Below, piece by piece: positions 1 through 64,000 of a DNA stretch of 64,000 bases; position 1 is the stretch's first letter; each line of letters opens with the position of its first letter. The notes beneath the pieces were generated by a model. It saw only the letters and a list, made by a program, of their open reading frames with translations, did not search any database and was not told the DNA's origin. The position numbers and the translations under genes are program-made. This DNA is from a virus: the IMG/VR virus record IMGVR_UViG_3300030110_003801, positions 64,734 to 128,733 of that record; one strand, written 5' to 3'.

Positions 1-61
1 TGTTTTGCGCTACTGTGTTTTTACTCGGGTCTAACCAAGACTTTGAACTGTATGTTGACAT
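1..61 (-). CDS. Start of a virion-module gene, cut by the window edge
   Basis: An ATG on the minus strand at 61-59 opens a frame that stays open to the left edge; the readable protein begins MSTYSSKSWLDPSK. It starts 13 bases after the stop of the upstream gene (74-784), the same tight spacing as the rest of this operon, which is why I accept it. Only about 20 residues are visible, too few to name it. Confidence 0.5.
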   Translation of the reverse strand, partial: MSTYSSKSWLDPSKNTVAQN

Positions 62-73
62 GTTAAAAATTTT

Positions 74-784
74 TTATACTTCTTCTATTCTACTTAATAT
101 CGCCTCTCTCAAGGTGTCGTCTGATGCGATTTTCGCAATAGACTTAGGTTCGCTATTGCCTAAAGATACTTTAGTCTTGTTGAGGTTTGCCTCAAACAAA
201 AATCCTTTCTTTAGTATAACTCCTTTATTTAGTGCCTCCTTAAAAACAGCAGTGTTTGCAATTTCAGGAGTATCTGCTTTATCGTTAAAATCTCTATACT
301 GTAGCCTAGCATATTCCAAAACTGTAGCATGCTGAACCTCCGGGTCTTCATCAAAACAACCAACGTATAGAGCCATTTGTTTTAGTTTATCTCCTGTGCC
401 ATAAAGCTCAAGAGCATAATTTTCTGCTTTATTTCTTTCTTTAGTTTCCTCTATCGCTACCTTAGCGTCTCTCTTAAGGTTGTATTCGTAAAACATTCCC
501 TCTCTATCACAGATAGGACTTCCTTTACAATACGGAGAGTTTTTAAGGAACTCAACAAAACTTCTTCCTTCAACATCTTTTTTGTTTAAAGGAATGGTAA
601 TCATTCTTTTACCGGCAGGAAATTTTATTAATGCAAGGACATCCCTACCGTCTCTTTTGTCCACAACTAGCTTTTGTTCTTCGCCATTTTCGTCGTTATA
701 TTTAGCAGTAAATTGCCATAACGCTGTTCTTGGCTCGTGCAATACAAATTTTGCAAATCTTTTCTTAATCTTTCTTTGTGACAT
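74..784 (-). CDS. Hypothetical protein downstream of the capsid gene
   Basis: A 236-residue soluble, charged protein that I do not recognise. It has no signal peptide or membrane segment. Two short stretches (residues about 85-95 and 139-145) hold cysteines. It sits directly downstream of the major capsid gene on the same strand, a place where tailed phages often encode head-decoration, head-completion or neck proteins, but the sequence itself does not show which. A terminator-like hairpin lies between it and the capsid gene, so it is probably expressed at a lower level by read-through. The role is inferred from position only. Confidence 0.75.
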   Translation of the reverse strand: MSQRKIKKRFAKFVLHEPRTALWQFTAKYNDENGEEQKLVVDKRDGRDVLALIKFPAGKRMITIPLNKKDVEGRSFVEFLKNSPYCKGSPICDREGMFYEYNLKRDAKVAIEETKERNKAENYALELYGTGDKLKQMALYVGCFDEDPEVQHATVLEYARLQYRDFNDKADTPEIANTAVFKEALNKGVILKKGFLFEANLNKTKVSLGNSEPKSIAKIASDDTLREAILSRIEEV

Positions 785-816
785 TTCTTATTTTTTTTTG
801 TGTTTCTTATTATTAC

Positions 817-848
817 TTAAAAAAGAGGGAGAGCAGAACCCTCCCCCC
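817..848 (-). terminator. Intrinsic terminator after the capsid gene
   Basis: Read on the minus strand, a GAGGG/CCCTC stem (arms at 839-843 and 825-829) is followed at once by a run of six T (824-819). It lies 18 bases beyond the stop of the capsid gene. It probably causes partial termination so that capsid mRNA is more abundant than downstream mRNA. Confidence 0.7.
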
Positions 849-865
849 TAACAATTATGGAAAAA

Positions 866-2281
866 TTATGCACTAATAGAGTAAAGCGCTCCGTGCTGAT
901 TTAAGTTTCTAACACAAACAGCGATGTCTGACAACATGTGAGTTGCAACACCATCTTTTCCGTTAGCTACCTTAGCAGTATCGCCCATCATTCCGTCTTC
1001 ATACTTATACATGAACTTTCTTTGCTGACCATCAAGCTCCTTGTACTTAAGAGAAATTAATTTATTTCCTCTTTGAGAACCAAGGTTTAGCCACAATGAG
1101 AAGTTAGAATAATTGATTTTAGTTGCTGTAGGGTCACCTGTGTGAGGTAAAGTTTGAGCATCATCAAACGTTGGGTAGTGTACAAAGTGAATTGTACAAT
1201 CCATAAATTTGTATGCGTTTAATGAAATACCAACCATGTTTGCGCTTCCAAAAGAACCATAGTTAATAGCTCCTCCTGTATGGTACTCCTTTAATGCAGC
1301 GTGTGCATCAGACAAAAACTCCATTCCACAGAAAACAACATACTCAGTTGCAGGAGAAGAAATTCTCAATGCAGTAATGTGAGCCTGAATAGCAGCTTCA
1401 TTAACACCACCTGCATACTGAGAAGTAATACCTCCACTTGCTTTAAGGATTGCAGTAACAATACCCTCAGTAGTTTGAGTATCAGTTCCACTTGCAGAAA
1501 GATGCTCGAACATAATAGTGTTCTCTCTATCTCTAGCGAACTCATCCATTTCGATTAACTCTTGCTCGTAAGCCCAAGATTTACCACCGTTTAAGTAAGT
1601 TCTGTTAGTAAGTGCTTTACCTGAAATGTAAGTAGAACGTCTTGTAACCTGTAATTGGTTGTATCTTTCGTTCGGTAAGTAAAGACGACCTTGTGGTGCG
1701 TCAGAGTACTCTCCGAAAACACTTCCGATATGTCCAATTTGGTCTCCGTTAGCAATATCTTCAACCCCTGATGGGTTAATGTTAGTTGAGCCTACCGAAG
1801 CATCATAATTAACTTTAGTTATGGTAATAGTCTGAACACCACCTGCTTCAGCAACATTAGTAACTCTAAAAGAAGTACCTGTTTCACTTCTAACAGTATC
1901 TCCTACTAGGAAGTAACCATCTCCGGCAGCCGCTGCTGTGAAGTCTGTTGAAACAGTAACAGAGGCTGCATTAGCTCCTGATAAAGTACTAATTTCAGTA
2001 ATTGTTGCTCCTAAACGAGTTCTGTCCATTTCAGACCAAGAAAATACATCTTGTCCGATTCCTTCGTATCTACCAATTCTCTCAAGGATAGCAGTAGCTA
2101 AATACTGAGGATACTGATAAGATAAAAAGTCTGAATGCTCAGGCTCTAAAATACCTGATGCGAAAATATAACCACCTTCTCCTCTACCGATTCTTACGTC
2201 AGCAGCTTGAGAGGTTGATTTTGCCGCTTTACCTGTTGATATAGCGTCAATTTGTCCTTGACTTGGATTTCCAAATGCCAT
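866..2281 (-). CDS. Major capsid protein
   Basis: A 471-residue protein read as the shell-forming major capsid protein. The call rests on place and composition. It lies directly downstream of an acidic scaffold-like gene, the portal and terminase follow upstream in the same operon, and a strong terminator follows it. The protein is neutral, Ala/Gly/Thr-rich, without membrane segments, and of the length usual for HK97-fold capsid proteins. The middle (about 95-170) is rich in Thr/Val/Gly and could be an inserted beta domain (inference). Residues 220-260 form a charged helix-like stretch. I do not see a motif that proves the fold. The start is ATG at 2281, 24 bases from the scaffold stop. Confidence 0.8.
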   Translation of the reverse strand: MAFGNPSQGQIDAISTGKAAKSTSQAADVRIGRGEGGYIFASGILEPEHSDFLSYQYPQYLATAILERIGRYEGIGQDVFSWSEMDRTRLGATITEISTLSGANAASVTVSTDFTAAAAGDGYFLVGDTVRSETGTSFRVTNVAEAGGVQTITITKVNYDASVGSTNINPSGVEDIANGDQIGHIGSVFGEYSDAPQGRLYLPNERYNQLQVTRRSTYISGKALTNRTYLNGGKSWAYEQELIEMDEFARDRENTIMFEHLSASGTDTQTTEGIVTAILKASGGITSQYAGGVNEAAIQAHITALRISSPATEYVVFCGMEFLSDAHAALKEYHTGGAINYGSFGSANMVGISLNAYKFMDCTIHFVHYPTFDDAQTLPHTGDPTATKINYSNFSLWLNLGSQRGNKLISLKYKELDGQQRKFMYKYEDGMMGDTAKVANGKDGVATHMLSDIAVCVRNLNQHGALYSISA

Positions 2282-2305
2282 GATTAAAAAATTTTAATTA
2301 ATAAA

Positions 2306-3481
2306 TTATTTTGGACCACCCTTTTTCAAATCGTTGAAATAATCTCCAAACGCTGTGGTCTCTTTTTTCGTTGGAGCTACAAACTGTCCGTTATTACTTC
2401 TTACCTGTGGATTAGAAGCTTCATCGAAGACTTCTTTTTTCCCCTTATTAGTGGCTCTTGAAATATTAACTTTCATTATCTCTTTTATGTTCGACAACAG
2501 ATAGGCGTTTTCAACCATGCGTTTATGGTCAGGCTTGCCGTCTGTGTAAAACAAGTTTTTCATAAAGTTTCCGGTAGTGAGTTCATCATATAAACTCTTC
2601 TTCTTTCCTGATGTCAACTTAACTCCATAAAGAGAGTCAATAGAATCTAAAGAAGAACGAATCTTAGCATCAGTGTCGATTTTTTTCTTAGCAGCGTCCT
2701 GTCTAATCTTGTCCATCGCCTGTTGTTGCTCTTGATTGAGTTGGGTTCTAATTTGGTCAGCTTGGAGCCTTTTTTGTACAGGGTCCATATCTGCCATATA
2801 CTTATTCATGTTTTCAACATCATCACCAAAAACAGGTTTAAGTTGAATAGCGGCTATTAGCTCGTCGTCTCCAACTAAACTCCAATCGGTTTGGCTTAAT
2901 CCTAAAAATTCTTGATAATCCCCACCGTTCTTAGCGATTTCGTTAGCTTGAGCAAGTCTTTCATCTGCAAACTGAGGTTCCTTAGAAAGTTCTTCAACCT
3001 TCTGCTTGTACTCCTCGTTTTGCTGACGAATAGTTTCAAACTCCTTAACAATGTCTCCCTCTCTTCCTGATTCTATTCCTAAAGCTTTGCTTAAAGTTGA
3101 ATAGTCAACCGAGGAGGTTTCTTCGTTAGTAGTTGTAGCGCCCTCGCTGTCGTCATCCCACCAATTTTTTTCTTCAATACCGTCAGAACTTCCACTATCA
3201 TCAGACTCCTCATTTTGAGAATTATTGTCCTCGATAGAATTTTCAGCGTTGCTGTTATCTAATTCTTGAGTGGATTCTTCGTTCTTTGGCTGTTCTTGAG
3301 CCTCTTGTGTTTCTTGTGTTTCTTGAGGTTCTTGCGAACTAGCTTCTGAAGTTTCTTGGTTACTTGACTGCTCTTCTTGAGCTGAGGTTTCTTGTGATTG
3401 CGTTTCTTGTGAAGCGTTTGACTCAACATTGGAGCCTTGCTTTGCAAGCATATCCGCAATCGGATTTTCACTTTGTTCCAT
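2306..3481 (-). CDS. Scaffolding-like acidic protein
   Basis: A 391-residue protein whose first 120 residues are almost only Glu, Gln, Ser, Asn and Thr (many QE, ET and EE pairs), followed by long charged helices (about 140-290) that look like coiled coil, and a basic C-terminal tail ending in GGPK. An acidic disordered N-terminus, helical body and basic C-terminus, next to the capsid gene, is the usual pattern of a capsid scaffolding protein, which nucleates shell assembly and then leaves or is degraded. The low-complexity N-terminus is encoded by CAA/GAA-type tandem repeats (about 3240-3400). A TTGTATATT element lies at 3496-3504, just upstream of the ATG. Confidence 0.7.
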   Translation of the reverse strand: MEQSENPIADMLAKQGSNVESNASQETQSQETSAQEEQSSNQETSEASSQEPQETQETQEAQEQPKNEESTQELDNSNAENSIEDNNSQNEESDDSGSSDGIEEKNWWDDDSEGATTTNEETSSVDYSTLSKALGIESGREGDIVKEFETIRQQNEEYKQKVEELSKEPQFADERLAQANEIAKNGGDYQEFLGLSQTDWSLVGDDELIAAIQLKPVFGDDVENMNKYMADMDPVQKRLQADQIRTQLNQEQQQAMDKIRQDAAKKKIDTDAKIRSSLDSIDSLYGVKLTSGKKKSLYDELTTGNFMKNLFYTDGKPDHKRMVENAYLLSNIKEIMKVNISRATNKGKKEVFDEASNPQVRSNNGQFVAPTKKETTAFGDYFNDLKKGGPK

Positions 3482-3525
3482 TATTATCCGTTTTAAATAT
3501 ACAAATTATTACTTATGCGTTGCAA

Positions 3526-3810
3526 CTATTTTTTGTTTCTTTTAGCCTTCTGACGCTCTATGTAAGCGTTAGCGGACCTCATACTCTTACTTGGTTGTTG
3601 AGCAACATGTGTTATTATTGACACTTGCTCTTTTGGTTGACCAACATTAGCTTTTGGGTCTGCCGAAACAGATTTAGTTGCTTTCTTTTTAATTGCTTTC
3701 TTAACTCCTGCCGCCACACCTTTAGATGTATCTACAGTTTCTCCACCAACTTTAATAGTTGATTTTTTCTTACTTGTTACTTTCTTTTTAGTTGTTGCTT
3801 TCTTTTCCAT
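3526..3810 (-). CDS. Small very basic lysine-rich protein
   Basis: A 94-residue protein with Lys in most of the first 50 positions (KKATTKKK, KKKVTSKKK, KKAIKKKATK) and a shorter basic C-terminal tail. Such composition is typical of proteins that bind DNA by charge. It is the first of three consecutive lysine-rich genes between scaffold and portal genes, so it is probably packaged with or loaded onto the phage DNA (inference). Low complexity makes homology claims unsafe. Confidence 0.7.
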   Translation of the reverse strand: MEKKATTKKKVTSKKKSTIKVGGETVDTSKGVAAGVKKAIKKKATKSVSADPKANVGQPKEQVSIITHVAQQPSKSMRSANAYIERQKAKRNKK

Positions 3811-3829
3811 TTTACTTATTATTTATTGA

Positions 3830-4438
3830 CTATTTCTTTTTCTTCTTTAATCTATTTGGTCTTTTAGTTCCGAAAGCAGCTCCTTTGATATTTGCTTTCA
3901 TACGGTCTTTATATTTAGTAACGTCAAGTCCTTTTTTAGTAATCTTATCTCCTATTCTGTGAGTTTTCTCATTAGTATAAGATTCACTTATCTCGTTATG
4001 AGACTTACTTGCAAACATTTTTGTATCAGTACCACCGTACTTACCCTTAACTTTTTTAGTCTTCCATTTAGCGTCAAAATAAGCATCATTCCTTGCTTTT
4101 TCTAACTGCTTATCAGTCATTTTTAATGCTTTCTCTTCAGCGGTTTGAGTGGTGTACCTCTTACCGTTGTACATGAAGGTCTTCTTCCCGCTTTTCCTAG
4201 CTGTAGAAAAGGCATTTCTGAAAGTTTGTTTCTTAATTACAGGCTTCTTAGCTACAACCTTCTTAGCCTTAGCTACAACCTTCTTAGCCTTAGCTACAGG
4301 CTTCTTAGCTACAGGCTTCTTAGCTACAGGCTTCTTAGCTACAACCTTCTTAGCCTTAGCTACAACCTTCTTAGCTACAACCTTCTTGGTTGTGGTTTTT
4401 TTCTTTTCAGGTTTTTTATAATTAACTCCTCCGGGCAT
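3830..4438 (-). CDS. Histone H1-like lysine/alanine-repeat protein
   Basis: A 202-residue basic protein. Residues about 18-70 are tandem repeats of KKPVAKKPVAK and AKAKKVVAK type, the same composition as the tails of eukaryotic histone H1 and bacterial Hc1/HU-tail proteins, which condense DNA. The second half (about 75-202) is less repetitive and ends in a basic RPNRLKKKKK tail. The DNA shows 15-base tandem repeats at about 4245-4385. The gene lies in the head operon between scaffold and portal, so a role in condensing packaged or injected DNA fits, but is not proven. Open frames on the opposite strand are leucine-rich shadows of the repeat. Confidence 0.75.
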   Translation of the reverse strand: MPGGVNYKKPEKKKTTTKKVVAKKVVAKAKKVVAKKPVAKKPVAKKPVAKAKKVVAKAKKVVAKKPVIKKQTFRNAFSTARKSGKKTFMYNGKRYTTQTAEEKALKMTDKQLEKARNDAYFDAKWKTKKVKGKYGGTDTKMFASKSHNEISESYTNEKTHRIGDKITKKGLDVTKYKDRMKANIKGAAFGTKRPNRLKKKKK

Positions 4439-4472
4439 AGCTTATCGTTTTTTAATTATTGCTTTTTTCTTA

Positions 4473-5075
4473 CTATTTATTTCCTGTTTTTTTCTTTTTA
4501 GCTCTAGCTTTTGCTTCAGCCATTCTCTTCTTTTTCAAAGCCTCTTGATAAGTCGTCCTAGTAGTATTTCCTACAAAATTAGTTCTTGTTGACTTTACCC
4601 CTGTTTTACTTGGTCCCGGAATTTTATTGTTAGCAGCAGCAGCCCTTTTCTTAGCAATCTGTTGTTTTTGAGCTACAGTCTTTTTTGGTTTAGGCTTGTC
4701 AGGTTGGGATACTTTATATTTTTTAGCTTCAGTAACAGCTTTCTTTTTAGCTTTGGCTTTAGCTTCAGCCATTTTCTTCTTTTTCAAAGCCTCTTGATAA
4801 GATGCTCTTGTCCGATGTCCTCTTACCCCTGTTTTACTTGGTCCCGGTATTTTATTGTCAGAAGCAGCAGCTCTTTTTTTAGCTATTTGTTTTTTTTGGG
4901 CTACAGTTTTTGTTGTAGATTTTTGTTTTGTACCCATCTCGTTCTTCTTCTGCTTTGACTTAATAGCTTTCTGTTTGTCTCTCAAAGCTTTTTTCTTAGC
5001 CTCTTCTCTTTTCTTGGCTTCTCTTTTTTTTGCTAGCGCTTTCCTTTTAGCGGCTACTGTTTTTGGGTCCGGCAT
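4473..5075 (-). CDS. Lysine/alanine-rich protein with internal duplication
   Basis: A 200-residue basic, helix-prone protein (KKREAKKREEAKKKALR near the N-terminus). It holds two copies of a block of about 60 residues, each containing KTVAQKxQIAKKRAAA, then NKIPGPSKTGV, then YQEALKKKxMAEAKAxAKKK. The duplication is also plain in the DNA (about 4500-4670 and 4735-4900). It belongs to the same basic-protein cluster as the two downstream genes and ends five bases before... the portal stop region, as part of one operon. Likely a DNA- or capsid-interior-binding protein (inference). Confidence 0.72.
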   Translation of the reverse strand: MPDPKTVAAKRKALAKKREAKKREEAKKKALRDKQKAIKSKQKKNEMGTKQKSTTKTVAQKKQIAKKRAAASDNKIPGPSKTGVRGHRTRASYQEALKKKKMAEAKAKAKKKAVTEAKKYKVSQPDKPKPKKTVAQKQQIAKKRAAAANNKIPGPSKTGVKSTRTNFVGNTTRTTYQEALKKKRMAEAKARAKKKKTGNK

Positions 5076-5079
5076 AATG

Positions 5080-7203
5080 TTATCCTTTTAAACGTTCTTT
5101 TAATACAGTCTCTTTCATCCTGTTTTGATGACCTTGTTCAGAGCTTTGTGCAAGTCTCTGACCTTTCATTTGTTCTTCAGCCATTTTCATTTGCTGTTGT
5201 TGTTGCATCATTTGCTGTTGGCTTTGCGCCCTTGCCTGCTCTTGCTGTTGCATAGCTTGCATTTCAGCTCCCTGTCGTTCCTTATTTCTCTTATCTATAA
5301 TTCTCTTTAACTTTCTTATTGCATAATCTACGTCTTTAGAATCTCTTATAAAGTCTAAAGCATCAGATATATTTATTTCTTTAGTTTGGATAGCCGCAGT
5401 TAGCATTTCTTGGAACTGCCTAGCTTCACTTAACATAGGAGGAATGACCTCTATGAAAACACCATAATCGTTTAGGTGTAGGTCAATATCACTGTTAAGA
5501 AAATCTACAGCCGAATCCCCAATTATAGGAGCAAAAATATCCTTGTCGTGTCCGTAAGTTATCTTTACAAGACCCGCAAGATTATTCATTATCTCTTCGC
5601 TAAAAGCGTTAAAAGCAGAGAACATTGGCTCTGTAGATGTTTGTGAAGACATTATTGCCGACTGCGTAACACCTACGGCTTGTGAGGCGGGAGTGTTACC
5701 CATTCTTTCAGCATTAATACCCGAAACCTCATTCATCTCTTCGTCAATCATTCGGCTAAAAGTAATGTACTGACCAATAGATTGAGAAAGAGTCATGTCA
5801 AACTCATTAAAAGCTTGACCGGGCGAATGAATTCCATCCTTTTTAGAATTGTAAACACCTATACCTGAAGTCTTTAGGTAATAAAGTACTTCTTCTATAT
5901 TCCACCCTTCAGGAATCTGAGAGATGTCATACATAAATCCTTTAGAGCCTGCTCTGTTCATAGCTAACTGCATGTTATACAGAGCTATATTCTTGAACTT
6001 TTGAAGACCCTTCATTAGGTCAACTTTAGACACGCTTTTGTTATTGGTAAAACCATGACAAAGCGAGGAGTAGGAGGATTTTGTGTCGTATATATCATCG
6101 ACACTTCTTGGCATATTCTCCCTAAAACCAAAATTCCGCACCACGCAACCTCCTATAAGAGAACCCTTTCTCCAAGCTTTAATATCCTTTTGGACACAAT
6201 CTTTTCCTTTGTAGTTATCTTTAACCTTTTTATAGTGTTCGTTTCCGAATTTATCTACTGACTTTTTACGCTTAAGCCTCTTAGTATCAAGCCATTCTGC
6301 GTGAAAAACCAATACCTTCATGTCACTGCCCGATCCGGTGACATATTCTAAGGTTGTTTCAGAGCTATTGTTCAAAAAGTTATTGACTTCGCTTGAGCCT
6401 ACGTTTTGTATCTCTTCAACTTCTTTTTTAGTAAGGTTATATATTTGTTTAGCGTCTGCTAATGGAATGTATTGTATCTCTCCGAATCGAGTGCTGTCTG
6501 AAAGGAAATCATCTTTACAGCTTTCATCAAAGACCATGTATCTTGGGTCAATTCTTCTGTATGTTGGTAGTCCGTTTATTATTTCTGTTTTAACAAAACA
6601 CCTACCTGTTATGATTAAATCTTTGTAAACGTCTAACCTAACCATTTCCCACTTGTACTTCCTGATTAAGTATCTTAAAGCCGCCTCCATAACTAATTCC
6701 GACTTCCCTTTGTACTCGGTAGCCATAAAATCATCAAGCTCCTCTTCAGTCTCAGGCAGGTTTTCCACGGGAGCAGTAGGCAAACCCGAAGCAAACTCTA
6801 ACTCTTCCAAGTCTTCTTTAATATGAATTTTACCTAGCTTTTGATTTCTTATTTTTAGCTTTTCAGCTATAGCGTCTTTATTTATAGCTTTAGCTTGCAC
6901 TTGAAATCCTTTGGCACTTAACTCGCCAATAAGGGTATCTACTTTAACTCTAATCTTGTTGTAATTAATCCAAATAGCAGGAAGAGTGTCGCCATTGTCG
7001 GATTCTTGTAGGAAGTTTACTTCTTCAGTGGTTTGGGTTCCATCATAAAAATCATAAGACTCTTGCATAGTCCTATAAGAGAACTCATAACGCCCATCTA
7101 CAGCGTCGTTAATAATCCCTTTGATAAAATCTTTGTGCCACTGCTCGTCTTTCTTTGAGTCAGGTAAAGATAAATCAGGGTACCCGTCTGAGAATCTACC
7201 CAT
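5080..7203 (-). CDS. Portal protein
   Basis: A 707-residue protein read as the dodecameric portal through which DNA is packaged and ejected. The support is its size, its place between terminase and scaffold/capsid genes, and features typical of podovirus and crAss-like portals: an N-terminal part with YxxFYDGTQ and a following WINYNKIRVKVDTLIGE stretch, a central region with DPRYMVFDE, and a long Gln/Met-rich coiled-coil C-terminus (about 640-707: QQQEQARAQSQQQMMQQQQQ) like the barrel helix of P22-type portals. The start at 7203 lies 50 bases beyond a TTGTATATT element at 7253-7261. Confidence 0.85.
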   Translation of the reverse strand: MGRFSDGYPDLSLPDSKKDEQWHKDFIKGIINDAVDGRYEFSYRTMQESYDFYDGTQTTEEVNFLQESDNGDTLPAIWINYNKIRVKVDTLIGELSAKGFQVQAKAINKDAIAEKLKIRNQKLGKIHIKEDLEELEFASGLPTAPVENLPETEEELDDFMATEYKGKSELVMEAALRYLIRKYKWEMVRLDVYKDLIITGRCFVKTEIINGLPTYRRIDPRYMVFDESCKDDFLSDSTRFGEIQYIPLADAKQIYNLTKKEVEEIQNVGSSEVNNFLNNSSETTLEYVTGSGSDMKVLVFHAEWLDTKRLKRKKSVDKFGNEHYKKVKDNYKGKDCVQKDIKAWRKGSLIGGCVVRNFGFRENMPRSVDDIYDTKSSYSSLCHGFTNNKSVSKVDLMKGLQKFKNIALYNMQLAMNRAGSKGFMYDISQIPEGWNIEEVLYYLKTSGIGVYNSKKDGIHSPGQAFNEFDMTLSQSIGQYITFSRMIDEEMNEVSGINAERMGNTPASQAVGVTQSAIMSSQTSTEPMFSAFNAFSEEIMNNLAGLVKITYGHDKDIFAPIIGDSAVDFLNSDIDLHLNDYGVFIEVIPPMLSEARQFQEMLTAAIQTKEINISDALDFIRDSKDVDYAIRKLKRIIDKRNKERQGAEMQAMQQQEQARAQSQQQMMQQQQQMKMAEEQMKGQRLAQSSEQGHQNRMKETVLKERLKG

Positions 7204-7261
7204 TATGTAAAAGCCTTTTCAAGTGAGGAATTTCAAAAAAGAAATTCGTTACAATATACAA

Positions 7262-9157
7262 TTACTTTTTAACTCTAACAAGTCTGCCGTTTATTTTCCT
7301 AATTCTAGTCTTAGGAAGCGCCCTAGCTATCTCTTCTTTAGAAAAATTCTTTTGGTAAGAATCCTCTAAAGACACTAATAGCCAACCAAATGCGATAGCA
7401 CGGTCAGTATTGCTTTCTCCGTATACGAGAAATTCTTCAAGTAGTTCCTTGTCGGGTATTAAATCACAAAAATCATCTGTGTAATGATTGATGCACCTCT
7501 CCATTTCTCTTGTAGATTGAACGGTTTTTCTTACTCCTAATTGTTTAGACTGTATCTTATTAAGCTTATTTATTGCAACAGGCTCAGGCTTAAGTAGGTA
7601 CAAGTACCCTGTGTCTTCATAATACTTAATCATTCCAAACCTGTTATTCTCTATGAGTATCTTTGGGGAGTTGTAATACAGCAAAGCCATAATGGACTGT
7701 TCGTAGTAATCATTGACTCTTTCAGGTCTATCAGTATATCCAAAAACTATCTTTGGAGGTCTTGTTCCTTTTTGATGGGAGCCAATATACATAGATAACT
7801 TAGACGCTCCTTTCTGAACAAAGTCATGGTCTGCGGGGTCACAACCTGCCTCATACTCCAAAGAAGAGTTTGGCTCTTCATAGATAATACACTGACCTGA
7901 TTTATCGTAATGACTGTTTGGTTCAAAGACAACTTTAGGTTCGCTTTGATTACCCCACCTAAACCTTCCTATCTTACTGAAAGAATCTTTTTCTTCCAAA
8001 GAACTAAGTTGTTGGGAAATCTTAATCATGTTACCGATTCCTGTACCGCCTTTAGATATAAAAGCCTCTTCAGCCCACAATGGATACTGTTGCTTAAACT
8101 CTAAAAGTTTTTTGGCGTTATCAAGCTTGGCAAGTTTAACTCTTTCTTTAAGAATCCATTTAACTGCGCCTTTAATATCGTCGTTTCCGTCTTTTTGAGA
8201 CATAAGACCTGCCCAACCCGGAAAGAAGAATCTGACTAAATCGTATATCTCATAATTCTTCCAAAACTCTTTTTGACCTACTCCAACTTTTGTTTGCTCT
8301 CCTGCTGTACCAAATAAAACAGGAATACCAACTCTTTTCGTTTCCTCCATAAGCGTGGGGACTCCCATAGACCAAATGGTTTCTATATTGGAAATCTTAC
8401 CTACCTCATCAACAACCATCTTACCTATCTGCTCTCCCTCAAAGCAAGAGTCCGTTGGAGCTTTACAATAGATTTCAGATTCGTTTCCGGATAAAGTCCT
8501 TTGCCCTAAAGCGTCCTCGTCCTTTCTAGCAAGTACAAACGTTTCCTGTGTTTTAGAAGAGAATGGGTGTTTTAAGAATGTTGGTAGCCGTTCATACATC
8601 TGATAAACCTTAGTCATCAAATCTTTGGCTGACGTTTCATCTTTAGATGTCATTCCAACTCTAAAGCCTTCTTTGAACAAAGCATCGTGTAAAGAATCAG
8701 CGGCTTGTTTCCAAGAGTAACCTCCTCGCCTTCTCTTAACGCAAATAATACCTTGTCCTTGATTGTATTCACCCCACTCACAGCTTTCTAGTATATGATA
8801 CCAAATAATATCGCTAACCCTAAAATCCGGTCTAATGAATCCTCCTGAAATGTTTTTTATAGAGCAGAAATGGTAATAGAAGTACATCTTACCCGGAATA
8901 CCATCGTGTCCTTGCTCACACCTACGAAGAAGTTCAAATTCCCACTTTTTTTTAAGCAGGTCGTTAGAGAATTTTATTTGAACACCCTTGCTATCGTAGA
9001 ATTTATTGTTATTCCAATGTCTTTTGTAAAGACCTTTAGTCCAACGAGGAAAATATTTTTCGGCTTCATTAACGTAATTGTCAATGTCCTCTTCAGATTT
9101 TATTTTTGGCAGGTCGTAGTACTGATACTTCCAACCTTTATCAACTTGAAAGTTCAT
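7262..9157 (-). CDS. terL: Terminase large subunit (packaging ATPase/nuclease)
   Basis: A 631-residue packaging motor. The N-terminal ATPase has a divergent Walker A loop near residues 139-150 (VKRRRGGYSWKQ) and a Walker B strand with catalytic carboxylate at about 246-251 (GKMVVDE), followed by a coupling-motif-like TxGE (residues 284-287). The C-terminal nuclease starts around residue 437 with the GCDPADHD strand, giving the first metal-binding Asp (D440) of the RNase H-like fold, and has further Asp residues in the YTDDFCDL region. It translocates and cuts concatemeric DNA at the portal. Its stop is 58 bases before the portal start, and its start overlaps the upstream gene by 17 bases. Confidence 0.9.
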   Translation of the reverse strand: MNFQVDKGWKYQYYDLPKIKSEEDIDNYVNEAEKYFPRWTKGLYKRHWNNNKFYDSKGVQIKFSNDLLKKKWEFELLRRCEQGHDGIPGKMYFYYHFCSIKNISGGFIRPDFRVSDIIWYHILESCEWGEYNQGQGIICVKRRRGGYSWKQAADSLHDALFKEGFRVGMTSKDETSAKDLMTKVYQMYERLPTFLKHPFSSKTQETFVLARKDEDALGQRTLSGNESEIYCKAPTDSCFEGEQIGKMVVDEVGKISNIETIWSMGVPTLMEETKRVGIPVLFGTAGEQTKVGVGQKEFWKNYEIYDLVRFFFPGWAGLMSQKDGNDDIKGAVKWILKERVKLAKLDNAKKLLEFKQQYPLWAEEAFISKGGTGIGNMIKISQQLSSLEEKDSFSKIGRFRWGNQSEPKVVFEPNSHYDKSGQCIIYEEPNSSLEYEAGCDPADHDFVQKGASKLSMYIGSHQKGTRPPKIVFGYTDRPERVNDYYEQSIMALLYYNSPKILIENNRFGMIKYYEDTGYLYLLKPEPVAINKLNKIQSKQLGVRKTVQSTREMERCINHYTDDFCDLIPDKELLEEFLVYGESNTDRAIAFGWLLVSLEDSYQKNFSKEEIARALPKTRIRKINGRLVRVKK

Positions 9158-9683
9158 CTTTCATTTTTTTAGTTTCCATATACAGCTCTAAGGCTGTTTT
9201 TGGCGTTCCTTCTTCGTCTGATTCAAACTTCTCTCTGTATCCGACTATTTCCTCTAACTCTTTTATTCTCTTTGCGTGAGACGGCATTTTATCGAAAACC
9301 TTTATCGCCCTATCCTCTTCTCTGTCTGTCTTGTTCTTTTTCTTTAACTGCTCCCTCCACTCATCCATTTGTGCCTTCATAGCAATAAGGGACTCCATAT
9401 CCTCATCATACTGAATCTCTACATACTTAGATATCCCTTTTTTAAGGACATTTTTGTGCCTGCTAAAGAAAGTGCCTATAGTGGATTTGTTTATGTACTC
9501 TAAAGAAATTAGAACTTGCTCCTTCCTTTGTTCAAATGGAAGACGTGAGTAAGGAGAGAAGTAGTCGTACATCAAAACTATGTACTTCATAACCTTGTCG
9601 CTACAACTCTTAAACTCAGGTATAGCGTCAATACTGTCGTTTACCTCTCTTATTTTTTTTCCGTGAACTACTTTGAATATCAT
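9141..9683 (-). CDS. Hypothetical protein before terminase, possibly small terminase subunit
   Basis: A 180-residue helical, charged protein without membrane segments, with a long coiled-coil-like stretch (about 100-165). It overlaps the large terminase gene by 17 bases, so the two are translationally coupled. Small terminase subunits often lie exactly here and have a DNA-binding N-terminus plus an oligomerising helical C-terminus, but I see no clear helix-turn-helix signature. The assignment is positional. Confidence 0.6.
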   Translation of the reverse strand: MIFKVVHGKKIREVNDSIDAIPEFKSCSDKVMKYIVLMYDYFSPYSRLPFEQRKEQVLISLEYINKSTIGTFFSRHKNVLKKGISKYVEIQYDEDMESLIAMKAQMDEWREQLKKKNKTDREEDRAIKVFDKMPSHAKRIKELEEIVGYREKFESDEEGTPKTALELYMETKKMKDELSS

Positions 9684-9976
9684 TTCTTAACCGTATGGAA
9701 CATTTGTTTAGACCAAGACCAAGCAATATCTAGCTTACAGATATTTATGATTGCGTAAACAATAACCATTGGAAGAATAGGTGTTAGCAAAAACCAAAAA
9801 ACCCTTTTAGCTTTCTTTGTTGGAATGCTATCGTAGAAATATTTTAATCTCTTCGGTAGAGATAGAGAAAGGAATTTTCTTTTTTCATCATTTAATTGAT
9901 AAATTTTTTCCTGTCTGATTTGGTCTTCACCCTTGGTAGCCATTCTAGCTAACGCTCTTGCTTGTTTTCTTTCCAT
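9680..9976 (-). CDS. Small membrane protein
   Basis: A 98-residue protein with a charged N-terminal half and one hydrophobic segment near residues 58-80 (VFWFLLTPILPMVIVYAIIN), then a short positively charged tail. It overlaps the next gene by four bases (ATGA type). The function is unknown; it could be an inner-membrane protein of host takeover or DNA injection. Confidence 0.65.
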   Translation of the reverse strand: MERKQARALARMATKGEDQIRQEKIYQLNDEKRKFLSLSLPKRLKYFYDSIPTKKAKRVFWFLLTPILPMVIVYAIINICKLDIAWSWSKQMFHTVKK

Positions 9977-10003
9977 TTGTTTCTTGTTTTATAGTCCTTA
10001 GAC

Positions 10004-10261
10004 TTACTTCATTGACTTTTTGCCTCTACACTTCCACTTTTTTCTTGATAGAGCGTTAGCGCAAGGCGGTTTTTTACACTTCTTAATCTTAGCAGACCTA
10101 GCACAGTAAGCATCACCTTTCGCAGTTCCGGGACGAATTCTATCTCCACCGCTTTTAGCTTTACCTGCTTGACCATAAGAAACTTTTCTTGTTCTTCCTG
10201 ATTTAGTCTTAACTACTTTTACAAATCTCTTACCTTTTGCAGGTTTTTTCTTGGTAGCCAT
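10004..10261 (-). CDS. Small basic cysteine-containing protein
   Basis: An 85-residue very basic protein (pI clearly above 10 by composition) with a conserved-looking core GGDRIRPGTAKGDAYCARS and a C-terminal KKPPCANALSRKKWKCRGKK. Four cysteines could bind zinc or form disulfides. I have an impression of similar small proteins next to phage packaging genes, but cannot name a family with certainty. It is one of five very basic proteins in the head operon. Confidence 0.65.
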   Translation of the reverse strand: MATKKKPAKGKRFVKVVKTKSGRTRKVSYGQAGKAKSGGDRIRPGTAKGDAYCARSAKIKKCKKPPCANALSRKKWKCRGKKSMK

Positions 10262-10264
10262 AAG

Positions 10265-10582
10265 TTATTTTTTAGTTGTACGTTTTCGTTTTCTTACAGT
10301 GCTATTCTTTCCATTCCTAGCCCTGTTCTTACTTGCTTTTTCCATACCTCTAAATCCCTTACCACCTGACTTATGGGAGGCGTCTAATCCGTCTTTATTT
10401 CCATAAGTACCATTTTTCCTGTTAAAGGCATTCGCTTCAACTCGTTTCTTAACTGCCGACCTTTTCTTGTTGTACCTCTTATCGTACTCGGCTTTCTTTT
10501 TTCTAGCTTCAGGATTAGCAGCGTAATATCTTGCACTCTTCGACTGCCCCGTTCTCTTACCTGCTAATGTATTCCTTGCCAT
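10265..10582 (-). CDS. Small basic lysine/asparagine-rich protein
   Basis: A 105-residue very basic protein rich in Lys, Arg, Asn and Gly, with YYAANPEARKKKAEYDKRYN near the N-terminus, a motif style seen in small nucleic-acid-binding and HNH-associated proteins. It ends in RKRKRTTKK. It lies three bases before the preceding basic gene. A structural or DNA-binding role is inferred from charge and position. Confidence 0.65.
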   Translation of the reverse strand: MARNTLAGKRTGQSKSARYYAANPEARKKKAEYDKRYNKKRSAVKKRVEANAFNRKNGTYGNKDGLDASHKSGGKGFRGMEKASKNRARNGKNSTVRKRKRTTKK

Positions 10583-10588
10583 AATGAT

Positions 10589-10813
10589 TTATTTTACGCC
10601 ACAAGATAAGGATTTATCCTTTTCCTTGGTAAGATATACCGTAGGCATATCGTAAACTCTTTCGGCTTTTCTAACTTTATAGCCTTTATCAAAGTGAGTA
10701 TCTAGGAAAAAAACAAAATCTTCTATCTTACGAAAAACAATCCTCATAGTCATATCCCGACCATCGGGGTGTACTACGTTGATTATTCTTCTTTTATATT
10801 TGCTCTTAGACAT
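10589..10813 (-). CDS. Small hypothetical protein
   Basis: A 74-residue protein starting MSKSKYKRRIINV. A longer frame from a TTG at 10834 is possible, but that TTG lies inside a TTGTATATT promoter-like element (10826-10834), so the ATG at 10813 is preferred. The fold looks alpha/beta (alternating short strands and helices); no known family is recognised. Confidence 0.6.
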   Translation of the reverse strand: MSKSKYKRRIINVVHPDGRDMTMRIVFRKIEDFVFFLDTHFDKGYKVRKAERVYDMPTVYLTKEKDKSLSCGVK

Positions 10814-10847
10814 ATCAATTAACTTAATATACAAAAATTGTTATTTA

Positions 10848-11090
10848 CTAATCCACAATTTCTTGGTTAAAATCACGTAACTTTTCTAAGTCATCTTCAG
10901 CAACATCTTCTTGTTTAGGAATATCTACCCAACCAATAGCATTTTCTTCTTTACTAAAAAGCAACGCTTTTTTTTTGCTCACGTCTATAAGGGTTATAAC
11001 GACCCCAACGTTAATAAGGTTCACTATATCCGACAGTTTTACCTCGTCTGTCCACCTGACAGCTCCCGAAACATAATTAATTATATACAT
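10848..11090 (-). CDS. Small hypothetical protein
   Basis: An 80-residue acidic protein with a beta-rich N-terminal half (IINYVSGAVRWTDEVKL, VGVVITLIDVSKKKALLF) and an acidic helical tail (EDVAEDDLEKLRDFNQEI). It starts two bases after the stop of the co-chaperonin gene, so the two are co-translated. No function is recognised. Confidence 0.6.
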   Translation of the reverse strand: MYIINYVSGAVRWTDEVKLSDIVNLINVGVVITLIDVSKKKALLFSKEENAIGWVDIPKQEDVAEDDLEKLRDFNQEIVD

Positions 11091-11092
11091 CT

Positions 11093-11524
11093 TTACTTGT
11101 TTAATGGTCCTAATGTTGTTGAATTGACTTCTACCTTAGCCTCTGTAGCAACAAAATCTTCAGGCTTGGCTCCATCTCTATAAACACCGAGAATCCAATT
11201 TTGGAAAATCTGTGCATACTCTTTCGTGTTCCCCTTATCATCTTTCATAATCAAAGGGTATCCTGTTTGCTGACCCAAGATTACAAAATCCCCGGGACGC
11301 ACATTCACACACTCAGGACCGACTTTTAACACCTCATACGCTAAATCGTCCTCTGTGATAGACCTAGCTCCTTTTTTAGCCTCTTCAGGAATCAATATAC
11401 CCGAATCAGTAACGTCCTTAACTTCGTGCATCTTAACTACAATCCCGTCGTGAAGAGGGTGGTAGCTGTCTAGTGTTTGGTTATAGCCATTGTGCTTAAT
11501 ACCAACTAATGAATACTTACTCAT
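11093..11524 (-). CDS. GroES-like co-chaperonin
   Basis: A 143-residue protein with the signature of the Cpn10 beta-barrel: PLHDGIVVKMHEV (residues 22-34), a glycine-containing mobile-loop region with TDSGILIPEEA (37-48), then DLAYEVLKVGPECVNVRPGDFVIL (about 58-82). Host GroES is about 95 residues; this one has an N-terminal extension of about 20 and a C-terminal extension of about 40. Phage co-chaperonins such as T4 gp31 replace GroES so that GroEL can fold the major capsid protein. Its place at the upstream end of the head operon fits this role. The specific partner is inference. Confidence 0.8.
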   Translation of the reverse strand: MSKYSLVGIKHNGYNQTLDSYHPLHDGIVVKMHEVKDVTDSGILIPEEAKKGARSITEDDLAYEVLKVGPECVNVRPGDFVILGQQTGYPLIMKDDKGNTKEYAQIFQNWILGVYRDGAKPEDFVATEAKVEVNSTTLGPLNK

Positions 11525-11548
11525 ATCTATTTATTTAAAATTTACTTA

Positions 11549-11704
11549 CTAAAACGGAAGGTCCTCTAACAACATTTTAACATCGTGCGCTAAATCCCTC
11601 TCGTAACTCGTTGCATCTCCAACCTCTACCAAATCATCAAACCCAACTGTTGGCGGTTCAACTTTATCGGCATTTGGTCTGTATATAACTATCAAATTCT
11701 CCAT
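11549..11704 (-). CDS. Small acidic protein with SSB-type C-terminal tip
   Basis: A 51-residue frame (MENLIVIYRPNADK to the end) that starts at 11704 and stops at 11549. It is acidic in its second half and ends in LLEDLPF, which resembles the C-terminal tip of single-strand-binding proteins that docks partner proteins. It is in line with its neighbours on the same strand and preceded by a hairpin at 11714-11729. No further function can be read. Confidence 0.55.
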   Translation of the reverse strand: MENLIVIYRPNADKVEPPTVGFDDLVEVGDATSYERDLAHDVKMLLEDLPF

Positions 11705-11713
11705 ATCTTAACT

Positions 11714-11729
11714 AGATGCGGCAGCATCT
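11714..11729 (-). promoter_or_regulatory. Hairpin just upstream of a start codon
   Basis: A perfect six-base stem AGATGC/GCATCT closes a four-base loop ten bases before the ATG of the 51-residue gene. On the minus strand it is not followed by a T run, so it is more likely a translation or mRNA-stability element than a terminator. Confidence 0.4.
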
Positions 11730-11741
11730 CGACGCAAATTT

Positions 11742-11996
11742 TTAACCCCTCTTAAGGTACAAATTATCCAATCCATCACCCTTATCAGGGTCTATCCAAT
11801 AAACACGGTCGTTCTTCTTAGTGTCCATGAACAGCTTTGCTACCAAATTCTTAACTCTGTGCATCTTGCCCGACAAATTTACAAAACGGCTATCTGTAGT
11901 AAGGACTTTTCCATGCTTATTCCTTATCCTACCCAAAGAAGACACCCAATACGTACCATAGGGTATCCACACCTCAACCTTCGTTATATCTATCAT
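11742..11996 (-). CDS. NUMOD4-like protein, reduced HNH homing-endonuclease relative
   Basis: An 84-residue protein. Residues 7-30 (VEVWIPYGTYWVSSLGRIRN) match the NUMOD4 pattern, a short DNA-binding repeat found before HNH nuclease domains (typically W.PI.GY..Y.VSNLGRVRS). The following HRVKNLVAKLF, WIDPDKGDGLDNLYL part resembles an HNH core, but the usual N-H-x-D is changed to W-I-D-P, so the nuclease is probably inactive and the protein may only bind DNA. It is the first gene of the leftward operon. Confidence 0.6.
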   Translation of the reverse strand: MIDITKVEVWIPYGTYWVSSLGRIRNKHGKVLTTDSRFVNLSGKMHRVKNLVAKLFMDTKKNDRVYWIDPDKGDGLDNLYLKRG

Positions 11997-12449
11997 TTCG
12001 GCAAAATTTAGAAAACTATAACTGTAAATAAGAGACCCTTATAGCATTTCTATTTACACTAAGTTAAAAATTATTCACACTAAACCCAAAATATAGCGGT
12101 TTTTTCTCAATATCCACCCCAAACACCCCATAAGTACCCCTCTTTTTGAAGCGCCACCCCTTTCGCATACAGGGCATTTCTAAGACATCTTTATCTCAAA
12201 CATGTACTACGACAACCAAATCGACTAGAAGTAAGCAGGGCAGGGTTTTAGAATAAATCTCACGAGGGGGGTAATAATATTTATTATTTGCATTGGCGCG
12301 CGAATCGAAAGGCGGTGGGGTGTTTTTCAGCTCAAAATTGGGTCCCATTAAAAAAATGTTTCCTCAATACCCTAATGTTTACAATACTTTGCGGAGTATA
12401 ACAATACAAAACGTTTCCATAATAGTGATAGTAATATAGTACTCAATAA

Positions 12450-12489
12450 CCGTATTTCTATTTAACATAATAAGTATTATAAGAAACGG
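12450..12489. repeat. Nested inverted repeat
   Basis: CCGTATTTCT (12450-12459) faces AGAAACGG (12482-12489), and inside lies a perfect dyad ATAATA-AG-TATTAT (12467-12480). A run of five T follows at 12491. It could be an operator or a rightward terminator. Confidence 0.45.
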
Positions 12490-12713
12490 CTTTTTAACAT
12501 AACCCTTTGAAAACTAGGCAATTAATCAAAATTGTTTATCAATTAAGCCGAAAACCTAAACAAATTGACCGTTTTTTTTAATCTGTTTTTATTTCGCTTC
12601 AGTTAGGTTATCATTTTTTAACCCTTTATTTGTTGCCCACCAAAAACGGAAATTTCAAAACGTGTTGTTTCTTGCTTCTTATTCTCTTAATAGGTTAATA
12701 GTGTTTTATTGTG

Positions 12714-12793
12714 TGAAACGGTAACGGAAACGGAAACGAAAAACAGGAGCTAAAACAAGAGCTAAAACAGGAGCTAAAAACAGGAGCTAAAAA
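12714..12793. repeat. Tandem iteron-like repeats
   Basis: Two repeat types are joined. First GAAACGGTAACGG and CGGAAACGGAAACG (six-base period, 12714-12738). Then four copies of (A)ACAGGAGCTAAA, spacing 12 to 14 bases, at 12743-12793 (second copy has AAGAG for AGGAG). Short direct repeats of this type next to AT-rich DNA are typical of initiator-binding iterons. Confidence 0.6.
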
Positions 12794-13022
12794 GCCCATA
12801 AATAAAAAAAATGATATATAAAAGAAAAACGTAAAAAAAAATATCAATTTTGCGCCTAATCGATTAACTAAGTTTTTTAATACTAGGATAAGCAAGAGTT
12901 AAAAAAAGTGCGTTAAAATGGCTTAAAATGAGTTTTAGATATTTTTACAAATTTTGTCATGTTAATTTTTTTTATTATACGCATGCGGGCGTTTCTATAT
13001 TAAAAAAAGGTATTTTGCTCTT

Positions 13023-13235
13023 AACTACTTGATAATCAATAACTTGCAAATAACCAATAAAGCTAACTAATTGATTTATAGTAAGTTAGCATTTCACCAC
13101 TATCATCAAAAAAAACGTTTCCCCTTGTAACTACTTGAAAAACAGACAGTTAACCAACTAAAAAATTTAACCAAAAAAAAAGTGAAAAAAAATTAAAAAA
13201 AATTTTACTTGTAACTAATTGAAAAACAAGTAGTT
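13023..13235. repeat. Three related dyad repeats (AACTACTTG)
   Basis: Copies of AACTACTTG occur at 13023-13031 and 13129-13137, and AACTAATTG at 13213-13221. The last faces CAAGTAGTT (13227-13235) across a five-A spacer, a nine-base dyad with one mismatch; the second has a weaker partner ending CAGACAGTT. The spacing and symmetry suggest binding sites for a dimeric phage regulator upstream of the early promoter. Confidence 0.5.
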
Positions 13236-13278
13236 ATAAATAAGAAGTAAAAAAAAATGATGGAAACGAAAAAAAAGT

Positions 13279-13310
13279 TTTGTTTTATCGAAAGTAATGA
13301 CGTAGATTTG
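13279..13310 (+). promoter_or_regulatory. Bacteroidota-type early promoter
   Basis: TTTG at 13279-13282 and TAGATTTG at 13303-13310 match the Bacteroidota sigma consensus (TTTG, 19-21 bases, TAnnTTTG) with a 20-base spacer. Transcription should start near 13316-13320, exactly at the beginning of the structured segment, and run rightward into the early genes. Confidence 0.7.
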
Positions 13311-13317
13311 TAGAAGA

Positions 13318-13830
13318 CAAAAACATATAACCCCAATGAAACCGACCTACAGGTCGGGAAGGTAAAATATATACATATACGAGATAACGAGAAGCTGTGC
13401 TTCTTCAGGACTGCTGTGAGTAAGCCCGAAATTCGAACCCCATACGGGGGTTATCGGACGGTAGGATATACTGCTCACGGAATGAAACTTCGATGCTACG
13501 ATTAATTTTGTAGGGGGGAAACCCGTATTCGATTCCGTAATCTTTAGGCGTGGAAGCTAGAGGACAACCCTTGGCAACACGTAACCGAAACAAGCGAAGC
13601 GTTGTAATGGACAGGATACGTGTATCCAAACCAACACGACGGTACGTGGGCTGTAACAAGTGTGCCTGTATGGGACAGGGCAATTTACGGCGTATAAATG
13701 AGGCGACACACAAGGACTTTTAATGAGCTTTGGAGGAGGCTGTGGGACACTTGTGTCCTGTTAAAAAAGTGGTAACTCTTTACGTAGGTGAATACGTTTT
13801 GAGAGACGGTTCGATTCCGTCGGTCTCACT
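13318..13830 (+). ncRNA. Candidate large structured RNA with T-arm-like 3' hairpin
   Basis: About 510 bases directly after a good promoter hold a chain of hairpins: CCGACC/GGTCGG (13342-13357), AGAAGC/GCTTCT (13390-13404), a branched unit closed by GTGAG/CTCAC (13416-13420 with 13474-13478) around CCGA/TCGG and AACCCC/GGGGTT, a bulged stem at 13590-13605, GGATA/TATCC (13614-13627), CACG/CGTG (13635-13648), CCTGT/ACAGG (13665-13679), GGACAC/GTGTCC (13745-13758), and a final TGAGA-GACGG stem with TTCGATT loop (13800-13828) that looks like a tRNA T-arm plus acceptor half. Base composition is clearly richer in G+C than the flanks. No credible protein is encoded. I could not complete a full tRNA, a tmRNA or a group I intron core from it. 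It may be a large ornate phage RNA of the GOLLD/ROOL kind or a new class. Confidence 0.6.
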
Positions 13831-13852
13831 AAACCATTAAATTTTATCAATT

Positions 13853-14311
13853 ATGAAGATTTCAGTAGAAATTTCGCAAGATGCTACGGTACGTAGTATG
13901 GAATTTGATATTCCAAAAACTGAGCTTAAGGCTCAAATCAATGCAGTATCTGACAGTTTAGCGTCGTACATTCACAAGCGTGTGAAAAGTGCGAAGTCGC
14001 AAAACAAACATTATTTGAAGGCTAACAAGCCATTGAGTATTCGTATTCAAGCAGGTACGAAAGTAGTATTTAATTCTAAAAAGTTGGATTGTTTAGACGC
14101 GCTAGGCTTCGAGTTGAAGTTTAATAGTCTACGCACACCCCAACAAATCCAAAACCTCAGTCGAAAGTTAAAGTTTGCTATGGACGAATTCTGTACGGAC
14201 TTCCGTATTGTAGACTTCGGTGATGACGTACTGGATTCCGTGGAGAGAACTATTGACGCTATGGACGTTCAATGGCTTAAGGAGTATTTAGCACAAAAGG
14301 AAGCAAAGTAG
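13853..14311 (+). CDS. Hypothetical early protein
   Basis: A 152-residue soluble protein, the first coding gene of the rightward unit, 22 bases after the structured RNA. The N-terminal 30 residues look like beta strands (ISVEISQDATVRSMEFDI), the rest is helical with basic residues about 40-75. No family is recognised. As the first early gene it should be strongly expressed and is a candidate host-takeover protein (inference). Confidence 0.75.
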   Translation: MKISVEISQDATVRSMEFDIPKTELKAQINAVSDSLASYIHKRVKSAKSQNKHYLKANKPLSIRIQAGTKVVFNSKKLDCLDALGFELKFNSLRTPQQIQNLSRKLKFAMDEFCTDFRIVDFGDDVLDSVERTIDAMDVQWLKEYLAQKEAK

Positions 14312-14335
14312 GGAGGCGACAAGCCAAAGTTTCAA

Positions 14336-14355
14336 GGGGAGGGCGTATGCTCTCC
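14336..14355 (+). promoter_or_regulatory. Hairpin between first early gene and tRNA
   Basis: GGAGGGC and GCTCTCC (about 14338-14355) form a seven-base stem with one G-U pair and a GTAT loop. It lies between the first early gene and the tRNA and could be a processing or attenuation site; no T run follows. Confidence 0.35.
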
Positions 14356-14362
14356 TCTAAAA

Positions 14363-14434
14363 GCCCCATTCGTCTAATGGTTAGGACGCACGGGTTTCAT
14401 CCGTGAAATAGGAGTTCGAATCTTCTATGGGGTA
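14363..14434 (+). tRNA. tRNA-Glu (UUC)
   Basis: A 72-base cloverleaf: acceptor GCCCCAT (14363-14369) with ATGGGGT (14427-14433, first pair G-U), D-arm GTCTAATGGTTAGGAC, anticodon stem CACGG/CCGTG with loop GTTTCAT giving anticodon TTC, and T-loop TTCGAAT. The CCA end is not encoded. It resembles bacterial tRNA-Glu in its CCCATTCGTCTA start. It would help decode GAA in the many acidic phage proteins. Confidence 0.88.
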
Positions 14435-14449
14435 CTAAATTTATATACT

Positions 14450-14878
14450 ATGCTAACAAGTGATGTCTTCGACTTGAATGAGTCGAGCTTTAAAGGGCGT
14501 ACGGCTATGCAATATTTGTATGGTACGCCAAACGGTAACGTACGAGTGGTATTCTCGGACGGTATCAGAAACGATAGACGTGTGTCGTCGCATTTCAAAA
14601 CTCCTGTCAAGTACCTTAGTCATAAAGGCTTGGGAACGTGCGACACGTTCACTACCATCAAGGGTGGCAAGTCTGCAAAATTCGATAGGCTTGTTATTAA
14701 ATTTGAAAAGGCGCAGTTAAAAGTTCCTAAAGGATACGTTGAATACATACAACGCCCCGAAGTTTACGACTTTGATGTACTAGAGGACTTTGGTATTAAT
14801 CGTAAGGATGTAGGCGAATATTTGGGAGTCGGCAAAGTTCACAAAAAGAAAAAATTAATAATTTGTAAAGCAATTTAA
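14450..14878 (+). CDS. Hypothetical early protein
   Basis: A 142-residue protein that starts 15 bases after the tRNA. It is mixed alpha/beta with a basic middle (RNDRRVSSHFKTPVK) and a basic C-terminus (GKVHKKKKLIICKAI). No known domain is recognised. It belongs to the dense early block and shares its codon use. Confidence 0.7.
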   Translation: MLTSDVFDLNESSFKGRTAMQYLYGTPNGNVRVVFSDGIRNDRRVSSHFKTPVKYLSHKGLGTCDTFTTIKGGKSAKFDRLVIKFEKAQLKVPKGYVEYIQRPEVYDFDVLEDFGINRKDVGEYLGVGKVHKKKKLIICKAI

Positions 14879-14883
14879 TAGAT

Positions 14884-15189
14884 ATGGAGAATTTGTTTAA
14901 AGATGTAGAAAAAATTATAGACAAGTCTTATGAAACGTCCATATTTAGTGTTTGTGGGTTAATAAGACGTTTTTGGCGCACCAATTATAACACAGAAGAC
15001 TTGAAGGTTGCCTATAAATACTTTGATGAAACAGTACAAGATATTGATAAATCAATGTACACTTTAGGAGTAAATAGTTCGGTAACAAACAACAACACCG
15101 TTTACCTACACCTAGTCAATATTAGAGAGTTTTATGTTGAATTGGCTAAGGGTATACGAGAGGAATTAAAAAGAAGGGATAACCTATGA
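14884..15189 (+). CDS. Hypothetical early protein
   Basis: A 101-residue, mostly helical protein with Tyr- and Asp-rich surface positions and no cysteine pattern or membrane segment. Its stop overlaps the next start (ATGA at 15186). No function is recognised. Confidence 0.65.
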   Translation: MENLFKDVEKIIDKSYETSIFSVCGLIRRFWRTNYNTEDLKVAYKYFDETVQDIDKSMYTLGVNSSVTNNNTVYLHLVNIREFYVELAKGIREELKRRDNL

Positions 15190-15314
15190 CTAAATTTAGA
15201 ATAGTAGACAGGCAAGCCAACACGTTAGGTTACGTGATGGCAGAAACAGAATGGCACGCCCGAGCATTAGGATTCGGATTGTGGTCGCAAACATTTAAAG
15301 CAATAAAACAATGA
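15186..15314 (+). CDS. Small hypothetical protein (42 aa)
   Basis: A 42-residue frame coupled by ATGA overlaps both to the gene before and to the gene after, which is the main reason to accept it. It begins MTKFRIVDRQANTLGYVMA and has a Trp-rich centre. It could be a small inhibitor of a host enzyme, but nothing in the sequence shows this. Confidence 0.55.
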   Translation: MTKFRIVDRQANTLGYVMAETEWHARALGFGLWSQTFKAIKQ

Positions 15315-15526
15315 CAAAGTTAGCAATGACGCATTACCTAGATACGCATAACAGACGTATAGTTAAGACAATGAATCAAGAAGGTACGAAATGGTGGATA
15401 CAAATGGATGACGGCTCAGCAGAGCAATGTCCTAAGTTTATGGTTAAACTCTTTGAGTCTAGCCAAAGGATAAAATTGCTCACTAAGATTGGGCATTGGG
15501 AAAGTTTAAGAGGAGTGTTTTTATAA
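15311..15526 (+). CDS. Small hypothetical protein
   Basis: A 71-residue basic protein with a beta-strand-like centre (RRIVKTMNQEGTKWWIQMDDG) and a C-terminal helix. Its ATG overlaps the previous stop. No family is recognised. Confidence 0.6.
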   Translation: MTKLAMTHYLDTHNRRIVKTMNQEGTKWWIQMDDGSAEQCPKFMVKLFESSQRIKLLTKIGHWESLRGVFL

Positions 15527-15541
15527 ATCAAATAAATAGTT

Positions 15542-15697
15542 ATGGCAAAACAAATGACGTTTAACCAAATTAAACAAAGGTTAAACGAGTTAAGAAACGA
15601 ATACGAGGAACTACATAAAAAAGGTGTAGCAATAGTGCGTAGGCGTATGGAATTAGAACAAGAACTTAAAGAAATAGAACAATCAATAGATAAATAG
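15542..15697 (+). CDS. Small coiled-coil protein (51 aa)
   Basis: A 51-residue frame starting MAKQMTFNQIKQRLNEL and made of one long charged helix with leucine/isoleucine spacing (NELRNEYEELHKKG, RMELEQELKEIEQSI), probably a coiled coil that dimerises. It ends two bases before the next start. Function unknown. Confidence 0.55.
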   Translation: MAKQMTFNQIKQRLNELRNEYEELHKKGVAIVRRRMELEQELKEIEQSIDK

Positions 15698-15699
15698 TT

Positions 15700-16101
15700 A
15701 TGAATATAATTGACTTAGAAGACGTACAGAGGTACGAAAGGGAAATCCTGTTAGCCCTAGATGAGCATGCTAACATGTTTAAATTAATAGGTAGTAGTGG
15801 TAAATGGGGAGGCGTAAACGAAACGCCTAGGTATTACAATATCCACGACTTAGAAGACAACATGCTTCAGTTTAGAAGTACACAAAAGCATGGACTTGGG
15901 TTTAGTATCCCATTAAAGGGAGACGACATAAGAGATGACAATGAACTTTTGGATTATTCCGACATTTGGGAGTGGTTCAAAAAGTTGAGGACTAACTTTC
16001 TCATTGACTACCACCCTACAATAGACGCAGGGTATCCGTACTTTGAGGATTTTGATTATTCATTACGGCTCAAAAAATCAGGAGCGATTAGATTATTTTA
16101 A
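15700..16101 (+). CDS. Hypothetical early protein
   Basis: A 133-residue acidic protein with many aromatic residues (YYNIHDLEDNMLQF, YSDIWEWFKKLRTNF) and a mixed alpha/beta look. No catalytic motif or known family is seen. It lies in an unbroken run of early genes. Confidence 0.65.
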   Translation: MNIIDLEDVQRYEREILLALDEHANMFKLIGSSGKWGGVNETPRYYNIHDLEDNMLQFRSTQKHGLGFSIPLKGDDIRDDNELLDYSDIWEWFKKLRTNFLIDYHPTIDAGYPYFEDFDYSLRLKKSGAIRLF

Positions 16102-16122
16102 ATTAAAACAATTATTATTATT

Positions 16123-16758
16123 ATGGAATCAAGGAGACACGTTGATTACAGATTCAGAAATGAATCAGAAATGGTCGCTACATTAGGCGAGAATTGGAGA
16201 GATAAAATTAGGTTTGGTTGGTGTCCCGACATGGACAACCTACTTGGTAAGCATTTTTGCACACTAGATATAACCTTAGCAAACGATTCTTACGACTCAG
16301 ACAAGATAGCGTATGTGAAGGGGGGAGAGAGGCAATATACTATTTCCTATGGCATGCTAGTACATGAGCAATCAGGAGGGCGTAAGATTATTCTAGCTCC
16401 TATTACAAAAGAGAGTATGCTGAAGCATAAGGACACTAGGAATTACTTGAAGGGAAGCGTCAATGGTTTAGAGTTTCTTGTAGTTGGCTCTGACTCAGAG
16501 ATTCATCTAGTAAATAAGAAGATAACTCTTACGATTAATCCGATAGATTTCACCATCACCATAATCGACTACCTTGACAAAACAAAGGAGGAGATACAAA
16601 GTGTAAATGATATCTTTAAGGAATTATTTACAGAGAGAGCTGAATTGGTTGATGGCACGTTCTTAGAAACAGACAAGTACACATGTGTGTACGAGGATAC
16701 CGTTACTAAATTTAATTACGCTTCAATGAAGCATAATGAAGACAAAACATTCTTTTAA
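16123..16758 (+). CDS. Hypothetical early protein
   Basis: A 211-residue protein, beta-rich in the middle (about 95-150, alternating hydrophobic strands such as GLEFLVVGSDSEIHLV and KKITLTINPIDFTITII). It holds few cysteines and no signal peptide. I do not recognise it. It directly precedes the first of the two large paired modules. Confidence 0.7.
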   Translation: MESRRHVDYRFRNESEMVATLGENWRDKIRFGWCPDMDNLLGKHFCTLDITLANDSYDSDKIAYVKGGERQYTISYGMLVHEQSGGRKIILAPITKESMLKHKDTRNYLKGSVNGLEFLVVGSDSEIHLVNKKITLTINPIDFTITIIDYLDKTKEEIQSVNDIFKELFTERAELVDGTFLETDKYTCVYEDTVTKFNYASMKHNEDKTFF

Positions 16759-16770
16759 TTATATACAAAA

Positions 16771-16780
16771 CCGTGAATTA
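16771..16780 (+). promoter_or_regulatory. CCGTGAATTA element upstream of first module
   Basis: A ten-base sequence CCGTGAATTA preceded by AAAA lies three bases before the ATG of the large acidic-repeat protein. The same ten bases precede its relative at 20873 and recur at 24601-24610 and, inverted, at 27955-27964. It may be a translation or protein-binding signal. Confidence 0.4.
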
Positions 16781-16782
16781 AC

Positions 16783-18399
16783 ATGAGTACATTTATTGGA
16801 CAGGAGAATACGTTCTCCTTTGGCGAACCTTTGTTACACGCCTTGATGAGTATGCAATCGTCTTGTAAGATTGCGAGAACTTTAACTAGCAAACAGTTTC
16901 CTTTGGATGCTGTTGTTGTGTTTGATGGACACTACGACGCAGATAAGGACGGCAAGATATTGTTTGCCAAACAAGTTGGGGATACAACCCAACAAATGAA
17001 GCCCGGCAAGTTCTTACGCAGGGTGTTTCCTACTATTACGAAATACTGTAGCGACCAAGACATCGAGAGGTTTGTGAATCTGTTAAAGTCTAAGATGTGT
17101 AATGGAGACATCGAGATATGGGAGGGAGACGACATAGTTAGGTCTTACAAACGTGAGAACCATTACTCAGATAGCGGACCGCTTGGGTGTTCATGTATGA
17201 ATAACAAGTCATACACAAGTGCCTACACTAGCTCTTCAAACAAAAGCCTACACCCAAAGGTGGCTTGTGTTATGAAAGATGGAAAGATTGCAGGCAAGTC
17301 CCTTATATGGGACAATGTAGAGGTTTACATGGATGGCGAATGGCAGACACGTAAAGTAATGGATAGGATATACACTGTTGAGGACAAGTATATACAAGCT
17401 GTAGCCGAGTGGGGATTTATGAACGGGTACATTGTTCGTGATGAACGGAACTACGACGAGCGTATGAAATTCTACTTTGACCTATCAGACTTCAATACGA
17501 GAAATTACAGACACCTTTCCATGAGGGTTGACTCAGCCCTGTTTAGTGAGGCTGACTATTTCCCTTATACTGATACGTTCCACTTCGATGACGACTGCTA
17601 CATAACTAATGATGACGATGGTTGTTATGAACGTTCTTACTGCTCTACGGGTGGTGGCTCTTCTGAGTATGAAGATGAGGATTATGTTACCCTAGCTTGT
17701 GGCGAAAGAGTACATCAAGACGATGCTACATGGGTTGAAGATAGAGGTGAGTACTATTGCAACGATGACGTTACATGGGTAGGAGATTACGCTTACCACT
17801 ACGACGATGTTGTTGAAGATGTTGATGGAGATTACATACACAATGACAATGCCGTAGAGACATACTTTGGAGATACCGTACATGAAGACCGTATCGCTTC
17901 AACCGATTGTTCAGACGCATACAACTACATAGATGAAGATGTTGACAATGGTAGAGTTGTAATGGCTACAGCAGGAGAATACGAAGATGGTTACATACTA
18001 GCAGATGATTCTGTTGAGTTGGGAGATGGCACGCTTGTACATACTGACGACGATGTTGTTAAGGCAACACTCGGAAAATACGAGGATGAGTACATACTCT
18101 TGTCTGATTCCGTTGAGATAGCAGATGATAACATTGTACATGATGACGACAGCACCGTTATAGCAACGGCAGGTATGTACGAGGGAGAGTTTATCCTTGA
18201 AGATGATTCTGTTGAGTTGGCAGACGACATCGTACATACTGACGACGACACTGTTACTGCAACATGGGGAGAGAATGATGGGCTAGATATATTAGAGACT
18301 TTATCCGTAACGATAGACGGACATATCATGCACGAAGATGAGGAAGATGACTACATCGCAGAAAAACAAGAGAGAGAAGAGAATGAAGAGAATGAATAA
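16783..18399 (+). CDS. Large phage protein of unknown function with acidic VHxDD repeats
   Basis: A 538-residue protein in two parts. Residues about 90-235 carry a pattern I know only from large phages: a serine-cysteine-Met block (GCSCMNNKSY), then VACVMKDGKIAGKSLIW, then MDRIYTV and an AVAEWGFMNGY helix; its function is unknown. The same pattern occurs in the protein at 20873-22588. Residues about 300-520 are Asp/Glu-rich repeats of about 30 residues, each with DDSVEL, VHTDDD and ATxGxYExE(Y/F)IL. So many acidic residues suggest a DNA mimic or a metal- or protein-binding array (inference). A CCGTGAATTA element lies just before the start. Confidence 0.75.
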   Translation: MSTFIGQENTFSFGEPLLHALMSMQSSCKIARTLTSKQFPLDAVVVFDGHYDADKDGKILFAKQVGDTTQQMKPGKFLRRVFPTITKYCSDQDIERFVNLLKSKMCNGDIEIWEGDDIVRSYKRENHYSDSGPLGCSCMNNKSYTSAYTSSSNKSLHPKVACVMKDGKIAGKSLIWDNVEVYMDGEWQTRKVMDRIYTVEDKYIQAVAEWGFMNGYIVRDERNYDERMKFYFDLSDFNTRNYRHLSMRVDSALFSEADYFPYTDTFHFDDDCYITNDDDGCYERSYCSTGGGSSEYEDEDYVTLACGERVHQDDATWVEDRGEYYCNDDVTWVGDYAYHYDDVVEDVDGDYIHNDNAVETYFGDTVHEDRIASTDCSDAYNYIDEDVDNGRVVMATAGEYEDGYILADDSVELGDGTLVHTDDDVVKATLGKYEDEYILLSDSVEIADDNIVHDDDSTVIATAGMYEGEFILEDDSVELADDIVHTDDDTVTATWGENDGLDILETLSVTIDGHIMHEDEEDDYIAEKQEREENEENE

Positions 18400-18419
18400 A
18401 TATAAATCACTGTCAACAA

Positions 18420-18659
18420 ATGAAAAAATCACATTATGAACCACCTCAAGAGATTACTGATGTTTATGGAAATAGTATTCTTATACTACATTTTATCGGC
18501 AATATGTACTTTGTCTACCCTAACAAACAGGCTTATATCAGCCATAAAAAGGACAAAATAATAGAGGCAGAGTATTTTATAGTCTACCAACACGTCCTAC
18601 CAAAACTTAGGACTTTAAGTGTTGTTAATTATCAAATTATTAAAAGTAAATACCAATGA
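18420..18659 (+). CDS. Small hypothetical protein
   Basis: A 79-residue protein with a beta-rich N-terminal half (DVYGNSILILHFIGNMYFVYPN) and a helical C-terminus. Its stop overlaps the next start by four bases. No known family. Confidence 0.6.
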   Translation: MKKSHYEPPQEITDVYGNSILILHFIGNMYFVYPNKQAYISHKKDKIIEAEYFIVYQHVLPKLRTLSVVNYQIIKSKYQ

Positions 18660-19030
18660 AAAAGTTACAAATTACACAGCGTATGCACGAGAATTGGACG
18701 ACCAATTCCGGAGACGAGATTATACAAGGGAGGTTTTATGTTGTAATAGACAGGAAGCCAAACAAGATTAAACTAGCGGGTTTTGAGAACCATTGGGCAT
18801 TGGAGAACAGGTTTTCTATAGCCAATAAACAGGTGCAAGAAAAACTAACAGCTTTAATAAATAGTTTTGACGACCTGCAAAACTTTAGCCCAAGCGATAC
18901 CAACACGTCAGCTAGTAAAATACAAAGAGTTTGGGGATTGTCTGACGAATCTATGGCAAGTCTTTACGAGTGCATAAACTACATAAAGGATACAAAAGAA
19001 CAGGCTTTAATAGTTTGGGCAACATCGTAG
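18656..19030 (+). CDS. Hypothetical early protein
   Basis: A 124-residue protein with a beta-rich first third (GDEIIQGRFYVVIDRKPNKI) and a helical remainder. No catalytic motif is seen. It lies between the first unknown-protein gene and the first peptidase gene. Confidence 0.6.
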   Translation: MKKLQITQRMHENWTTNSGDEIIQGRFYVVIDRKPNKIKLAGFENHWALENRFSIANKQVQEKLTALINSFDDLQNFSPSDTNTSASKIQRVWGLSDESMASLYECINYIKDTKEQALIVWATS

Positions 19031-19034
19031 TGTT

Positions 19035-19568
19035 ATGACATACGGAGATATAAGTTTTGTTGCAAGCAAAATATGCGACGAGTTTGACATGCCCTTACAA
19101 GATGTACTTCACAAAAGAAGTAGAAAGCATCAAATAGTAAGGGCTTTTGTTTCCTACTATGGTATCATGCACACAGACCTAAAGTATAAAGACTTTAATG
19201 TTAAGTTAGGTGAAGTGTTTACAGATGGTACTGTGAGGCGACAAGAGAAAACAGGTAAGAAACTTTACAGAGAGTACTTTCGATTGAAGTACTTTAATTG
19301 GTACACGAGTAGTATGTTGCATTTGGATTGGTTCTTTAAACAGGAAGCGTCTAAATACTACGAGAAAGAAATGAAGTTAGGGCGAGGTATTCTACCCCCT
19401 AAATACCCATACAACGACGAGCCTATTGGCATAGTCAATGATTCGGGAGAAACTATAGTTACAAGCTATAAGAGAAACAAGGTCAAGTCTACTTACCCAA
19501 GTGGTCTTGGCGTACACAAAAGAACAGCGTCTAGGAAATACCTAGAACAAATTAAATTAAAAAAGTAA
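19035..19568 (+). CDS. Hypothetical basic protein
   Basis: A 177-residue basic protein rich in Tyr, Lys and Arg (KHQIVRAFVSYYG, KLYREYFRLKYFNWY, YKRNKVKSTYPSGLGVHKRT). The N-terminal 40 residues could form a small helix-turn-helix. The family is unknown. Its stop codon shares a base with the peptidase start. Confidence 0.6.
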   Translation: MTYGDISFVASKICDEFDMPLQDVLHKRSRKHQIVRAFVSYYGIMHTDLKYKDFNVKLGEVFTDGTVRRQEKTGKKLYREYFRLKYFNWYTSSMLHLDWFFKQEASKYYEKEMKLGRGILPPKYPYNDEPIGIVNDSGETIVTSYKRNKVKSTYPSGLGVHKRTASRKYLEQIKLKK

Positions 19569-20854
19569 TGCTTATGAAAAAGATTAACTCAGAATACTTG
19601 AGAGAAGTATTAAGCGTAAACACATGCTCCAATAGAGAGGAGCAAATGGTTGCTTTCCTTACGCATCAACTATCTGTTTGGGCATCAAACGCAGTAGTCG
19701 AACACACTAAGGACGGCAACATATTAGTAACAAAAAAGCAAACAGATTTCACAGGCTACCTTCCCTGTGTTGTAGCTCACATGGATACAGTACACGACAT
19801 ATACCCGGGCTTTAAAGTTCGTGAGGTAGATGGTAAACTGTTTGCTGTTCAGAACTATGGAAAGAAAAACGTATCTAAGGCGGGTATTGGGGGAGACGAC
19901 AAGGTTGGCGTATTCATAGCCCTAGAAATGCTTAAGACGTTTGACAATATAAAGGTTGCCTTCTTTACTAACGAAGAGATTGGCTGTATTGGTAGTAATG
20001 CGGTGGACTTAGATTGGTTCAATGATACAGCTTTCGTACTACAGGGCGATCGGAGGGGTAACAACGAGATTATTTATTCAGACATGAATGGCGTTGTAGC
20101 TTCAGACGAGTTTATAAATGACACAAAGCCAATAGCTACCAAACACGGCTATGTATTTAGCGACCAAGGTTCTTACACTGACGCAACTACAATGTCGAGT
20201 AACGGGCTGTGTGTATCAGCATACAACATTGCTTGTGGTTACTACAGTGCGCACACTATTGACGAGTACGTAGTAATATCAGATGTAGAAAAATCTTTGA
20301 ATCTGTTTGTTGACATCATTCAACACCTTACCGTTGACAGCAACAAGCAGTACTTACACGAAAACAAGCAAGACTATTACACCAATGGATACTATGACGA
20401 TTGGTATGGAGGGTACTACAATGATAACTTTTCATCATCAGTAGACACAGGGACATCAGTAGTTAAGTTGCCCCTAAAACAAGCAGAGAGAGATTTCCTA
20501 AAAGATACGTATGGAGATTGCGTGAATCATTGTTCAGATGAAGAGCTTATAAATTGGTATAGCGACGACATTGAATTGATGCGAATCGACAACGGAGAGG
20601 ATGTTATAGAATCTGTAAACACCGAGGATGTAGACGGCTTTAAAATAGAAGGTGGGTTCTTTATATATGGAAACCACAAAGTACACTTACCTAGCGAAAT
20701 AAAATGCTGTGTGTGTAGTGGTGGTAAAGCAATCAAGTACTTAGAGGAAGAGCCAAAGAGCCAAGCAGATTATCAATTAGAATACGTGTGTCAGTCTTGT
20801 GGAGAGATACTTGTTGACGAGTACACACTAATGGATTACTTAGACGAATTATAA
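19568..20854 (+). CDS. M20-family-like metallopeptidase with C-terminal zinc ribbon
   Basis: A 428-residue protein that looks like a tripeptidase/aminopeptidase of clan MH (PepT-like). The two-zinc site is complete: H71 and D73 in AHMDTVHD, D110 in GGDDKVG, the catalytic Glu pair E136-E137 in NEEIGC, D161 in QGDRRG, and H229 in YYSAHT. After residue 260 the protein has an added part and ends with a possible zinc ribbon (CCVC about 376-380, CQSC about 409-412). It could release amino acids from host peptides. ATG at 19568 or 19574 are both possible starts. A second copy of the family lies at 22591. Confidence 0.8.
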   Translation: MLMKKINSEYLREVLSVNTCSNREEQMVAFLTHQLSVWASNAVVEHTKDGNILVTKKQTDFTGYLPCVVAHMDTVHDIYPGFKVREVDGKLFAVQNYGKKNVSKAGIGGDDKVGVFIALEMLKTFDNIKVAFFTNEEIGCIGSNAVDLDWFNDTAFVLQGDRRGNNEIIYSDMNGVVASDEFINDTKPIATKHGYVFSDQGSYTDATTMSSNGLCVSAYNIACGYYSAHTIDEYVVISDVEKSLNLFVDIIQHLTVDSNKQYLHENKQDYYTNGYYDDWYGGYYNDNFSSSVDTGTSVVKLPLKQAERDFLKDTYGDCVNHCSDEELINWYSDDIELMRIDNGEDVIESVNTEDVDGFKIEGGFFIYGNHKVHLPSEIKCCVCSGGKAIKYLEEEPKSQADYQLEYVCQSCGEILVDEYTLMDYLDEL

Positions 20855-20863
20855 AACATAAAA

Positions 20864-20873
20864 CCGTGAATTA
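20864..20873 (+). promoter_or_regulatory. CCGTGAATTA element overlapping a start codon
   Basis: AAAACCGTGAATTA ends on the A of the ATG of the second large unknown protein. It repeats the sequence before the related gene at 16783, so the duplicated genes kept the same leader. Confidence 0.4.
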
Positions 20874-22588
20874 TGAGAATAGAAATTTCAGAAGACTTAA
20901 AAGAAAAACTTAAGTCACTAGACAACAACGTTGTAAAACTTCTGTTTTGCAATAACAAAAAAGAATTTTTAGCACCCAATCCTGTAGTTATAATTAAATC
21001 CTATGTAGATGAGTCAGGAAACAACAACGATGGATATGTTACCATAATTAAAGAAGACAATAGGTCTGCCAACATGAAACTATCAAGAATCTTTAAGCAT
21101 GTTTTCAATAAGGATTTTTACAGTAATTTACTATCATCAGATATCGAACAAGCTAACAACGATTTTGTTTCTTTGTGTGCTACACACGTCTTTAAAGTTG
21201 TTAGTAATGTTAGACTGTTTTACGAAGAGTCGTCATACTATGGTTATGGTACATCTATTCAAGACGACAGGACAGGTACTCTTTGGAAGTCTTGTATGCG
21301 AAACAATATGCACAACTGTGGACAGTTTTTTGAGTGCAACCCGTCTATAAAACTACTTGTTAAGCTAAAAAACGACAAGGTTGTTGGTAGGGCGTTGCTT
21401 TGGCAGAGGGTTTTGTGTAACGACACAGGAAAAGAGTTTGACTTCATGGACAGAATATACACCGTTTATGACCACGATGTAAAAGCGTTTAAAGATTGGG
21501 CGCAAGATAATGGTTATTGCCGAAAAGAATTTCAAACGTATGAAGACCTAGTTGATTTTATTGATGAAAAAGGAAGTCATTTTAAGGTTCGTAACGCTTC
21601 TGTAGATATAAAAAACTATGACCCATACGACTACACAGATGAAAGAGGCATACCCTACTTCGATACGTTTATGTATGTAAATAACAATAATACCTTGTCT
21701 AACTACATAAACAAACACTCTGCTTTTGAAGCTAGAGACCCCGAAGGTCATAAGACTATTTTAGAAACAGCAGATTACAAGAAGTCGGGGGTTTACATGA
21801 ACACTCAATTTATGAGATACATTGATTCTACTAATCGTTGGGTATTAGAAAACGAATCTGTATGGGTACCAAGCGCATCTTGTTATGAAGAGATAGAAAA
21901 CGTTACGCACCTTGATGGAGAGGCGTACAGAACAAAAGATATTAAGTTTTCTAACATATACAAAAAAGACATACCTATAATTAATGGAGCTTTTTACTGT
22001 GAAGCGTCAGAGTCTTGGTTGCTTAGTAAGGACGGTGTACACGTAGGAGATAGGTTCATTTGGAAGGAAGCCGCACGTTGGTCTCACGCACAACAATGCT
22101 ACATAGAAGGCATAAAATCCCAAAACATACACTTTCTTGCTAACAAAACAAACGACGTTATAGAGAAAAATTTGTATGTAGAATTAAGAAAAAAGTATAT
22201 AAACTTTAGGATAACAACTGAGTTTATTCACGACATACTTAACTTCTCTTTTGGCAAGGTAATACCATTCAATACCGAAATGGCTTTAAACAAACACGCT
22301 AGGCACTTGTTTTTTCCACCATTATTTTTCTTGAGAGGGCTTCAAGACCTACATAATTGTAGCCCTAGCTTTTTTGATAAGTGCTATAAGCGTGAATCGT
22401 TTGATAATTCAGACTACCATAAAGAATCTTTTAGAGAAGACCTTGGTTGGATAAAAAAGTCATCCGAAATAATTGACAAGAATAATACAATACTTTATTT
22501 GTTTATGGACTTAGCTAATAACAGAGGGTTTCAAGTTGAGAACGCAGATGAGTTGTATAAAGAAAGTAATAACATTTTAATTAAATAA
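20873..22588 (+). CDS. Large phage protein of unknown function, relative of the 16783 gene
   Basis: A 571-residue protein. Residues about 110-245 hold the same pattern as the protein at 16783: TLWKSCMRNNMH, then LLVKLKNDKVVGRALLW, then FMDRIYTVYDHD and an AFKDWAQDNGY helix. This set is widespread in large tailed phages but has no assigned function. The C-terminal half has further repeats with ESVWVPS, LDGEAYRTKD and SWLLSKDGVHVG that recall, less acidic, the VHxDD repeats of its relative. It is followed two bases later by a second metallopeptidase. Confidence 0.75.
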   Translation: MRIEISEDLKEKLKSLDNNVVKLLFCNNKKEFLAPNPVVIIKSYVDESGNNNDGYVTIIKEDNRSANMKLSRIFKHVFNKDFYSNLLSSDIEQANNDFVSLCATHVFKVVSNVRLFYEESSYYGYGTSIQDDRTGTLWKSCMRNNMHNCGQFFECNPSIKLLVKLKNDKVVGRALLWQRVLCNDTGKEFDFMDRIYTVYDHDVKAFKDWAQDNGYCRKEFQTYEDLVDFIDEKGSHFKVRNASVDIKNYDPYDYTDERGIPYFDTFMYVNNNNTLSNYINKHSAFEARDPEGHKTILETADYKKSGVYMNTQFMRYIDSTNRWVLENESVWVPSASCYEEIENVTHLDGEAYRTKDIKFSNIYKKDIPIINGAFYCEASESWLLSKDGVHVGDRFIWKEAARWSHAQQCYIEGIKSQNIHFLANKTNDVIEKNLYVELRKKYINFRITTEFIHDILNFSFGKVIPFNTEMALNKHARHLFFPPLFFLRGLQDLHNCSPSFFDKCYKRESFDNSDYHKESFREDLGWIKKSSEIIDKNNTILYLFMDLANNRGFQVENADELYKESNNILIK

Positions 22589-22590
22589 TT

Positions 22591-23589
22591 ATGAATTTAG
22601 AATCACACAAAAGAAAAGAACTACAGATACTTTTTGAATTGTTCAAAATAAACTCTCCTTCGGGAAAAGAACAAGCAGTAAAAAAGTACGTGAAAAACAT
22701 TTGCAAGATGTTTAAAATAAATTGCAAGACAGATAAAAAAGGAAATCTATACCTTAAAAAGGGTAGAGGAGTTAGACCTTGTTTGGCGGCTCACTTAGAT
22801 ACCGTGTTTACAGACAAGCCTATCATTACACCTGTTGTTGTAAACAGCACTACTATAATTGGTTACGACACTAAAGGTAATGAGCAATGTGGCTTAGGCG
22901 CAGACGATAAGGTTGGAGTGTTCATTGTGCTTAGAGCTATGCTTAAGTACAAGAACATCAAAGCTGTTTTGACGGTTGAAGAGGAGACGGGTTGCCTTGG
23001 AGCTAAAGAAATAAATTTAGATTTCTTTCAAGATGTCGCATACGTATTACAGGCAGACAGGAAAGGGTATGGAGATTTTGTAACGATAGCTTCAAACTCA
23101 AGATACTCAGACATAGTTTTATGTAGTAAAGAGTTTGAAGATGGGTGTAAACCTATTATATCCAAGTATGGCTTTAAGCAAACAGATGGCGGTTCAACAG
23201 ATGTTGTTATGTTCAAGGAATTAGGTATGGATATATCTGTCGTCAATATGTCTTGTGGATACTATGACGCACACGAAGAGACAGAATACATCAACCCTGA
23301 AGAGGTGCTAAACACACTGAAGATGACCTTTGATGTTATAGATAACTTACCCTTAAAAAGGTATACGCACAAAGCAACACTTAAGAAAACTACCTACAGT
23401 TATAATGGGTATTCAAGCAAGGCTTCATGGGGTACTTCATCATGGGGTAAATCAAGCGGAAACTACAAAAGCTCAAAGGCTAGTAGTGCTAAAAGAAATA
23501 CGTGGACGAACTACCACAGCCTTCAGCAGATATCAAACACTATGAACTCAAAAGTTTCAAGACCAATACCAAAATCACTCCCTTTTTAA
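22591..23589 (+). CDS. M20-family-like metallopeptidase, second copy
   Basis: A 332-residue paralog of the peptidase at 19568. The metal site is conserved: AAHLDTV (His and Asp), GADDKVG (bridging Asp), EEETGC (catalytic Glu), QADRKG (Asp), YYDAHE (His). It lacks the zinc ribbon and instead ends in a Ser/Lys/Gly/Thr-rich tail of about 60 residues finishing in KSLPF. Both copies are therefore probably active. Their pairing with two related unknown proteins suggests one duplicated module. Confidence 0.8.
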   Translation: MNLESHKRKELQILFELFKINSPSGKEQAVKKYVKNICKMFKINCKTDKKGNLYLKKGRGVRPCLAAHLDTVFTDKPIITPVVVNSTTIIGYDTKGNEQCGLGADDKVGVFIVLRAMLKYKNIKAVLTVEEETGCLGAKEINLDFFQDVAYVLQADRKGYGDFVTIASNSRYSDIVLCSKEFEDGCKPIISKYGFKQTDGGSTDVVMFKELGMDISVVNMSCGYYDAHEETEYINPEEVLNTLKMTFDVIDNLPLKRYTHKATLKKTTYSYNGYSSKASWGTSSWGKSSGNYKSSKASSAKRNTWTNYHSLQQISNTMNSKVSRPIPKSLPF

Positions 23590-23608
23590 TGCGATAAAGT
23601 GATAAAAA

Positions 23609-23872
23609 ATGTTTAACTTTAAACAAAAAACAATGGAACAAATCAATTACGAAAAACTTAGGAAGGCTTTTGATAACCTTCCTAAAGACTATGCAAAATT
23701 AGTTCAAGAAAAAATACCTAATGTGTCTAGTTCAAGGATACACAACATAAGAGCTTTGGCTTATAATGTAGATGAAAAAACATATAAGCCGGGTTCAAAA
23801 ACTATTAATGTTTTTATTGAGCTATTGAGAATATCAGAAGAGTACAAAAAGAATATGGATTTATTAAAATAA
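23609..23872 (+). CDS. Small hypothetical, possible DNA-binding protein
   Basis: An 87-residue protein; the start could also be the ATG at 23633 (79 residues), which begins MEQINYEKLRKAF. The LVQEKIPNVSSSRIHNIRA stretch is compatible with a helix-turn-helix, and the rest is helical. It opens the recombination gene set. Function inferred only. Confidence 0.6.
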   Translation: MFNFKQKTMEQINYEKLRKAFDNLPKDYAKLVQEKIPNVSSSRIHNIRALAYNVDEKTYKPGSKTINVFIELLRISEEYKKNMDLLK

Positions 23873-23877
23873 TTATT

Positions 23878-24372
23878 ATGTCAAAAGTAGAAGTATTAAG
23901 AAGATTACATAAAGATTTCAACCTAGATAAGAGCGACTTCTTTACATCAAAACAAGGATTTACTATCATCGTCCGTAGTGGTATAGAAAAAATACAATAC
24001 AAGCTCGGTCTAAAAGTTGAGTTTGAAGTTATATCCTGTGAAAAGGATTTCTGTTGCATTAAAGCAGTAGGTATTGCTCCCGACAGGATACCCATTCAAA
24101 CTTTTGGTTCGGCTATACATAGCGAATACGTTGACATCAAAAAGAAAAACAAGGCAGGTAAAGAGTACATGTCTAAAGAGCTAAAGGGTTCTACAAACTC
24201 TTATTACGTTATGGAGATAGCAGAGAAGAGGGCGTTAGCTAGAGTAACTCTTAAAATGGCAGACCTGTATCAATTCAATGTATTTTCTGAAGATGAGAAT
24301 CCACAAGAAATGGGAGCCGCCCAAGGTGCTGTATTAGACAAATCGAGTTCAGCAGTAGCTCAAGCGTTTTAA
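23878..24372 (+). CDS. Candidate single-strand annealing recombination protein
   Basis: A 164-residue protein. A beta-rich middle (YKLGLKVEFEVISCEKDFCCIKAVGIAP) precedes a helix with YYVMEIAEKRALARVTL and ends MADLYQFNVFSEDE, a layout I associate with phage annealing proteins of the Rad52/Erf/Sak type, where a beta-sheet plus a helix binds ssDNA. It lies upstream of a YqaJ exonuclease, its usual partner in phage recombination (Red-like pair). The exact family cannot be fixed by eye. Confidence 0.6.
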   Translation: MSKVEVLRRLHKDFNLDKSDFFTSKQGFTIIVRSGIEKIQYKLGLKVEFEVISCEKDFCCIKAVGIAPDRIPIQTFGSAIHSEYVDIKKKNKAGKEYMSKELKGSTNSYYVMEIAEKRALARVTLKMADLYQFNVFSEDENPQEMGAAQGAVLDKSSSAVAQAF

Positions 24373-24373
24373 A

Positions 24374-24694
24374 ATGGGAAAGCAAAAAGATTTATTCTTG
24401 AAAATATGGAAGACAAGAGAAAGAGTGTGTGTCTTGTGTGGTCAGCATTTAGGCATAGAACCAAGAGCGCACTACTTCTCTCATGTGTTATCAAAAGGTG
24501 CTTATCCTTACTACAAGCTAAACCCTGATAACATAGTGCTAAAGTGTATTCCTTGTCACACCTTATGGGAGACGGGAAGTACAGAAAAGAAAAAAGGACA
24601 CCGTGAATTAATTAAGTTAAAAGAGAAGTTAAAAAGAAAGTATTATGAAGACACTAACAAACTGTCGTCAAGCAAAAAAGATAAGCTATTCTGA
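24374..24694 (+). CDS. HNH/NinG-like recombination endonuclease
   Basis: A 106-residue protein with a zinc-binding HNH core: C19-x2-C22 (CVLC), H33 and H37 in RAHYFSH, N53 in NPDN, and C58-x2-C61-H62 (CIPCH). This layout matches phage NinG-type and related HNH nucleases that act on branched recombination intermediates. The C-terminal 40 residues are basic. It ends inside the start of the next gene (50-base overlap), so the two are coupled. Confidence 0.7.
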   Translation: MGKQKDLFLKIWKTRERVCVLCGQHLGIEPRAHYFSHVLSKGAYPYYKLNPDNIVLKCIPCHTLWETGSTEKKKGHRELIKLKEKLKRKYYEDTNKLSSSKKDKLF

Positions 24695-25394
24695 CATTAA
24701 AGAAGATAACTTAATAACCCTTTTTGGTCTTGTTTTTAAAGTAATCAAAAAAGAAATAGACCTTACTGAACGGGAGTCGCTTTGGTGTTTATCACCTGTT
24801 GGTCATTTAGGTGACAAGCTAGAGCTAAATAATGTTTTCAACAAAGACACCGTAGAGTGTAAAAACAACGCTTGGTTTTACAGAGTTCTTACTAAGCCTG
24901 ACGACGAGTTCTATGTAGGCATAAACACCGAATACTCAGTAGACTGTGCAATGTCTGAAATAGACAGACATGGAAGGGTTTGGTTCAAAAAAAGACGGGA
25001 TTTAAAAAGAGCTATAAATGACTCTGTTGACTTGGTAAATAAAGAATACGTGCCTAAGTCTGTTTATTTCGGATATCTTTTAAGAGAGGTTAATAGCGAC
25101 AAAAAAAACGCCTTATCTAACATTATAAAAGATGCGTTTAAAAAACACTACAAATGTCGTAAAGTAAAAATAGTTATAGATTGTGGTAGGTGGGAATACT
25201 CAGAAGCGCACATGAACATCAATGTTTTTTGTGACACTAGAACATCAAAAGTGTTAACCCTATCTATACCTATATCTGTAAAGGAAGATTATTTAAGTAT
25301 CGCTTCTGACGAAAAGCTAACCTCTTTAGCATTAACTGAATTATTAAAAATTTTATTAAACAACTCAATATCAAATTTAGAAAACCATGTATAA
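24645..25394 (+). CDS. Hypothetical protein in recombination operon
   Basis: A 249-residue protein that overlaps both neighbours (50 bases upstream, eight bases downstream). It has a mixed alpha/beta composition with no catalytic motif that I can read. A CCGTGAATTA element lies 34 bases before its start. Its place between the NinG-like and YqaJ genes suggests a role in recombination or replication, but only by position. Confidence 0.65.
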   Translation: MKTLTNCRQAKKISYSDIKEDNLITLFGLVFKVIKKEIDLTERESLWCLSPVGHLGDKLELNNVFNKDTVECKNNAWFYRVLTKPDDEFYVGINTEYSVDCAMSEIDRHGRVWFKKRRDLKRAINDSVDLVNKEYVPKSVYFGYLLREVNSDKKNALSNIIKDAFKKHYKCRKVKIVIDCGRWEYSEAHMNINVFCDTRTSKVLTLSIPISVKEDYLSIASDEKLTSLALTELLKILLNNSISNLENHV

Positions 25395-26379
25395 AATTGA
25401 CATTAACAAATTAAATCCAAACATAAACGTTACGGACGTTTCAGATTGGTCAAAGCAAAAATGGATTTCTCATCGTGTAAACGCCCTAGGTTGTTCCGAC
25501 TTAGGTACTGCTTTAGGGTTTAACCCTTGGTCTGAACCCGCTATTTTGTTTGCGCAAAAAGTAGGTATAATTCCTACAGGAACGGAAGACAATATGGCTA
25601 TGTTTATGGGTAGAGTAATGGAGCCTGTTATAGCAAACCTTTGGAAACATTGGGACATTAACGAACCCGATTGGTCAGAGTGTTCAAAAAACCTAGAATC
25701 AGGTATAGTCAAGAGAGAGCTTTATACTCCTAGTGTTTATGTTACTAACCCAAAGTATCCTTACTTAATGGGTGGTCCTGACGGTTTATTTATGCACGAA
25801 GGAAAATTAGCTGTTCTTGAAATCAAGACAATATCAAAGTATTCTGCCGACCAATACGAGTCCGGTATACCAACGTCTTACATATTTCAGATACACGGAT
25901 ACATGATGTTATTCGATGCTGACTATGCAGAGATAGCGTTACTACAAGACGGTAGGGAATTAACTGTAGTTCCTTTTAACAGAGACGAAAGGATTGTAAA
26001 GATAATAGAAGAGCAGTGTTCTAGGTTTTGGCAAAACATCCTTGTTGCTAGAGAGTTCTATCTTGACCAAAAAGACATTTCTCACTTAGAGCCTGAGCCA
26101 ACCGACACTAAAGTTTATGAGCAATTCTTACTTGATAGGTTTAAAGCTCAAGACGACTTAGAGGTTCCGTGTAGTAAGTCTGCTCAGTTTTGGATAGACA
26201 AGTTTATATCGTTTAGAAATAAGGAGAATGAAGCTGTAAACAGAAAGAGGTTTTACTCTAATAAGATAAAGTATTTTATGGGTGAGGCGACAAAGATTAC
26301 AGACATCGACGGTGCTAATGTAACTTGGAGAGCAACACGAGACGGTAAAAGCAGAAGATTTAACGCTAGAGAAATATAA
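25387..26379 (+). CDS. YqaJ-type viral recombinase exonuclease
   Basis: A 330-residue nuclease of the lambda-exonuclease fold. The N-terminal WISHRVNALGCSDLGTALGF (residues 26-45) is the typical YqaJ start; E79 in GRVMEP, D132 in GGPDGL and E145-x-K147 in LEIKT form the PD-(D/E)XK metal site; GIPTSYIFQIHGYMML is the conserved Gln motif. It chews one strand of duplex ends so that an annealing protein can pair single strands, as in the Red system. The partner is probably the protein at 23878. Confidence 0.88.
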   Translation: MYKIDINKLNPNINVTDVSDWSKQKWISHRVNALGCSDLGTALGFNPWSEPAILFAQKVGIIPTGTEDNMAMFMGRVMEPVIANLWKHWDINEPDWSECSKNLESGIVKRELYTPSVYVTNPKYPYLMGGPDGLFMHEGKLAVLEIKTISKYSADQYESGIPTSYIFQIHGYMMLFDADYAEIALLQDGRELTVVPFNRDERIVKIIEEQCSRFWQNILVAREFYLDQKDISHLEPEPTDTKVYEQFLLDRFKAQDDLEVPCSKSAQFWIDKFISFRNKENEAVNRKRFYSNKIKYFMGEATKITDIDGANVTWRATRDGKSRRFNAREI

Positions 26380-26385
26380 CAACAA

Positions 26386-26796
26386 ATGATTGACCTTAAA
26401 AATCAAATAGATTGGCTAGAGCATCAAACCTCTTACTTTAAAAAGCAGGCTAAAACAGGCAATATACAATCTAAAATTGATATTTATGAATCAATATTGG
26501 AGACGGTTAAAGGTGTCTATAAAAACGACACCACTGTCATCCAATCATTTGTAATACCAATTACGCTAGAACCTGTTGTTAAAATGCCTAAAGGTAAAAT
26601 AGTAGGAGTAAGTTGTTATAAAGATAAAGAGTTATACGTAACTGTAATGTTCGATAACAAAGACGACTTAATAGATAAAATGTTTTACGTTATACCTGAC
26701 GGAACAAAGATGAAAGATACGTCTAGCATTGGAGAGTTTTACGGAACTTTTCACGTAGATAAATTGGTTCACGTTTTTGAAAAATTATTTAATTAA
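26386..26796 (+). CDS. Hypothetical protein
   Basis: A 136-residue protein: helical N-terminus (NQIDWLEHQTSYFKKQAKTG) and beta-rich C-terminal part (VGVSCYKDKELYVTVMFDNKDD). No known family. It follows the exonuclease by six bases. Confidence 0.6.
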   Translation: MIDLKNQIDWLEHQTSYFKKQAKTGNIQSKIDIYESILETVKGVYKNDTTVIQSFVIPITLEPVVKMPKGKIVGVSCYKDKELYVTVMFDNKDDLIDKMFYVIPDGTKMKDTSSIGEFYGTFHVDKLVHVFEKLFN

Positions 26797-26801
26797 AAAT
26801 T

Positions 26802-27137
26802 ATGGAAAAAAGAACAAGAAGGTCTAGGCATACATTTGTTTGGACAGATGAATTAGTTTTAGAGTTTGCAAAAATATCCATGAAGGGACCTTATGGTTCT
26901 TATAAAGGGTGTAAGTCTACTGAGCAAAAATTGATTAGATTTAAAGAGGTAGAACATAACAAGAATCTTGTTTGGGTAAAAGAAAACAAAGACTTTCTTA
27001 GCATAGCTCGTATAGAAAAAGACATTGGAATGCCTGAAACAACATTACTTAAAGCGGTTAATGGTATCCAACACTTCCCTAAAAAATGGGAGGCGGATTT
27101 AGATGATTTTGTTAGAAAATTTAGAAAGAAATATTAA
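26802..27137 (+). CDS. Small helix-turn-helix-like protein
   Basis: A 111-residue basic protein. Residues about 65-98 (FLSIARIEKDIGMPETTLLKA, then HFPKKW) fit a helix-turn-helix in which IEKDIGMPETTL is the recognition part. The next gene carries a near copy of this part (IEKRIGIPDSTIGKAL, LPDKW), so the two are tandem duplicates. They may regulate the early operon (inference). Confidence 0.6.
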   Translation: MEKRTRRSRHTFVWTDELVLEFAKISMKGPYGSYKGCKSTEQKLIRFKEVEHNKNLVWVKENKDFLSIARIEKDIGMPETTLLKAVNGIQHFPKKWEADLDDFVRKFRKKY

Positions 27138-27139
27138 AG

Positions 27140-27328
27140 ATGGAAAACACGAAAAAGCAATTAATTGAATGGCTAAAGGAGAACAAGAAAATTCTCCATA
27201 TTAGGAACATAGAAAAAAGAATAGGAATACCCGACAGCACAATAGGAAAGGCGTTGTTAGGTACTAGGAATTTACCCGACAAATGGGTAGAGCCTTTAGA
27301 AAAATTTAGAACAACATTTAATACTTAA
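27140..27328 (+). CDS. Small helix-turn-helix-like protein, paralog of its neighbour
   Basis: A 62-residue protein that is nearly only the helix-turn-helix-like part shared with the gene before it (IEKRIGIPDSTIGKALLGTR, then LPDKW). It starts two bases after that gene stops. Likely DNA-binding. Confidence 0.6.
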   Translation: MENTKKQLIEWLKENKKILHIRNIEKRIGIPDSTIGKALLGTRNLPDKWVEPLEKFRTTFNT

Positions 27329-27334
27329 AAAAAA

Positions 27335-27526
27335 ATGAACCCAAGAGAATTTCAAGAAACACTCTATACAGAGATGAGAAACGCATTAGAATCGAACCCT
27401 TCAAAAATATCAAACAAGTCATTTTTGTGGCTATTAAAAGCAACTAGGGTTATGTTCCCTAATGACCAAGAATTTGGTAGGGAAGTGTCGAAACTTTTAA
27501 ACATTCACGTAATACAAAAGAGCTAA
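27335..27526 (+). CDS. Small helical protein
   Basis: A 63-residue helical protein (REFQETLYTEMRNAL, FLWLLKATRVMF). No family is recognised. A TTGTATATTTG element begins six bases after its stop. Confidence 0.55.
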   Translation: MNPREFQETLYTEMRNALESNPSKISNKSFLWLLKATRVMFPNDQEFGREVSKLLNIHVIQKS

Positions 27527-27534
27527 CTTTTTTG

Positions 27535-27542
27535 TATATTTG
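27535..27542 (+). promoter_or_regulatory. TATATTTG promoter element
   Basis: TATATTTG fits the Bacteroidota -7 consensus TAnnTTTG and lies 45 bases before the SSB-like gene. I see no clear TTTG at the usual -33 distance; a TTTTTTG directly abuts the element instead. Confidence 0.5.
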
Positions 27543-27586
27543 TGTCTATATTATTTGTATTTATTTAATTTAAAATTTGTTTTATT

Positions 27587-27901
27587 ATGGCTGAAAAAGA
27601 AGCTAAGCAGAGAATCGGAAGTGTTCAAACAGTACTAGGTAAGTTTGGACCATTTAAGAAAATTTCGTTAAACCTCAGTAACATGGGGAAAGTCTTTAAA
27701 AAAGACGGAAAACATTACCTAAAACTTGATGAGGTAGAGGGGTTTAATCCTTGGACTAACGCTGATGGAGAAACAATCTACTTCTTGAATTTGCTTATGA
27801 ATAGTTATGAGACTATTTCTACTGACAACTTCAAACCAAGTACTGAGTCTAGTAACTCAACAAGAAAGCAAGAAACAGTAAATGATGACTTGCCTTTCTA
27901 A
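27587..27901 (+). CDS. SSB-like protein with acidic DDLPF tail
   Basis: A 104-residue protein with a compact N-terminal domain (residues 1-75, beta-rich: KISLNLSNMGKVFKKDGKHY, TIYFLNLLMNSYETI) and a disordered Ser/Thr/Asn linker ending in NDDLPF. A small nucleic-acid-binding domain plus flexible linker plus acidic tip with terminal Pro-Phe is the plan of single-stranded-DNA-binding proteins, whose tip recruits helicase, primase and nucleases. It has its own promoter element, as expected for an abundant protein. The domain itself is not a clear OB-fold by eye. Confidence 0.6.
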   Translation: MAEKEAKQRIGSVQTVLGKFGPFKKISLNLSNMGKVFKKDGKHYLKLDEVEGFNPWTNADGETIYFLNLLMNSYETISTDNFKPSTESSNSTRKQETVNDDLPF

Positions 27902-27910
27902 TAATAATAT

Positions 27911-27925
27911 GTATCTTTAAGATAC
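27911..27925. repeat. Perfect palindrome after the SSB-like gene
   Basis: GTATCTT-T-AAGATAC is a seven-base dyad with a one-base centre. It lies in the 152-base gap between the SSB-like and initiator genes and could bind a dimeric regulator. Confidence 0.45.
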
Positions 27926-27969
27926 GAAATGCTTATTTTGCTACTCTGCAAAATTAATTCACGGTTAAG

Positions 27970-27999
27970 AACGCTTCTTTTTTAAGGAGCGTTTTTTTA
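27970..27999 (+). terminator. Rho-independent terminator
   Basis: AACGCTTC (27970-27977) pairs with GGAGCGTT (27986-27993, one G-U), loop TTTTTTAA, followed by a T run to 27998. It closes the unit that ends with the SSB-like gene, before the initiator gene starts. Confidence 0.75.
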
Positions 28000-28053
28000 T
28001 TCTAAAAACTTTTGCATATTTTAGTAGGAACGTGAATTTTTAAATCAATCTTA

Positions 28054-28899
28054 ATGGCAATTATTCGTAACCACAAGAACAAGGACTACACTGTTATGTC
28101 CAATAACCACTTGAACAACAACGAGTTAACTTTAAAAGCAAAAGGATTACTTTCTTTTATGCTTAGTAAACCTGACAGTTGGGACTTCTCTGTAAGAGGG
28201 TTGTCGGCTCAACTAAAAGAGGGTAAAGACTGCGTTGCTAGGGCTATAAATGAACTTATAAAACACAGATACGTAGTTCGTGAACAAGAAGTAAGTGATG
28301 AAAGTTTTAAGTTTAGTAAAATTATATACCACGTATACGAAAACCCGTGTCCGGGAAATCGGGATACGGTAAAACCGGATACGGTAAACCGTCCACAAGT
28401 AAATACTAAAGAAGTAAATACTGAAGAAGTAAATACTAAAAAAGAGAAAAATAATATAAAAGAAATTCAAGAAGTTATTTCTTATCTCAACGACACCGTT
28501 GGTAAATCGTTTAAGGCAGACTCAAGGAACTCTTTAAGCTTGATTAACGCAAGACTAAAGGATTACTCTGTTGATGATTTAAAGAAGGTTATTAAGTACA
28601 AATCACAACAATGGTTGAAGGACAAGATTATGTCTCCTTACTTAAGACCGTCTACTTTATTTAACGCTACTAAGTTTGAGAATTATATTAATGAAATTCC
28701 TAAAGACTTTAGCGTGAAGCGTCAAAAGAAAAATAAGTACACAGCTTGGTCTTTAGAGCCTGAAACAATACCATTTGAATTAATGGACGATTGGTTTGGA
28801 ATGACTTACGACCAAATGGTAAAGGAAAAAGGAACTGTTACAACCGAGAATTTAATTATAAGTAAACTAATGGAAGAGAATGCAAAAGGAAACATTTGA
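28054..28899 (+). CDS. Replication initiator / replisome organiser
   Basis: A 281-residue protein with an N-terminal winged-helix part (residues about 17-75, ELTLKAKGLLSFMLSKPDSW, GKDCVARAINELIKHRYV) of the type found in phage replication initiators, a linker with three VNT(K/E)E repeats (about 115-130), and a C-terminal domain with YLNDTVGKSFKADS, INARLKDYSVDDLKKVI and YLRPSTLFNATKFENYIN, the pattern of the conserved phage replisome domain (Phg_2220_C). It should bind the origin and load the helicase encoded next. It overlaps that gene by 20 bases. Repeats inside the gene may be origin sites, as in lambda O. Confidence 0.8.
   Translation: MAIIRNHKNKDYTVMSNNHLNNNELTLKAKGLLSFMLSKPDSWDFSVRGLSAQLKEGKDCVARAINELIKHRYVVREQEVSDESFKFSKIIYHVYENPCPGNRDTVKPDTVNRPQVNTKEVNTEEVNTKKEKNNIKEIQEVISYLNDTVGKSFKADSRNSLSLINARLKDYSVDDLKKVIKYKSQQWLKDKIMSPYLRPSTLFNATKFENYINEIPKDFSVKRQKKNKYTAWSLEPETIPFELMDDWFGMTYDQMVKEKGTVTTENLIISKLMEENAKGNI
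28399..28443. repeat. Three 15-base direct repeats within the initiator gene
   Basis: GTAAATACTAAAGAA (28399-28413), GTAAATACTGAAGAA (28414-28428) and GTAAATACTAAAAAA (28429-28443) follow each other without a gap. Just upstream, GGATACGGTAAA occurs twice (28363-28393 region). Such iterons inside an initiator gene recall lambda ori in gene O. Confidence 0.5.
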
Positions 28900-30793
28900 T
28901 TGGTCTTTGATTGACCAAAGTAAATTAAGAAATTTTAATGGGGAAAACTCTACAACATGTCCTATCTGTAGCCACACTAGAAAGAAAAAAGGAATTAAGT
29001 GTTTGTCGGTAAATACCGCAAAAGGGTTAGCGAAGTGTAATCATTGTGGCTCTGTATCTTTTGACCCTAACAAGAGGGACGACAAAAAAGACGACAGGAT
29101 GCAATTAAGGACTTACAAAACTCCCGATAAAAATAATATAACAGGGCTACCTGACGAGATAGTAAATTGGTTTTCAAAAGAAAGAGGTATCGAACAAAGA
29201 ACTTTAGTTCATTTTGGAATAGGCAAGTCTATACAATGGTTTCCTCAAACAGGAAAAGAAAATATTTGCGTAGCCTTTCCTTACTACAATGGAGACAAGT
29301 TGATAAACTGTAAATACAGGACAAGAGAAAAACATTTTAAACTTACCTCTCAAGCTAAACTCATATTGTATGGACTAAACAACATTAAAGATATTGATGT
29401 AGGTATAATCGTGGAGGGTGAGATTGATGCTTTAGCCGTATGGCAAGCAGGATACCCTAATGTTGTTTCCGTTCCAAATGGAGTGTCAGGACTAAGCGAT
29501 TCAGAAAAAGAAATGTTTAAAGAAACAGGTAAGTTTGATTCAGATAGACCTGTTAACTTGGAGTATATTGACAACTCTTACGATGACATTAAGCACGTAA
29601 AAAAATGGATAATTTGGACAGACACAGACCTACCCGGTCTTAAACTAAGGGATGAGCTAATAAGGAGGTTTGGTCAAGACGATTGCATGATTGTCAATTC
29701 AGGCGATTTAAAGGACGCAAATCAAGTCCTTATAGAGAAAGGTTCACTAGAGGTAGAAAGATTGATTCAGAACGCAAGAGAAGTTCAAATAGAGGGTGTT
29801 GTTGATGTTGATGTCAGACGTGATTATATAAAAAATTTAATTGAGTACGGTATTGAAAAGGGATTGGAAACTCCATTGAGAGGATTCAATAAACATTACA
29901 GACCGAAGTTAGGAGAGTTAGATACTATAGTGGGAGTCGCCAACCACGGTAAATCGTATTACGCTTTGTGGTATGCTGTTTGGACGGCTATGGAATACAG
30001 TTGGAAATGGGCGTTGTACATGCCCGAAAATGCTCCCGCCTCACGAATAGATAAAACTCTAATAGAGATACTAGTAGGAAAATCTTTTGAAAGCATAAAA
30101 TTAAGTGAAGCTGACGCTGCTATAAATTGGATTCATAAATACTTTGTTGTTGTGGATTATCAAGATAAGGTGGTGTCAATGGATGATGTTCTGATTACTT
30201 TTAAATCAGCAGTTAAGAGGCACGGTGTTAATGGTTTCATCGTGGACCCTCTTAACGATTTGTATCACGACTATACTAAAGGAAGTATAGACCAATACTA
30301 TCAAGCTATGTTGTCTAATGTGAGACGGTTTAAAAAAGCTACTAACACAAAGTTTCTTTTAACCGTACATCCTCATACTCACGCAACAAGAGAAAAAGAG
30401 CAACATAATGAGCAAGGAGAAAGACCAAGGGTTATTGAACTACCTGACGCTACGGGTGGTAATATTTTTCATAACAGGACTGATAATGGTATTAGTGTAT
30501 ATCGTAACGTTTGGAGCGATAACCCTGAATATTATCTTACATCTGAGATACATGTTCAAAAGATTAAGTTCCAAGATGAGGTCGGGAGACCAACTCCAAG
30601 ACAAAGACCTATAAAGCTAAAATTTGACCCCGCAACGAGACGATTTAAAGACGAGGACGGTGTAGATGTTCTGAAAGGAAAGTTTGAAAATAAAATCTAC
30701 GAACCTCAACAACTTTTGTCAGACAAAGGAGATGTTGATTGGCTAAAAGGCTCCTCTCTTAAAGGTAAAAATAAAGACGATTTACCTTTTTAA
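28880..30793 (+). CDS. Primase-helicase (T7 gp4/Twinkle type)
   Basis: A 637-residue replicative enzyme. The N-terminal zinc domain has C27-x2-C30 and C53-x2-C56. The Toprim primase part has E179 in VEGEIDAL and D248-x-D250 in WTDTDLPG. The RecA-like helicase has a Walker A of VANHGKS (K358), a Walker B near D456 (GFIVDPLND) and a downstream VHPHTHAT. It unwinds DNA and makes primers at the fork. It ends in KNKDDLPF, the same acidic tip as the SSB-like protein. Its start overlaps the initiator gene, so both are made together. Confidence 0.9.
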   Translation: MQKETFDWSLIDQSKLRNFNGENSTTCPICSHTRKKKGIKCLSVNTAKGLAKCNHCGSVSFDPNKRDDKKDDRMQLRTYKTPDKNNITGLPDEIVNWFSKERGIEQRTLVHFGIGKSIQWFPQTGKENICVAFPYYNGDKLINCKYRTREKHFKLTSQAKLILYGLNNIKDIDVGIIVEGEIDALAVWQAGYPNVVSVPNGVSGLSDSEKEMFKETGKFDSDRPVNLEYIDNSYDDIKHVKKWIIWTDTDLPGLKLRDELIRRFGQDDCMIVNSGDLKDANQVLIEKGSLEVERLIQNAREVQIEGVVDVDVRRDYIKNLIEYGIEKGLETPLRGFNKHYRPKLGELDTIVGVANHGKSYYALWYAVWTAMEYSWKWALYMPENAPASRIDKTLIEILVGKSFESIKLSEADAAINWIHKYFVVVDYQDKVVSMDDVLITFKSAVKRHGVNGFIVDPLNDLYHDYTKGSIDQYYQAMLSNVRRFKKATNTKFLLTVHPHTHATREKEQHNEQGERPRVIELPDATGGNIFHNRTDNGISVYRNVWSDNPEYYLTSEIHVQKIKFQDEVGRPTPRQRPIKLKFDPATRRFKDEDGVDVLKGKFENKIYEPQQLLSDKGDVDWLKGSSLKGKNKDDLPF

Positions 30794-30797
30794 AACA

Positions 30798-30805
30798 TAT
30801 ATTTG
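30798..30805 (+). promoter_or_regulatory. Promoter element of the nitrogen cassette
   Basis: TATATTTG matches the Bacteroidota -7 consensus TAnnTTTG and lies in the 42-base gap between primase-helicase and glnK-like gene, 30 bases before the ATG. The -33 TTTG is not clear, so the promoter could be weak or activator-dependent. Confidence 0.5.
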
Positions 30806-30835
30806 TAATCAATTTTTAACCAATAAATAATCGCT

Positions 30836-31174
30836 ATGAAAAAAGTGGAAGCAATTATCAGGAAGAGTGTCTTCGCTGATGTTAAAACCGCACTCATGGA
30901 CGTTAAGGTAACTTTTTTTAGTTATTGGGACGTAACCGGAGTCGGTAATGAAAAGCTCGATATGCGTTATCGAGAAATTGAGTATAGTACTTCTGATATA
31001 CAACGGAGGTATTTAAGTATCATTGTGTCAGATGAGTTTTTAGACAGGACTGTTAAAGCCATACTAGACTCTGCTTATACAGGAGATATTGGAGACGGCA
31101 AAATCTTTGTCAGCGATGTGCAAGAAGCATATCGAATCCGAACAAAAGAAAGAGGAAACCAAACTTTAAACTAA
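30836..31174 (+). CDS. glnK: PII nitrogen signal protein (GlnK/GlnB type)
   Basis: A 112-residue PII protein, the full family length. MKKVEAIIRKSVFADVKTAL is the PII N-terminus, SYWDVTGVGNEK leads into the T-loop (about 37-55), STSDIQRRYLSIIVSD follows, and the B-loop TGDIGDGKIFV (82-92) and C-loop YRIRTKERG are intact. Tyr50 takes the place of the uridylylated Tyr51 of the E. coli protein, and Arg46 that of the T-loop Arg that plugs AmtB. The T-loop tip (LDMRYREIE) departs from the bacterial EGHxYRG pattern as I recall it. PII senses ATP, ADP and 2-oxoglutarate and blocks or opens Amt. It stops seven bases before the amt gene. Confidence 0.93.
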   Translation: MKKVEAIIRKSVFADVKTALMDVKVTFFSYWDVTGVGNEKLDMRYREIEYSTSDIQRRYLSIIVSDEFLDRTVKAILDSAYTGDIGDGKIFVSDVQEAYRIRTKERGNQTLN

Positions 31175-31181
31175 AAGAGAG

Positions 31182-32417
31182 ATGGAAATGTTAACTGTAA
31201 ACAACGTGTGGATGATGGTCTGCACAGGATTGGTGTTCTTTATGCACCTTGGCTTTTCTTTCTTAGAGATTGGATTAACTCGCCAAAAAAACACTATCAA
31301 CATCTTGTTCAAGAATATCTTCATCATCTGTATGGGACTTCTTGTTTACTACATTGGTGGTTTTAATTTAATGTACCCCGGATTTGAAGAAGGGGACTTA
31401 GGTATTCTTAAGTTCGCAGGATTCGGAATCGAGGCTCCTGCAAATGGAATGACTGCCGAGTATGCTTCAGGAGGATATACTTGGTGGACAGACTTCTTGT
31501 TCCAAGGTATGTTCGCAGCAACAGCAGCAACTATTGTAAGTGGAGCTGTGGCTGAACGTATCAAACTAACTAGCTTTATGCTTTTTAGTATTATTTACGT
31601 AGGTCTAGTTTACCCAATAGTAGGCTCTTGGAAATGGGGAGGAGGATTTCTTGACAAATTAGGATTCTACGACTTTGCCGGAAGTACTCTTGTTCACTCA
31701 GTAGGTGGATGGGCAGCACTAGTATCTGTATGGTTATTAGGTCCTAGAATCGGAAAGTATCTTAAAGTAAACGGAAAGTCTTTCCCTATTTTAGGACACA
31801 ACATCCCCTTTGCTACAGCAGGAGTATTAATCTTGTGGCTAGGTTGGTTTGGATTTAACGGTGGTTCAGTACTTAGTGCAGACCCTGCGTTAACCTCTTT
31901 AACTCTTGTCACCACTTGCCTTGCGGCAGCAGCAGGAGGCTTTGGAGCTGCTATTACATCTTATCTTAAGAATAAGACATTAGATTTAACTATGTTTCTT
32001 AATGGAATTTTAGGAGGTCTAGTTGCTATTACGGCAGGTGCTGACCAAATGTCTCCAAATGAATCTGTTGTAGTTGGACTTATAGGAGGTATTATAGTCG
32101 TGTTTGTCGTTTCTCTTTTAGACAAGGCTAAACTAGACGACCCTGTAGGAGCAATAGCAGTACATTTAGGTTGTGGAATATGGGGAACATTAGCGGTAGG
32201 TATTTTTGGAAACCTAGCTAGTGTGAGCCAATTCATATCACAATTCTTTGGAGTTGTAACAATAGCGGGATTCTGTCTAGTAACTTCTTTTATAATTCTG
32301 TTTACCATTAAAAAAACTATGGGACTTAGAGTTAGCAAAAGTGAAGAGCTAGAAGGACTAGATAGTTCAGAACATGGAATGTCATCTTATCCCGACTTCC
32401 GACTTAATCAACATTAA
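31182..32417 (+). CDS. amt: Ammonium transporter (Amt/AmtB)
   Basis: A 411-residue inner-membrane protein of about 11 membrane segments, the normal length. The conserved features are present: GLTRQKN after the first segment, FQGMFAATAATIVSGAVAER (107-126), D164 and the first pore His H172 in AGSTLVHSVGG, and the second pore His H328 in DDPVGAIAVHLGCGIWG. The C-terminal tail keeps the EHGMSSYPDF element that couples to PII. It should conduct ammonium inward as a trimer. Nothing indicates decay, so it is probably functional. It sits between glnK and a barrel gene, the order often seen in Bacteroidota chromosomes, suggesting capture of the host cassette. Confidence 0.95.
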   Translation: MEMLTVNNVWMMVCTGLVFFMHLGFSFLEIGLTRQKNTINILFKNIFIICMGLLVYYIGGFNLMYPGFEEGDLGILKFAGFGIEAPANGMTAEYASGGYTWWTDFLFQGMFAATAATIVSGAVAERIKLTSFMLFSIIYVGLVYPIVGSWKWGGGFLDKLGFYDFAGSTLVHSVGGWAALVSVWLLGPRIGKYLKVNGKSFPILGHNIPFATAGVLILWLGWFGFNGGSVLSADPALTSLTLVTTCLAAAAGGFGAAITSYLKNKTLDLTMFLNGILGGLVAITAGADQMSPNESVVVGLIGGIIVVFVVSLLDKAKLDDPVGAIAVHLGCGIWGTLAVGIFGNLASVSQFISQFFGVVTIAGFCLVTSFIILFTIKKTMGLRVSKSEELEGLDSSEHGMSSYPDFRLNQH

Positions 32418-32422
32418 AAATC

Positions 32423-32441
32423 AGGGGGCTAAACACCCCCT
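32423..32441 (+). terminator. Hairpin between amt and the barrel gene
   Basis: AGGGGG (32423-32428) and CCCCCT (32436-32441) form a strong stem with a seven-base loop, followed by TTTAATATTT. It begins six bases after the amt stop and probably attenuates transcription into the barrel gene or stabilises the glnK-amt mRNA. Confidence 0.6.
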
Positions 32442-32456
32442 TTAATATTTCATAAA

Positions 32457-33434
32457 ATGAAAAAGATATTTACAATTTTATTGGCACTAAGTGCATCACT
32501 TATTACAGCTCAAGATAGCTTGAAATCAAACCTTTCATTAGAAGGAAGCGCTGATATTTATTACAGAAAAAACCTTAGTACAAACAGCACAGGTGTTGCT
32601 CCTGCTACATCTTTTGCTAACCTAAATGGTTTTAGCTTAGGTATGTTTAATCTTATCGGTTCTTATGACACTAAGAATACAGGATTTGTAGCCGACTTAG
32701 TATTTGGACCTAGAGGAGAAGATGCTGTTTTCTTATCGTCAGGAAACTCTAGCATTGTCAATCAGCTTTACGCTTATTGGGATGTAAGCGATAACCTAAC
32801 TTTAACAATGGGTAACTTCAATACCTTCTTAGGCTATGAGGTTATTAGCCCCGCAGGAAACTTTAACTACTCAACTTCTTACATGTTTAGTTATGGTCCA
32901 TTCTCCCATAGTGGTCTGAAAGCCGACTTCAACCTATCTGAAGATTTTACAGGTATGGTTGCTGTCTTAAATGCTACCGATGAAACAGAGTTTAACTCCA
33001 CCAACTACAATACGCTAGGTGGTCAGTTGGCTTACAAGAGTACGTACTTAAATGCTATATACGGTAAGCAAGACTCAAGCTCTGAGGCTACTTTTCAAAT
33101 TGACTTGACAGCAGGTTATGACTTGTCAGAAAAGTTCTATCTTGGAGTGAACACTACATACAATGAAACAGAAGGTAGTGGTTTTTACGGGGTAGCCTTA
33201 TATCCTCAATATGCAATTCGCAAATTGACAACAGGATTAAGAACAGAGTATTTTAGCGAGTTTACTTCTTCCGGAAATACAGACGTTATCGGATTAACAG
33301 CTACGCTTGATTATTCAGTAGAGAATTTAAACCTAAAATTAGAGTATAGGCTTGATAAGGCTGATGATAAAATCTTTGAAACAAAGGATAATTTATCTAG
33401 CATAGTTCTAGCAGCGGTATATTCTTTTAATTAA
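32457..33434 (+). CDS. Outer-membrane beta-barrel protein (porin-like)
   Basis: A 325-residue exported protein. The first 19 residues (MKKIFTILLALSASLITAQ) are a signal peptide with cleavage after Ala-Gln or before Asp. The rest consists of alternating short strands with aromatic ends (LNGFSLGMFNLIGSY, NLTLTMGNFNTFLGYEV, YLGVNTTYNETEGSGFYG), and the protein ends in a strand finishing in Phe-Asn, as outer-membrane barrels do. Porins of this kind often lie beside amt in Bacteroidota and would let ammonium or other small solutes reach the periplasm. The substrate is inferred from the neighbours. Confidence 0.8.
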   Translation: MKKIFTILLALSASLITAQDSLKSNLSLEGSADIYYRKNLSTNSTGVAPATSFANLNGFSLGMFNLIGSYDTKNTGFVADLVFGPRGEDAVFLSSGNSSIVNQLYAYWDVSDNLTLTMGNFNTFLGYEVISPAGNFNYSTSYMFSYGPFSHSGLKADFNLSEDFTGMVAVLNATDETEFNSTNYNTLGGQLAYKSTYLNAIYGKQDSSSEATFQIDLTAGYDLSEKFYLGVNTTYNETEGSGFYGVALYPQYAIRKLTTGLRTEYFSEFTSSGNTDVIGLTATLDYSVENLNLKLEYRLDKADDKIFETKDNLSSIVLAAVYSFN

Positions 33435-33441
33435 TCCAAGA

Positions 33442-33621
33442 ATGCAGGAAATAGAAGAAATAACAGAAGGGTGGTATTTATGCCTTAGAAACGGCAAAGA
33501 ACTACAAATGTATAACGACGGTAATGGTACATGGCACTTATCAGCTCATCACACAGACGATGTAGTGTTCAGTAGAATAGCTAAAAATCCTGACGTGGTA
33601 TTGAAAAAAATATCAAAATGA
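33442..33621 (+). CDS. Small hypothetical protein (59 aa)
   Basis: A 59-residue frame starting MQEIEEITEGWYLCLRNGKE, eight bases after the barrel gene, with its stop overlapping the next start (ATGA at 33618). Trp- and His-containing beta strands are likely. Function unknown; accepted because of the coupling. Confidence 0.55.
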   Translation: MQEIEEITEGWYLCLRNGKELQMYNDGNGTWHLSAHHTDDVVFSRIAKNPDVVLKKISK

Positions 33622-33899
33622 TAAAGGATTTAGTACCCGTTAAGTTTATTCCAAAAATTAGAAGGTTGGGTTACATAGGTTGCCCAACCTTTTATAGAGT
33701 ATCTAAGTGGTTTAGAAAAGAGCTAGGATATACATCTTGGATTGAACAGTCAGAAGATACATACATATATAAGATATACTCTATGGGTTCCTTTAGAAGA
33801 CCTAAAGGATACGATTTAAAATATCCACACTGTAAAACCTACGAACAAGCAGAAAAAGAACTTATACGTGAATTAATTAAAATAGCAGAGAAAGTATAA
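33618..33899 (+). CDS. Small hypothetical protein
   Basis: A 93-residue basic protein (VKFIPKIRRLGYIGCPTFYRV near the N-terminus; KWFRKELGYTSWIEQ). The helix-strand layout is compatible with a small phage protein of the single-domain alpha/beta kind. No family recognised. Confidence 0.6.
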   Translation: MIKDLVPVKFIPKIRRLGYIGCPTFYRVSKWFRKELGYTSWIEQSEDTYIYKIYSMGSFRRPKGYDLKYPHCKTYEQAEKELIRELIKIAEKV

Positions 33900-33901
33900 A
33901 C

Positions 33902-34381
33902 ATGAAAAAATTAGCAGTTGAAACCCCAAGGGGAAAGCATTTTTTAAAAATACAACAAGACACACTCAAAAGACTTTGTGATTCATACAACATGAAGAAC
34001 TTAGAAATGAAGCATAAAGATGCAAGAATTGATGGTGTGTTGGGAACTCAAGACAATAAAGCCGTGTGTGTTTATGAGTTCAAATCAAGGTCTAAAGATA
34101 TAGGCTACTACAAAAAAAACGGACTTTTTATTTCTCAATATAAAATCAAAATGGGTACTAAGTATTCTGCCCTTTTTGGAGTGCCTCTTGTGTTCTATTT
34201 TTATTTATACGAACAAGACGAAATGTACAGCATAATAATGTCTGACGACAGAGGCAAAATAATAATAGACCTTCCAAAACCTGTTTACAAAACAACTCAG
34301 TATAACTGTAATAGAGAAGATGTAAAGCAAGATTTAGTTGTCTACTTACCCGTGGATAAATTCAAACTTTTAAAATTATAA
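33902..34381 (+). CDS. PD-(D/E)XK-like nuclease
   Basis: A 159-residue protein. D44 in ARIDGVLG and E59-x-K61 in VYEFKSR are spaced as in the PD-(D/E)XK nuclease core, followed by a strand and a Tyr-rich helix region. Small phage proteins of this type act in repair, recombination or host DNA degradation. No specific target can be read. It starts two bases after the preceding stop. Confidence 0.6.
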   Translation: MKKLAVETPRGKHFLKIQQDTLKRLCDSYNMKNLEMKHKDARIDGVLGTQDNKAVCVYEFKSRSKDIGYYKKNGLFISQYKIKMGTKYSALFGVPLVFYFYLYEQDEMYSIIMSDDRGKIIIDLPKPVYKTTQYNCNREDVKQDLVVYLPVDKFKLLKL

Positions 34382-34383
34382 GC

Positions 34384-34611
34384 ATGGACTACGCAAAAGG
34401 AAACGGAGATTACAGACCGTTCAAGTTTACATTTGAAGACGGTCTTATTATTGAAATAATTCACGATGTTCACAAGCACGGATTAAGCATATTAGAATTA
34501 TTTGAAGAGTGGTATAGCATAACTGAAGAAAGAACTGTAGAAAGCTTTTGTGAATATATAATGACACAACATAAGAAATGTTTGGCTTTCCCAAAAGCAA
34601 CTTTAACTTAA
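34384..34611 (+). CDS. Small hypothetical protein
   Basis: A 75-residue acidic protein with FTFEDGLIIEIIHDVHKHG and a helical second half. It starts two bases after the nuclease-like gene. Unknown. Confidence 0.55.
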   Translation: MDYAKGNGDYRPFKFTFEDGLIIEIIHDVHKHGLSILELFEEWYSITEERTVESFCEYIMTQHKKCLAFPKATLT

Positions 34612-34618
34612 ATAAATT

Positions 34619-34870
34619 ATGGAAAAATTAAAACAATTAGGGTTTGAAATAATAGTAACCCCTTGGAAAGAAACTTTGTGGCAATTAAAAGAGGACGACT
34701 TCTTTTTGTGTTACAATGAAAAAACAAAACGATTAGACTTATCTCAAGTAGAAGATGATTACTTAATGTTTAAGAGTGTAAAAATTCAGAACGTTTCTAT
34801 CGAGAAATTAAAGACTCTTATTTCAATACTTAAACAAGATGAAAGACAACGGACAGTTCAAGAAGGGTGA
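34619..34870 (+). CDS. Small hypothetical protein
   Basis: An 83-residue protein of mixed beta and helix (GFEIIVTPWKETLWQL, SIEKLKTLISILKQD). Its last 32 bases overlap the HNH gene, so the two are coupled. Unknown function. Confidence 0.55.
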   Translation: MEKLKQLGFEIIVTPWKETLWQLKEDDFFLCYNEKTKRLDLSQVEDDYLMFKSVKIQNVSIEKLKTLISILKQDERQRTVQEG

Positions 34871-35195
34871 TGAACCTTGGAACAAGAATATGAAAGGCAT
34901 TCACTTGTCGCCTCACAGCGAGTTCAAGTCAGGTGAACAACACACAGGTAAAAACCACCCCTCTTGGAAAGGAGGTGTACAGAAAATAAAAGACGACTGT
35001 ACTTATTTGTGGAAAGACAGTAATGTAAGAGTAAGAAGACCCCGGTCGGTGTATGAAGAAAATTTTGGTCCAATACCTCAAGGATATGTTATTAGACATA
35101 TAGATGGAGATAAGAACAACGACCACCCTTCAAACCTACAGGCAATTAGTAGAGCAGAAAACATGAAACTAAACAGTAATAAAAATGGAAAATAA
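34839..35195 (+). CDS. HNH homing endonuclease with NUMOD3 motifs
   Basis: A 118-residue free-standing homing endonuclease. Two NUMOD3-type DNA-binding motifs (KKGDEPWNKNMKG and GKNHPSWKGG) precede a single HNH core: YVIRHIDGDKNNDHPSNLQAI carries the HxDxD/NN pattern, then SRAENM. Such genes cut DNA lacking them and spread by repair, without helping phage growth. It overlaps the genes on both sides. Confidence 0.85.
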   Translation: MKDNGQFKKGDEPWNKNMKGIHLSPHSEFKSGEQHTGKNHPSWKGGVQKIKDDCTYLWKDSNVRVRRPRSVYEENFGPIPQGYVIRHIDGDKNNDHPSNLQAISRAENMKLNSNKNGK

Positions 35196-35472
35196 CATAA
35201 GATTTGAAGCTACAGAAAGCTTAAGAATGTCAAACAGTTTTGGAACTGTAAGAGAAGAAGAAAACATCAAGCTAGATGTTAGTATAAACATAAAAGACGA
35301 AAAAGGAAGTTTTGAAATTTATGACATCAAAACAGGAGGAGAAGATTGGTACGCTGAAGGAGGTCTATGGTTTAAAGGAAAAGACTTAGTTGATTATGAC
35401 GGAGTTTTTGCACTTCCTAAATGTATAGAGTCAAAACTAACTGAATTAGAATACAACCTAGACAACTTATAA
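35185..35472 (+). CDS. Small hypothetical acidic protein
   Basis: A 95-residue acidic, beta-rich protein (IKLDVSINIKDEKGSFEIYDI, then GGEDWYAEGGLWFKG). No family is recognised. It starts inside the end of the HNH gene. Confidence 0.55.
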   Translation: MENNIRFEATESLRMSNSFGTVREEENIKLDVSINIKDEKGSFEIYDIKTGGEDWYAEGGLWFKGKDLVDYDGVFALPKCIESKLTELEYNLDNL

Positions 35473-35475
35473 GAT

Positions 35476-35610
35476 ATGAAACCATTTTGGAAAAAACCCA
35501 AGTTTGTGATTTGGCACATCAAAAACGACTTATTAATACAAGCAGTACTAAACTGTATTTTACTATTGTTTATAATAGTAATATGGATTTATTGTGAAAG
35601 CATTAGATAG
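35476..35610 (+). CDS. Small membrane protein (44 aa)
   Basis: A 44-residue frame: a basic, Trp-rich start (MKPFWKKPKFVIWHIKND) and one membrane helix (LLIQAVLNCILLLFIIVIWIY). It is the last gene before the converging terminator. It might be a superinfection-exclusion or membrane-takeover peptide (inference). Confidence 0.5.
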   Translation: MKPFWKKPKFVIWHIKNDLLIQAVLNCILLLFIIVIWIYCESIR

Positions 35611-35612
35611 AC

Positions 35613-35634
35613 CAAAGGGGCATAAGCCCCTTAT
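35613..35634. terminator. Bidirectional terminator between converging operons
   Basis: AAGGGGC-ATAA-GCCCCTT (35615-35632) is a seven-base perfect stem. It lies between the last rightward gene and a leftward gene and can end transcription from both sides; a short T/A-rich tail follows on each side. Confidence 0.7.
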
Positions 35635-35656
35635 AATCTTCTAGTCGTCTAGTACT

Positions 35657-35788
35657 TTACTTAGACAACTTTCCTCTAGGGATTTGCTTAACAACAGGAG
35701 TAGAGCAACCTTTTCCTTTAATGTGTTGCGACTTTCCTATTGACCCTTTAGGACCAACATTTGAGCTTCCGCTTCCGTACTTTGCCAT
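35657..35788 (-). CDS. Small basic glycine-rich protein (43 aa)
   Basis: A 43-residue frame starting MAKYGSGSSNVGPKGSIG and ending GKLSK, rich in Gly, Ser and Lys, with one Cys. It follows the leftward cargo gene after a terminator hairpin. It resembles the other small basic proteins of this phage. Role unknown. Confidence 0.5.
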   Translation of the reverse strand: MAKYGSGSSNVGPKGSIGKSQHIKGKGCSTPVVKQIPRGKLSK

Positions 35789-35812
35789 TGGATATAGTTT
35801 TAAGTTATACAA

Positions 35813-35836
35813 TTAAAAATAAGGATTTTCCTTATT
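35813..35836 (-). terminator. Terminator after the cargo gene
   Basis: On the minus strand AATAAGGA-AAA-TCCTTATT is an eight-base perfect stem followed by TTT. It begins 14 bases past the stop of the 2393-residue gene, so it ends the leftward virion operon. Confidence 0.7.
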
Positions 35837-35850
35837 ACATTCAAGCGTTA

Positions 35851-38800
35851 TTATCTTTCAATAGGAGCAGTGTATTCTTCAACAGTTCCATTCATTATAT
35901 GATATATAGTCTTGTTTCTAAATCTTAATTTTTTAAAATTCTGAAATAATTCTTGTTGACTTACACCTGTATTTAAAGCCGCCCTATACGACCTAGAAAA
36001 TCGTTCATAAGCCTCCTTCAATTTCTTATTAACTTGCTCCTCACTACCTTCTCCGTCTTCCCGTCCAAGAGAATAAGCCATGTCAATATCTGCTTTAAAG
36101 TCTCTAGCCCTAAAGTACACAGACGTTTTTGGTTTTACAGTATATGCTCTAAAACCAAATAAACTCCCGTTAACATCTGCAACGCTAGGTCCTCTTTTGT
36201 AATCACTATCCTCATCATCAGCAAAAGCTTTTTCCATGTCTTGCGCCCACTTAACATATCCGTTTCTGTATATTAAGTTGTACCCAAACACACCTAAGTC
36301 CGTCATTTTACCTAAAGGAGTATCAGCCTCATTATAAATTCTTCTATCCTTTGTTCCGGGCTTAACGTTATACGCAAAACCATAAGCAAGTTGACCTGCA
36401 AAAGAGTTGCTTATGAAAGGTTCTGCAAAAGTACTAGCCCCTTCTTTAAACCCGTCATTGAAAATAGCTTTAACTATCTCTTTTCCAAAACCAAATGAGT
36501 CATATCGAGACAAGTCAAGATACCTCATATCTCCATCTTCTCCATCTTCAGGCGCTCCAAGAAATACCCAATTAGTATGTCTTGACCAATCAGCAGCAAG
36601 TTCTCTGTAGTCATCCTCTTCCTCTTCATCAATGTTCAACAAAGCTGCACTTGCGCTTGTAGCCGAAAGAAAGGCTGCATTAGCAATTAAATACCCCGAC
36701 ATTCTTCTAATCCCTATTTTTTTAATACCGGGATTAGGACTTGCCATTTCAGCAATAGCCTGAATAGGTATATTAATCATACAACGTATAGACTCAGCAG
36801 GGAAAGCAACAAAAGTACCAAATAAAGGAACTCTTCTTAAAGCCTGAACTATACCCGGTAACTTACTGTAAGTAGGCACAACGTTAGTAGATATCTTAGA
36901 GGCAGTGTCTACTATTGTGTTATAGTTGTCTGTCTTAATAAACTCGTCCCATGCTTTTGCGTGGTCTCCATTGTTATCTTTTACTAATTTTTGAAATAAT
37001 GGGTCTGCTCTCGTGTATGAGTTTATTTCGGAAACAGCCATCATAAACTTAGGTAAATCATCACCCATAGCATAAATCCATTGATGAGCTTTTTTAAATC
37101 CTTGAATACCTCCACCTATAATCTGTGTGGTTTTTGATGCGGCTCCAAACTTATCTATAAGCTTAGAAGTGATAGACTCAGGATTACCCGAAACCACCAT
37201 AGCTTTAAACGCAGCCTGAAGCTCTTTTAATTGAACAGATTGGTCAATAACACCATTTTCTATAAGTTTTTTATAAAGCCAAGCTGTGTGATTTGTTTCA
37301 GGGCTAACTCCTGCGTTGGCAAAAGAACCTCCTTTGGTTGCTATTTTCACAAAATCCATCATGCTGTAAGAGGCGGCACCACCACCACGACCCTTAGAAA
37401 AAACATTAAAAATATTTCCATTGTATACAGATACTAAAGACGCAGAGGCTAGGTTAGCAACAATAGAACCCGGAGAAAAAACTGTTTTTGAAAGTTTAGC
37501 TGCGGCATTTAACCTAGTTAGTAGTCTTAAAATATTGTGGCTAGTATTACCGTTACTTGCCGCTTCAAGCCTATGAAACTCACTTAAAACTGATGCCATT
37601 TCAGGAGTAGTGTAAAGCTTATATTTATTAGGTCCTTCTCTAAGACCTGTTGCTTCATTAATGTTTTGCCCTTTACCTAAAGGATTATTTGTATAATTTG
37701 AAGAAGAAGGAACTTCAACCGTTAACCTTCCTTTTTTTCTTGTGCTAAAAACTCCTGCTTTTATACCCGCATCCCTAACTGCCTCTAACATCTTATGATT
37801 TTCAATCATTTCTGTTAATTTAGTAGTTGTGTTTATAAAGTTAAAAGAAGGGTTTTTGATTTCTCCTAACAAAGCTTTTATTTCAGGAGCTATCTCAAAA
37901 TCAGATTTTTTTAAGTTGTCGTACTCTTTTTGAAGCTCTGCTGCTTTAGCCGAATCCCCTTTTAATTTAGCTTTATCTATAGCGTCTTTTAATTCTTTTT
38001 GTTTTTTCTTAAACTTTTTTGTTTTTAAAGGAGCTTTGAATACGCTAGTGTCTATACCGCCAAAAGTTTTATTCGTAACAATAACACCCGACCTTTTAGG
38101 ATTCATTATTAATTTATCTATAACTCCTCTTGCGTCTTCATTACTTATACCTTGAGCCATAACGTAAGAAACAGCAGCGTCGTAAACTTTTTTATCTACA
38201 GTGTTAACCCAATCTTTGTTCATGTGAACAGAGTATCTAGTGTTTAGATACACTCCTAGGTTTTCTTGAATAACACCTTTCATTGACTCGGTAACAGCTC
38301 CTGAGTCTATTAACTCCTTAGACAAGCTGTCTATCGTTTGTCTCATTTCTCCAACAACGTCAAAAAGCTCGCTACTAGGCATATCCTTTAACACCTTTAA
38401 GGCATCAGTATCACCCCTTAAAGCGTTATTAACAACTTCTAAGTCTGAATTAGAAGGTACTCTTCCATACGTTTTTCTAAGTATCTTTTCAAAGTTTTTT
38501 TGAATCCCCGATATTTGATTCATTCTATTTTTTATGGTGTTCATTCGTTTTTCACCAAGTTCATGCACAAAGTCAGGAGCAAGCTTCTTATTAGTTAGAA
38601 GGTTTCTAAATTGGTCAGCCCACCATCTTTTTGATGTAACTCTATCTATAACACCTTCAATACCTGTAGACTGAATCCTGTTATATCCAACATTCTGCTC
38701 AAGAGCGTCAGCAAGGAATTGAACTCCATCAGCAGTACTTACAACAGGTATTCCTGACTTTTTAGCGTCAGCCGCAGCGGTAGGAGATGACGAGTGTGTA

Positions 38801-41800
38801 GGAGGAGGATTAAGACCGTTTATAACGTTGTTTGTTATTCGGATATTGTTAGCGGCAGAAAATGCTTTTTGAAGTTTTTCTGCAACATCATTATCTGAAA
38901 TTGTTTCATTTACAGCTTCAGAAAAAGCTTCTTGAGAAACCTCAACAGAAGCCGCAGTAGCAGCTACTCTCTCTAAAGCAAAAACAGCAGCGCTTTCTTT
39001 CATTTGCTCGTCAGCCTGACTTTGCACGTCTGATTCAGACACGTTAACTAAAACATCACCAACCTGACCAATAACCTCTTTATCTTGAAGAGATTCTCTA
39101 GCCATATTTACAGCATACTCGGGCGTAAAATTACCGTCATTAACTGTTTGAGCTAACTCTGCATCTGCTTCAGGAATTCCTTCAAATGAATAAACCCCGT
39201 CTTTTTTATATTTAAAATAGCTTTCGTTTCCTTTAGTTATTTTTGGAGCAACATTACTTATACCTCTAATTATACCCTCTTTTTCAACTTCAGAAAAAAC
39301 GTTTAAGCCTTTTTCATCGTTAAACACAAGGTTAAAAACATTTTCTCTTAAGGACTTTGAGTTGCCTATTTCCGAATCTGAAGCATACCTTAAATTGTTT
39401 TCTTTTATAGCGTTAGCAATATCAATAACATCTTGAGCAACTTTCTTTTCTTCTGCTGTGTATTTTCTTGTGAGACCGCCTTTTTTATCATTTAAGATGT
39501 CTCTTGCTTGTTTTATAGTTTTGTTTGCCTCTGACTTTACCCTTTTTTTATCCTTTAATGCAGTTACAGTGTTTCCAAGCAAAGACATAATCTTTGAAGC
39601 TTGTTCGGCTGAGTAACCTTTTTGTAAAATATCATTAAACAAACTTTCTCCGTCTTCATCAAGAACGTTTTTCAAGTCTATTTCCCCATCAGAAGTTGAT
39701 TTTGTGTACTCAACATATTTATTACCCGACTCATTAGCTATCTCCTCTACCTGCTCATCTGATAATTGGTCATAAACACTTCTAATATCTTGTATTTTTT
39801 TAGAGTCATTATCATATCTAGCTTGATGTATTTCTTCTACTGAAAAATCTCTTTGACCTGAAGCCTCCGCCTCTGAATCCGCTAATGCGGAACTCATAGC
39901 TTCAGACATATTAGTGTTATAATCCGCAACAAATTGATTTAAAATAGACTTTTGAGCCGAACTAAGCTCTCTTCTAAGTTTAGCAACCTTTTTGGAATAA
40001 GCATCACCAACGTTTGTATCAGCAACACCAAAACTAGCTCCTAAAATAAATGATGAAACAGTAAGTTTTAACGCTTCGTCAGCATCTCCATAAGTAGCTT
40101 TAAATTGTTCCCAAAAAGGCTCGTTGTTGTTTTGCCACATTTGAGCTATTTGTTGAAAATTCTCTTCCCCTACTTCACCAATACCTTTACCACCCATTCT
40201 ACGAAGGGTTGCTCCGTGTTTAGATATAAGCTTAAATACATCATCAGCTTTGTCCCCAAAAAGGTTTTTAATTACGCCACCAACAGACTCCATTTTTGGC
40301 AACATTTTACTAAGTAGTTTTTCACCAAAATAACCAAACAGACCTGTACCAAAGTTTAACTCATCCATATCTTTAGGGAATATGGTTCCGGCTACTTGAT
40401 AAGTAAGACCTGTTTCAATCATTCCCGCCCCTATGGTAGAAGTACCTGCTCTAGTAAGAATTCTTTTAAAGAAATTTTGTTTAGAAAGTTTTTCTGCAAA
40501 AGCAGGAGACTTCATAAGCCTCTTCATCGCTTTCCTTTTTGTGTTAGAAATCCTTACTAACCGATTACCCCACGAAGTACCTTTAAGAATGGCTTTAGAA
40601 CCTTTACCCCCGGCTATTATGTCAACCATTATACCCAAGCTGTTACCCACAGCGTCTTGCCAAAATTCTGCATCATCTAATCCTGCCGATTTAAACTCTT
40701 GTTTTTCAAAGTCATAAACCTTGCTCATCTGTTCTTGAACACCTTCAGGCATTACATTAATGTCAGAAACATCAGCTTCCCTCGCAAGACTCATAACTTC
40801 TCTAGCGTCTTGAAAATCAGTGCCTAAACCAAGAGAAATTGCAGGCTGTACAGCTCTTGCGACAGTGGTAGCTACATTTGTTACAGCACGAGAAGGTCTT
40901 TCTAAATTGCTTTGAGGGATTACATCTAAAGAGTTAAAGTTTAAAAGAGCTAAGTCAGAGTAGTCCCTTAAAACCCTACCAATATCTCTCATTATTTGGT
41001 CTTCTTCTTCACCGGGGAAAAACGCCTCGCTAAAGGTGTCAAAAAACATAGCGCCTCCTTTAAACAAATCAAAACCTTCAGGGTCTCCTTCCCCTTCCTC
41101 CAAGTAAGGATACCTTCTGTCCATCCAATCTTTAAATTGAGCGTACTTGACATGCCACAAGTAGTTGAATCTTTCTGCGTTATTTAAACCTTCAGGAAAA
41201 TCTCTGTCTTCAAAATAAGTTAATTCGTTAAGTTTTTGAGTAGCCTCTTCTCTTCTTATTTCGTCAGGCTTTGCAAAAACAGTCTCTTCCTTTGTGCTTT
41301 TTATATAAGCCTTGTTTAAATAATTGTAGGCATCTAATTTTTTTGTGTCAGGTTTACGTGAATCGCCTTCCGTTGTAGAGCCTTGACCCATTTGGGAATA
41401 AATATCCTCTGTATACTTAGTAGATTCTGTTAAAAGCTCATAAACCTCTTTTATGTCTTTATTTCTCTCTGTTTCTAAATTTTCTGTGTAGTCGGTTAGG
41501 TCAATTCTTCCTTCTTTATCTATTAAACCTTTTTTCTTTAACCGGTCTATTAATGGATAAAAATACGCATCTCCTTCTCCTAAATTGTGAGATGCGGATA
41601 TAATATCGCTTGTAGTCGTGCTTAATTCCTGAAGAGATAATTTTTCTCTTTCATAAGAACTCATATCCTCCCTACTAAACGAAACATCACCTTCTTCCGC
41701 TATAGCGTTAATAATCTCAATAGGAACATCTTCTCCATCAACCAACTTTACGGCTTTAGCCAACACAGCAGACTCTACACGCCCCTCGTCTAAAGCTTTT

Positions 41801-43032
41801 TTAAACAAAGGAAGAGTACCTCCAATTTCTTTATACCTTTCAAATCTTAAGTCTGTTATTTTCTTTTCGTTTTCAGCAAGCTCTCTTTTATACACAGAAA
41901 CTTGTCTTTCGTATTCTGCATCTAAATACTTTGTGTCTTCTGAGCTTTCATCATCCGGGTTAACATCACCTTTTGTTGTTTCTAGTAAATAACCACCCTT
42001 CCTTTTTTGATAAGCGTCTTCATATATTTGAATGTCTTCTTTTATCCTTCTGTTTTCGGACATAAGACGAGATTCTAGCAACCTACTAGGGTCATCTTTG
42101 TAATAGGTTTCAGAAAATGCAGCGTTTTGGTCATTAAGAAACGATTTGGTTCCATTCAAATAGTTACTTTTGTCGGTAATATATCCACGCTCTTTCGCTT
42201 TTTTAATAATGCCTCCTGACCAATAATTAAAAGATTTTACGGCTAATGAAGGGTCTGTAACAAAATCAGACTTTAACTTTTCTTGAAAATACCTTTCAGC
42301 CCTATTCTTTCCCGAGTAAAGCTTATCTATTTCTTTTAGTTTTTCAACTGACTCAAAATTGTTTGCTTTTGCAACCTTTTCAAGCTCTTCTTGAGACATT
42401 CCGTCTAGGTTGAAAAAACTTTTTTCTCCCTCAGCCAAAAGCTCTTGATATCTAGCATCTGTTGATTTTAAAAGCTCCTCATGGGTCTTCATGTTCTCAT
42501 ATACAGAGTCTTCAAAAAGTTCATCATCGTCTTTAAGAATCCTATGACCCGACTCGTCAAAAGAGCTATCATTTTCTAAGTAATCATCATCAGGCATCGG
42601 GTTTAAAACACTCTCAAAATCAGAATATGTTCCTAAATCAAAGTTATCTTTTAACGCATTATAAAGGTTAAGCCTTTCTTTTTTACCTCGTAAAGCGTCT
42701 AAATACGAATCATAGTCGCCTAAATCATATTTACCTTTTGCAGCGTCATATAGATTTTTCGCAGCATCCGTATTTAAATCCTCTAAATTAGCCCTCTTGT
42801 TTTCTATACTGTCAATATCAAGACCTTCTTGCTCCTTGAGCTGTTCTTCAGGCTGTTCTTCAGGCTGTTCTTCAGTTTGCTCTTCAGGCTGTTCTTCAGT
42901 TTGCTCTTCAGTTTGCTCTTCAGTCTGTCCTTTTAGTTGCTCAACTAACTCCTCTACTGATATATTGTTTTCTTCTGCATACTTTAAAAGCTCTTCTTGA
43001 GACATTCCGTCTAAAATACCCGTTTGTATCAT
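35851..43032 (-). CDS. Giant internal virion (cargo/ejection) protein
   Basis: A 2393-residue protein, the largest here. Residues 6-30 (LDGMSQEELLKYAEENN) and about 209-225 (LDGMSQEELEKVAKANN) are repeats of a short helical motif. Between the first copy and residue 65 is an EEQTEEQPEEQ tract encoded by 12-base tandem repeats (about 42840-42930). The long middle is helical and charged. The C-terminal 700 residues hold a segment (LNAAAKLSKTVFSPGSIVANLAS) like the associated domains of large phage polyvalent proteins, and a few hydrophobic helices. I find no DxDGD, so it is not the crAss-type RNA polymerase. A capsid-stored protein ejected into the host is the best reading. Confidence 0.75.
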   Translation of the reverse strand: MIQTGILDGMSQEELLKYAEENNISVEELVEQLKGQTEEQTEEQTEEQPEEQTEEQPEEQPEEQLKEQEGLDIDSIENKRANLEDLNTDAAKNLYDAAKGKYDLGDYDSYLDALRGKKERLNLYNALKDNFDLGTYSDFESVLNPMPDDDYLENDSSFDESGHRILKDDDELFEDSVYENMKTHEELLKSTDARYQELLAEGEKSFFNLDGMSQEELEKVAKANNFESVEKLKEIDKLYSGKNRAERYFQEKLKSDFVTDPSLAVKSFNYWSGGIIKKAKERGYITDKSNYLNGTKSFLNDQNAAFSETYYKDDPSRLLESRLMSENRRIKEDIQIYEDAYQKRKGGYLLETTKGDVNPDDESSEDTKYLDAEYERQVSVYKRELAENEKKITDLRFERYKEIGGTLPLFKKALDEGRVESAVLAKAVKLVDGEDVPIEIINAIAEEGDVSFSREDMSSYEREKLSLQELSTTTSDIISASHNLGEGDAYFYPLIDRLKKKGLIDKEGRIDLTDYTENLETERNKDIKEVYELLTESTKYTEDIYSQMGQGSTTEGDSRKPDTKKLDAYNYLNKAYIKSTKEETVFAKPDEIRREEATQKLNELTYFEDRDFPEGLNNAERFNYLWHVKYAQFKDWMDRRYPYLEEGEGDPEGFDLFKGGAMFFDTFSEAFFPGEEEDQIMRDIGRVLRDYSDLALLNFNSLDVIPQSNLERPSRAVTNVATTVARAVQPAISLGLGTDFQDAREVMSLAREADVSDINVMPEGVQEQMSKVYDFEKQEFKSAGLDDAEFWQDAVGNSLGIMVDIIAGGKGSKAILKGTSWGNRLVRISNTKRKAMKRLMKSPAFAEKLSKQNFFKRILTRAGTSTIGAGMIETGLTYQVAGTIFPKDMDELNFGTGLFGYFGEKLLSKMLPKMESVGGVIKNLFGDKADDVFKLISKHGATLRRMGGKGIGEVGEENFQQIAQMWQNNNEPFWEQFKATYGDADEALKLTVSSFILGASFGVADTNVGDAYSKKVAKLRRELSSAQKSILNQFVADYNTNMSEAMSSALADSEAEASGQRDFSVEEIHQARYDNDSKKIQDIRSVYDQLSDEQVEEIANESGNKYVEYTKSTSDGEIDLKNVLDEDGESLFNDILQKGYSAEQASKIMSLLGNTVTALKDKKRVKSEANKTIKQARDILNDKKGGLTRKYTAEEKKVAQDVIDIANAIKENNLRYASDSEIGNSKSLRENVFNLVFNDEKGLNVFSEVEKEGIIRGISNVAPKITKGNESYFKYKKDGVYSFEGIPEADAELAQTVNDGNFTPEYAVNMARESLQDKEVIGQVGDVLVNVSESDVQSQADEQMKESAAVFALERVAATAASVEVSQEAFSEAVNETISDNDVAEKLQKAFSAANNIRITNNVINGLNPPPTHSSSPTAAADAKKSGIPVVSTADGVQFLADALEQNVGYNRIQSTGIEGVIDRVTSKRWWADQFRNLLTNKKLAPDFVHELGEKRMNTIKNRMNQISGIQKNFEKILRKTYGRVPSNSDLEVVNNALRGDTDALKVLKDMPSSELFDVVGEMRQTIDSLSKELIDSGAVTESMKGVIQENLGVYLNTRYSVHMNKDWVNTVDKKVYDAAVSYVMAQGISNEDARGVIDKLIMNPKRSGVIVTNKTFGGIDTSVFKAPLKTKKFKKKQKELKDAIDKAKLKGDSAKAAELQKEYDNLKKSDFEIAPEIKALLGEIKNPSFNFINTTTKLTEMIENHKMLEAVRDAGIKAGVFSTRKKGRLTVEVPSSSNYTNNPLGKGQNINEATGLREGPNKYKLYTTPEMASVLSEFHRLEAASNGNTSHNILRLLTRLNAAAKLSKTVFSPGSIVANLASASLVSVYNGNIFNVFSKGRGGGAASYSMMDFVKIATKGGSFANAGVSPETNHTAWLYKKLIENGVIDQSVQLKELQAAFKAMVVSGNPESITSKLIDKFGAASKTTQIIGGGIQGFKKAHQWIYAMGDDLPKFMMAVSEINSYTRADPLFQKLVKDNNGDHAKAWDEFIKTDNYNTIVDTASKISTNVVPTYSKLPGIVQALRRVPLFGTFVAFPAESIRCMINIPIQAIAEMASPNPGIKKIGIRRMSGYLIANAAFLSATSASAALLNIDEEEEDDYRELAADWSRHTNWVFLGAPEDGEDGDMRYLDLSRYDSFGFGKEIVKAIFNDGFKEGASTFAEPFISNSFAGQLAYGFAYNVKPGTKDRRIYNEADTPLGKMTDLGVFGYNLIYRNGYVKWAQDMEKAFADDEDSDYKRGPSVADVNGSLFGFRAYTVKPKTSVYFRARDFKADIDMAYSLGREDGEGSEEQVNKKLKEAYERFSRSYRAALNTGVSQQELFQNFKKLRFRNKTIYHIMNGTVEEYTAPIER

Positions 43033-43045
43033 TTTTTACTGTTGC

Positions 43046-45241
43046 TTATTTTTGTTTTTTTTGTTTACCAAATCCTTCAACCGCTGTACCATCTCCTGCT
43101 TCATCTTCTGCTTCATCTCCTGTACCACTGCCTCCCCCGGCAACTGTTTGCGAAGTTTTAAACTCTCTCAATAATTGATTGATGTTTTTATAAGGTAAAT
43201 TAGATTTTTTATATTTTTCGTTTATCGTATTAACTTTTCGAGCAGATTCTACAACATTTTTAGTGTTTTCCAAAATCTTTGCTGATTGCAAAAATGCTAC
43301 AACTTCGACATCGCTAATTGCTATTGTATTGTTACCGCTAAAAATTTCTCTCCACTTTCTGTCACCACCAACAAGTTTAGAAAGTTTATCTCTTGTTATT
43401 GCATTGTCGTCATCTACATCTTTCAAAACTTCTCCTTCAGGACTGTACACTAAATCCCAATTTTCATCGTTACCGTCACTCTCTGACTTAAATAGATATA
43501 TTGAACCTAAAGCTCTTAAATCGGCATTGTCACTATTACTTAAATCAAAAAACATGTGCTGCCTACCATCTTCAATATCTTCTTGCTCATAATTATCATA
43601 AAAGAAATCTGTGTATTGGTCCCAATCTTGAGGATTTTGTAGTTTATCCTGTAGGTTCTCGTACATTTGACTATAATTACCATTAGCAGCCATTAAAAAT
43701 GCGTTGTATTCTTTGTTAAGCTTCTTATACTGACCTCCTAGTATCTTATCAGGGTTATAATCACCTGTGGTTGTGAGCCACCCGCCCTTAAGACCTAAAT
43801 CAATAATAGCATCTCCATCAACAAGCTTTCCGTTATATTCTGTTAATACATTTAAGAATGACTTCATTCCTCCAATGACATCAGAACCGCTAGCAGTTAC
43901 CTCTGTCATCTTGCTCATATCCATTCCTTCACCCGTAATTTCACCTGAGCTTGATTGAGTTGTCCAATGAACCTTTATCACAGGAGTTTTGTCTCCAAAT
44001 TTCTTTGTGAATGCTGCTTTTTTAAGTTTCAACTCTGCAAGTCTTGCCTCTTCCTTTGAGGTATCGCCTTCATTTCCATCGATTTTAGCATTAAGTTCTG
44101 TGATATTTTCTTCAAGCGTAGAATAGTTGACCCATTCTTGAGGAGAAAGACCTTCAAACCCTAACATTTCAAGCTTATCTATAGTTTTATTTTTTCCGTA
44201 CTTCAAGCCTTGGAAATTTCTATTATAAAGCTTACCGTCTACAGGGTCAAGCTCATAAGAAGCTTTATTAGCAAAAGCATTAGCTGTCATAACAACAATG
44301 TCAGCGGCTTGTCGCATTTTCTTGAAATTCTTGTAGTAATCTTTAGACCATTTATCTTTGTCTAAATCAAGTTTTTTCTTGTCTAATTCAAGTCTTTTCT
44401 GAACATTTCCGTTGTACAAAGGACGTTTTAGAGACTCTAAATGTTCTGCATACTTTAAGGCTACGTCTGTGTTATTGTTCTCAGAGTTCCATTTAATAAT
44501 TTCCTCTAAGTTAGCTCTCATTTGGTCATAACGCTCTTTAGTAGCTTTATATGCGCTATAATCCGTATACCCGTCTGTCTTAACAGAACTATTAAACTTC
44601 TCAATAGATTTAACTTCGTCAGGAACAAGGTCTTGAAACTGAAGAGGTTCTTTTTTAGGTAGTAAAGGTCTATAACCTTTTTCGGCTCCCATTTTTCTTG
44701 CTTCATAACCCTGCTTTAGATTGTCTGCCAAATACATAGTCTCTGTGTAGAGCTTGTTGTAGTAGTTTGATAAATTCCTTTGGTCTTCACTATCAGGGTC
44801 AGGGCTTTTTATGTTTATTCCGTTGGAGGCGGCAAATGAAGCTATATCGTTAAGCTTTTTAACGCTATCGTAATAAACATCCGTGTATCCCTCAACATCC
44901 TCTAAATTCTCTTCAGGCGCTACAATTTCAGGTTCTATAGGTCCTGTAGGAGCGTCCATATCTGAAGCTCCTCCAACAGGGCTAAAAGCCGGAGCTGCAT
45001 CAGGAGACATATAGTTTACTCCTTGCAAATAAGCGGCTCCTCCTGCCTCTGTTCCGATGTCCGGACTCATGCCTTCTGCATACGTCGCTAAAATATCGTC
45101 TTCATTAGGCTGAATAACCCTACCATCTGAATAATCTTGTGCAAATTGACGTTTTTTTTGCTCTAATTCTGCGGCTCTTGTTTGTGCATTCAAAAGCTCT
45201 ATAGCCATCCTTCTTTGAGTCTGCTCTTCTCTTGTTGCCAT
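43046..45241 (-). CDS. Internal virion protein, helical
   Basis: A 731-residue, mainly helical protein with a charged coiled-coil part about 270-320 (KRLELDKKKLDLDKDKW) and an acidic Gly/Asp-rich C-terminal tail (VAGGGSGTGDEAEDEAGDG). It lies between the giant cargo protein and two more internal-type proteins, all tightly spaced, as in the internal core block of podoviruses. Likely an ejection or internal protein; no enzyme motif is seen. Confidence 0.65.
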   Translation of the reverse strand: MATREEQTQRRMAIELLNAQTRAAELEQKKRQFAQDYSDGRVIQPNEDDILATYAEGMSPDIGTEAGGAAYLQGVNYMSPDAAPAFSPVGGASDMDAPTGPIEPEIVAPEENLEDVEGYTDVYYDSVKKLNDIASFAASNGINIKSPDPDSEDQRNLSNYYNKLYTETMYLADNLKQGYEARKMGAEKGYRPLLPKKEPLQFQDLVPDEVKSIEKFNSSVKTDGYTDYSAYKATKERYDQMRANLEEIIKWNSENNNTDVALKYAEHLESLKRPLYNGNVQKRLELDKKKLDLDKDKWSKDYYKNFKKMRQAADIVVMTANAFANKASYELDPVDGKLYNRNFQGLKYGKNKTIDKLEMLGFEGLSPQEWVNYSTLEENITELNAKIDGNEGDTSKEEARLAELKLKKAAFTKKFGDKTPVIKVHWTTQSSSGEITGEGMDMSKMTEVTASGSDVIGGMKSFLNVLTEYNGKLVDGDAIIDLGLKGGWLTTTGDYNPDKILGGQYKKLNKEYNAFLMAANGNYSQMYENLQDKLQNPQDWDQYTDFFYDNYEQEDIEDGRQHMFFDLSNSDNADLRALGSIYLFKSESDGNDENWDLVYSPEGEVLKDVDDDNAITRDKLSKLVGGDRKWREIFSGNNTIAISDVEVVAFLQSAKILENTKNVVESARKVNTINEKYKKSNLPYKNINQLLREFKTSQTVAGGGSGTGDEAEDEAGDGTAVEGFGKQKKQK

Positions 45242-45256
45242 AGTTTATTTTATTTT

Positions 45257-46348
45257 TTAGTACCTACCGTGCTTGAATTTGTCGTTAGTCCCATCAATAT
45301 CGTTCATGTCAAGTCCATAGTAAGGCGGATAACTGTTAGCTTTTTCTTGCTCTCTTTTTTCTTCTTGAGACATAACAGGTTGAGACATGTATGGACTTAA
45401 TGGGTTTAAGCTTCTGAACAGCCTTCTTCTTGCGTCTTGCCTTCTAGCTTGTTCATCAAGAAAAGTAGACCTCCTATCTAGCTTCATTTTTTCTTTTGCT
45501 TTTGACCTTTCCAATTTTAAATCCTCTTGAGCTTTATCATAAGCCTCTCTTTCTTTAGTTCCCTTTATTGGAATTTGACCTCTTTGTTCTTTCCTTCTGT
45601 AAAGATTTTGAACAATATTGGCTGCTTGAGTTGGTACTTGAGAAAGAATTTTATCTCTATTTATTCGACCTGTTTGCTCGGCAGCTTTTAAATCTACCAA
45701 TTTAGCGTCGTACCTTCTTAAATTGTTAAGGTGATTCTTAAATTTTATATTTCTTAAATCTGAATCTTCACTTACCCCTTGACCAACTAAAGCTGAGTGC
45801 AAAGCTACTTTTTCATTTTTTTCTTTTTCGTTTGCTATAGCTGTTTGTAAATTTGAACCAAGAATATCTCTATACGCTTGAGTTTGCATACCCGCAGTAA
45901 CACCTGTTTGACCACCACCCATAGTTTGAGCAGCTTTTATAGCATTGGCGTACGCAGTTAAATCTAAAGCGCCTTTCGCTCCTAGTGATTGCGCTCCAAA
46001 ACCGTACTGAGATTCAGCGCCTGTTTTTTGAAGAGCCTCTTGTAGTTGAGCGTTTTTTGTTAAACCACCTAGTTTAGGCTTGTTTTTCTTAAGCTCTTCC
46101 GCTTCTTTTTTCGCTTTCTTAATTTGCTTTCTAGCTTCAAGAAACCTAGCAATACTAACACCTGTATTGGCTAGCATAGAAACATCTGCAACTTTATTTG
46201 CTACATCGTTTTTTAAATCTTGTTCTGCTTTAGAGCCTTTTTCATAATCGTCAGAATCTTGCTTGTTTTTTGCAGCGATTCCTTCCATAGCTTTTTTTAT
46301 CTCGTCTGCATCAAACATTGATAAGAGCGCTTCTAAATCTAGTGCCAT
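45257..46348 (-). CDS. Internal virion protein, coiled coil
   Basis: A 363-residue basic protein rich in Ala, Lys, Gln and Arg, with long helices (KQIKKAKKEAEELKKNKPK, AQEDLKLERSKAKEKMKLDR). It begins 15 bases downstream... of the glycine-rich gene's stop region in the same operon. It is probably part of the internal or ejected protein set with its neighbours. No known family is recognised. Confidence 0.6.
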   Translation of the reverse strand: MALDLEALLSMFDADEIKKAMEGIAAKNKQDSDDYEKGSKAEQDLKNDVANKVADVSMLANTGVSIARFLEARKQIKKAKKEAEELKKNKPKLGGLTKNAQLQEALQKTGAESQYGFGAQSLGAKGALDLTAYANAIKAAQTMGGGQTGVTAGMQTQAYRDILGSNLQTAIANEKEKNEKVALHSALVGQGVSEDSDLRNIKFKNHLNNLRRYDAKLVDLKAAEQTGRINRDKILSQVPTQAANIVQNLYRRKEQRGQIPIKGTKEREAYDKAQEDLKLERSKAKEKMKLDRRSTFLDEQARRQDARRRLFRSLNPLSPYMSQPVMSQEEKREQEKANSYPPYYGLDMNDIDGTNDKFKHGRY

Positions 46349-46382
46349 AGTTAGTTAACTTTAATTAAAAATAAATAATATT

Positions 46383-47018
46383 TTATACATATCCGTAAAT
46401 ACTTGCGTTGTAATAAGGAACAACATTTTGACCTCTTTTAGCATAAGATTGAGCCTGCGCTCTTGACCTTGTTTGGGTTCCTAGTTTGTCGTAATATCGT
46501 TGGTTAGCTAGCTTGTAGTCTTTATATCTTTGGTCTTGTCTAGCTTTAAATTGCCATTTTTTTTCGCTTGCGTCGTGTCCAACCACACCCGAAACTACAC
46601 CTGCACCGATAAGACCAAGACCACCTCCGACAAGACCACCAATTCCGGGAGCTATTTTATTCCCTAGGTTGTAACCCGCCATCGCTGCTCCGGGGGCGTT
46701 TTTCATAAAAGACCTAACCCCTGCTCCCGACTCAAGCTCATCAGGAAGTTCAATTTTATCGTAAGCTCCCGGTTTTTCGTAATTGTTGTAATACTCATCA
46801 GGAAGAAGCTCGTCTACATCCATATTTTTCACAGTGTTATAATCTTCAGCCATACCCATAATCGGCTGAGCCATACCTAAGCCGGCTCCTGCGTAACCCG
46901 CTATATTTCCTGATATTTTCTTCCAATCTCTCTTTTTCTCTTTCTTTTCCTCTTCCTCACCTTTATTTAGTATTGATTCTTGACCACCTTTGTATGAACC
47001 TTCTGTTTTGTCAGACAT
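46383..47018 (-). CDS. Internal virion protein with glycine-rich hydrophobic segment
   Basis: A 211-residue protein with a Lys-rich N-terminus, a Gly/Ala helix (NIAGYAGAGLGMAQPIMGMA), and a glycine-zipper-like hydrophobic stretch (GGLVGGGLGLIGAGVVSGVVG, about 131-151, here broken after 20 residues by context), then a basic tail ending NASIYGYV. Glycine-zipper segments of this type occur in phage ejection proteins that form a channel in the host envelope (T7 gp14-like role). Assignment inferred. Confidence 0.6.
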   Translation of the reverse strand: MSDKTEGSYKGGQESILNKGEEEEKKEKKRDWKKISGNIAGYAGAGLGMAQPIMGMAEDYNTVKNMDVDELLPDEYYNNYEKPGAYDKIELPDELESGAGVRSFMKNAPGAAMAGYNLGNKIAPGIGGLVGGGLGLIGAGVVSGVVGHDASEKKWQFKARQDQRYKDYKLANQRYYDKLGTQTRSRAQAQSYAKRGQNVVPYYNASIYGYV

Positions 47019-47024
47019 AATATT

Positions 47025-50000
47025 TTATTTAAAAATTCTTGAGCTTAATCTATACTTTGTTGACAAAGAGACAATATTAATTTCTTTGCCGTCTCCATTA
47101 TTAATAATCAACCTAGCTATTGCATATTTACCTCTTAATCTAGCACCATTTGCATCGTAAAGTACAGGGAACTCATAGCCATCATGCCTAGGTCTTACAT
47201 TAGCATTCATAAGGGCTACTTGAGACACTACACCATCTTCTTTTTCAACAGTAAGTTCTACATTATCTAGTCTTTCATTTGAGTCTATTCTTAAAACGTC
47301 AAAAGATTTCCCAAAGTTTCTTTCTGCATTTATAACAACCGAAACTTCTGATGGATTCACCTCTCCTAATATTTTACCTTTAACGTCTCCCGTATAAAGC
47401 TCCTCAATAACATAACTATTATCTGCCTTTTTTCCTAATAAATAAAACTCACTTTTTGAGAAAACTAAATCTAAAATCTTTGTAGTATTTTTTAAAACAA
47501 TACTTGTCATCCAAAAATTTCCCTTATCAGACCAAACAGCCATAAAAGCATCTCTAGGTATTCCTGTTGTAGTTGTGCCTGTATCATCTGATTGAATTAA
47601 AACATCTGTATGTTCGTTAAATCCAATCCAATACTCTCTATTATTGAAGTCATATCCCGAAACTATATTAACATCTTTTAACCCCGAGAATGATTCAAAC
47701 TTATCCAAAAAAACAGAGTGTAGTCCCATTTCTGTAACACTGCTATCTTTTCCTCCTCCAACTCTAAAAGCTTCTCTTTTATTTGCGTCTAAGAAGTATA
47801 TTGTGTTGTCTGACGTTATTACAGAGCGAATATGTTGTGAGCCGTTTTCAGTTAGTAGAAATTGAGGTTTATTTATTAAAACACTTCTATTTACAACCAT
47901 TTGATTTCCATCCGACTGCTCAATAATGTTTTTGTTAATTGGTATTACTGATACGGCAAGCTCTTGAACGGCATAAACGTTTCCGTTAGAAAGAATGGTT
48001 AATTTCGTCAATGATTCGTAAGTTTCTTCTAAGTCAAATATAGAAGTAGCATCGTACCTGTCAAAACCTTCAATGTCTGATTGATAAACTTTTTGTCTTG
48101 AATGAATTATTCTAGCAGGAAACTCTAATCTTTCCGTTTCCGTTTCCGACCTAGAGACCCAAGTTCTATTAATATTTTCAAGAGAATAACTAAAATTATA
48201 AGGATACCCATAGTCTATAGCAAATTCACCTAAAGAACGTGTATCTCTTACAGGATAAATAAAAGGACTCGCTTGTAAGCCCAAGTTTACACGAGACTCT
48301 AAATAAAGGCTTAAAACTTCTTGATGGTCGGGATAGGCAAAAACTCCATATCCACCCCTAGCACCTGATGTAGCGTTAGTTCCAAGGCTTGTATCTGCTA
48401 TTTTAAAACTGCCTTTACTAATAAAGCAATCTCCTCCCCAAACCTCTACGTCATATTTTTCATCTACCCCCCTATCAAGAACCACGTATGTTCCTGTGAA
48501 GATGTATTGATGAACGGTTTTTTTATCACCATACCTCTCATCAGATAAACCTCTTGTTAAATTAGCAATAGGCACAATGGATGATGCTCCATCGGATAAT
48601 TCTGTTACCTCATTTGTGATTTTTTGACCATCAAGACCTTGATAAGAGGTTGCACCGCAATTTAACTTTCTCGTTTGACTCTGACCGCTACCAAAATCTA
48701 AAAACAAGTCAGGTACTGAAAAATCTAAAAATTCATTTTTTGAGAGCATTGTAAAATCTCCAAACCTGTCGTTTATTAATAATACAAGACCTTTTTGCTG
48801 AGTAACATTATTGCTACAGTTTGATAAAGAAGCGTCGTTTAAGCCAAACGTATCCATTCTTTTAAACGGAAAGTGATAAGCCGCAGGGTTTGTAGGGAAA
48901 GTATATTTCGCCCCTCTATTTGTCATCTCTCCAAAATCTACCACTCTTGATGTAAGGTTATCGGGTAATGAAACTCTAACATCTGTAGAATTTGCAAACA
49001 AAGGATTTCTCATAGAGAACCTTACGTCTCTTTTGTTGGGATACCACCAATTAGACTGCTTGTAGTAATAGTTAGAAGGAGCGTCTGCCCTTAAGCCAAA
49101 AGCCATTTGATGGTTCGGAGATGAACCGTCATCAGCCCCTGTTCCTTCAACGTTTAATCTTGGAGTCCTATAAAGACTAACAGCGTCAACTACTTTTATC
49201 TCAGAACCGGGAGGAACTACAACAGTCTCAAAATTAATGCCGTCTTGAGACATCATATACTCAGGAGGGACACAATAAACTATTGGCAAGTCGTTATTTC
49301 GTTCTTTTAATTGAACTACCCTTTTGCTTTGTGAGGCAGCTACTACCTCAGCCCCTGTTCTTTCAAAATTGCTTGCTATTCCTTTTGTCAGTGGTTTTGG
49401 ACCAAAAGCCCCAACTCTACTTCCGTCGTATGAAACACAAAAAGTTTCGCTAGAAGGATAAACTGAAGGCATTACGGCTATTGTGGTTATTAAGGGAGAC
49501 TGCCAAACAATGTCTTTTAATCTTCTGACCCTTACTATAGCAAAAGCTCTAGCCCAATCAGGATGAGAACTAATTCCTGTTATTTTAAGACCTACAGGCT
49601 GTATAAACCCATCTGTAACACCAACAGCAGAGTCTGCGTCTTCATCCCATTCAGACATCATGGGAAAAGCTGTGTTTTCACGATTTGGGAACTTCCAATC
49701 TATACCTGACTCAACATGAGAATACTCAGCACCTCTTGTTGCTTGTACCGTTATATTACCATTTATAAAATTGTTATAAAAACCTGATGTAGCGAAGTCA
49801 TCTCTTCTCCAATTAACTAATAAGTGACCATCATAATATATTTCAATTACAGGTAAGTAAACCTGCCCTGCGCCTGAAACCCCTGCTGAGGTTTGTATAT
49901 TAACATAATCTCCCCTCCTGATACCTAATACACCATTTTCTGTTGCATTTGAGAAACTACCTGAAGGCTTTATTTTTGCAACATTAGTTTTGTGACCAAT

Positions 50001-52136
50001 CACTATGTCTGAAATTGGTGTTGGGGCTGTAAACGGTATACCATCGTTCCTAGAGCGATGCCCTTTAAAATCAAAAGGTACAGGTTGTGACCAACACCCA
50101 TACTTGTCTTGCCAAGTAATACCAAACCTATAAACTTCATCTCTAAAATAACCCCTTGTGTTTACGGCGTTTAGCGGATTCTTATACCCCCCTTCTACGG
50201 AGTTCTCACTATTAATTAAGTCATCAAGTTCAGCATTTGAATCTGCGATAGTAATATTGGTTCCCGGCTCTGTCCAATACATAACATCGGCGCAACCATG
50301 CTCTTCACGACCGTAGGTGTTTTTTATTAACTCATATTTAACATCTACTTTAAACTCATTAGTTCCTTCAACATATACAAGTTCTATTTTATCCTTGTCT
50401 AGGACAGCATTAAGCTCCTTGACTATTTTCTCTGCAATAGATTTATCAGTGTCACCGGGTTGGGCAATATATTTATACCCCATTATAGATGTATCCGGGT
50501 ACATTCCAAAAGCTGATGTAGGACCTTCAGGACCCACTTCATAATTATTAGTATTTCGCTGTATATTATTTAATGCCTCAGCCTTCATAACCATTTGGTC
50601 ATTAGAAGCCCAAATAGTGCCTAACGTAGAGCTTTCTATAAAAGCGGCTTGATAACCTCTAATAGAGAAAGCAAAAACATTTCCCGGTACAGCGTCTTCA
50701 ATAGACAAGGTAAAATGACGTTCATAAGCTAGGTTTGGGATACCGTTACCGTGACGAACATTGTCAAATCCGAACCCTGTTCCTGCGGAATGAAAATACA
50801 AATCTAAATCACTCGGGAGTACAGTTACTTGTGCAATACTGTCTACTTCGGGATAAGGAGCAAAAGGACCGTCTTGGGTGGATAACCCAAACATCTTCCA
50901 ACGGTATGGCTCTGACAGACCATCAGACGCAGAACCTGATAAGTTACCATTAAATTTTACACGTCCAACACTTGTGTTTTTTGAAAATGGAGCATAAACA
51001 GTGCTTTCAAGACCTAATTGCTTTGTAATAGTTTTAGCTTCATCAAATAACGGAAAGTAAGATGGAACAGCTCTATCTGCGTATTTTAAGTTTCCTCTAA
51101 ATAAAACGTTGTCTTTGGCAATTAATGTTTTAGCAGCCTCTACACAAGCGTCTGTTCCTATTATTTCAGAAATATCTAAAGTTGGTTCTAAGCCTCCACC
51201 ATGATACTCTATTCTGTCTGTAGCATCAAGAAAAGTCGTCTCAGGAGATGTTATGTAGGCTATAGTTGGAGATGTTAATAATCCATTTGTGTTTTTTATT
51301 ACACAAAGCTGAAAAGAATCATAAAGTTCTGAATTATAAGTTGTTTTATGAATTTTTAATATTATAGACTTTCTAGTATTTTCATTAGCAACTCCACCAT
51401 ACAACTCATCTAGCCTATCAACGTCTGAATAGTCTAAAGGATAAACAGGTATTGGGTTTGTAAGTAAACTCCAAGTTGTGTGTTTTTTGTTTTTAATATT
51501 AAAATATCTATATCCAAATTGATAAGTTCCCGAAGCAAGCTGACCCGAACCATTTTCTTGAGTTACATAAGATATAGGGTCAATAGGAGCATAAGGTATA
51601 GCAGTAACTTCCCTAGCGTCTGTTAACACAGTGTCTTTTACGTCTATTCTTCTTAAAACATTTTTGTGGTCTTCCCAATAAACTTTGTCAATATTATTTT
51701 CTCCAAAAACACAAGCATCAATAGTCCCTTCCTCGGGAAAGTCAAGCTCATCTTTTGAGTCAGAAGAGGTCTCTAAAAGAGTAAAGCTTTTATCATTTAT
51801 AATATCATAGAGAATTATTTTACAAACATTGTCGGTTAATGTGTCGTCATATCTTATATAATATAATATGCTTGGGTTTTTTTGTGTTGGACCGGTATAC
51901 TTTTCATAAGTACCAACAACTCTGAAAGCTCCTAATACATTAACCTCATTTGTTCCTGCGGGCAAAAACGCTTCAACCTCTTTGCTTCCTGATATATTTC
52001 GACAAGAGTAAAACTTTCCGTCAGATAAAACAGAAACGTTTACAGGGTTTCTGTATGTAGAATTTTCTTGAAACCTTGGGTCTATATCTTGATTCCAACC
52101 TTTGCTGAAGCCATTTTCAAAAACTTTAAACGCCAT
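47025..52136 (-). CDS. Large tail protein (muzzle / stabilisation type)
   Basis: A 1703-residue beta-rich protein. The start (FKVFENGFSKGWNQDIDP, then NSTYRNPVNVSVL) has the look of the P22 gp10-like stabilisation or muzzle proteins of crAss-like phages, whose N-terminus reads 'NQD...NTY.NA.N'. It is followed by many short strands with Gly/Asp turns and no coiled coils. It should close the tail tube at its tip or bind the fibres. It is the longest beta protein here and lies beside the neck genes, as in crAss-like genomes. Confidence 0.7.
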   Translation of the reverse strand: MAFKVFENGFSKGWNQDIDPRFQENSTYRNPVNVSVLSDGKFYSCRNISGSKEVEAFLPAGTNEVNVLGAFRVVGTYEKYTGPTQKNPSILYYIRYDDTLTDNVCKIILYDIINDKSFTLLETSSDSKDELDFPEEGTIDACVFGENNIDKVYWEDHKNVLRRIDVKDTVLTDAREVTAIPYAPIDPISYVTQENGSGQLASGTYQFGYRYFNIKNKKHTTWSLLTNPIPVYPLDYSDVDRLDELYGGVANENTRKSIILKIHKTTYNSELYDSFQLCVIKNTNGLLTSPTIAYITSPETTFLDATDRIEYHGGGLEPTLDISEIIGTDACVEAAKTLIAKDNVLFRGNLKYADRAVPSYFPLFDEAKTITKQLGLESTVYAPFSKNTSVGRVKFNGNLSGSASDGLSEPYRWKMFGLSTQDGPFAPYPEVDSIAQVTVLPSDLDLYFHSAGTGFGFDNVRHGNGIPNLAYERHFTLSIEDAVPGNVFAFSIRGYQAAFIESSTLGTIWASNDQMVMKAEALNNIQRNTNNYEVGPEGPTSAFGMYPDTSIMGYKYIAQPGDTDKSIAEKIVKELNAVLDKDKIELVYVEGTNEFKVDVKYELIKNTYGREEHGCADVMYWTEPGTNITIADSNAELDDLINSENSVEGGYKNPLNAVNTRGYFRDEVYRFGITWQDKYGCWSQPVPFDFKGHRSRNDGIPFTAPTPISDIVIGHKTNVAKIKPSGSFSNATENGVLGIRRGDYVNIQTSAGVSGAGQVYLPVIEIYYDGHLLVNWRRDDFATSGFYNNFINGNITVQATRGAEYSHVESGIDWKFPNRENTAFPMMSEWDEDADSAVGVTDGFIQPVGLKITGISSHPDWARAFAIVRVRRLKDIVWQSPLITTIAVMPSVYPSSETFCVSYDGSRVGAFGPKPLTKGIASNFERTGAEVVAASQSKRVVQLKERNNDLPIVYCVPPEYMMSQDGINFETVVVPPGSEIKVVDAVSLYRTPRLNVEGTGADDGSSPNHQMAFGLRADAPSNYYYKQSNWWYPNKRDVRFSMRNPLFANSTDVRVSLPDNLTSRVVDFGEMTNRGAKYTFPTNPAAYHFPFKRMDTFGLNDASLSNCSNNVTQQKGLVLLINDRFGDFTMLSKNEFLDFSVPDLFLDFGSGQSQTRKLNCGATSYQGLDGQKITNEVTELSDGASSIVPIANLTRGLSDERYGDKKTVHQYIFTGTYVVLDRGVDEKYDVEVWGGDCFISKGSFKIADTSLGTNATSGARGGYGVFAYPDHQEVLSLYLESRVNLGLQASPFIYPVRDTRSLGEFAIDYGYPYNFSYSLENINRTWVSRSETETERLEFPARIIHSRQKVYQSDIEGFDRYDATSIFDLEETYESLTKLTILSNGNVYAVQELAVSVIPINKNIIEQSDGNQMVVNRSVLINKPQFLLTENGSQHIRSVITSDNTIYFLDANKREAFRVGGGKDSSVTEMGLHSVFLDKFESFSGLKDVNIVSGYDFNNREYWIGFNEHTDVLIQSDDTGTTTTGIPRDAFMAVWSDKGNFWMTSIVLKNTTKILDLVFSKSEFYLLGKKADNSYVIEELYTGDVKGKILGEVNPSEVSVVINAERNFGKSFDVLRIDSNERLDNVELTVEKEDGVVSQVALMNANVRPRHDGYEFPVLYDANGARLRGKYAIARLIINNGDGKEINIVSLSTKYRLSSRIFK

Positions 52137-52148
52137 AAGTATATTTTT

Positions 52149-52880
52149 CTAAAATCTTGTTATTCTTGAGTTTCTAGCTCTTCTTTTAAAATTAGGTATT
52201 CCTGATACCCAACGTCTAAACATGGTGTCAGCACTTAAAGGGTCAGGCATCTTAATATCTCCTCTAATAGCCATTCTTTGTCGCTTCCACTCATCTCTTG
52301 CATCAGCAACCTCTGCTAAAGGCAAATCTCTAGTACCCACTCTTCTCCTCCTTTCTCTTTTTAAATATCGGTATTCTATATACGTGATAATAGCCTCTTT
52401 CATTTTTTCTTCAACAAGAGGCTCTCCATACTCATCAACAGGATAGCTGTAATAGGAAATCTCCATTTTAGTAACGCCCGACTTAGAAGCGTTGCTGCTA
52501 AAGACAAAAGCTTCTTTTTGTTCTGCCACTTTTATTGAAGAACCCTTTGAACGAGTTATATCTGTAGAGGTATCAAAACTTCCTTTAAAGTCTTGCTCTG
52601 ATTCCAAAACACCACTCTCTGCCATTTGATAATAATATATTTGACCACTATCATCTAATATGTTCATGTCTAAACCATACAGGTAATCATGTGGCTTCAT
52701 AGCACAAAGATTAGTTATAGGAATACATTTAGTCTTCTTGTCAACCCTGCTAGGTCCTATCTCCCTAAGAGCGTCCCAAGCCCACTCTTTAAATACCAAC
52801 TCATCTCTCGAATCATCAACATCTAAAGCAATAAAAGCTGAAGAAACTATTTGTTCTAATGTTATTGAAGGATACGCCAT
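52149..52880 (-). CDS. Neck or tail-tube protein
   Basis: A 243-residue protein starting YPSITLEQIVSSAFIALDVDDSRDELVFKEW, the helix-rich start often seen in phage neck or tail-tubular proteins. The C-terminal third is basic (KRERRRRVGTRD, FKRRARNSRITRF). The start codon overlaps the stop of the next gene upstream by one base. Role inferred from position between tail and adaptor genes. Confidence 0.65.
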   Translation of the reverse strand: MAYPSITLEQIVSSAFIALDVDDSRDELVFKEWAWDALREIGPSRVDKKTKCIPITNLCAMKPHDYLYGLDMNILDDSGQIYYYQMAESGVLESEQDFKGSFDTSTDITRSKGSSIKVAEQKEAFVFSSNASKSGVTKMEISYYSYPVDEYGEPLVEEKMKEAIITYIEYRYLKRERRRRVGTRDLPLAEVADARDEWKRQRMAIRGDIKMPDPLSADTMFRRWVSGIPNFKRRARNSRITRF

Positions 52881-53554
52881 TATCGTTGTCGTTGTCGTTG
52901 TTGTTGTTGCTGTTCTTGTTGTTTACCGTCATTATCCAAATCTTCAGGAATACCTAAAATTCTTCGCCCAACTTCCTCAACCATCTGAAGAAGTTCCATT
53001 ATTAGATTTGAACTAATAGGGTACTCATCAGTGTCCTTTAATTTAGAAGTGTTTTCTATAGCTACATATACATTAACTCTACCCCCTCGTTTGAAATTAT
53101 CAGTACCACCAAATATGGTGAGTTTGTCTGCGGTTCTATAATATACAATATTTTCTCTTGAGGGTTTTCCAAACTTAAGTCTTTTTAGACGGTTTAATTC
53201 ATTTGGTTTTATTCTAATTATAGTGTTTCCTGCCTGAGTTTCAACCCTGTACAAACCTACATCGTTGCCGTCTATAACTATTGGTTGGGAAGGAAGTGTT
53301 ACAGTAAATTTAGAGTCACTACATCCGTCAGGACAATCTTTGTCAATTTCTTCTATAGGTACACACTCGTATAAACTCAAAAACGACTCAATAGTTACGG
53401 AACCGTTCTCTTTAAATTTATCGTTAATTAATTTTGAGCGACTACTATCTAGCCAAGCTCTAATAAGCCTTCGGTCAATTTGAAAATCGTCAGAAACGTT
53501 AGATTGAGTTAGCCGAAGCTCTATGTTTGATATTAAGTCTATAATTTTTGCCAT
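52880..53554 (-). CDS. Ring/adaptor-type neck protein
   Basis: A 224-residue protein with a helical N-terminus (LISNIELRLTQSNVSDDFQID, RLIRAWLDSSRSKLI), a beta middle and a Gln/Arg-only tail (EQQQQQQRQRQR) from a CAA/CGA repeat. The N-terminal pattern 'DD..id.RLI..wl...R..LI' is one I know from ring or adaptor proteins of crAss-like and flavobacterial phages. It shares one base with the RusA gene's stop region. Confidence 0.65.
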   Translation of the reverse strand: MAKIIDLISNIELRLTQSNVSDDFQIDRRLIRAWLDSSRSKLINDKFKENGSVTIESFLSLYECVPIEEIDKDCPDGCSDSKFTVTLPSQPIVIDGNDVGLYRVETQAGNTIIRIKPNELNRLKRLKFGKPSRENIVYYRTADKLTIFGGTDNFKRGGRVNVYVAIENTSKLKDTDEYPISSNLIMELLQMVEEVGRRILGIPEDLDNDGKQQEQQQQQRQRQR

Positions 53555-53898
53555 TACACTTCTATTATTCTAACAACGTATGTATTAAACTCTAAACTCT
53601 CGTCAGGCTCTATAAGAATGCCTCGATTAAATTTTTTATTGTCGTCTTTGATAACCCCTGAATCTTTTAGGGCATCAAGAAAGAACTTCAACGTTACATT
53701 ATCGGTATCAATCTTACTGTTAAATCTTACGTGAACCTTAAATCTTTCCATTGGTCGTGGCTTTTGCTCAAGTATTAACCCTTTAAAAAGCGCTCTTCTT
53801 TGTTCTTTTAAGCCTTGATTAGCCCTCCAATGTTTGTTTCTTAAATCATTAGTAGAAGTCCATTTACCTTTGTAAACGACCTCTATAATATTATTCAT
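53554..53898 (-). CDS. rusA: RusA-type Holliday junction resolvase
   Basis: A 114-residue protein of the RusA family. The key part is FNSKIDTDNVTLKFFLDALKD with D64-T-D66-N67 and K71, then GVIKDDNKKF with D85 and D86; these carboxylates and the lysine form the RusA metal site. It resolves four-way junctions and branched DNA before packaging. Its place among late neck genes, not early recombination genes, fits a role in clearing branches for the terminase. It overlaps the upstream gene by eight bases. Confidence 0.87.
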   Translation of the reverse strand: MNNIIEVVYKGKWTSTNDLRNKHWRANQGLKEQRRALFKGLILEQKPRPMERFKVHVRFNSKIDTDNVTLKFFLDALKDSGVIKDDNKKFNRGILIEPDESLEFNTYVVRIIEV

Positions 53899-54556
53899 TC
53901 TCGTTTATTTCGTTTGTAGCCATACCATAAAAATCCTCCTCCCTAAGCGATACTCCTGCTTGGCGTAAAGCCATAAAGATTATTTTATTAGCAGCTTTGT
54001 CTGACAATTCTATCTTAGAATCTGTACTTGCCTTGCTAACCTCAAGATGTTTTTTTAGAACTACAAATTCTACGTTTGACTCTGTTGCAGGGTTAAACTG
54101 TATGTATCCATTAAATAATCTGTGAGTCGGATACTCTTCGGTTGGCTTTTTGTAGGTGTTATCTTTTTGCGCCAACCAATCATTGTGTCTTACGAATCTT
54201 GACTTTCTTTGTTCTCCTCCGCACTCTTTACTACTAGCTTTTGACGCACTTAGTATGTATGAAAACTCCCTATCAGTAGCTCCGGCTCCTGTTAGGCTTT
54301 CATTAATCTCCGTGTCTTTAATCTTTCCGTTTGAATCAGTTCTTACATCGTCAACAATCTCTATAAGCTCTCTAAGCTCTTCTACGTCTCTAATAGAGGC
54401 TTCTGCTCTGTGAACCGGCTTGGTGTCGAAATGGTCATTAACAAACTCGACGATAGCCCGATTAAGAAAAAGGTCTATTTCATCATCCGTAAAATACGGA
54501 GACGCTGTTTTGTCTATCCAAAGATTAAATAATTTATGTGCGTCATCTATCTCCAT
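53891..54556 (-). CDS. Head-tail adaptor-like protein
   Basis: A 221-residue acidic protein whose N-terminal half is helical (HKLFNLWIDKTASPYFTDDEIDLFLNRAI, shown here only by its parts TDDEIDLFLNRAI). This 'F..DDEI..fLN.A...fv...f' pattern recurs in neck proteins of flavobacterial phages. The C-terminal half is beta and helix. No enzyme motif. Role inferred from position next to the other neck genes. Confidence 0.6.
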   Translation of the reverse strand: MEIDDAHKLFNLWIDKTASPYFTDDEIDLFLNRAIVEFVNDHFDTKPVHRAEASIRDVEELRELIEIVDDVRTDSNGKIKDTEINESLTGAGATDREFSYILSASKASSKECGGEQRKSRFVRHNDWLAQKDNTYKKPTEEYPTHRLFNGYIQFNPATESNVEFVVLKKHLEVSKASTDSKIELSDKAANKIIFMALRQAGVSLREEDFYGMATNEINENE

Positions 54557-54558
54557 AG

Positions 54559-55731
54559 TTATGCAGAAACTTTAATATAGTAATACAACATTAAATAACT
54601 ATCTCTTGTATCAACGGGAATATTCGATGTAGTATTTACATCTGTAGACTGTCCTGAAATAGGAACCTCAATAGTAGCGTCTATAGATGTTCCTGCACTG
54701 TCTCCCGACCTAGCGACAGCGACGCTAGTACCATCAGAACTAACAGTCTCAAGCGTGGCGTTAACAGTGAAGTTTACATCGTGTGCGTGTTGCGGTAATT
54801 GATTTGCAATTAAAGTAACGTTTTCTGCCCCCCCTGTTTGACCAATAGCTCCATAAGAAGGGTCTCCTGATTTATAACCTCTCTGAACTTTTCCTCCTAA
54901 ATCAGGAAGGTTGAAGGTCGTACTTCCATCTCCTGCTCCATAAGATGTTCCTATAAGGGTGAATAGAGCTGAGTATGTAGTTCTACTTATCGCTCCTCCA
55001 TCACAAATAAGCCAATTAGCAGAAGGAGGTACACCCGTAGACAAAGTTACAACTTCCCCTAAAAACCTATTATCGGCAGGGTTGACCGCTGCAATAGCTG
55101 CTGCGTTAGTCGCTATGTTGGTTGTATTAGTCGCTATGTTGGTTGTATTAGTTGCTAGACTAGCTGTGTTTGTAGCTATGTTAGCTGTGTTTGTAGCTAA
55201 ACTCCCTTGTAAAGAAACAATGTTCCCCTGTATAGCCGTTATGTCTGATTGAATAGAAGACATATCGGGAACTCCTGCGGAAACACTATTAATATTAGCC
55301 TGAAGCGTGTCAAGCTCTGTAGATAAAAAAGAAATAAACTCAGTAGAAAGCTCCACCGTGTAATCGTTATTATCTAGTGAGCTAGGATTAGCAACAGCAG
55401 TGACAAGTTTTGCCGTTAGTGATTTTATAGTCTGTGTCTTATCCTTTACAGTAGGCAAGTTTTTTATCTGTGCCGCATAAGTAAATCCGTCATTGGGAGG
55501 CGTGTTGTTTTTGGCATTACTCCCGCTTGCTGTTTTAACAAGACCTTGGTAGGATTCGCTAGCAGTATCTTCTTTGTTTAGGATAAAAGTTATAGAGTCA
55601 AACAGCTCCTTAAAAGTTTGCTCAGTAGGACTATCTTTATCACGAAATCTAGTACCCGGAACTTTAGTCCCGTCCGCATTTATTATTTGCGTTTTTTCTC
55701 TAAAATAACTCTTCTCTTTTCTACTTGCCAT
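54559..55731 (-). CDS. Tail fibre with collar domain
   Basis: A 390-residue fibre protein. The middle (about 160-220) is a trimeric coiled-coil-type repeat (NTANIATNTASLATN, ATNTTNIATN) encoded by 21-base repeats at about 55110-55200. Residues about 222-300 are a phage tail-collar domain: WLICDGGAISRTTYSALF, GAGDGSTTFNLPDLGGKV, and QLPQHAHDV. The C-terminus ends YLMLYYYIKVSA. This plan matches receptor-binding short fibres. The ring of fibre genes continues upstream. Confidence 0.85.
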   Translation of the reverse strand: MASRKEKSYFREKTQIINADGTKVPGTRFRDKDSPTEQTFKELFDSITFILNKEDTASESYQGLVKTASGSNAKNNTPPNDGFTYAAQIKNLPTVKDKTQTIKSLTAKLVTAVANPSSLDNNDYTVELSTEFISFLSTELDTLQANINSVSAGVPDMSSIQSDITAIQGNIVSLQGSLATNTANIATNTASLATNTTNIATNTTNIATNAAAIAAVNPADNRFLGEVVTLSTGVPPSANWLICDGGAISRTTYSALFTLIGTSYGAGDGSTTFNLPDLGGKVQRGYKSGDPSYGAIGQTGGAENVTLIANQLPQHAHDVNFTVNATLETVSSDGTSVAVARSGDSAGTSIDATIEVPISGQSTDVNTTSNIPVDTRDSYLMLYYYIKVSA

Positions 55732-55742
55732 TTTATTAAATT

Positions 55743-56372
55743 TTAATATTCTACTACTTTTTCTCTAATGTCAGAAGCCATGTTTGCGTGATGAAAAACT
55801 ATGTTAGGAACAACACAAAAAGAGTTACCCCTAATTTTTTGAAAGCTTAGAGTCATTTCATCAATAGGACACTCGCTTCTCTCTAACTCTTCTAAATAAA
55901 GGTCGTACATGGTCTCGTTTACAGCATAAGCTTGACAACACCAAGCACCCCTTAATCTATGAACAACTCCGCTGTACCATTTTGTAGGAACCTCGTGAGT
56001 TGAGTTTAAATGAAAAAAGTCAAAATCTTTCGGAAGGTGTTTAACAGACTCCTTGTAGATAGAACCAAAGTTTTGTATAAAGTCTACATCGTCTTCCATT
56101 ATAAAAACATTTTTCCAACCTTCTTTTTTTGCTTTTTCAATCAATCTTTTTGTTGTGTAAACCAATCCCGCAGCATTCCTATTCCAACCTTGGTACGGTT
56201 TACCATTAAATTTAGCGAATTTACTTCTTCCTGAAGTTGCCTTCCAAAATTCGTAATGTTCACCTTCAATCATTCCTAGTTTTTCCTCTAGTCGTTTCTT
56301 AGTTGTAGAGCGTCTGTCTTTAGACTTTGGTAAGTTTATGACAAATACTCTATCAAAGTTTTCTTGTATCAT
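55743..56372 (-). CDS. GT25-family glycosyltransferase
   Basis: A 209-residue enzyme of glycosyltransferase family 25 (LOS/LPS and procollagen galactosyltransferase type). The start FDRVFVINLPKSKDRR is the family's first strand, followed by a kinship region with FWKATSGR, then the metal site E93-D94-D95 in FIMEDDVDF, and AWCCQAYAVN and CPIDEMTL farther on. It lies between two fibre genes, so it may add sugars to the fibres or to the host surface. The donor and acceptor cannot be read. Confidence 0.85.
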   Translation of the reverse strand: MIQENFDRVFVINLPKSKDRRSTTKKRLEEKLGMIEGEHYEFWKATSGRSKFAKFNGKPYQGWNRNAAGLVYTTKRLIEKAKKEGWKNVFIMEDDVDFIQNFGSIYKESVKHLPKDFDFFHLNSTHEVPTKWYSGVVHRLRGAWCCQAYAVNETMYDLYLEELERSECPIDEMTLSFQKIRGNSFCVVPNIVFHHANMASDIREKVVEY

Positions 56373-56388
56373 ATTTATGTTTCATTTG

Positions 56389-58353
56389 TTACGTATTCAA
56401 GTCAACTGTTGGGTCTGAGCCTGTTACGTTGTTGCTTATAAAGTTAATCAACAATGGGTATCCATCGTGAGTCCACTGAAAAGCTTTGTTTGTTGGTGGA
56501 CCAAATAACCTGTATTCAGCATCAGTATTCCCGGCAGCAGTACCACCTCCATCAGCTCTTTGCGCACCACTACCTCCTGCTGACGTATCAAAAAACGAAC
56601 CTGCTCTTTGATAACCAATAGCTATTTGGTTAGTGTTGTTATTTGTTTGACTAGCAGAGCTAGTAAGTCTTTTACCGTCGTTAGTTAACACACTACCTCC
56701 TGCTTGGTCAGGATTTAATGTTCCTACGAACAACTGAGGAACATACCAATCATCCTCTGTTATTGTAGCTGAAGTTTGATTAGGAACAATAAAAGAAGCT
56801 CCGTGCAAAACTGACTCAAAAGTTTTATTTCTAATACCTCTAACAAAATCACACCCTACTAATCTCCAAGAGTTGCTTGCCGTATCAACAAAAGTTAAAT
56901 TAGCACACTCATCTCCAAAGGCGTTTCCTCTTCCACCTACATTTTCAAAAGAAATATTCTCACAACTTGTTCCAAAAGTATTGTTATCCATTTTAGAATA
57001 TGGAGAAACGTAAGATGTACCAAACCCAAGGGCTTCATCCCTGTCTCCCAACATGTTTATTAATGTACAACTTTGAGCAAATCTATTGTTACTACCTCCG
57101 TAAATCTGAATAGAAGAACAGTTAGACTTAAAACTATTATTACTTCCTTTAAAAACAGTTATGTTTGCGTTGTTTTTACCTAATACGTTATAGCTAGCGT
57201 CTCTCACAAAGTAAATAGCTGAAGAATCACACCCTACTTCATTGTTTGAAGAATTGGAAATAGAAACTATTCTCTCACTGTTCGCTCCTACTTCTACGTC
57301 ATCGGCTGAAATACCTAAGTAGTGCCTAACTAAATAACCGAAATTATTGCTAGTAATACTAAATCCATATATGTTTTCACAAGACCCATTTATTACCACC
57401 GCTGTACTAGATTTTACAATAGCCTTAGAAGAGCTTGCCCCTATTTTAACATCACTAGACGCATTAACAGTTGTTTTGGAGACAGACTGTCCAATAGAAA
57501 CTCCTGAAGAGTTTACAAGTAAAACATCTGTAGTATCTTTTTGTATGATTACATTCTTAGATAAAGCATCAATAGATTGATGATAAGCTATTGACGACCC
57601 GTCGTGAGCTATAGTCGTATCTGCTATTTGAATAGAGACATCTCCATACATATCTTCATCAATCTGAGTTATAGCGCTCAAGGTATCTGCGTTTGCTTCA
57701 GCAGAAGATACAATATTAGTCGTTGTAGAGTTTACAAAATACCAACCTGCCGAAACAGTAGAGCCTGCTACATTATAGTAAATAATATCTCCCTTGTTTT
57801 TTGCAACAGGAGTAGTTACCTCAACACCAACCTTACTTAATCCGTACCTAGCAACATAGTTATTTCTAAAGTCAAAAAACGCTTCAATATTTTTATCAAC
57901 ATCTCTCCTGTACTTTATAAAACCACTTCTTGATGTAGCGGTAGTAGATTCGGTGTCATCCGTAAAATCGTAAACTATAATATCTTTAGGATGGTTTAGA
58001 GACCTAGCAGACCCAAAAAAACTATTATTGTTTTTAGCAACAATAGCTAATTGCTCCGTAATGGCTGTGTAACCCGGAACAGAAGTATTTAACGTAGGTG
58101 TAGATACTGAACCAACTAAAGAAACGGTTTCATAAGGAAAAATATATATAGTTCCCGGTTCTAAACTTGAAGAACCAACAAGAGTTGCTAAATCAGCATA
58201 ACTAGCCATGATTTCTACCTTACCACAAAGAGTATCTATAGTATCTTCAAAAGAAGAACGGATGTCTTCTGCCGAAACTTCAAAAGTCGTATTGGTAAAA
58301 ATCTTGCCATCTATTGATGTTTTTAACGCACTTTTACTTCCTAAATCTGCCAT
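56389..58353 (-). CDS. Tail fibre with beta-helix
   Basis: A 654-residue fibre protein. The N-terminal 100 residues look like an attachment domain. Residues about 260-510 are short repeats with Asn/Ser/Gly turns (SSNNEVGCDS, GKNNANITVFKGSNN, GGSNNRFAQSC), the signature of a right-handed parallel beta-helix, common in host-binding or polysaccharide-cutting fibres. No catalytic residues can be picked out. The GT25 gene follows. Confidence 0.75.
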   Translation of the reverse strand: MADLGSKSALKTSIDGKIFTNTTFEVSAEDIRSSFEDTIDTLCGKVEIMASYADLATLVGSSSLEPGTIYIFPYETVSLVGSVSTPTLNTSVPGYTAITEQLAIVAKNNNSFFGSARSLNHPKDIIVYDFTDDTESTTATSRSGFIKYRRDVDKNIEAFFDFRNNYVARYGLSKVGVEVTTPVAKNKGDIIYYNVAGSTVSAGWYFVNSTTTNIVSSAEANADTLSAITQIDEDMYGDVSIQIADTTIAHDGSSIAYHQSIDALSKNVIIQKDTTDVLLVNSSGVSIGQSVSKTTVNASSDVKIGASSSKAIVKSSTAVVINGSCENIYGFSITSNNFGYLVRHYLGISADDVEVGANSERIVSISNSSNNEVGCDSSAIYFVRDASYNVLGKNNANITVFKGSNNSFKSNCSSIQIYGGSNNRFAQSCTLINMLGDRDEALGFGTSYVSPYSKMDNNTFGTSCENISFENVGGRGNAFGDECANLTFVDTASNSWRLVGCDFVRGIRNKTFESVLHGASFIVPNQTSATITEDDWYVPQLFVGTLNPDQAGGSVLTNDGKRLTSSASQTNNNTNQIAIGYQRAGSFFDTSAGGSGAQRADGGGTAAGNTDAEYRLFGPPTNKAFQWTHDGYPLLINFISNNVTGSDPTVDLNT

Positions 58354-58364
58354 TTTTTTGTTTT

Positions 58365-58739
58365 TTATGTTGTCTGTTCTGTAACATTATTTGTTGTAAA
58401 CTCATTAGTTGTGAACTCTCCATAAGGAGGGTCTATGTTGCTTATTGTAATAAAAAAATCACTAGGAGAGCCTATTGTTATTGGCGCTGTTTCAGGTGGC
58501 TCCACTATTGGTTCTGTTGCAGGATTTGGCTGTATTTCAATACCTGAGCAAGGACTTTGTAAATATCCCAACTCAAGAATAACCCAATTAGAGTCATCGA
58601 TTAAACACTTAGCCTTGTCCCAATCCCCTAATCCGTCTTGGATAGCCGCTTTTAAAACATAACCAACCAATCTTCTTTCAAGAATAGCAATCTTATCATC
58701 AAATTCTTTTTGAGTATATGTTTTATCTTCTTTTCCCAT
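58365..58739 (-). CDS. Small tail-associated protein
   Basis: A 124-residue protein. The start ATG at 58739 overlaps the upstream stop in the TAATG arrangement, so it is preferred to the ATG four codons earlier. The first 50 residues are helical (FDDKIAILERRLVGYVLKAA), the rest is Pro/Thr-rich. It sits between two fibre-type genes and could be a fibre joint or chaperone (inference). Confidence 0.6.
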   Translation of the reverse strand: MGKEDKTYTQKEFDDKIAILERRLVGYVLKAAIQDGLGDWDKAKCLIDDSNWVILELGYLQSPCSGIEIQPNPATEPIVEPPETAPITIGSPSDFFITISNIDPPYGEFTTNEFTTNNVTEQTT

Positions 58740-59941
58740 TAGCAACCACAATTACACTTTAAAGGTTCACAAATAGTATGTCCTAAATTAACTACTTGCT
58801 GAATCTCAGCTTCTTCGTAGTTATTCTTTTTCATTACGGATATAGCTTTGATTACGTTTTGAATCGTTGCCGCATCATCATAAACATTCTTACTGTTCTT
58901 ACAACACTCCTTCTTGCTTAAAAGACTTACAAAACAACATTCAAAATTATCTATATCATAACACCAAGAGAAAAAGTCATTTTCGTCTACATTGTAATCA
59001 CATCCGGAAACTACGGTCAAAACAGACGTATATTCACCACCCTTCTCAATAGCTTTATAAACAACCTCATTTGACGCTGTTTCGCTAGGTATAGACATAG
59101 AGGATGCGTTTGCTGTTTTATTTGAATAAGTAAAAGCTCCTTCCCAAGCTAGCGACGTATCTGTACTCACTGTAAAAGGAACTCCTGCTTCTTTTGCGGT
59201 AAGGGTTACAACTCCACTAGCGCTTGTAGCTGAAATGTATTTGTAAAACAAGCTTGTTGTATCTGTAACAGCGTTAATAGCTTTAGCTACTCCCCTAGCT
59301 ACACACTCAGCAGTGTTATCACTCTCAACAGTATATTCAACAGTGTTTCCACAAAAACTTAACGAAAGTTTTTCACCCTCCTTATACTCTGCGCTTGTAA
59401 ATGAAATTTCATCAACTTGTTTAACAGCTCCTAAATCTAAAGGACTTCCATCGGGACCATATAGAGACATGTTTCTAGCGCTAACTAAAGGAGCTGTAGA
59501 TATAGTTCCTGTAACAGGCGTTATGCCCGCTGTTGAATCAATATCCGTTGAGCCTCCCGACCAAGAACCGTCGTAAGCATAAACGCTAACGTACCAATCT
59601 TTAAAACTTGTTCCGTCAGGTTTTATAAGTTTTGCTTTTATACCCGAGTTTTCGTTGTTTATTTTATCAATAAACGCTAGGTACTGAACTTCAGGATTGA
59701 TGATGTTTCCTGCTCCATCTGTTGATACGCTTAAGGTAACAGTTGTGAAATTATAAGAATCAAAATCAAAATTAGAAAAATTAAATGTTGTGTTTGCCGT
59801 CGGAAGACCACCTGAATAGTCGTGAAACCTGAATTCAGCAGAAGGAAAAAACCCTTCTTTTACGTAGTCAGTTTCATCAGGAATAGTTATGTTTGGACAG
59901 CTTTCTACTGAACTCCCTAGTGTTAAATTTAATACTCCCAT
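58739..59941 (-). CDS. Tail fibre or structural protein
   Basis: A 400-residue protein counted from the ATG at 59941 (MGVLNLTLGSSVES); a start six codons earlier is possible but less likely. The N-terminal 300 residues are beta-rich with many Thr/Ser/Gly. The C-terminal 80 residues are acidic and hold many Cys (ECCFVSLLSKKECCKNS, CNCGC end). It probably forms part of the tail tip or fibre. Unknown family. Confidence 0.6.
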   Translation of the reverse strand: MGVLNLTLGSSVESCPNITIPDETDYVKEGFFPSAEFRFHDYSGGLPTANTTFNFSNFDFDSYNFTTVTLSVSTDGAGNIINPEVQYLAFIDKINNENSGIKAKLIKPDGTSFKDWYVSVYAYDGSWSGGSTDIDSTAGITPVTGTISTAPLVSARNMSLYGPDGSPLDLGAVKQVDEISFTSAEYKEGEKLSLSFCGNTVEYTVESDNTAECVARGVAKAINAVTDTTSLFYKYISATSASGVVTLTAKEAGVPFTVSTDTSLAWEGAFTYSNKTANASSMSIPSETASNEVVYKAIEKGGEYTSVLTVVSGCDYNVDENDFFSWCYDIDNFECCFVSLLSKKECCKNSKNVYDDAATIQNVIKAISVMKKNNYEEAEIQQVVNLGHTICEPLKCNCGC

Positions 59942-60011
59942 ATCGTAATAAAAATACAAATAATATCAAGTTAATTGCAAGAGAACTAACAGATACTTTG
60001 ATTAGTTTAAA

Positions 60012-60224
60012 TTATTTACCATTTATAATATCCACCGCATCATCAGCCTCTATAAGACCCTTATACAGTAAATAAACAGCAGCGGCTATCTGTATAACCC
60101 TTACGCTGCTTTTAATTATCTTCTTAGCCTTTGATGTCTCAGCAATAGTCTCAATCATTGGGTCTAATTTTGGAACTCCTTTCCAAACCAACTTAGCAAC
60201 TTTTAATAGTTTCATAATAAACAA
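60012..60224 (-). CDS. Small membrane protein, candidate holin
   Basis: A 70-residue protein with a basic N-terminal half and one hydrophobic segment (SVRVIQIAAAVYLLYKGLI, about 40-58). It lies between the fibre genes and the endolysin, which is the usual place of a holin, the protein that lets the endolysin through the inner membrane. A single segment is fewer than most holins have. The start could also be the ATG at 60215. Confidence 0.5.
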   Translation of the reverse strand: MFIMKLLKVAKLVWKGVPKLDPMIETIAETSKAKKIIKSSVRVIQIAAAVYLLYKGLIEADDAVDIINGK

Positions 60225-60230
60225 ATTAAA

Positions 60231-60689
60231 TTAAACATCAAATTGATAAACTTTAGGCTTGTCTTCGTCTGACATTACATCTAAATGAACCCAAGTTATA
60301 GGCTTGCCGTTTAAATTTCTTTCTAACCTTATCTTGCAAGGTATTTTACTAGGGTTTTTTACAATCCACTCCCTAACCTCAACAGCAGTCATTCCTGATA
60401 CATCAAAATCTACAGCTTTTCCAAACATGTGAGCCGACAGATAAATATTTTCTCTTGAGGTTACTAACGGGCTTCTATTATGCCTTAATCCTCTCTGTGT
60501 AAACCTACCTCCGTAAATCCAATTATTTACAGATATTGGAACTCCTAATTCATTTCTAATAGCCAATAAACAATCTAGTAATTTTTCATCCATAAATCTC
60601 CAAGCCGACTCACCAAACTTGTCATAAACACCCTTGTCTACAAGCTCTTCAATTCTAAAAAAATCTTTAATCGTTTTAATCCTCTTCAT
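60231..60689 (-). CDS. Endolysin, M15-type D,D-/L,D-peptidase
   Basis: A 152-residue peptidoglycan peptidase of the M15 family. The zinc site is read as H87 in SAHMFGKAVDF, D94 in VDFDV and H135 in WVHLDV. It cuts peptide bridges of the cell wall at lysis. The start at 60689 overlaps the stop of the next gene upstream (ATGA), so a longer frame from 60824 is rejected. The holin-like and spanin-like genes flank it. Confidence 0.85.
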   Translation of the reverse strand: MKRIKTIKDFFRIEELVDKGVYDKFGESAWRFMDEKLLDCLLAIRNELGVPISVNNWIYGGRFTQRGLRHNRSPLVTSRENIYLSAHMFGKAVDFDVSGMTAVEVREWIVKNPSKIPCKIRLERNLNGKPITWVHLDVMSDEDKPKVYQFDV

Positions 60690-61024
60690 TGTTCCATGTT
60701 TATAAAAGCTATAATCACAGCCCACAAAACTTGTATTGCTATTATAATTCCATAAACTGTAGCCCACTTCTGTTTTTGTAGGTATATTTCTTTTTGAGCG
60801 TCCTCCATATTTGATGGACTCCATACTTCAGAAACCTCTTTCTTCCACTGCCTGAGAGCTTTAACTTCCTCTCCATTAATCTTAAGCTTCTCCACAGCAA
60901 ATTTAAGCTCGTCTAAAGACTTTCTAGTTTCTTTATTACAGTCGTACAACTGTTTTAGTTTCTCTAATATAGAGTTGGCATATTCAGACCAACCATCATT
61001 ATTTTTTTTATCTCCTATACTCAT
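60686..61024 (-). CDS. Coiled-coil protein with C-terminal membrane anchor
   Basis: A 112-residue protein from the ATG at 61024 (MSIGDKKNNDGWSE). A coiled coil (about 15-65) precedes one C-terminal membrane helix (WATVYGIIIAIQVLWAVIIAF). This resembles XhlA-type or spanin-like lysis proteins. It overlaps the endolysin start by four bases, so it belongs to the lysis cassette. Confidence 0.6.
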   Translation of the reverse strand: MSIGDKKNNDGWSEYANSILEKLKQLYDCNKETRKSLDELKFAVEKLKINGEEVKALRQWKKEVSEVWSPSNMEDAQKEIYLQKQKWATVYGIIIAIQVLWAVIIAFINMEQ

Positions 61025-61038
61025 TTGTTCTTGTATAA

Positions 61039-61698
61039 TCAACAAATAATTATTCTTCTCCTAGAGCTTCCACTATCACTTAAACCCTTTATCTCTGTTC
61101 TGTCTAACGATACAGTTCCGCTAGTAGATGTAGACCTTAAACTTATTGTGCCTGCGCTATGACCCGCATCAGCACTAATAGCTCCCGTTGCTACCTGTCT
61201 ATTAGTATTATGAGTAGTAAAAGTTCTGTTAGTTCCTTGTGGTATTTGTTGAGTAAGGACAGCATTAATACTACAAGATGTAATCATTATTAATGAATCC
61301 TCTTCAACCGTTAAATCTTTAGTATTAGGGGTTGCTGAAGCACCACTCCTAGAGCTAGCACCTACACCACCTGAGCCTGTAAAGCTTCTAATGTGAATAC
61401 TAATAGGATTCCATTGTGAGCCGCTAAAGCTAACAACTAAATCATTATTTCCTGTTGGCGGATTCTCTAAATAATAAAAACACATTCTCTGACCTAAACC
61501 ACTTCTGTTAATTTGGTATAACTCTGTCATGGCTTGCCCTCCATAAGTACACCCTGAGTAAGTTTTACTGTTACTCATAGTAAACTGAGCAATAATTAAA
61601 CCGTCATCACCCGTGTTATGGGTATGGGCTTGAGTTTTAGAACTAGCTCCCGGAGTAGGATTGGCATTTGTTGTATTTCCTTTAGTCGCCGTTGCCAT
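61039..61698 (-). CDS. Beta-rich surface protein
   Basis: A 219-residue protein with Thr/Asn/Gly-rich beta strands (FTMSNSKTYSGCTYGGQAM, then MCFYYLENPPTGNND) and an Arg-rich C-terminus. The fold looks like a concanavalin or carbohydrate-binding jelly roll. Likely a tail-tip or fibre component; the family is not certain. Confidence 0.6.
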   Translation of the reverse strand: MATATKGNTTNANPTPGASSKTQAHTHNTGDDGLIIAQFTMSNSKTYSGCTYGGQAMTELYQINRSGLGQRMCFYYLENPPTGNNDLVVSFSGSQWNPISIHIRSFTGSGGVGASSRSGASATPNTKDLTVEEDSLIMITSCSINAVLTQQIPQGTNRTFTTHNTNRQVATGAISADAGHSAGTISLRSTSTSGTVSLDRTEIKGLSDSGSSRRRIIIC

Positions 61699-61979
61699 TA
61701 TAGTTGACTTATATCAGTTACCTTTATTAAACCTAAATCCTCCACGTCGTCTGTCTGAGTCCTAGCCTCGTGAACATATTCATATTCTGAAAAAAACTCA
61801 CCAACACCAACACTTCCTAATTCAATATTAGTTTTGTTTTCTCCCAAAAACTTACCTAATGTCGAATCGTAAGACTTATTGATTTCATTTATAATATTAA
61901 CATCTTCAGTATGACCAACATCTGTATACTTAAGACCGTCTGTTCCCTCTAATTCTATTTTGCTAATTATAGTCTTCAT
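61698..61979 (-). CDS. Small tail-associated protein
   Basis: A 93-residue acidic protein, beta-rich (TIISKIELEGTDGLKYTDVG). Its stop overlaps the neighbouring start by one base. Unknown. Confidence 0.55.
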   Translation of the reverse strand: MKTIISKIELEGTDGLKYTDVGHTEDVNIINEINKSYDSTLGKFLGENKTNIELGSVGVGEFFSEYEYVHEARTQTDDVEDLGLIKVTDISQL

Positions 61980-61980
61980 T

Positions 61981-62343
61981 TTAGTCCTCTGTATAAGTTA
62001 TTGTCATTTTAAGACCTGTCGGAGTTCCGTTAATAGCGCTCGCTTGATATTGGATATAATTATCAGCAGTACAAGTAGCGTCGTCAAAGCTCGTAATTGT
62101 TTGCTTTGTTGTTGTGGCTACTTTGTCGGCTGACCATAAATCAGTACCTCCACTATGATTAATATTAAAGGTTGTTGATGTTGCGCCAACTCCCTCAACA
62201 ACCACCTTAGTTATTGTAATAGCAACTCCCGGCTCCCATATTCCAAAATCATCAGTAGCTATTGGGTCGGGTACAAATATACTTTTAGTAAGTTCGGGTA
62301 AACCGCTTATTTTCTTTGCGTTTATGTTTGGTGTTGCACTCAT
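61981..62343 (-). CDS. Small beta-rich tail protein
   Basis: A 120-residue beta-rich protein (AITITKVVVEGVGATSTTFNI, then a Thr-rich strand region). Possibly a small fibre or receptor-binding module (inference). Confidence 0.55.
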   Translation of the reverse strand: MSATPNINAKKISGLPELTKSIFVPDPIATDDFGIWEPGVAITITKVVVEGVGATSTTFNINHSGGTDLWSADKVATTTKQTITSFDDATCTADNYIQYQASAINGTPTGLKMTITYTED

Positions 62344-62346
62344 ACC

Positions 62347-62550
62347 TTAATTATTTTCTTTTTGTTCTAACCACTCTACGTACTCAGCGGGAGGTGTATC
62401 ATACCACTTCCAACCATCTTTTTCAATCTTATTGTCTACTGATAAAGTAGTACCATCGGGAAATGAAATCTTATTTCCTGTAGTCCATATATCAAATTCT
62501 TCTTCGTATTTATAAAACATAATCTTTTTAATTAACTTACTACTGTCCAA
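62347..62550 (-). CDS. Small hypothetical protein
   Basis: A 67-residue protein with several Trp and Lys residues (FDIWTTGNKISFPDGTTL, WKWYDTPPAEYVEWLEQ). It overlaps the start region of the adhesin gene's end by 19 bases and is in the same operon. Unknown. Confidence 0.5.
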   Translation of the reverse strand: MDSSKLIKKIMFYKYEEEFDIWTTGNKISFPDGTTLSVDNKIEKDGWKWYDTPPAEYVEWLEQKENN

Positions 62551-64000
62551 CCTTTATTAGTAGCTATTAATAAATCACTTGCAGTTAAATCTGCTGAACC
62601 CGGATTTGTATTAACATAAATTGTCTGTGCGCCATTTGCCGTTCCTAAGTTGTTAAAAATAGTAACTATCGCATCTTGCTTCAAACTACAATTTTGATAA
62701 CTGTGTCTTGATGTTATTCCTGTAACTAATGATTCTCTTAAATTATTTGCAGATATTGCAAATTGATACCCGTTAGGATATGAAGTCACACCGGATAAGT
62801 CATAAGCGGGAATAGACGCAATATTTTTCGCACCATTAACCATAGCCCTACAACTTGTTAGTGTTCCACTTATTGGTGGAGCAACTTTTAAACCATAACA
62901 ATTATAAAAAGTATTATAAGTATCTGTAATATTTCCTGTGTTATTTAAAGTAGGAAAATCCTCCAATATATAACAAGAAGCAAATAGACCTTTAATAGTA
63001 GTAACATTAGTACAGTCAAAAGATGCAGGAGTTTTTTCCAACTTAGTACAACCTTGAAATATCTCTGTTAAATTTGTAGCATTTGATGTAACATTAAGAA
63101 AACTAGCATCTCTTAAATGACTTCCTTCAAACATTGATTCAAAGTTTTGTGTGCTTGACGTGTCTACCCAAGTAAAATCACATTGAGTTTTTATTGCTGC
63201 AAAACACCATAGAAAACTAGTCACACCTGATGTATCAAAAGGCTTTATTTCTTTTATATTAACACAATTCCTAAATGTATAACTCATAGTAGTAAGAACA
63301 CCTGTGCCTGCTGTCATGTTTACTACTTCCAAATCACTGCAACCGTCAAAACAAAGGTGCATACTTGTTACGTCAGGTAAACTTCCGTCAAATGTTTTAA
63401 GTCTTGTGTTGGAATATGTTGCTGTCATACTTGTAATTCCTGCATAACTAGATATGGGATTATTTGTTAAACTCCTACAAGTGTTAAATGTATATGTTAA
63501 ATTTGTTGTAGATGAAACATCCATTGGTGGTATATAATCTATTGAAAAACAATTATAATACATATACCCCACGTTGGTCGCACTACTTGTGTCCAATGTT
63601 GGCACTTGGATTAAAGTATAACAATTTTGAAAAACATTAGCAAATGTTGTAACTGCCGATGTATTCCATTGATAAATTTTCTTTAAACTCGTACAACTCG
63701 TAAAAGCATTATTCACATTTGTTAGGTTTGGTGCTGTACCAACATATTCAAACTCTTCAAGAGCAATCCACGTCCAACAAGCTAAAGACATACTTGTAAA
63801 AGCTGTACCTGCCATTTTCACGCTTAAAACATTTGAATTTCCAAATCCTCTATATACATCAGATGAATGTGCGTATGGTGAAGATGGTCTAATGAACGAG
63901 GTTAGTGTGGAACCTGATTGAGCTGTAACAGTTAGTATTACTTGCCTATAGCCTCCGCTTGTTAATGAACTTGAGGGAGCATTTGCCCAATCATAGTCAT
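62532..64000 (-). CDS. BspA-like leucine-rich-repeat adhesin (cut by window edge)
   Basis: At least 489 residues; the frame stays open from the right window edge, where the visible part begins DYDWANAPSSSLTSGGYRQ. Residues from about 60 on are tandem repeats of about 20-25 residues with the pattern F.NC..L..(I/V)P..D(T/V)S..TN, typical of DUF285/BspA-type leucine-rich repeats. These are found in Bacteroidota surface adhesins and in some phage fibres. It is likely a host-binding tail protein. The true start lies outside the window; the GTG at 63821 is only an internal codon. Confidence 0.8.
   Translation of the reverse strand, partial: DYDWANAPSSSLTSGGYRQVILTVTAQSGSTLTSFIRPSSPYAHSSDVYRGFGNSNVLSVKMAGTAFTSMSLACWTWIALEEFEYVGTAPNLTNVNNAFTSCTSLKKIYQWNTSAVTTFANVFQNCYTLIQVPTLDTSSATNVGYMYYNCFSIDYIPPMDVSSTTNLTYTFNTCRSLTNNPISSYAGITSMTATYSNTRLKTFDGSLPDVTSMHLCFDGCSDLEVVNMTAGTGVLTTMSYTFRNCVNIKEIKPFDTSGVTSFLWCFAAIKTQCDFTWVDTSSTQNFESMFEGSHLRDASFLNVTSNATNLTEIFQGCTKLEKTPASFDCTNVTTIKGLFASCYILEDFPTLNNTGNITDTYNTFYNCYGLKVAPPISGTLTSCRAMVNGAKNIASIPAYDLSGVTSYPNGYQFAISANNLRESLVTGITSRHSYQNCSLKQDAIVTIFNNLGTANGAQTIYVNTNPGSADLTASDLLIATNKGWTVVS

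What the first reader, a model, noticed from the sequence alone, without database searches (positions are those of the whole stretch)
55743..56372. A GT25 glycosyltransferase between two fibre genes
The enzyme has an intact metal site and shares the late operon with fibre proteins. It could glycosylate the fibres themselves or change the host surface to block other phages. Fibre glycosylation in phages is little known.
Basis: partly seen in the sequence, partly recalled or inferred. Interest (0 to 1): 0.58.

Follow-up and report, generated by a model that had tools for sequence, protein, structure and literature searches.

The report
Phage fibre gene with its own glycosyltransferase
A crAss-like phage carries, right behind a tail-fibre gene, a sugar-attaching enzyme related to the one that decorates animal collagen, and the same two-gene pair turns up in unrelated phages, which suggests that these phages put sugars on their own fibres.

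Summary
The ORF at 55743-56372(-) is a GT25 glycosyltransferase (PF01755, 37.3 bits against a cut-off of 24) with an intact EDD motif and a confident GT-A model (pLDDT 94.7). It lies 16 bp behind a beta-helix fibre gene and 11 bp ahead of a tail-collar gene in a crAss-like phage. New here: the fibre plus GT25 pair is a conserved, mobile cassette. In all 10 records of one strongly supported GT25 clade where the upstream gene could be read, it is a gene of the same fibre family, same strand, 1-30 bp away. The clade mixes crAss-like phages with phages that have a T4-type portal. A separate GT25 lineage (L145, L148) sits behind the same fibre family. Other phage GT25s lie in glycan-biosynthesis clusters. 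The nearest solved structures are collagen galactosyltransferase COLGALT1 and mimivirus R655, ahead of a bacterial beta-1,4-galactosyltransferase. The best reading is that the enzyme glycosylates the adjacent fibre before assembly (about 0.6). The main rival, a receptor-modifying enzyme co-inherited with a receptor-binding fibre, is not excluded. Virion glycosylation by phage enzymes is known for mycobacteriophage capsids and tail tubes, so this is a new variant of a known kind.

The parts
55743..56372 (-). GT25-family glycosyltransferase, 209 aa, GT-A fold
56088..56096 (-). codons of the E93-D94-D95 metal-site motif
   Evidence: invariant in 41 aligned sequences; lines up with the EDD of COLGALT1 in the HMMER alignment
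56389..58353 (-). beta-helix fibre protein, 654 aa, proposed acceptor of the sugar; gene ends 16 bp before the GT25 start
57829..58215 (-). N-terminal domain (residues 47-175) shared by the fibre family
57034..57558 (-). predicted parallel beta-helix (residues about 266-440)
   Evidence: AlphaFold2, pLDDT mostly 75-91 in this stretch; weak Foldseek matches to beta-helix lyases, epimerases and tailspikes
54559..55731 (-). tail-collar fibre protein, 390 aa, starts 11 bp after the GT25 stop
   Evidence: PF07484 E 3.1e-19; PHROG tail families
58739..59959 (-). upstream gene of the same strand run, 406 aa; weak match to a tail PHROG
   Evidence: phrog_165 E 8e-6

Best explanation
The gene encodes a soluble, metal-dependent GT-A glycosyltransferase of family GT25. 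It is made together with the fibre in front of it and transfers a hexose, probably galactose or glucose from a host UDP-sugar, onto side chains of that fibre in the cytoplasm before the fibre is assembled. The two genes form a cassette (fibre, then its dedicated glycosyltransferase) that is kept and exchanged as a unit between unrelated tailed phages. Shown: the family, the predicted fold, the motif, the conserved adjacency, its presence in two unrelated phage types, and the correlated divergence of the two genes. Inferred: activity, donor, acceptor residue, and any benefit (fibre stability, altered receptor binding, or shielding).
For: (1) GT25 family and intact motif; model pLDDT 94.7, pTM 0.91. 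(2) Adjacency: in the 12-row GT25 clade with support 100/99, 10 of 10 records whose upstream gene can be read have the fibre-family gene immediately upstream, same strand, gap 1-30 bp (window, L002, L003, L025, L026, L029, L113, L114, L116, L117). L024, which holds the other two rows, is cut 205 bp upstream. L030, outside the clade, has the same arrangement (gap 17). (3) Control: of 79 loci kept in the wide GT25 scan only 7, all in or next to the clade, have the fibre domain. The upstream neighbours of 38 other GT25s match glycosyltransferases, methyltransferases and the like; no tail family is among those listed (20 of 20 Pfam, 25 of 28 PHROG families shown). 0 of 21 bacterial GT25 loci hold the domain. 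(4) Second origin: the L145 and L148 GT25s, rejected as one clade with the rest (p-AU 0.00085), also follow the same fibre family, with 14 bp overlap. (5) Mobility: the clade holds phages with crAss-type portals and phages with T4-type portals; at least 4 changes of background among the labelled rows. (6) GT and fibre distances correlate: Mantel r 0.68 (N-domain) and 0.77 (rest of fibre), p 0.0001, 11 dereplicated pairs. (7) Best solved relatives are COLGALT1 (Z 21.7) and mimivirus R655 (18.8), then a bacterial GT25 (16.8); the same order by profile for the fibre-linked set plus L031 (2.2e-12, 5.4e-9, 1.7e-6).
Against: No glycan, activity or acceptor is shown. Many fibre-family genes have no GT25 next to them (L014, L017, L018-L021, L022, L152-L156), so the fibre fold does not need it. 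Co-inheritance of a receptor-binding fibre with a receptor-modifying enzyme would give the same gene pair. Structural closeness to a protein-modifying GT25 does not prove a protein acceptor; R655's own substrate is unproven (PMC9546862 passages). Residue composition gives only weak hints: Ser 10.4 v 8.4%, p 0.008; N-x-S/T 2.4 v 1.6 per 100, p 0.010; 13 uncorrected tests on related sequences.
Confidence: 0.6

Rival explanations
1. The enzyme modifies the host's surface glycan (LPS, capsule) late in infection, so that progeny or competing phages no longer bind. It stays with the fibre because fibre and receptor modification must match.
For: GT25 is described as an LPS-biosynthesis family; a paper on pelagimyophages reads tail-fibre-linked glycosyltransferases this way (PMC7029224 passages); co-inheritance with a receptor-binding fibre is expected.
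Against: It lacks the companion enzymes that lie directly upstream of other phage GT25s; nearer to COLGALT1 and R655 than to the solved bacterial beta-1,4-galactosyltransferase; no strongly hydrophobic segment (maximum Kyte-Doolittle mean 0.79 over 19 residues); in L003 the pair stands away from that phage's glycan locus.
Confidence: 0.22
2. The protein has become a fibre-assembly factor or virion component and no longer acts as an enzyme; it occupies the place behind the fibre gene where fibre chaperones often lie (recalled).
For: Position and tight spacing; in L114 and L117 the GT25 is fused to an extra C-terminal domain of about 175 aa.
Against: The motif and core residues are invariant across the clade, which an inactive relic would not be expected to keep; the extra domain has no significant match (weak matches to phage structural and hypothetical proteins at E 0.06-5).
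Confidence: 0.08
3. The enzyme glycosylates phage DNA.
For: Weak matches to DNA-glycosyltransferase families (phrog_842 E 0.013; TAGT E 0.047).
Against: Those matches are insignificant; no base-modifying enzyme among the 15 Pfam families found in 33 ORFs outside the tail region; position among virion genes.
Confidence: 0.02

Closest known systems
Human procollagen galactosyltransferase COLGALT1/GLT25D1 (second GT domain, residues about 335-574 of 9evj)
   Same: Closest solved fold (Z 21.7, 200 residues, rmsd 2.6) and among the best profile matches; EDD motif aligned; acts on a fibrous protein
   Different: 18% identity; COLGALT1 acts on hydroxylysine of collagen; no lysyl hydroxylase was seen in the 33 ORFs scanned; acceptor of the phage enzyme unknown
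Mimivirus R655
   Same: Virus-encoded GT25-type enzyme, Z 18.8; proposed to act on collagen-like viral proteins (PMC9546862 passages)
   Different: Eukaryotic giant virus; its activity is untested in that paper (R699, not R655, was assayed)
Mycobacteriophage virion glycosylation (Che8, Corndog, Myrna; Freeman et al. 2023, not read, described in PMC12363180)
   Same: Phage-encoded glycosyltransferases put glycans on virion proteins
   Different: Targets there are capsid and tail tube; here the partner is a fibre, and the enzyme belongs to a fibre-linked GT25 cassette in unrelated phages. Family of the mycobacteriophage enzymes not compared here
Glycosyltransferases in pelagimyophage host-recognition clusters (PMC7029224 passages)
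   Same: Glycosyltransferases among tail-fibre genes of marine phages
   Different: GT8 most represented, several per cluster, read as O-chain modification; no fixed fibre-GT25 pair was described in the passages seen
Bacterial adhesin plus dedicated glycosyltransferase pairs (AIDA-I, TibA; recalled)
   Same: Beta-helix adhesin gene beside a gene for its own cytoplasmic glycosyltransferase
   Different: Autotransporters with heptosyltransferases, a different enzyme family; bacterial, not phage

Membership tests
Glycosyltransferase family 25 (PF01755) | Score above the curated cut-off | tested here: met
   37.3 bits v 24
Glycosyltransferase family 25 (PF01755) | GT-A fold like solved GT25 members | tested here: met
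   Model pLDDT 94.7; COLGALT1, R655 and bacterial GT25 top the list at Z 16.3-21.7, others 13.7 or less
Glycosyltransferase family 25 (PF01755) | Acidic metal-binding motif | tested here: met
   E93-D94-D95 invariant in 41 rows
Glycosyltransferase family 25 (PF01755) | Transfer of a sugar from a nucleotide donor | not testable with these tools
   needs the purified enzyme
Virion-protein glycosylation system | Glycan found on a virion protein | not testable with these tools
   needs virions or co-expressed fibre
Virion-protein glycosylation system | Glycosyltransferase gene conserved beside a virion gene | tested here: met
   10 of 10 readable records of the clade
crAss-like phages | crAss-type portal and large terminase | tested here: met
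   phrog_6547 E 7e-94 and phrog_6681 E 2e-59; tblastn matches listed include many crAss-like records
Collagen hydroxylysine galactosyltransferases | Acts on hydroxylysine; a lysyl hydroxylase is present | tested here: inconclusive
   No such family among hits for 33 ORFs; the other half of the record and the host were not scanned; residue specificity untested

The most novel reading that the evidence does not exclude
Fibre plus GT25 is a mobile two-gene module that gives unrelated phages (crAss-like and T4-portal types) glycosylated receptor-binding fibres, built by an enzyme line related to the one that glycosylates animal collagen. It would be the phage counterpart of bacterial adhesin-glycosyltransferase pairs, and the association arose at least twice.
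Probability: 0.5. Interest if true: 0.75.

Novelty: new variant of a known kind. Interest (0 to 1): 0.6.

Why it matters
Fibres decide which host a phage binds. If such fibres are routinely glycosylated by a dedicated enzyme, then binding specificity, stability and recombinant production of them depend on a sugar that sequence-based work ignores. The cassette gives a clear list of fibre-enzyme pairs, from crAss-like phages among others, to test in E. coli by co-expression and mass spectrometry.

Tried and rejected
DNA glycosylation: no base-modification family among hits for 33 ORFs. Single-sequence search of the PDB: no match at E up to 1; only profiles found the solved relatives. tblastn of the fibre against phages: no match, so the fibre family was followed by profile. 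First genome-contig scan with A1: no relative; second with A11: 21 bacterial GT25s at 30% identity or less, none with the fibre domain. The fused C-terminal domain of L114/L117 matched nothing significant. Residue composition of paired against unpaired fibres: weak, uncorrected. Fibre model: only the beta-helix is usable, and its PDB matches are generic. L005 and L006 are 100% copies of L003. L118 was treated as a copy of L116 and L149-L151 as copies of L148 on equal ORF coordinates and scores, without formal clustering; none of these copies was counted. Papers: six searches listed no paper on a fibre-GT25 pair; only listings and the passages named in the report were read.

Full report
What is there. 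ORF 55743-56372(-) encodes 209 aa. It passes the Pfam cut-off for Glyco_transf_25 (37.3 v 24 bits) and is the only PF01755 match in the 128,733-base virus record. A single-sequence search of the PDB finds nothing. An AlphaFold2 model with 39 phage sequences has mean pLDDT 94.7 and pTM 0.91. E93-D94-D95 is invariant in 41 aligned phage GT25s.

Neighbourhood. The gene lies in a run of same-strand genes: a 654-aa protein ends 16 bp before it, and a 390-aa tail-collar protein (PF07484, 3.1e-19) starts 11 bp after it. Large terminase and portal match crAss-like families and records. A near relative (L002) keeps the same order with GT25 at 87% identity. In L025 the order fibre, GT25, collar, RusA-like gene is kept with GT25 at 47%.

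The pair is conserved. The first hint was the 636-kb phage LR756504 (L003): its GT25 (34-39% identical) lies 15 bp behind a gene that shares the N-terminal domain of the window's fibre (33% over 123 aa, E 4e-12), with no same-strand gene within 2.7 kb downstream. Scans of IMG/VR followed; 264 relatives, best 80 kept, 79 loci; 7 of 79 have the fibre domain, all of them the closest GT25s or L030. One search added L113, L114, L116, L117 and a copy (L118), all with the fibre gene directly upstream. In a tree of 47 GT25s the window falls in a clade of 12 (100/99). In the 10 records where the upstream gene can be read it is the fibre gene, gap 1-30 bp; L024 (two tandem GT25s, two rows) is cut by the contig end (gaps). 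L030, outside the clade, has it too (gap 17). L031 instead follows a tail-collar type gene (gap 6). L012, the second GT25 of LR756504, lies in what looks like a sugar locus.

Other phage GT25s are different. The upstream neighbours of 38 other GT25s match glycosyltransferases (GT2, GT11, GT25 and others), FkbM-type and other methyltransferases and a sulfotransferase; no tail family is among the families listed (20 of 20 Pfam; 25 of 28 PHROG shown). Only the one gene upstream was scanned this way.

Fibre first. Scans with fibre alignments (26 loci, many copies) give, after grouping near-identical loci by eye, about 13 groups. Six have a GT25 directly behind the fibre (L002, L003, L025, L026, L145, L148). 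Seven do not (L014, L017, L018-L021, L022, L152, L153/L156, L154/L155). The queries hold GT25-linked fibres, so this share is biased upward. L145 and L148 have a distant GT25 (PF01755 2e-8 and 5e-8) that overlaps the fibre gene by 14 bp; one clade with the other fibre-linked GT25s is rejected (p-AU 0.00085), which suggests a second origin of the association. L145 and L148 sit on a long branch, and the group was named after a first tree had been seen, so that test may carry some error.

Both phage types. crAss-type portal: the records of the window, L002, L025, L026, L029, L113, L116 and L118. T4-type portal: L003, L024, L114, L117, L145. Three of the 16 records examined, those of L030, L031 and L148, matched neither. 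Both types are interleaved inside the GT25 clade (at least 4 changes among the labelled rows). For example L114 (T4 portal) and L116 (crAss portal) share 70% in GT25 and 57% in the fibre N-domain. L114 and L117 come from different metagenomes with the same layout around the pair, which speaks against a chimeric contig. Distances of GT25 and fibre correlate across 11 dereplicated pairs: r 0.68 for the fibre N-domain, 0.77 for the rest, p 0.0001.

What the enzyme resembles. VIA-align ranks COLGALT1 (9evj, Z 21.7), mimivirus R655 (9crz, 18.8) and a bacterial beta-1,4-galactosyltransferase of the family (8xkd, 16.8), then other GT-A enzymes at 13.7 or less. Profile searches give the same order for all phage GT25s and for the fibre-linked set plus L031 (2.2e-12, 5.4e-9, 1.7e-6). 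R655 is only a putative collagen galactosyltransferase (PMC9546862 passages). Fibres of L113 and L116 carry collagen-like repeats at their N-terminus (PF01391, E 6e-5 and 3e-6; only L116 reaches the cut-off) and match tail-fibre PHROGs. L114 and L117 fuse the GT25 to about 175 further residues without significant relatives.

Mechanism. The most economical reading is a dedicated fibre glycosyltransferase. Against it stand the absence of any biochemical evidence and the rival that a receptor-binding fibre and a receptor-modifying enzyme travel together. The absence of glycan-pathway neighbours and the structural affinity tilt the balance without settling it.

Known work. PMC12363180 (passages) describes mycobacteriophage capsid and tail-tube glycosylation by phage enzymes. 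PMC7029224 (passages) describes glycosyltransferases in pelagimyophage host-recognition clusters, read as O-chain modification. PMC8008677 (passages) reads a structural-region glycosyltransferase as host-surface modification. PMC12691614 (passages) and PMC12619734 (passages) cite the mycobacteriophage work. Passages of PMC11012932 and PMC8402811 were also seen. Freeman et al. 2023 was not held. Six searches listed no paper on a fibre-GT25 pair.

Noticed in passing
whole record G000; window is its second half: The 128.7-kb record seems to hold two crAss-like phage genomes end to end: two portals, two terminases, two primases of low identity. A block near 61.9-64.3 kb recurs as 127.0-128.7 kb plus 1-0.6 kb (86% identical), as if two genomes were joined by assembly.
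   Followed up: partly
window 31182-32417 and 32457-33434, + strand: Genes that fit the ammonium transporter (1.7e-114) and BBP2 porin (3.6e-62) hits; a P-II nitrogen regulator and a Cpn10-like protein occur among the 33 ORFs scanned (not located; the scan lists families, not members). The other half of the record has 91% and 75% identical copies of the first two ORFs.
   Followed up: no
L114:4001-5161, L117:4001-5161: GT25 fused to a C-terminal domain of about 175 aa; only insignificant matches to phage structural and hypothetical proteins.
   Followed up: partly
L012:2459-8677: Second GT25 of phage LR756504 lies in a cluster that looks like sugar biosynthesis (by eye: aminotransferase, acetyltransferase, fucosyltransferase-like genes).
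   Followed up: no
L024:206-1457: Two tandem GT25 genes in one T4-portal phage; one groups with crAss-like L025 and the window, the other with L114/L117.
   Followed up: partly
L014:2911-9680: Four tandem paralogues of the fibre family without a GT25.
   Followed up: no
window 53554-53898, - strand: RusA-like resolvase gene among tail genes; the same place in L002 and L025 by eye.
   Followed up: no
window 62532-63821, - strand: DUF285 repeat protein at the edge of the repeated block.
   Followed up: no
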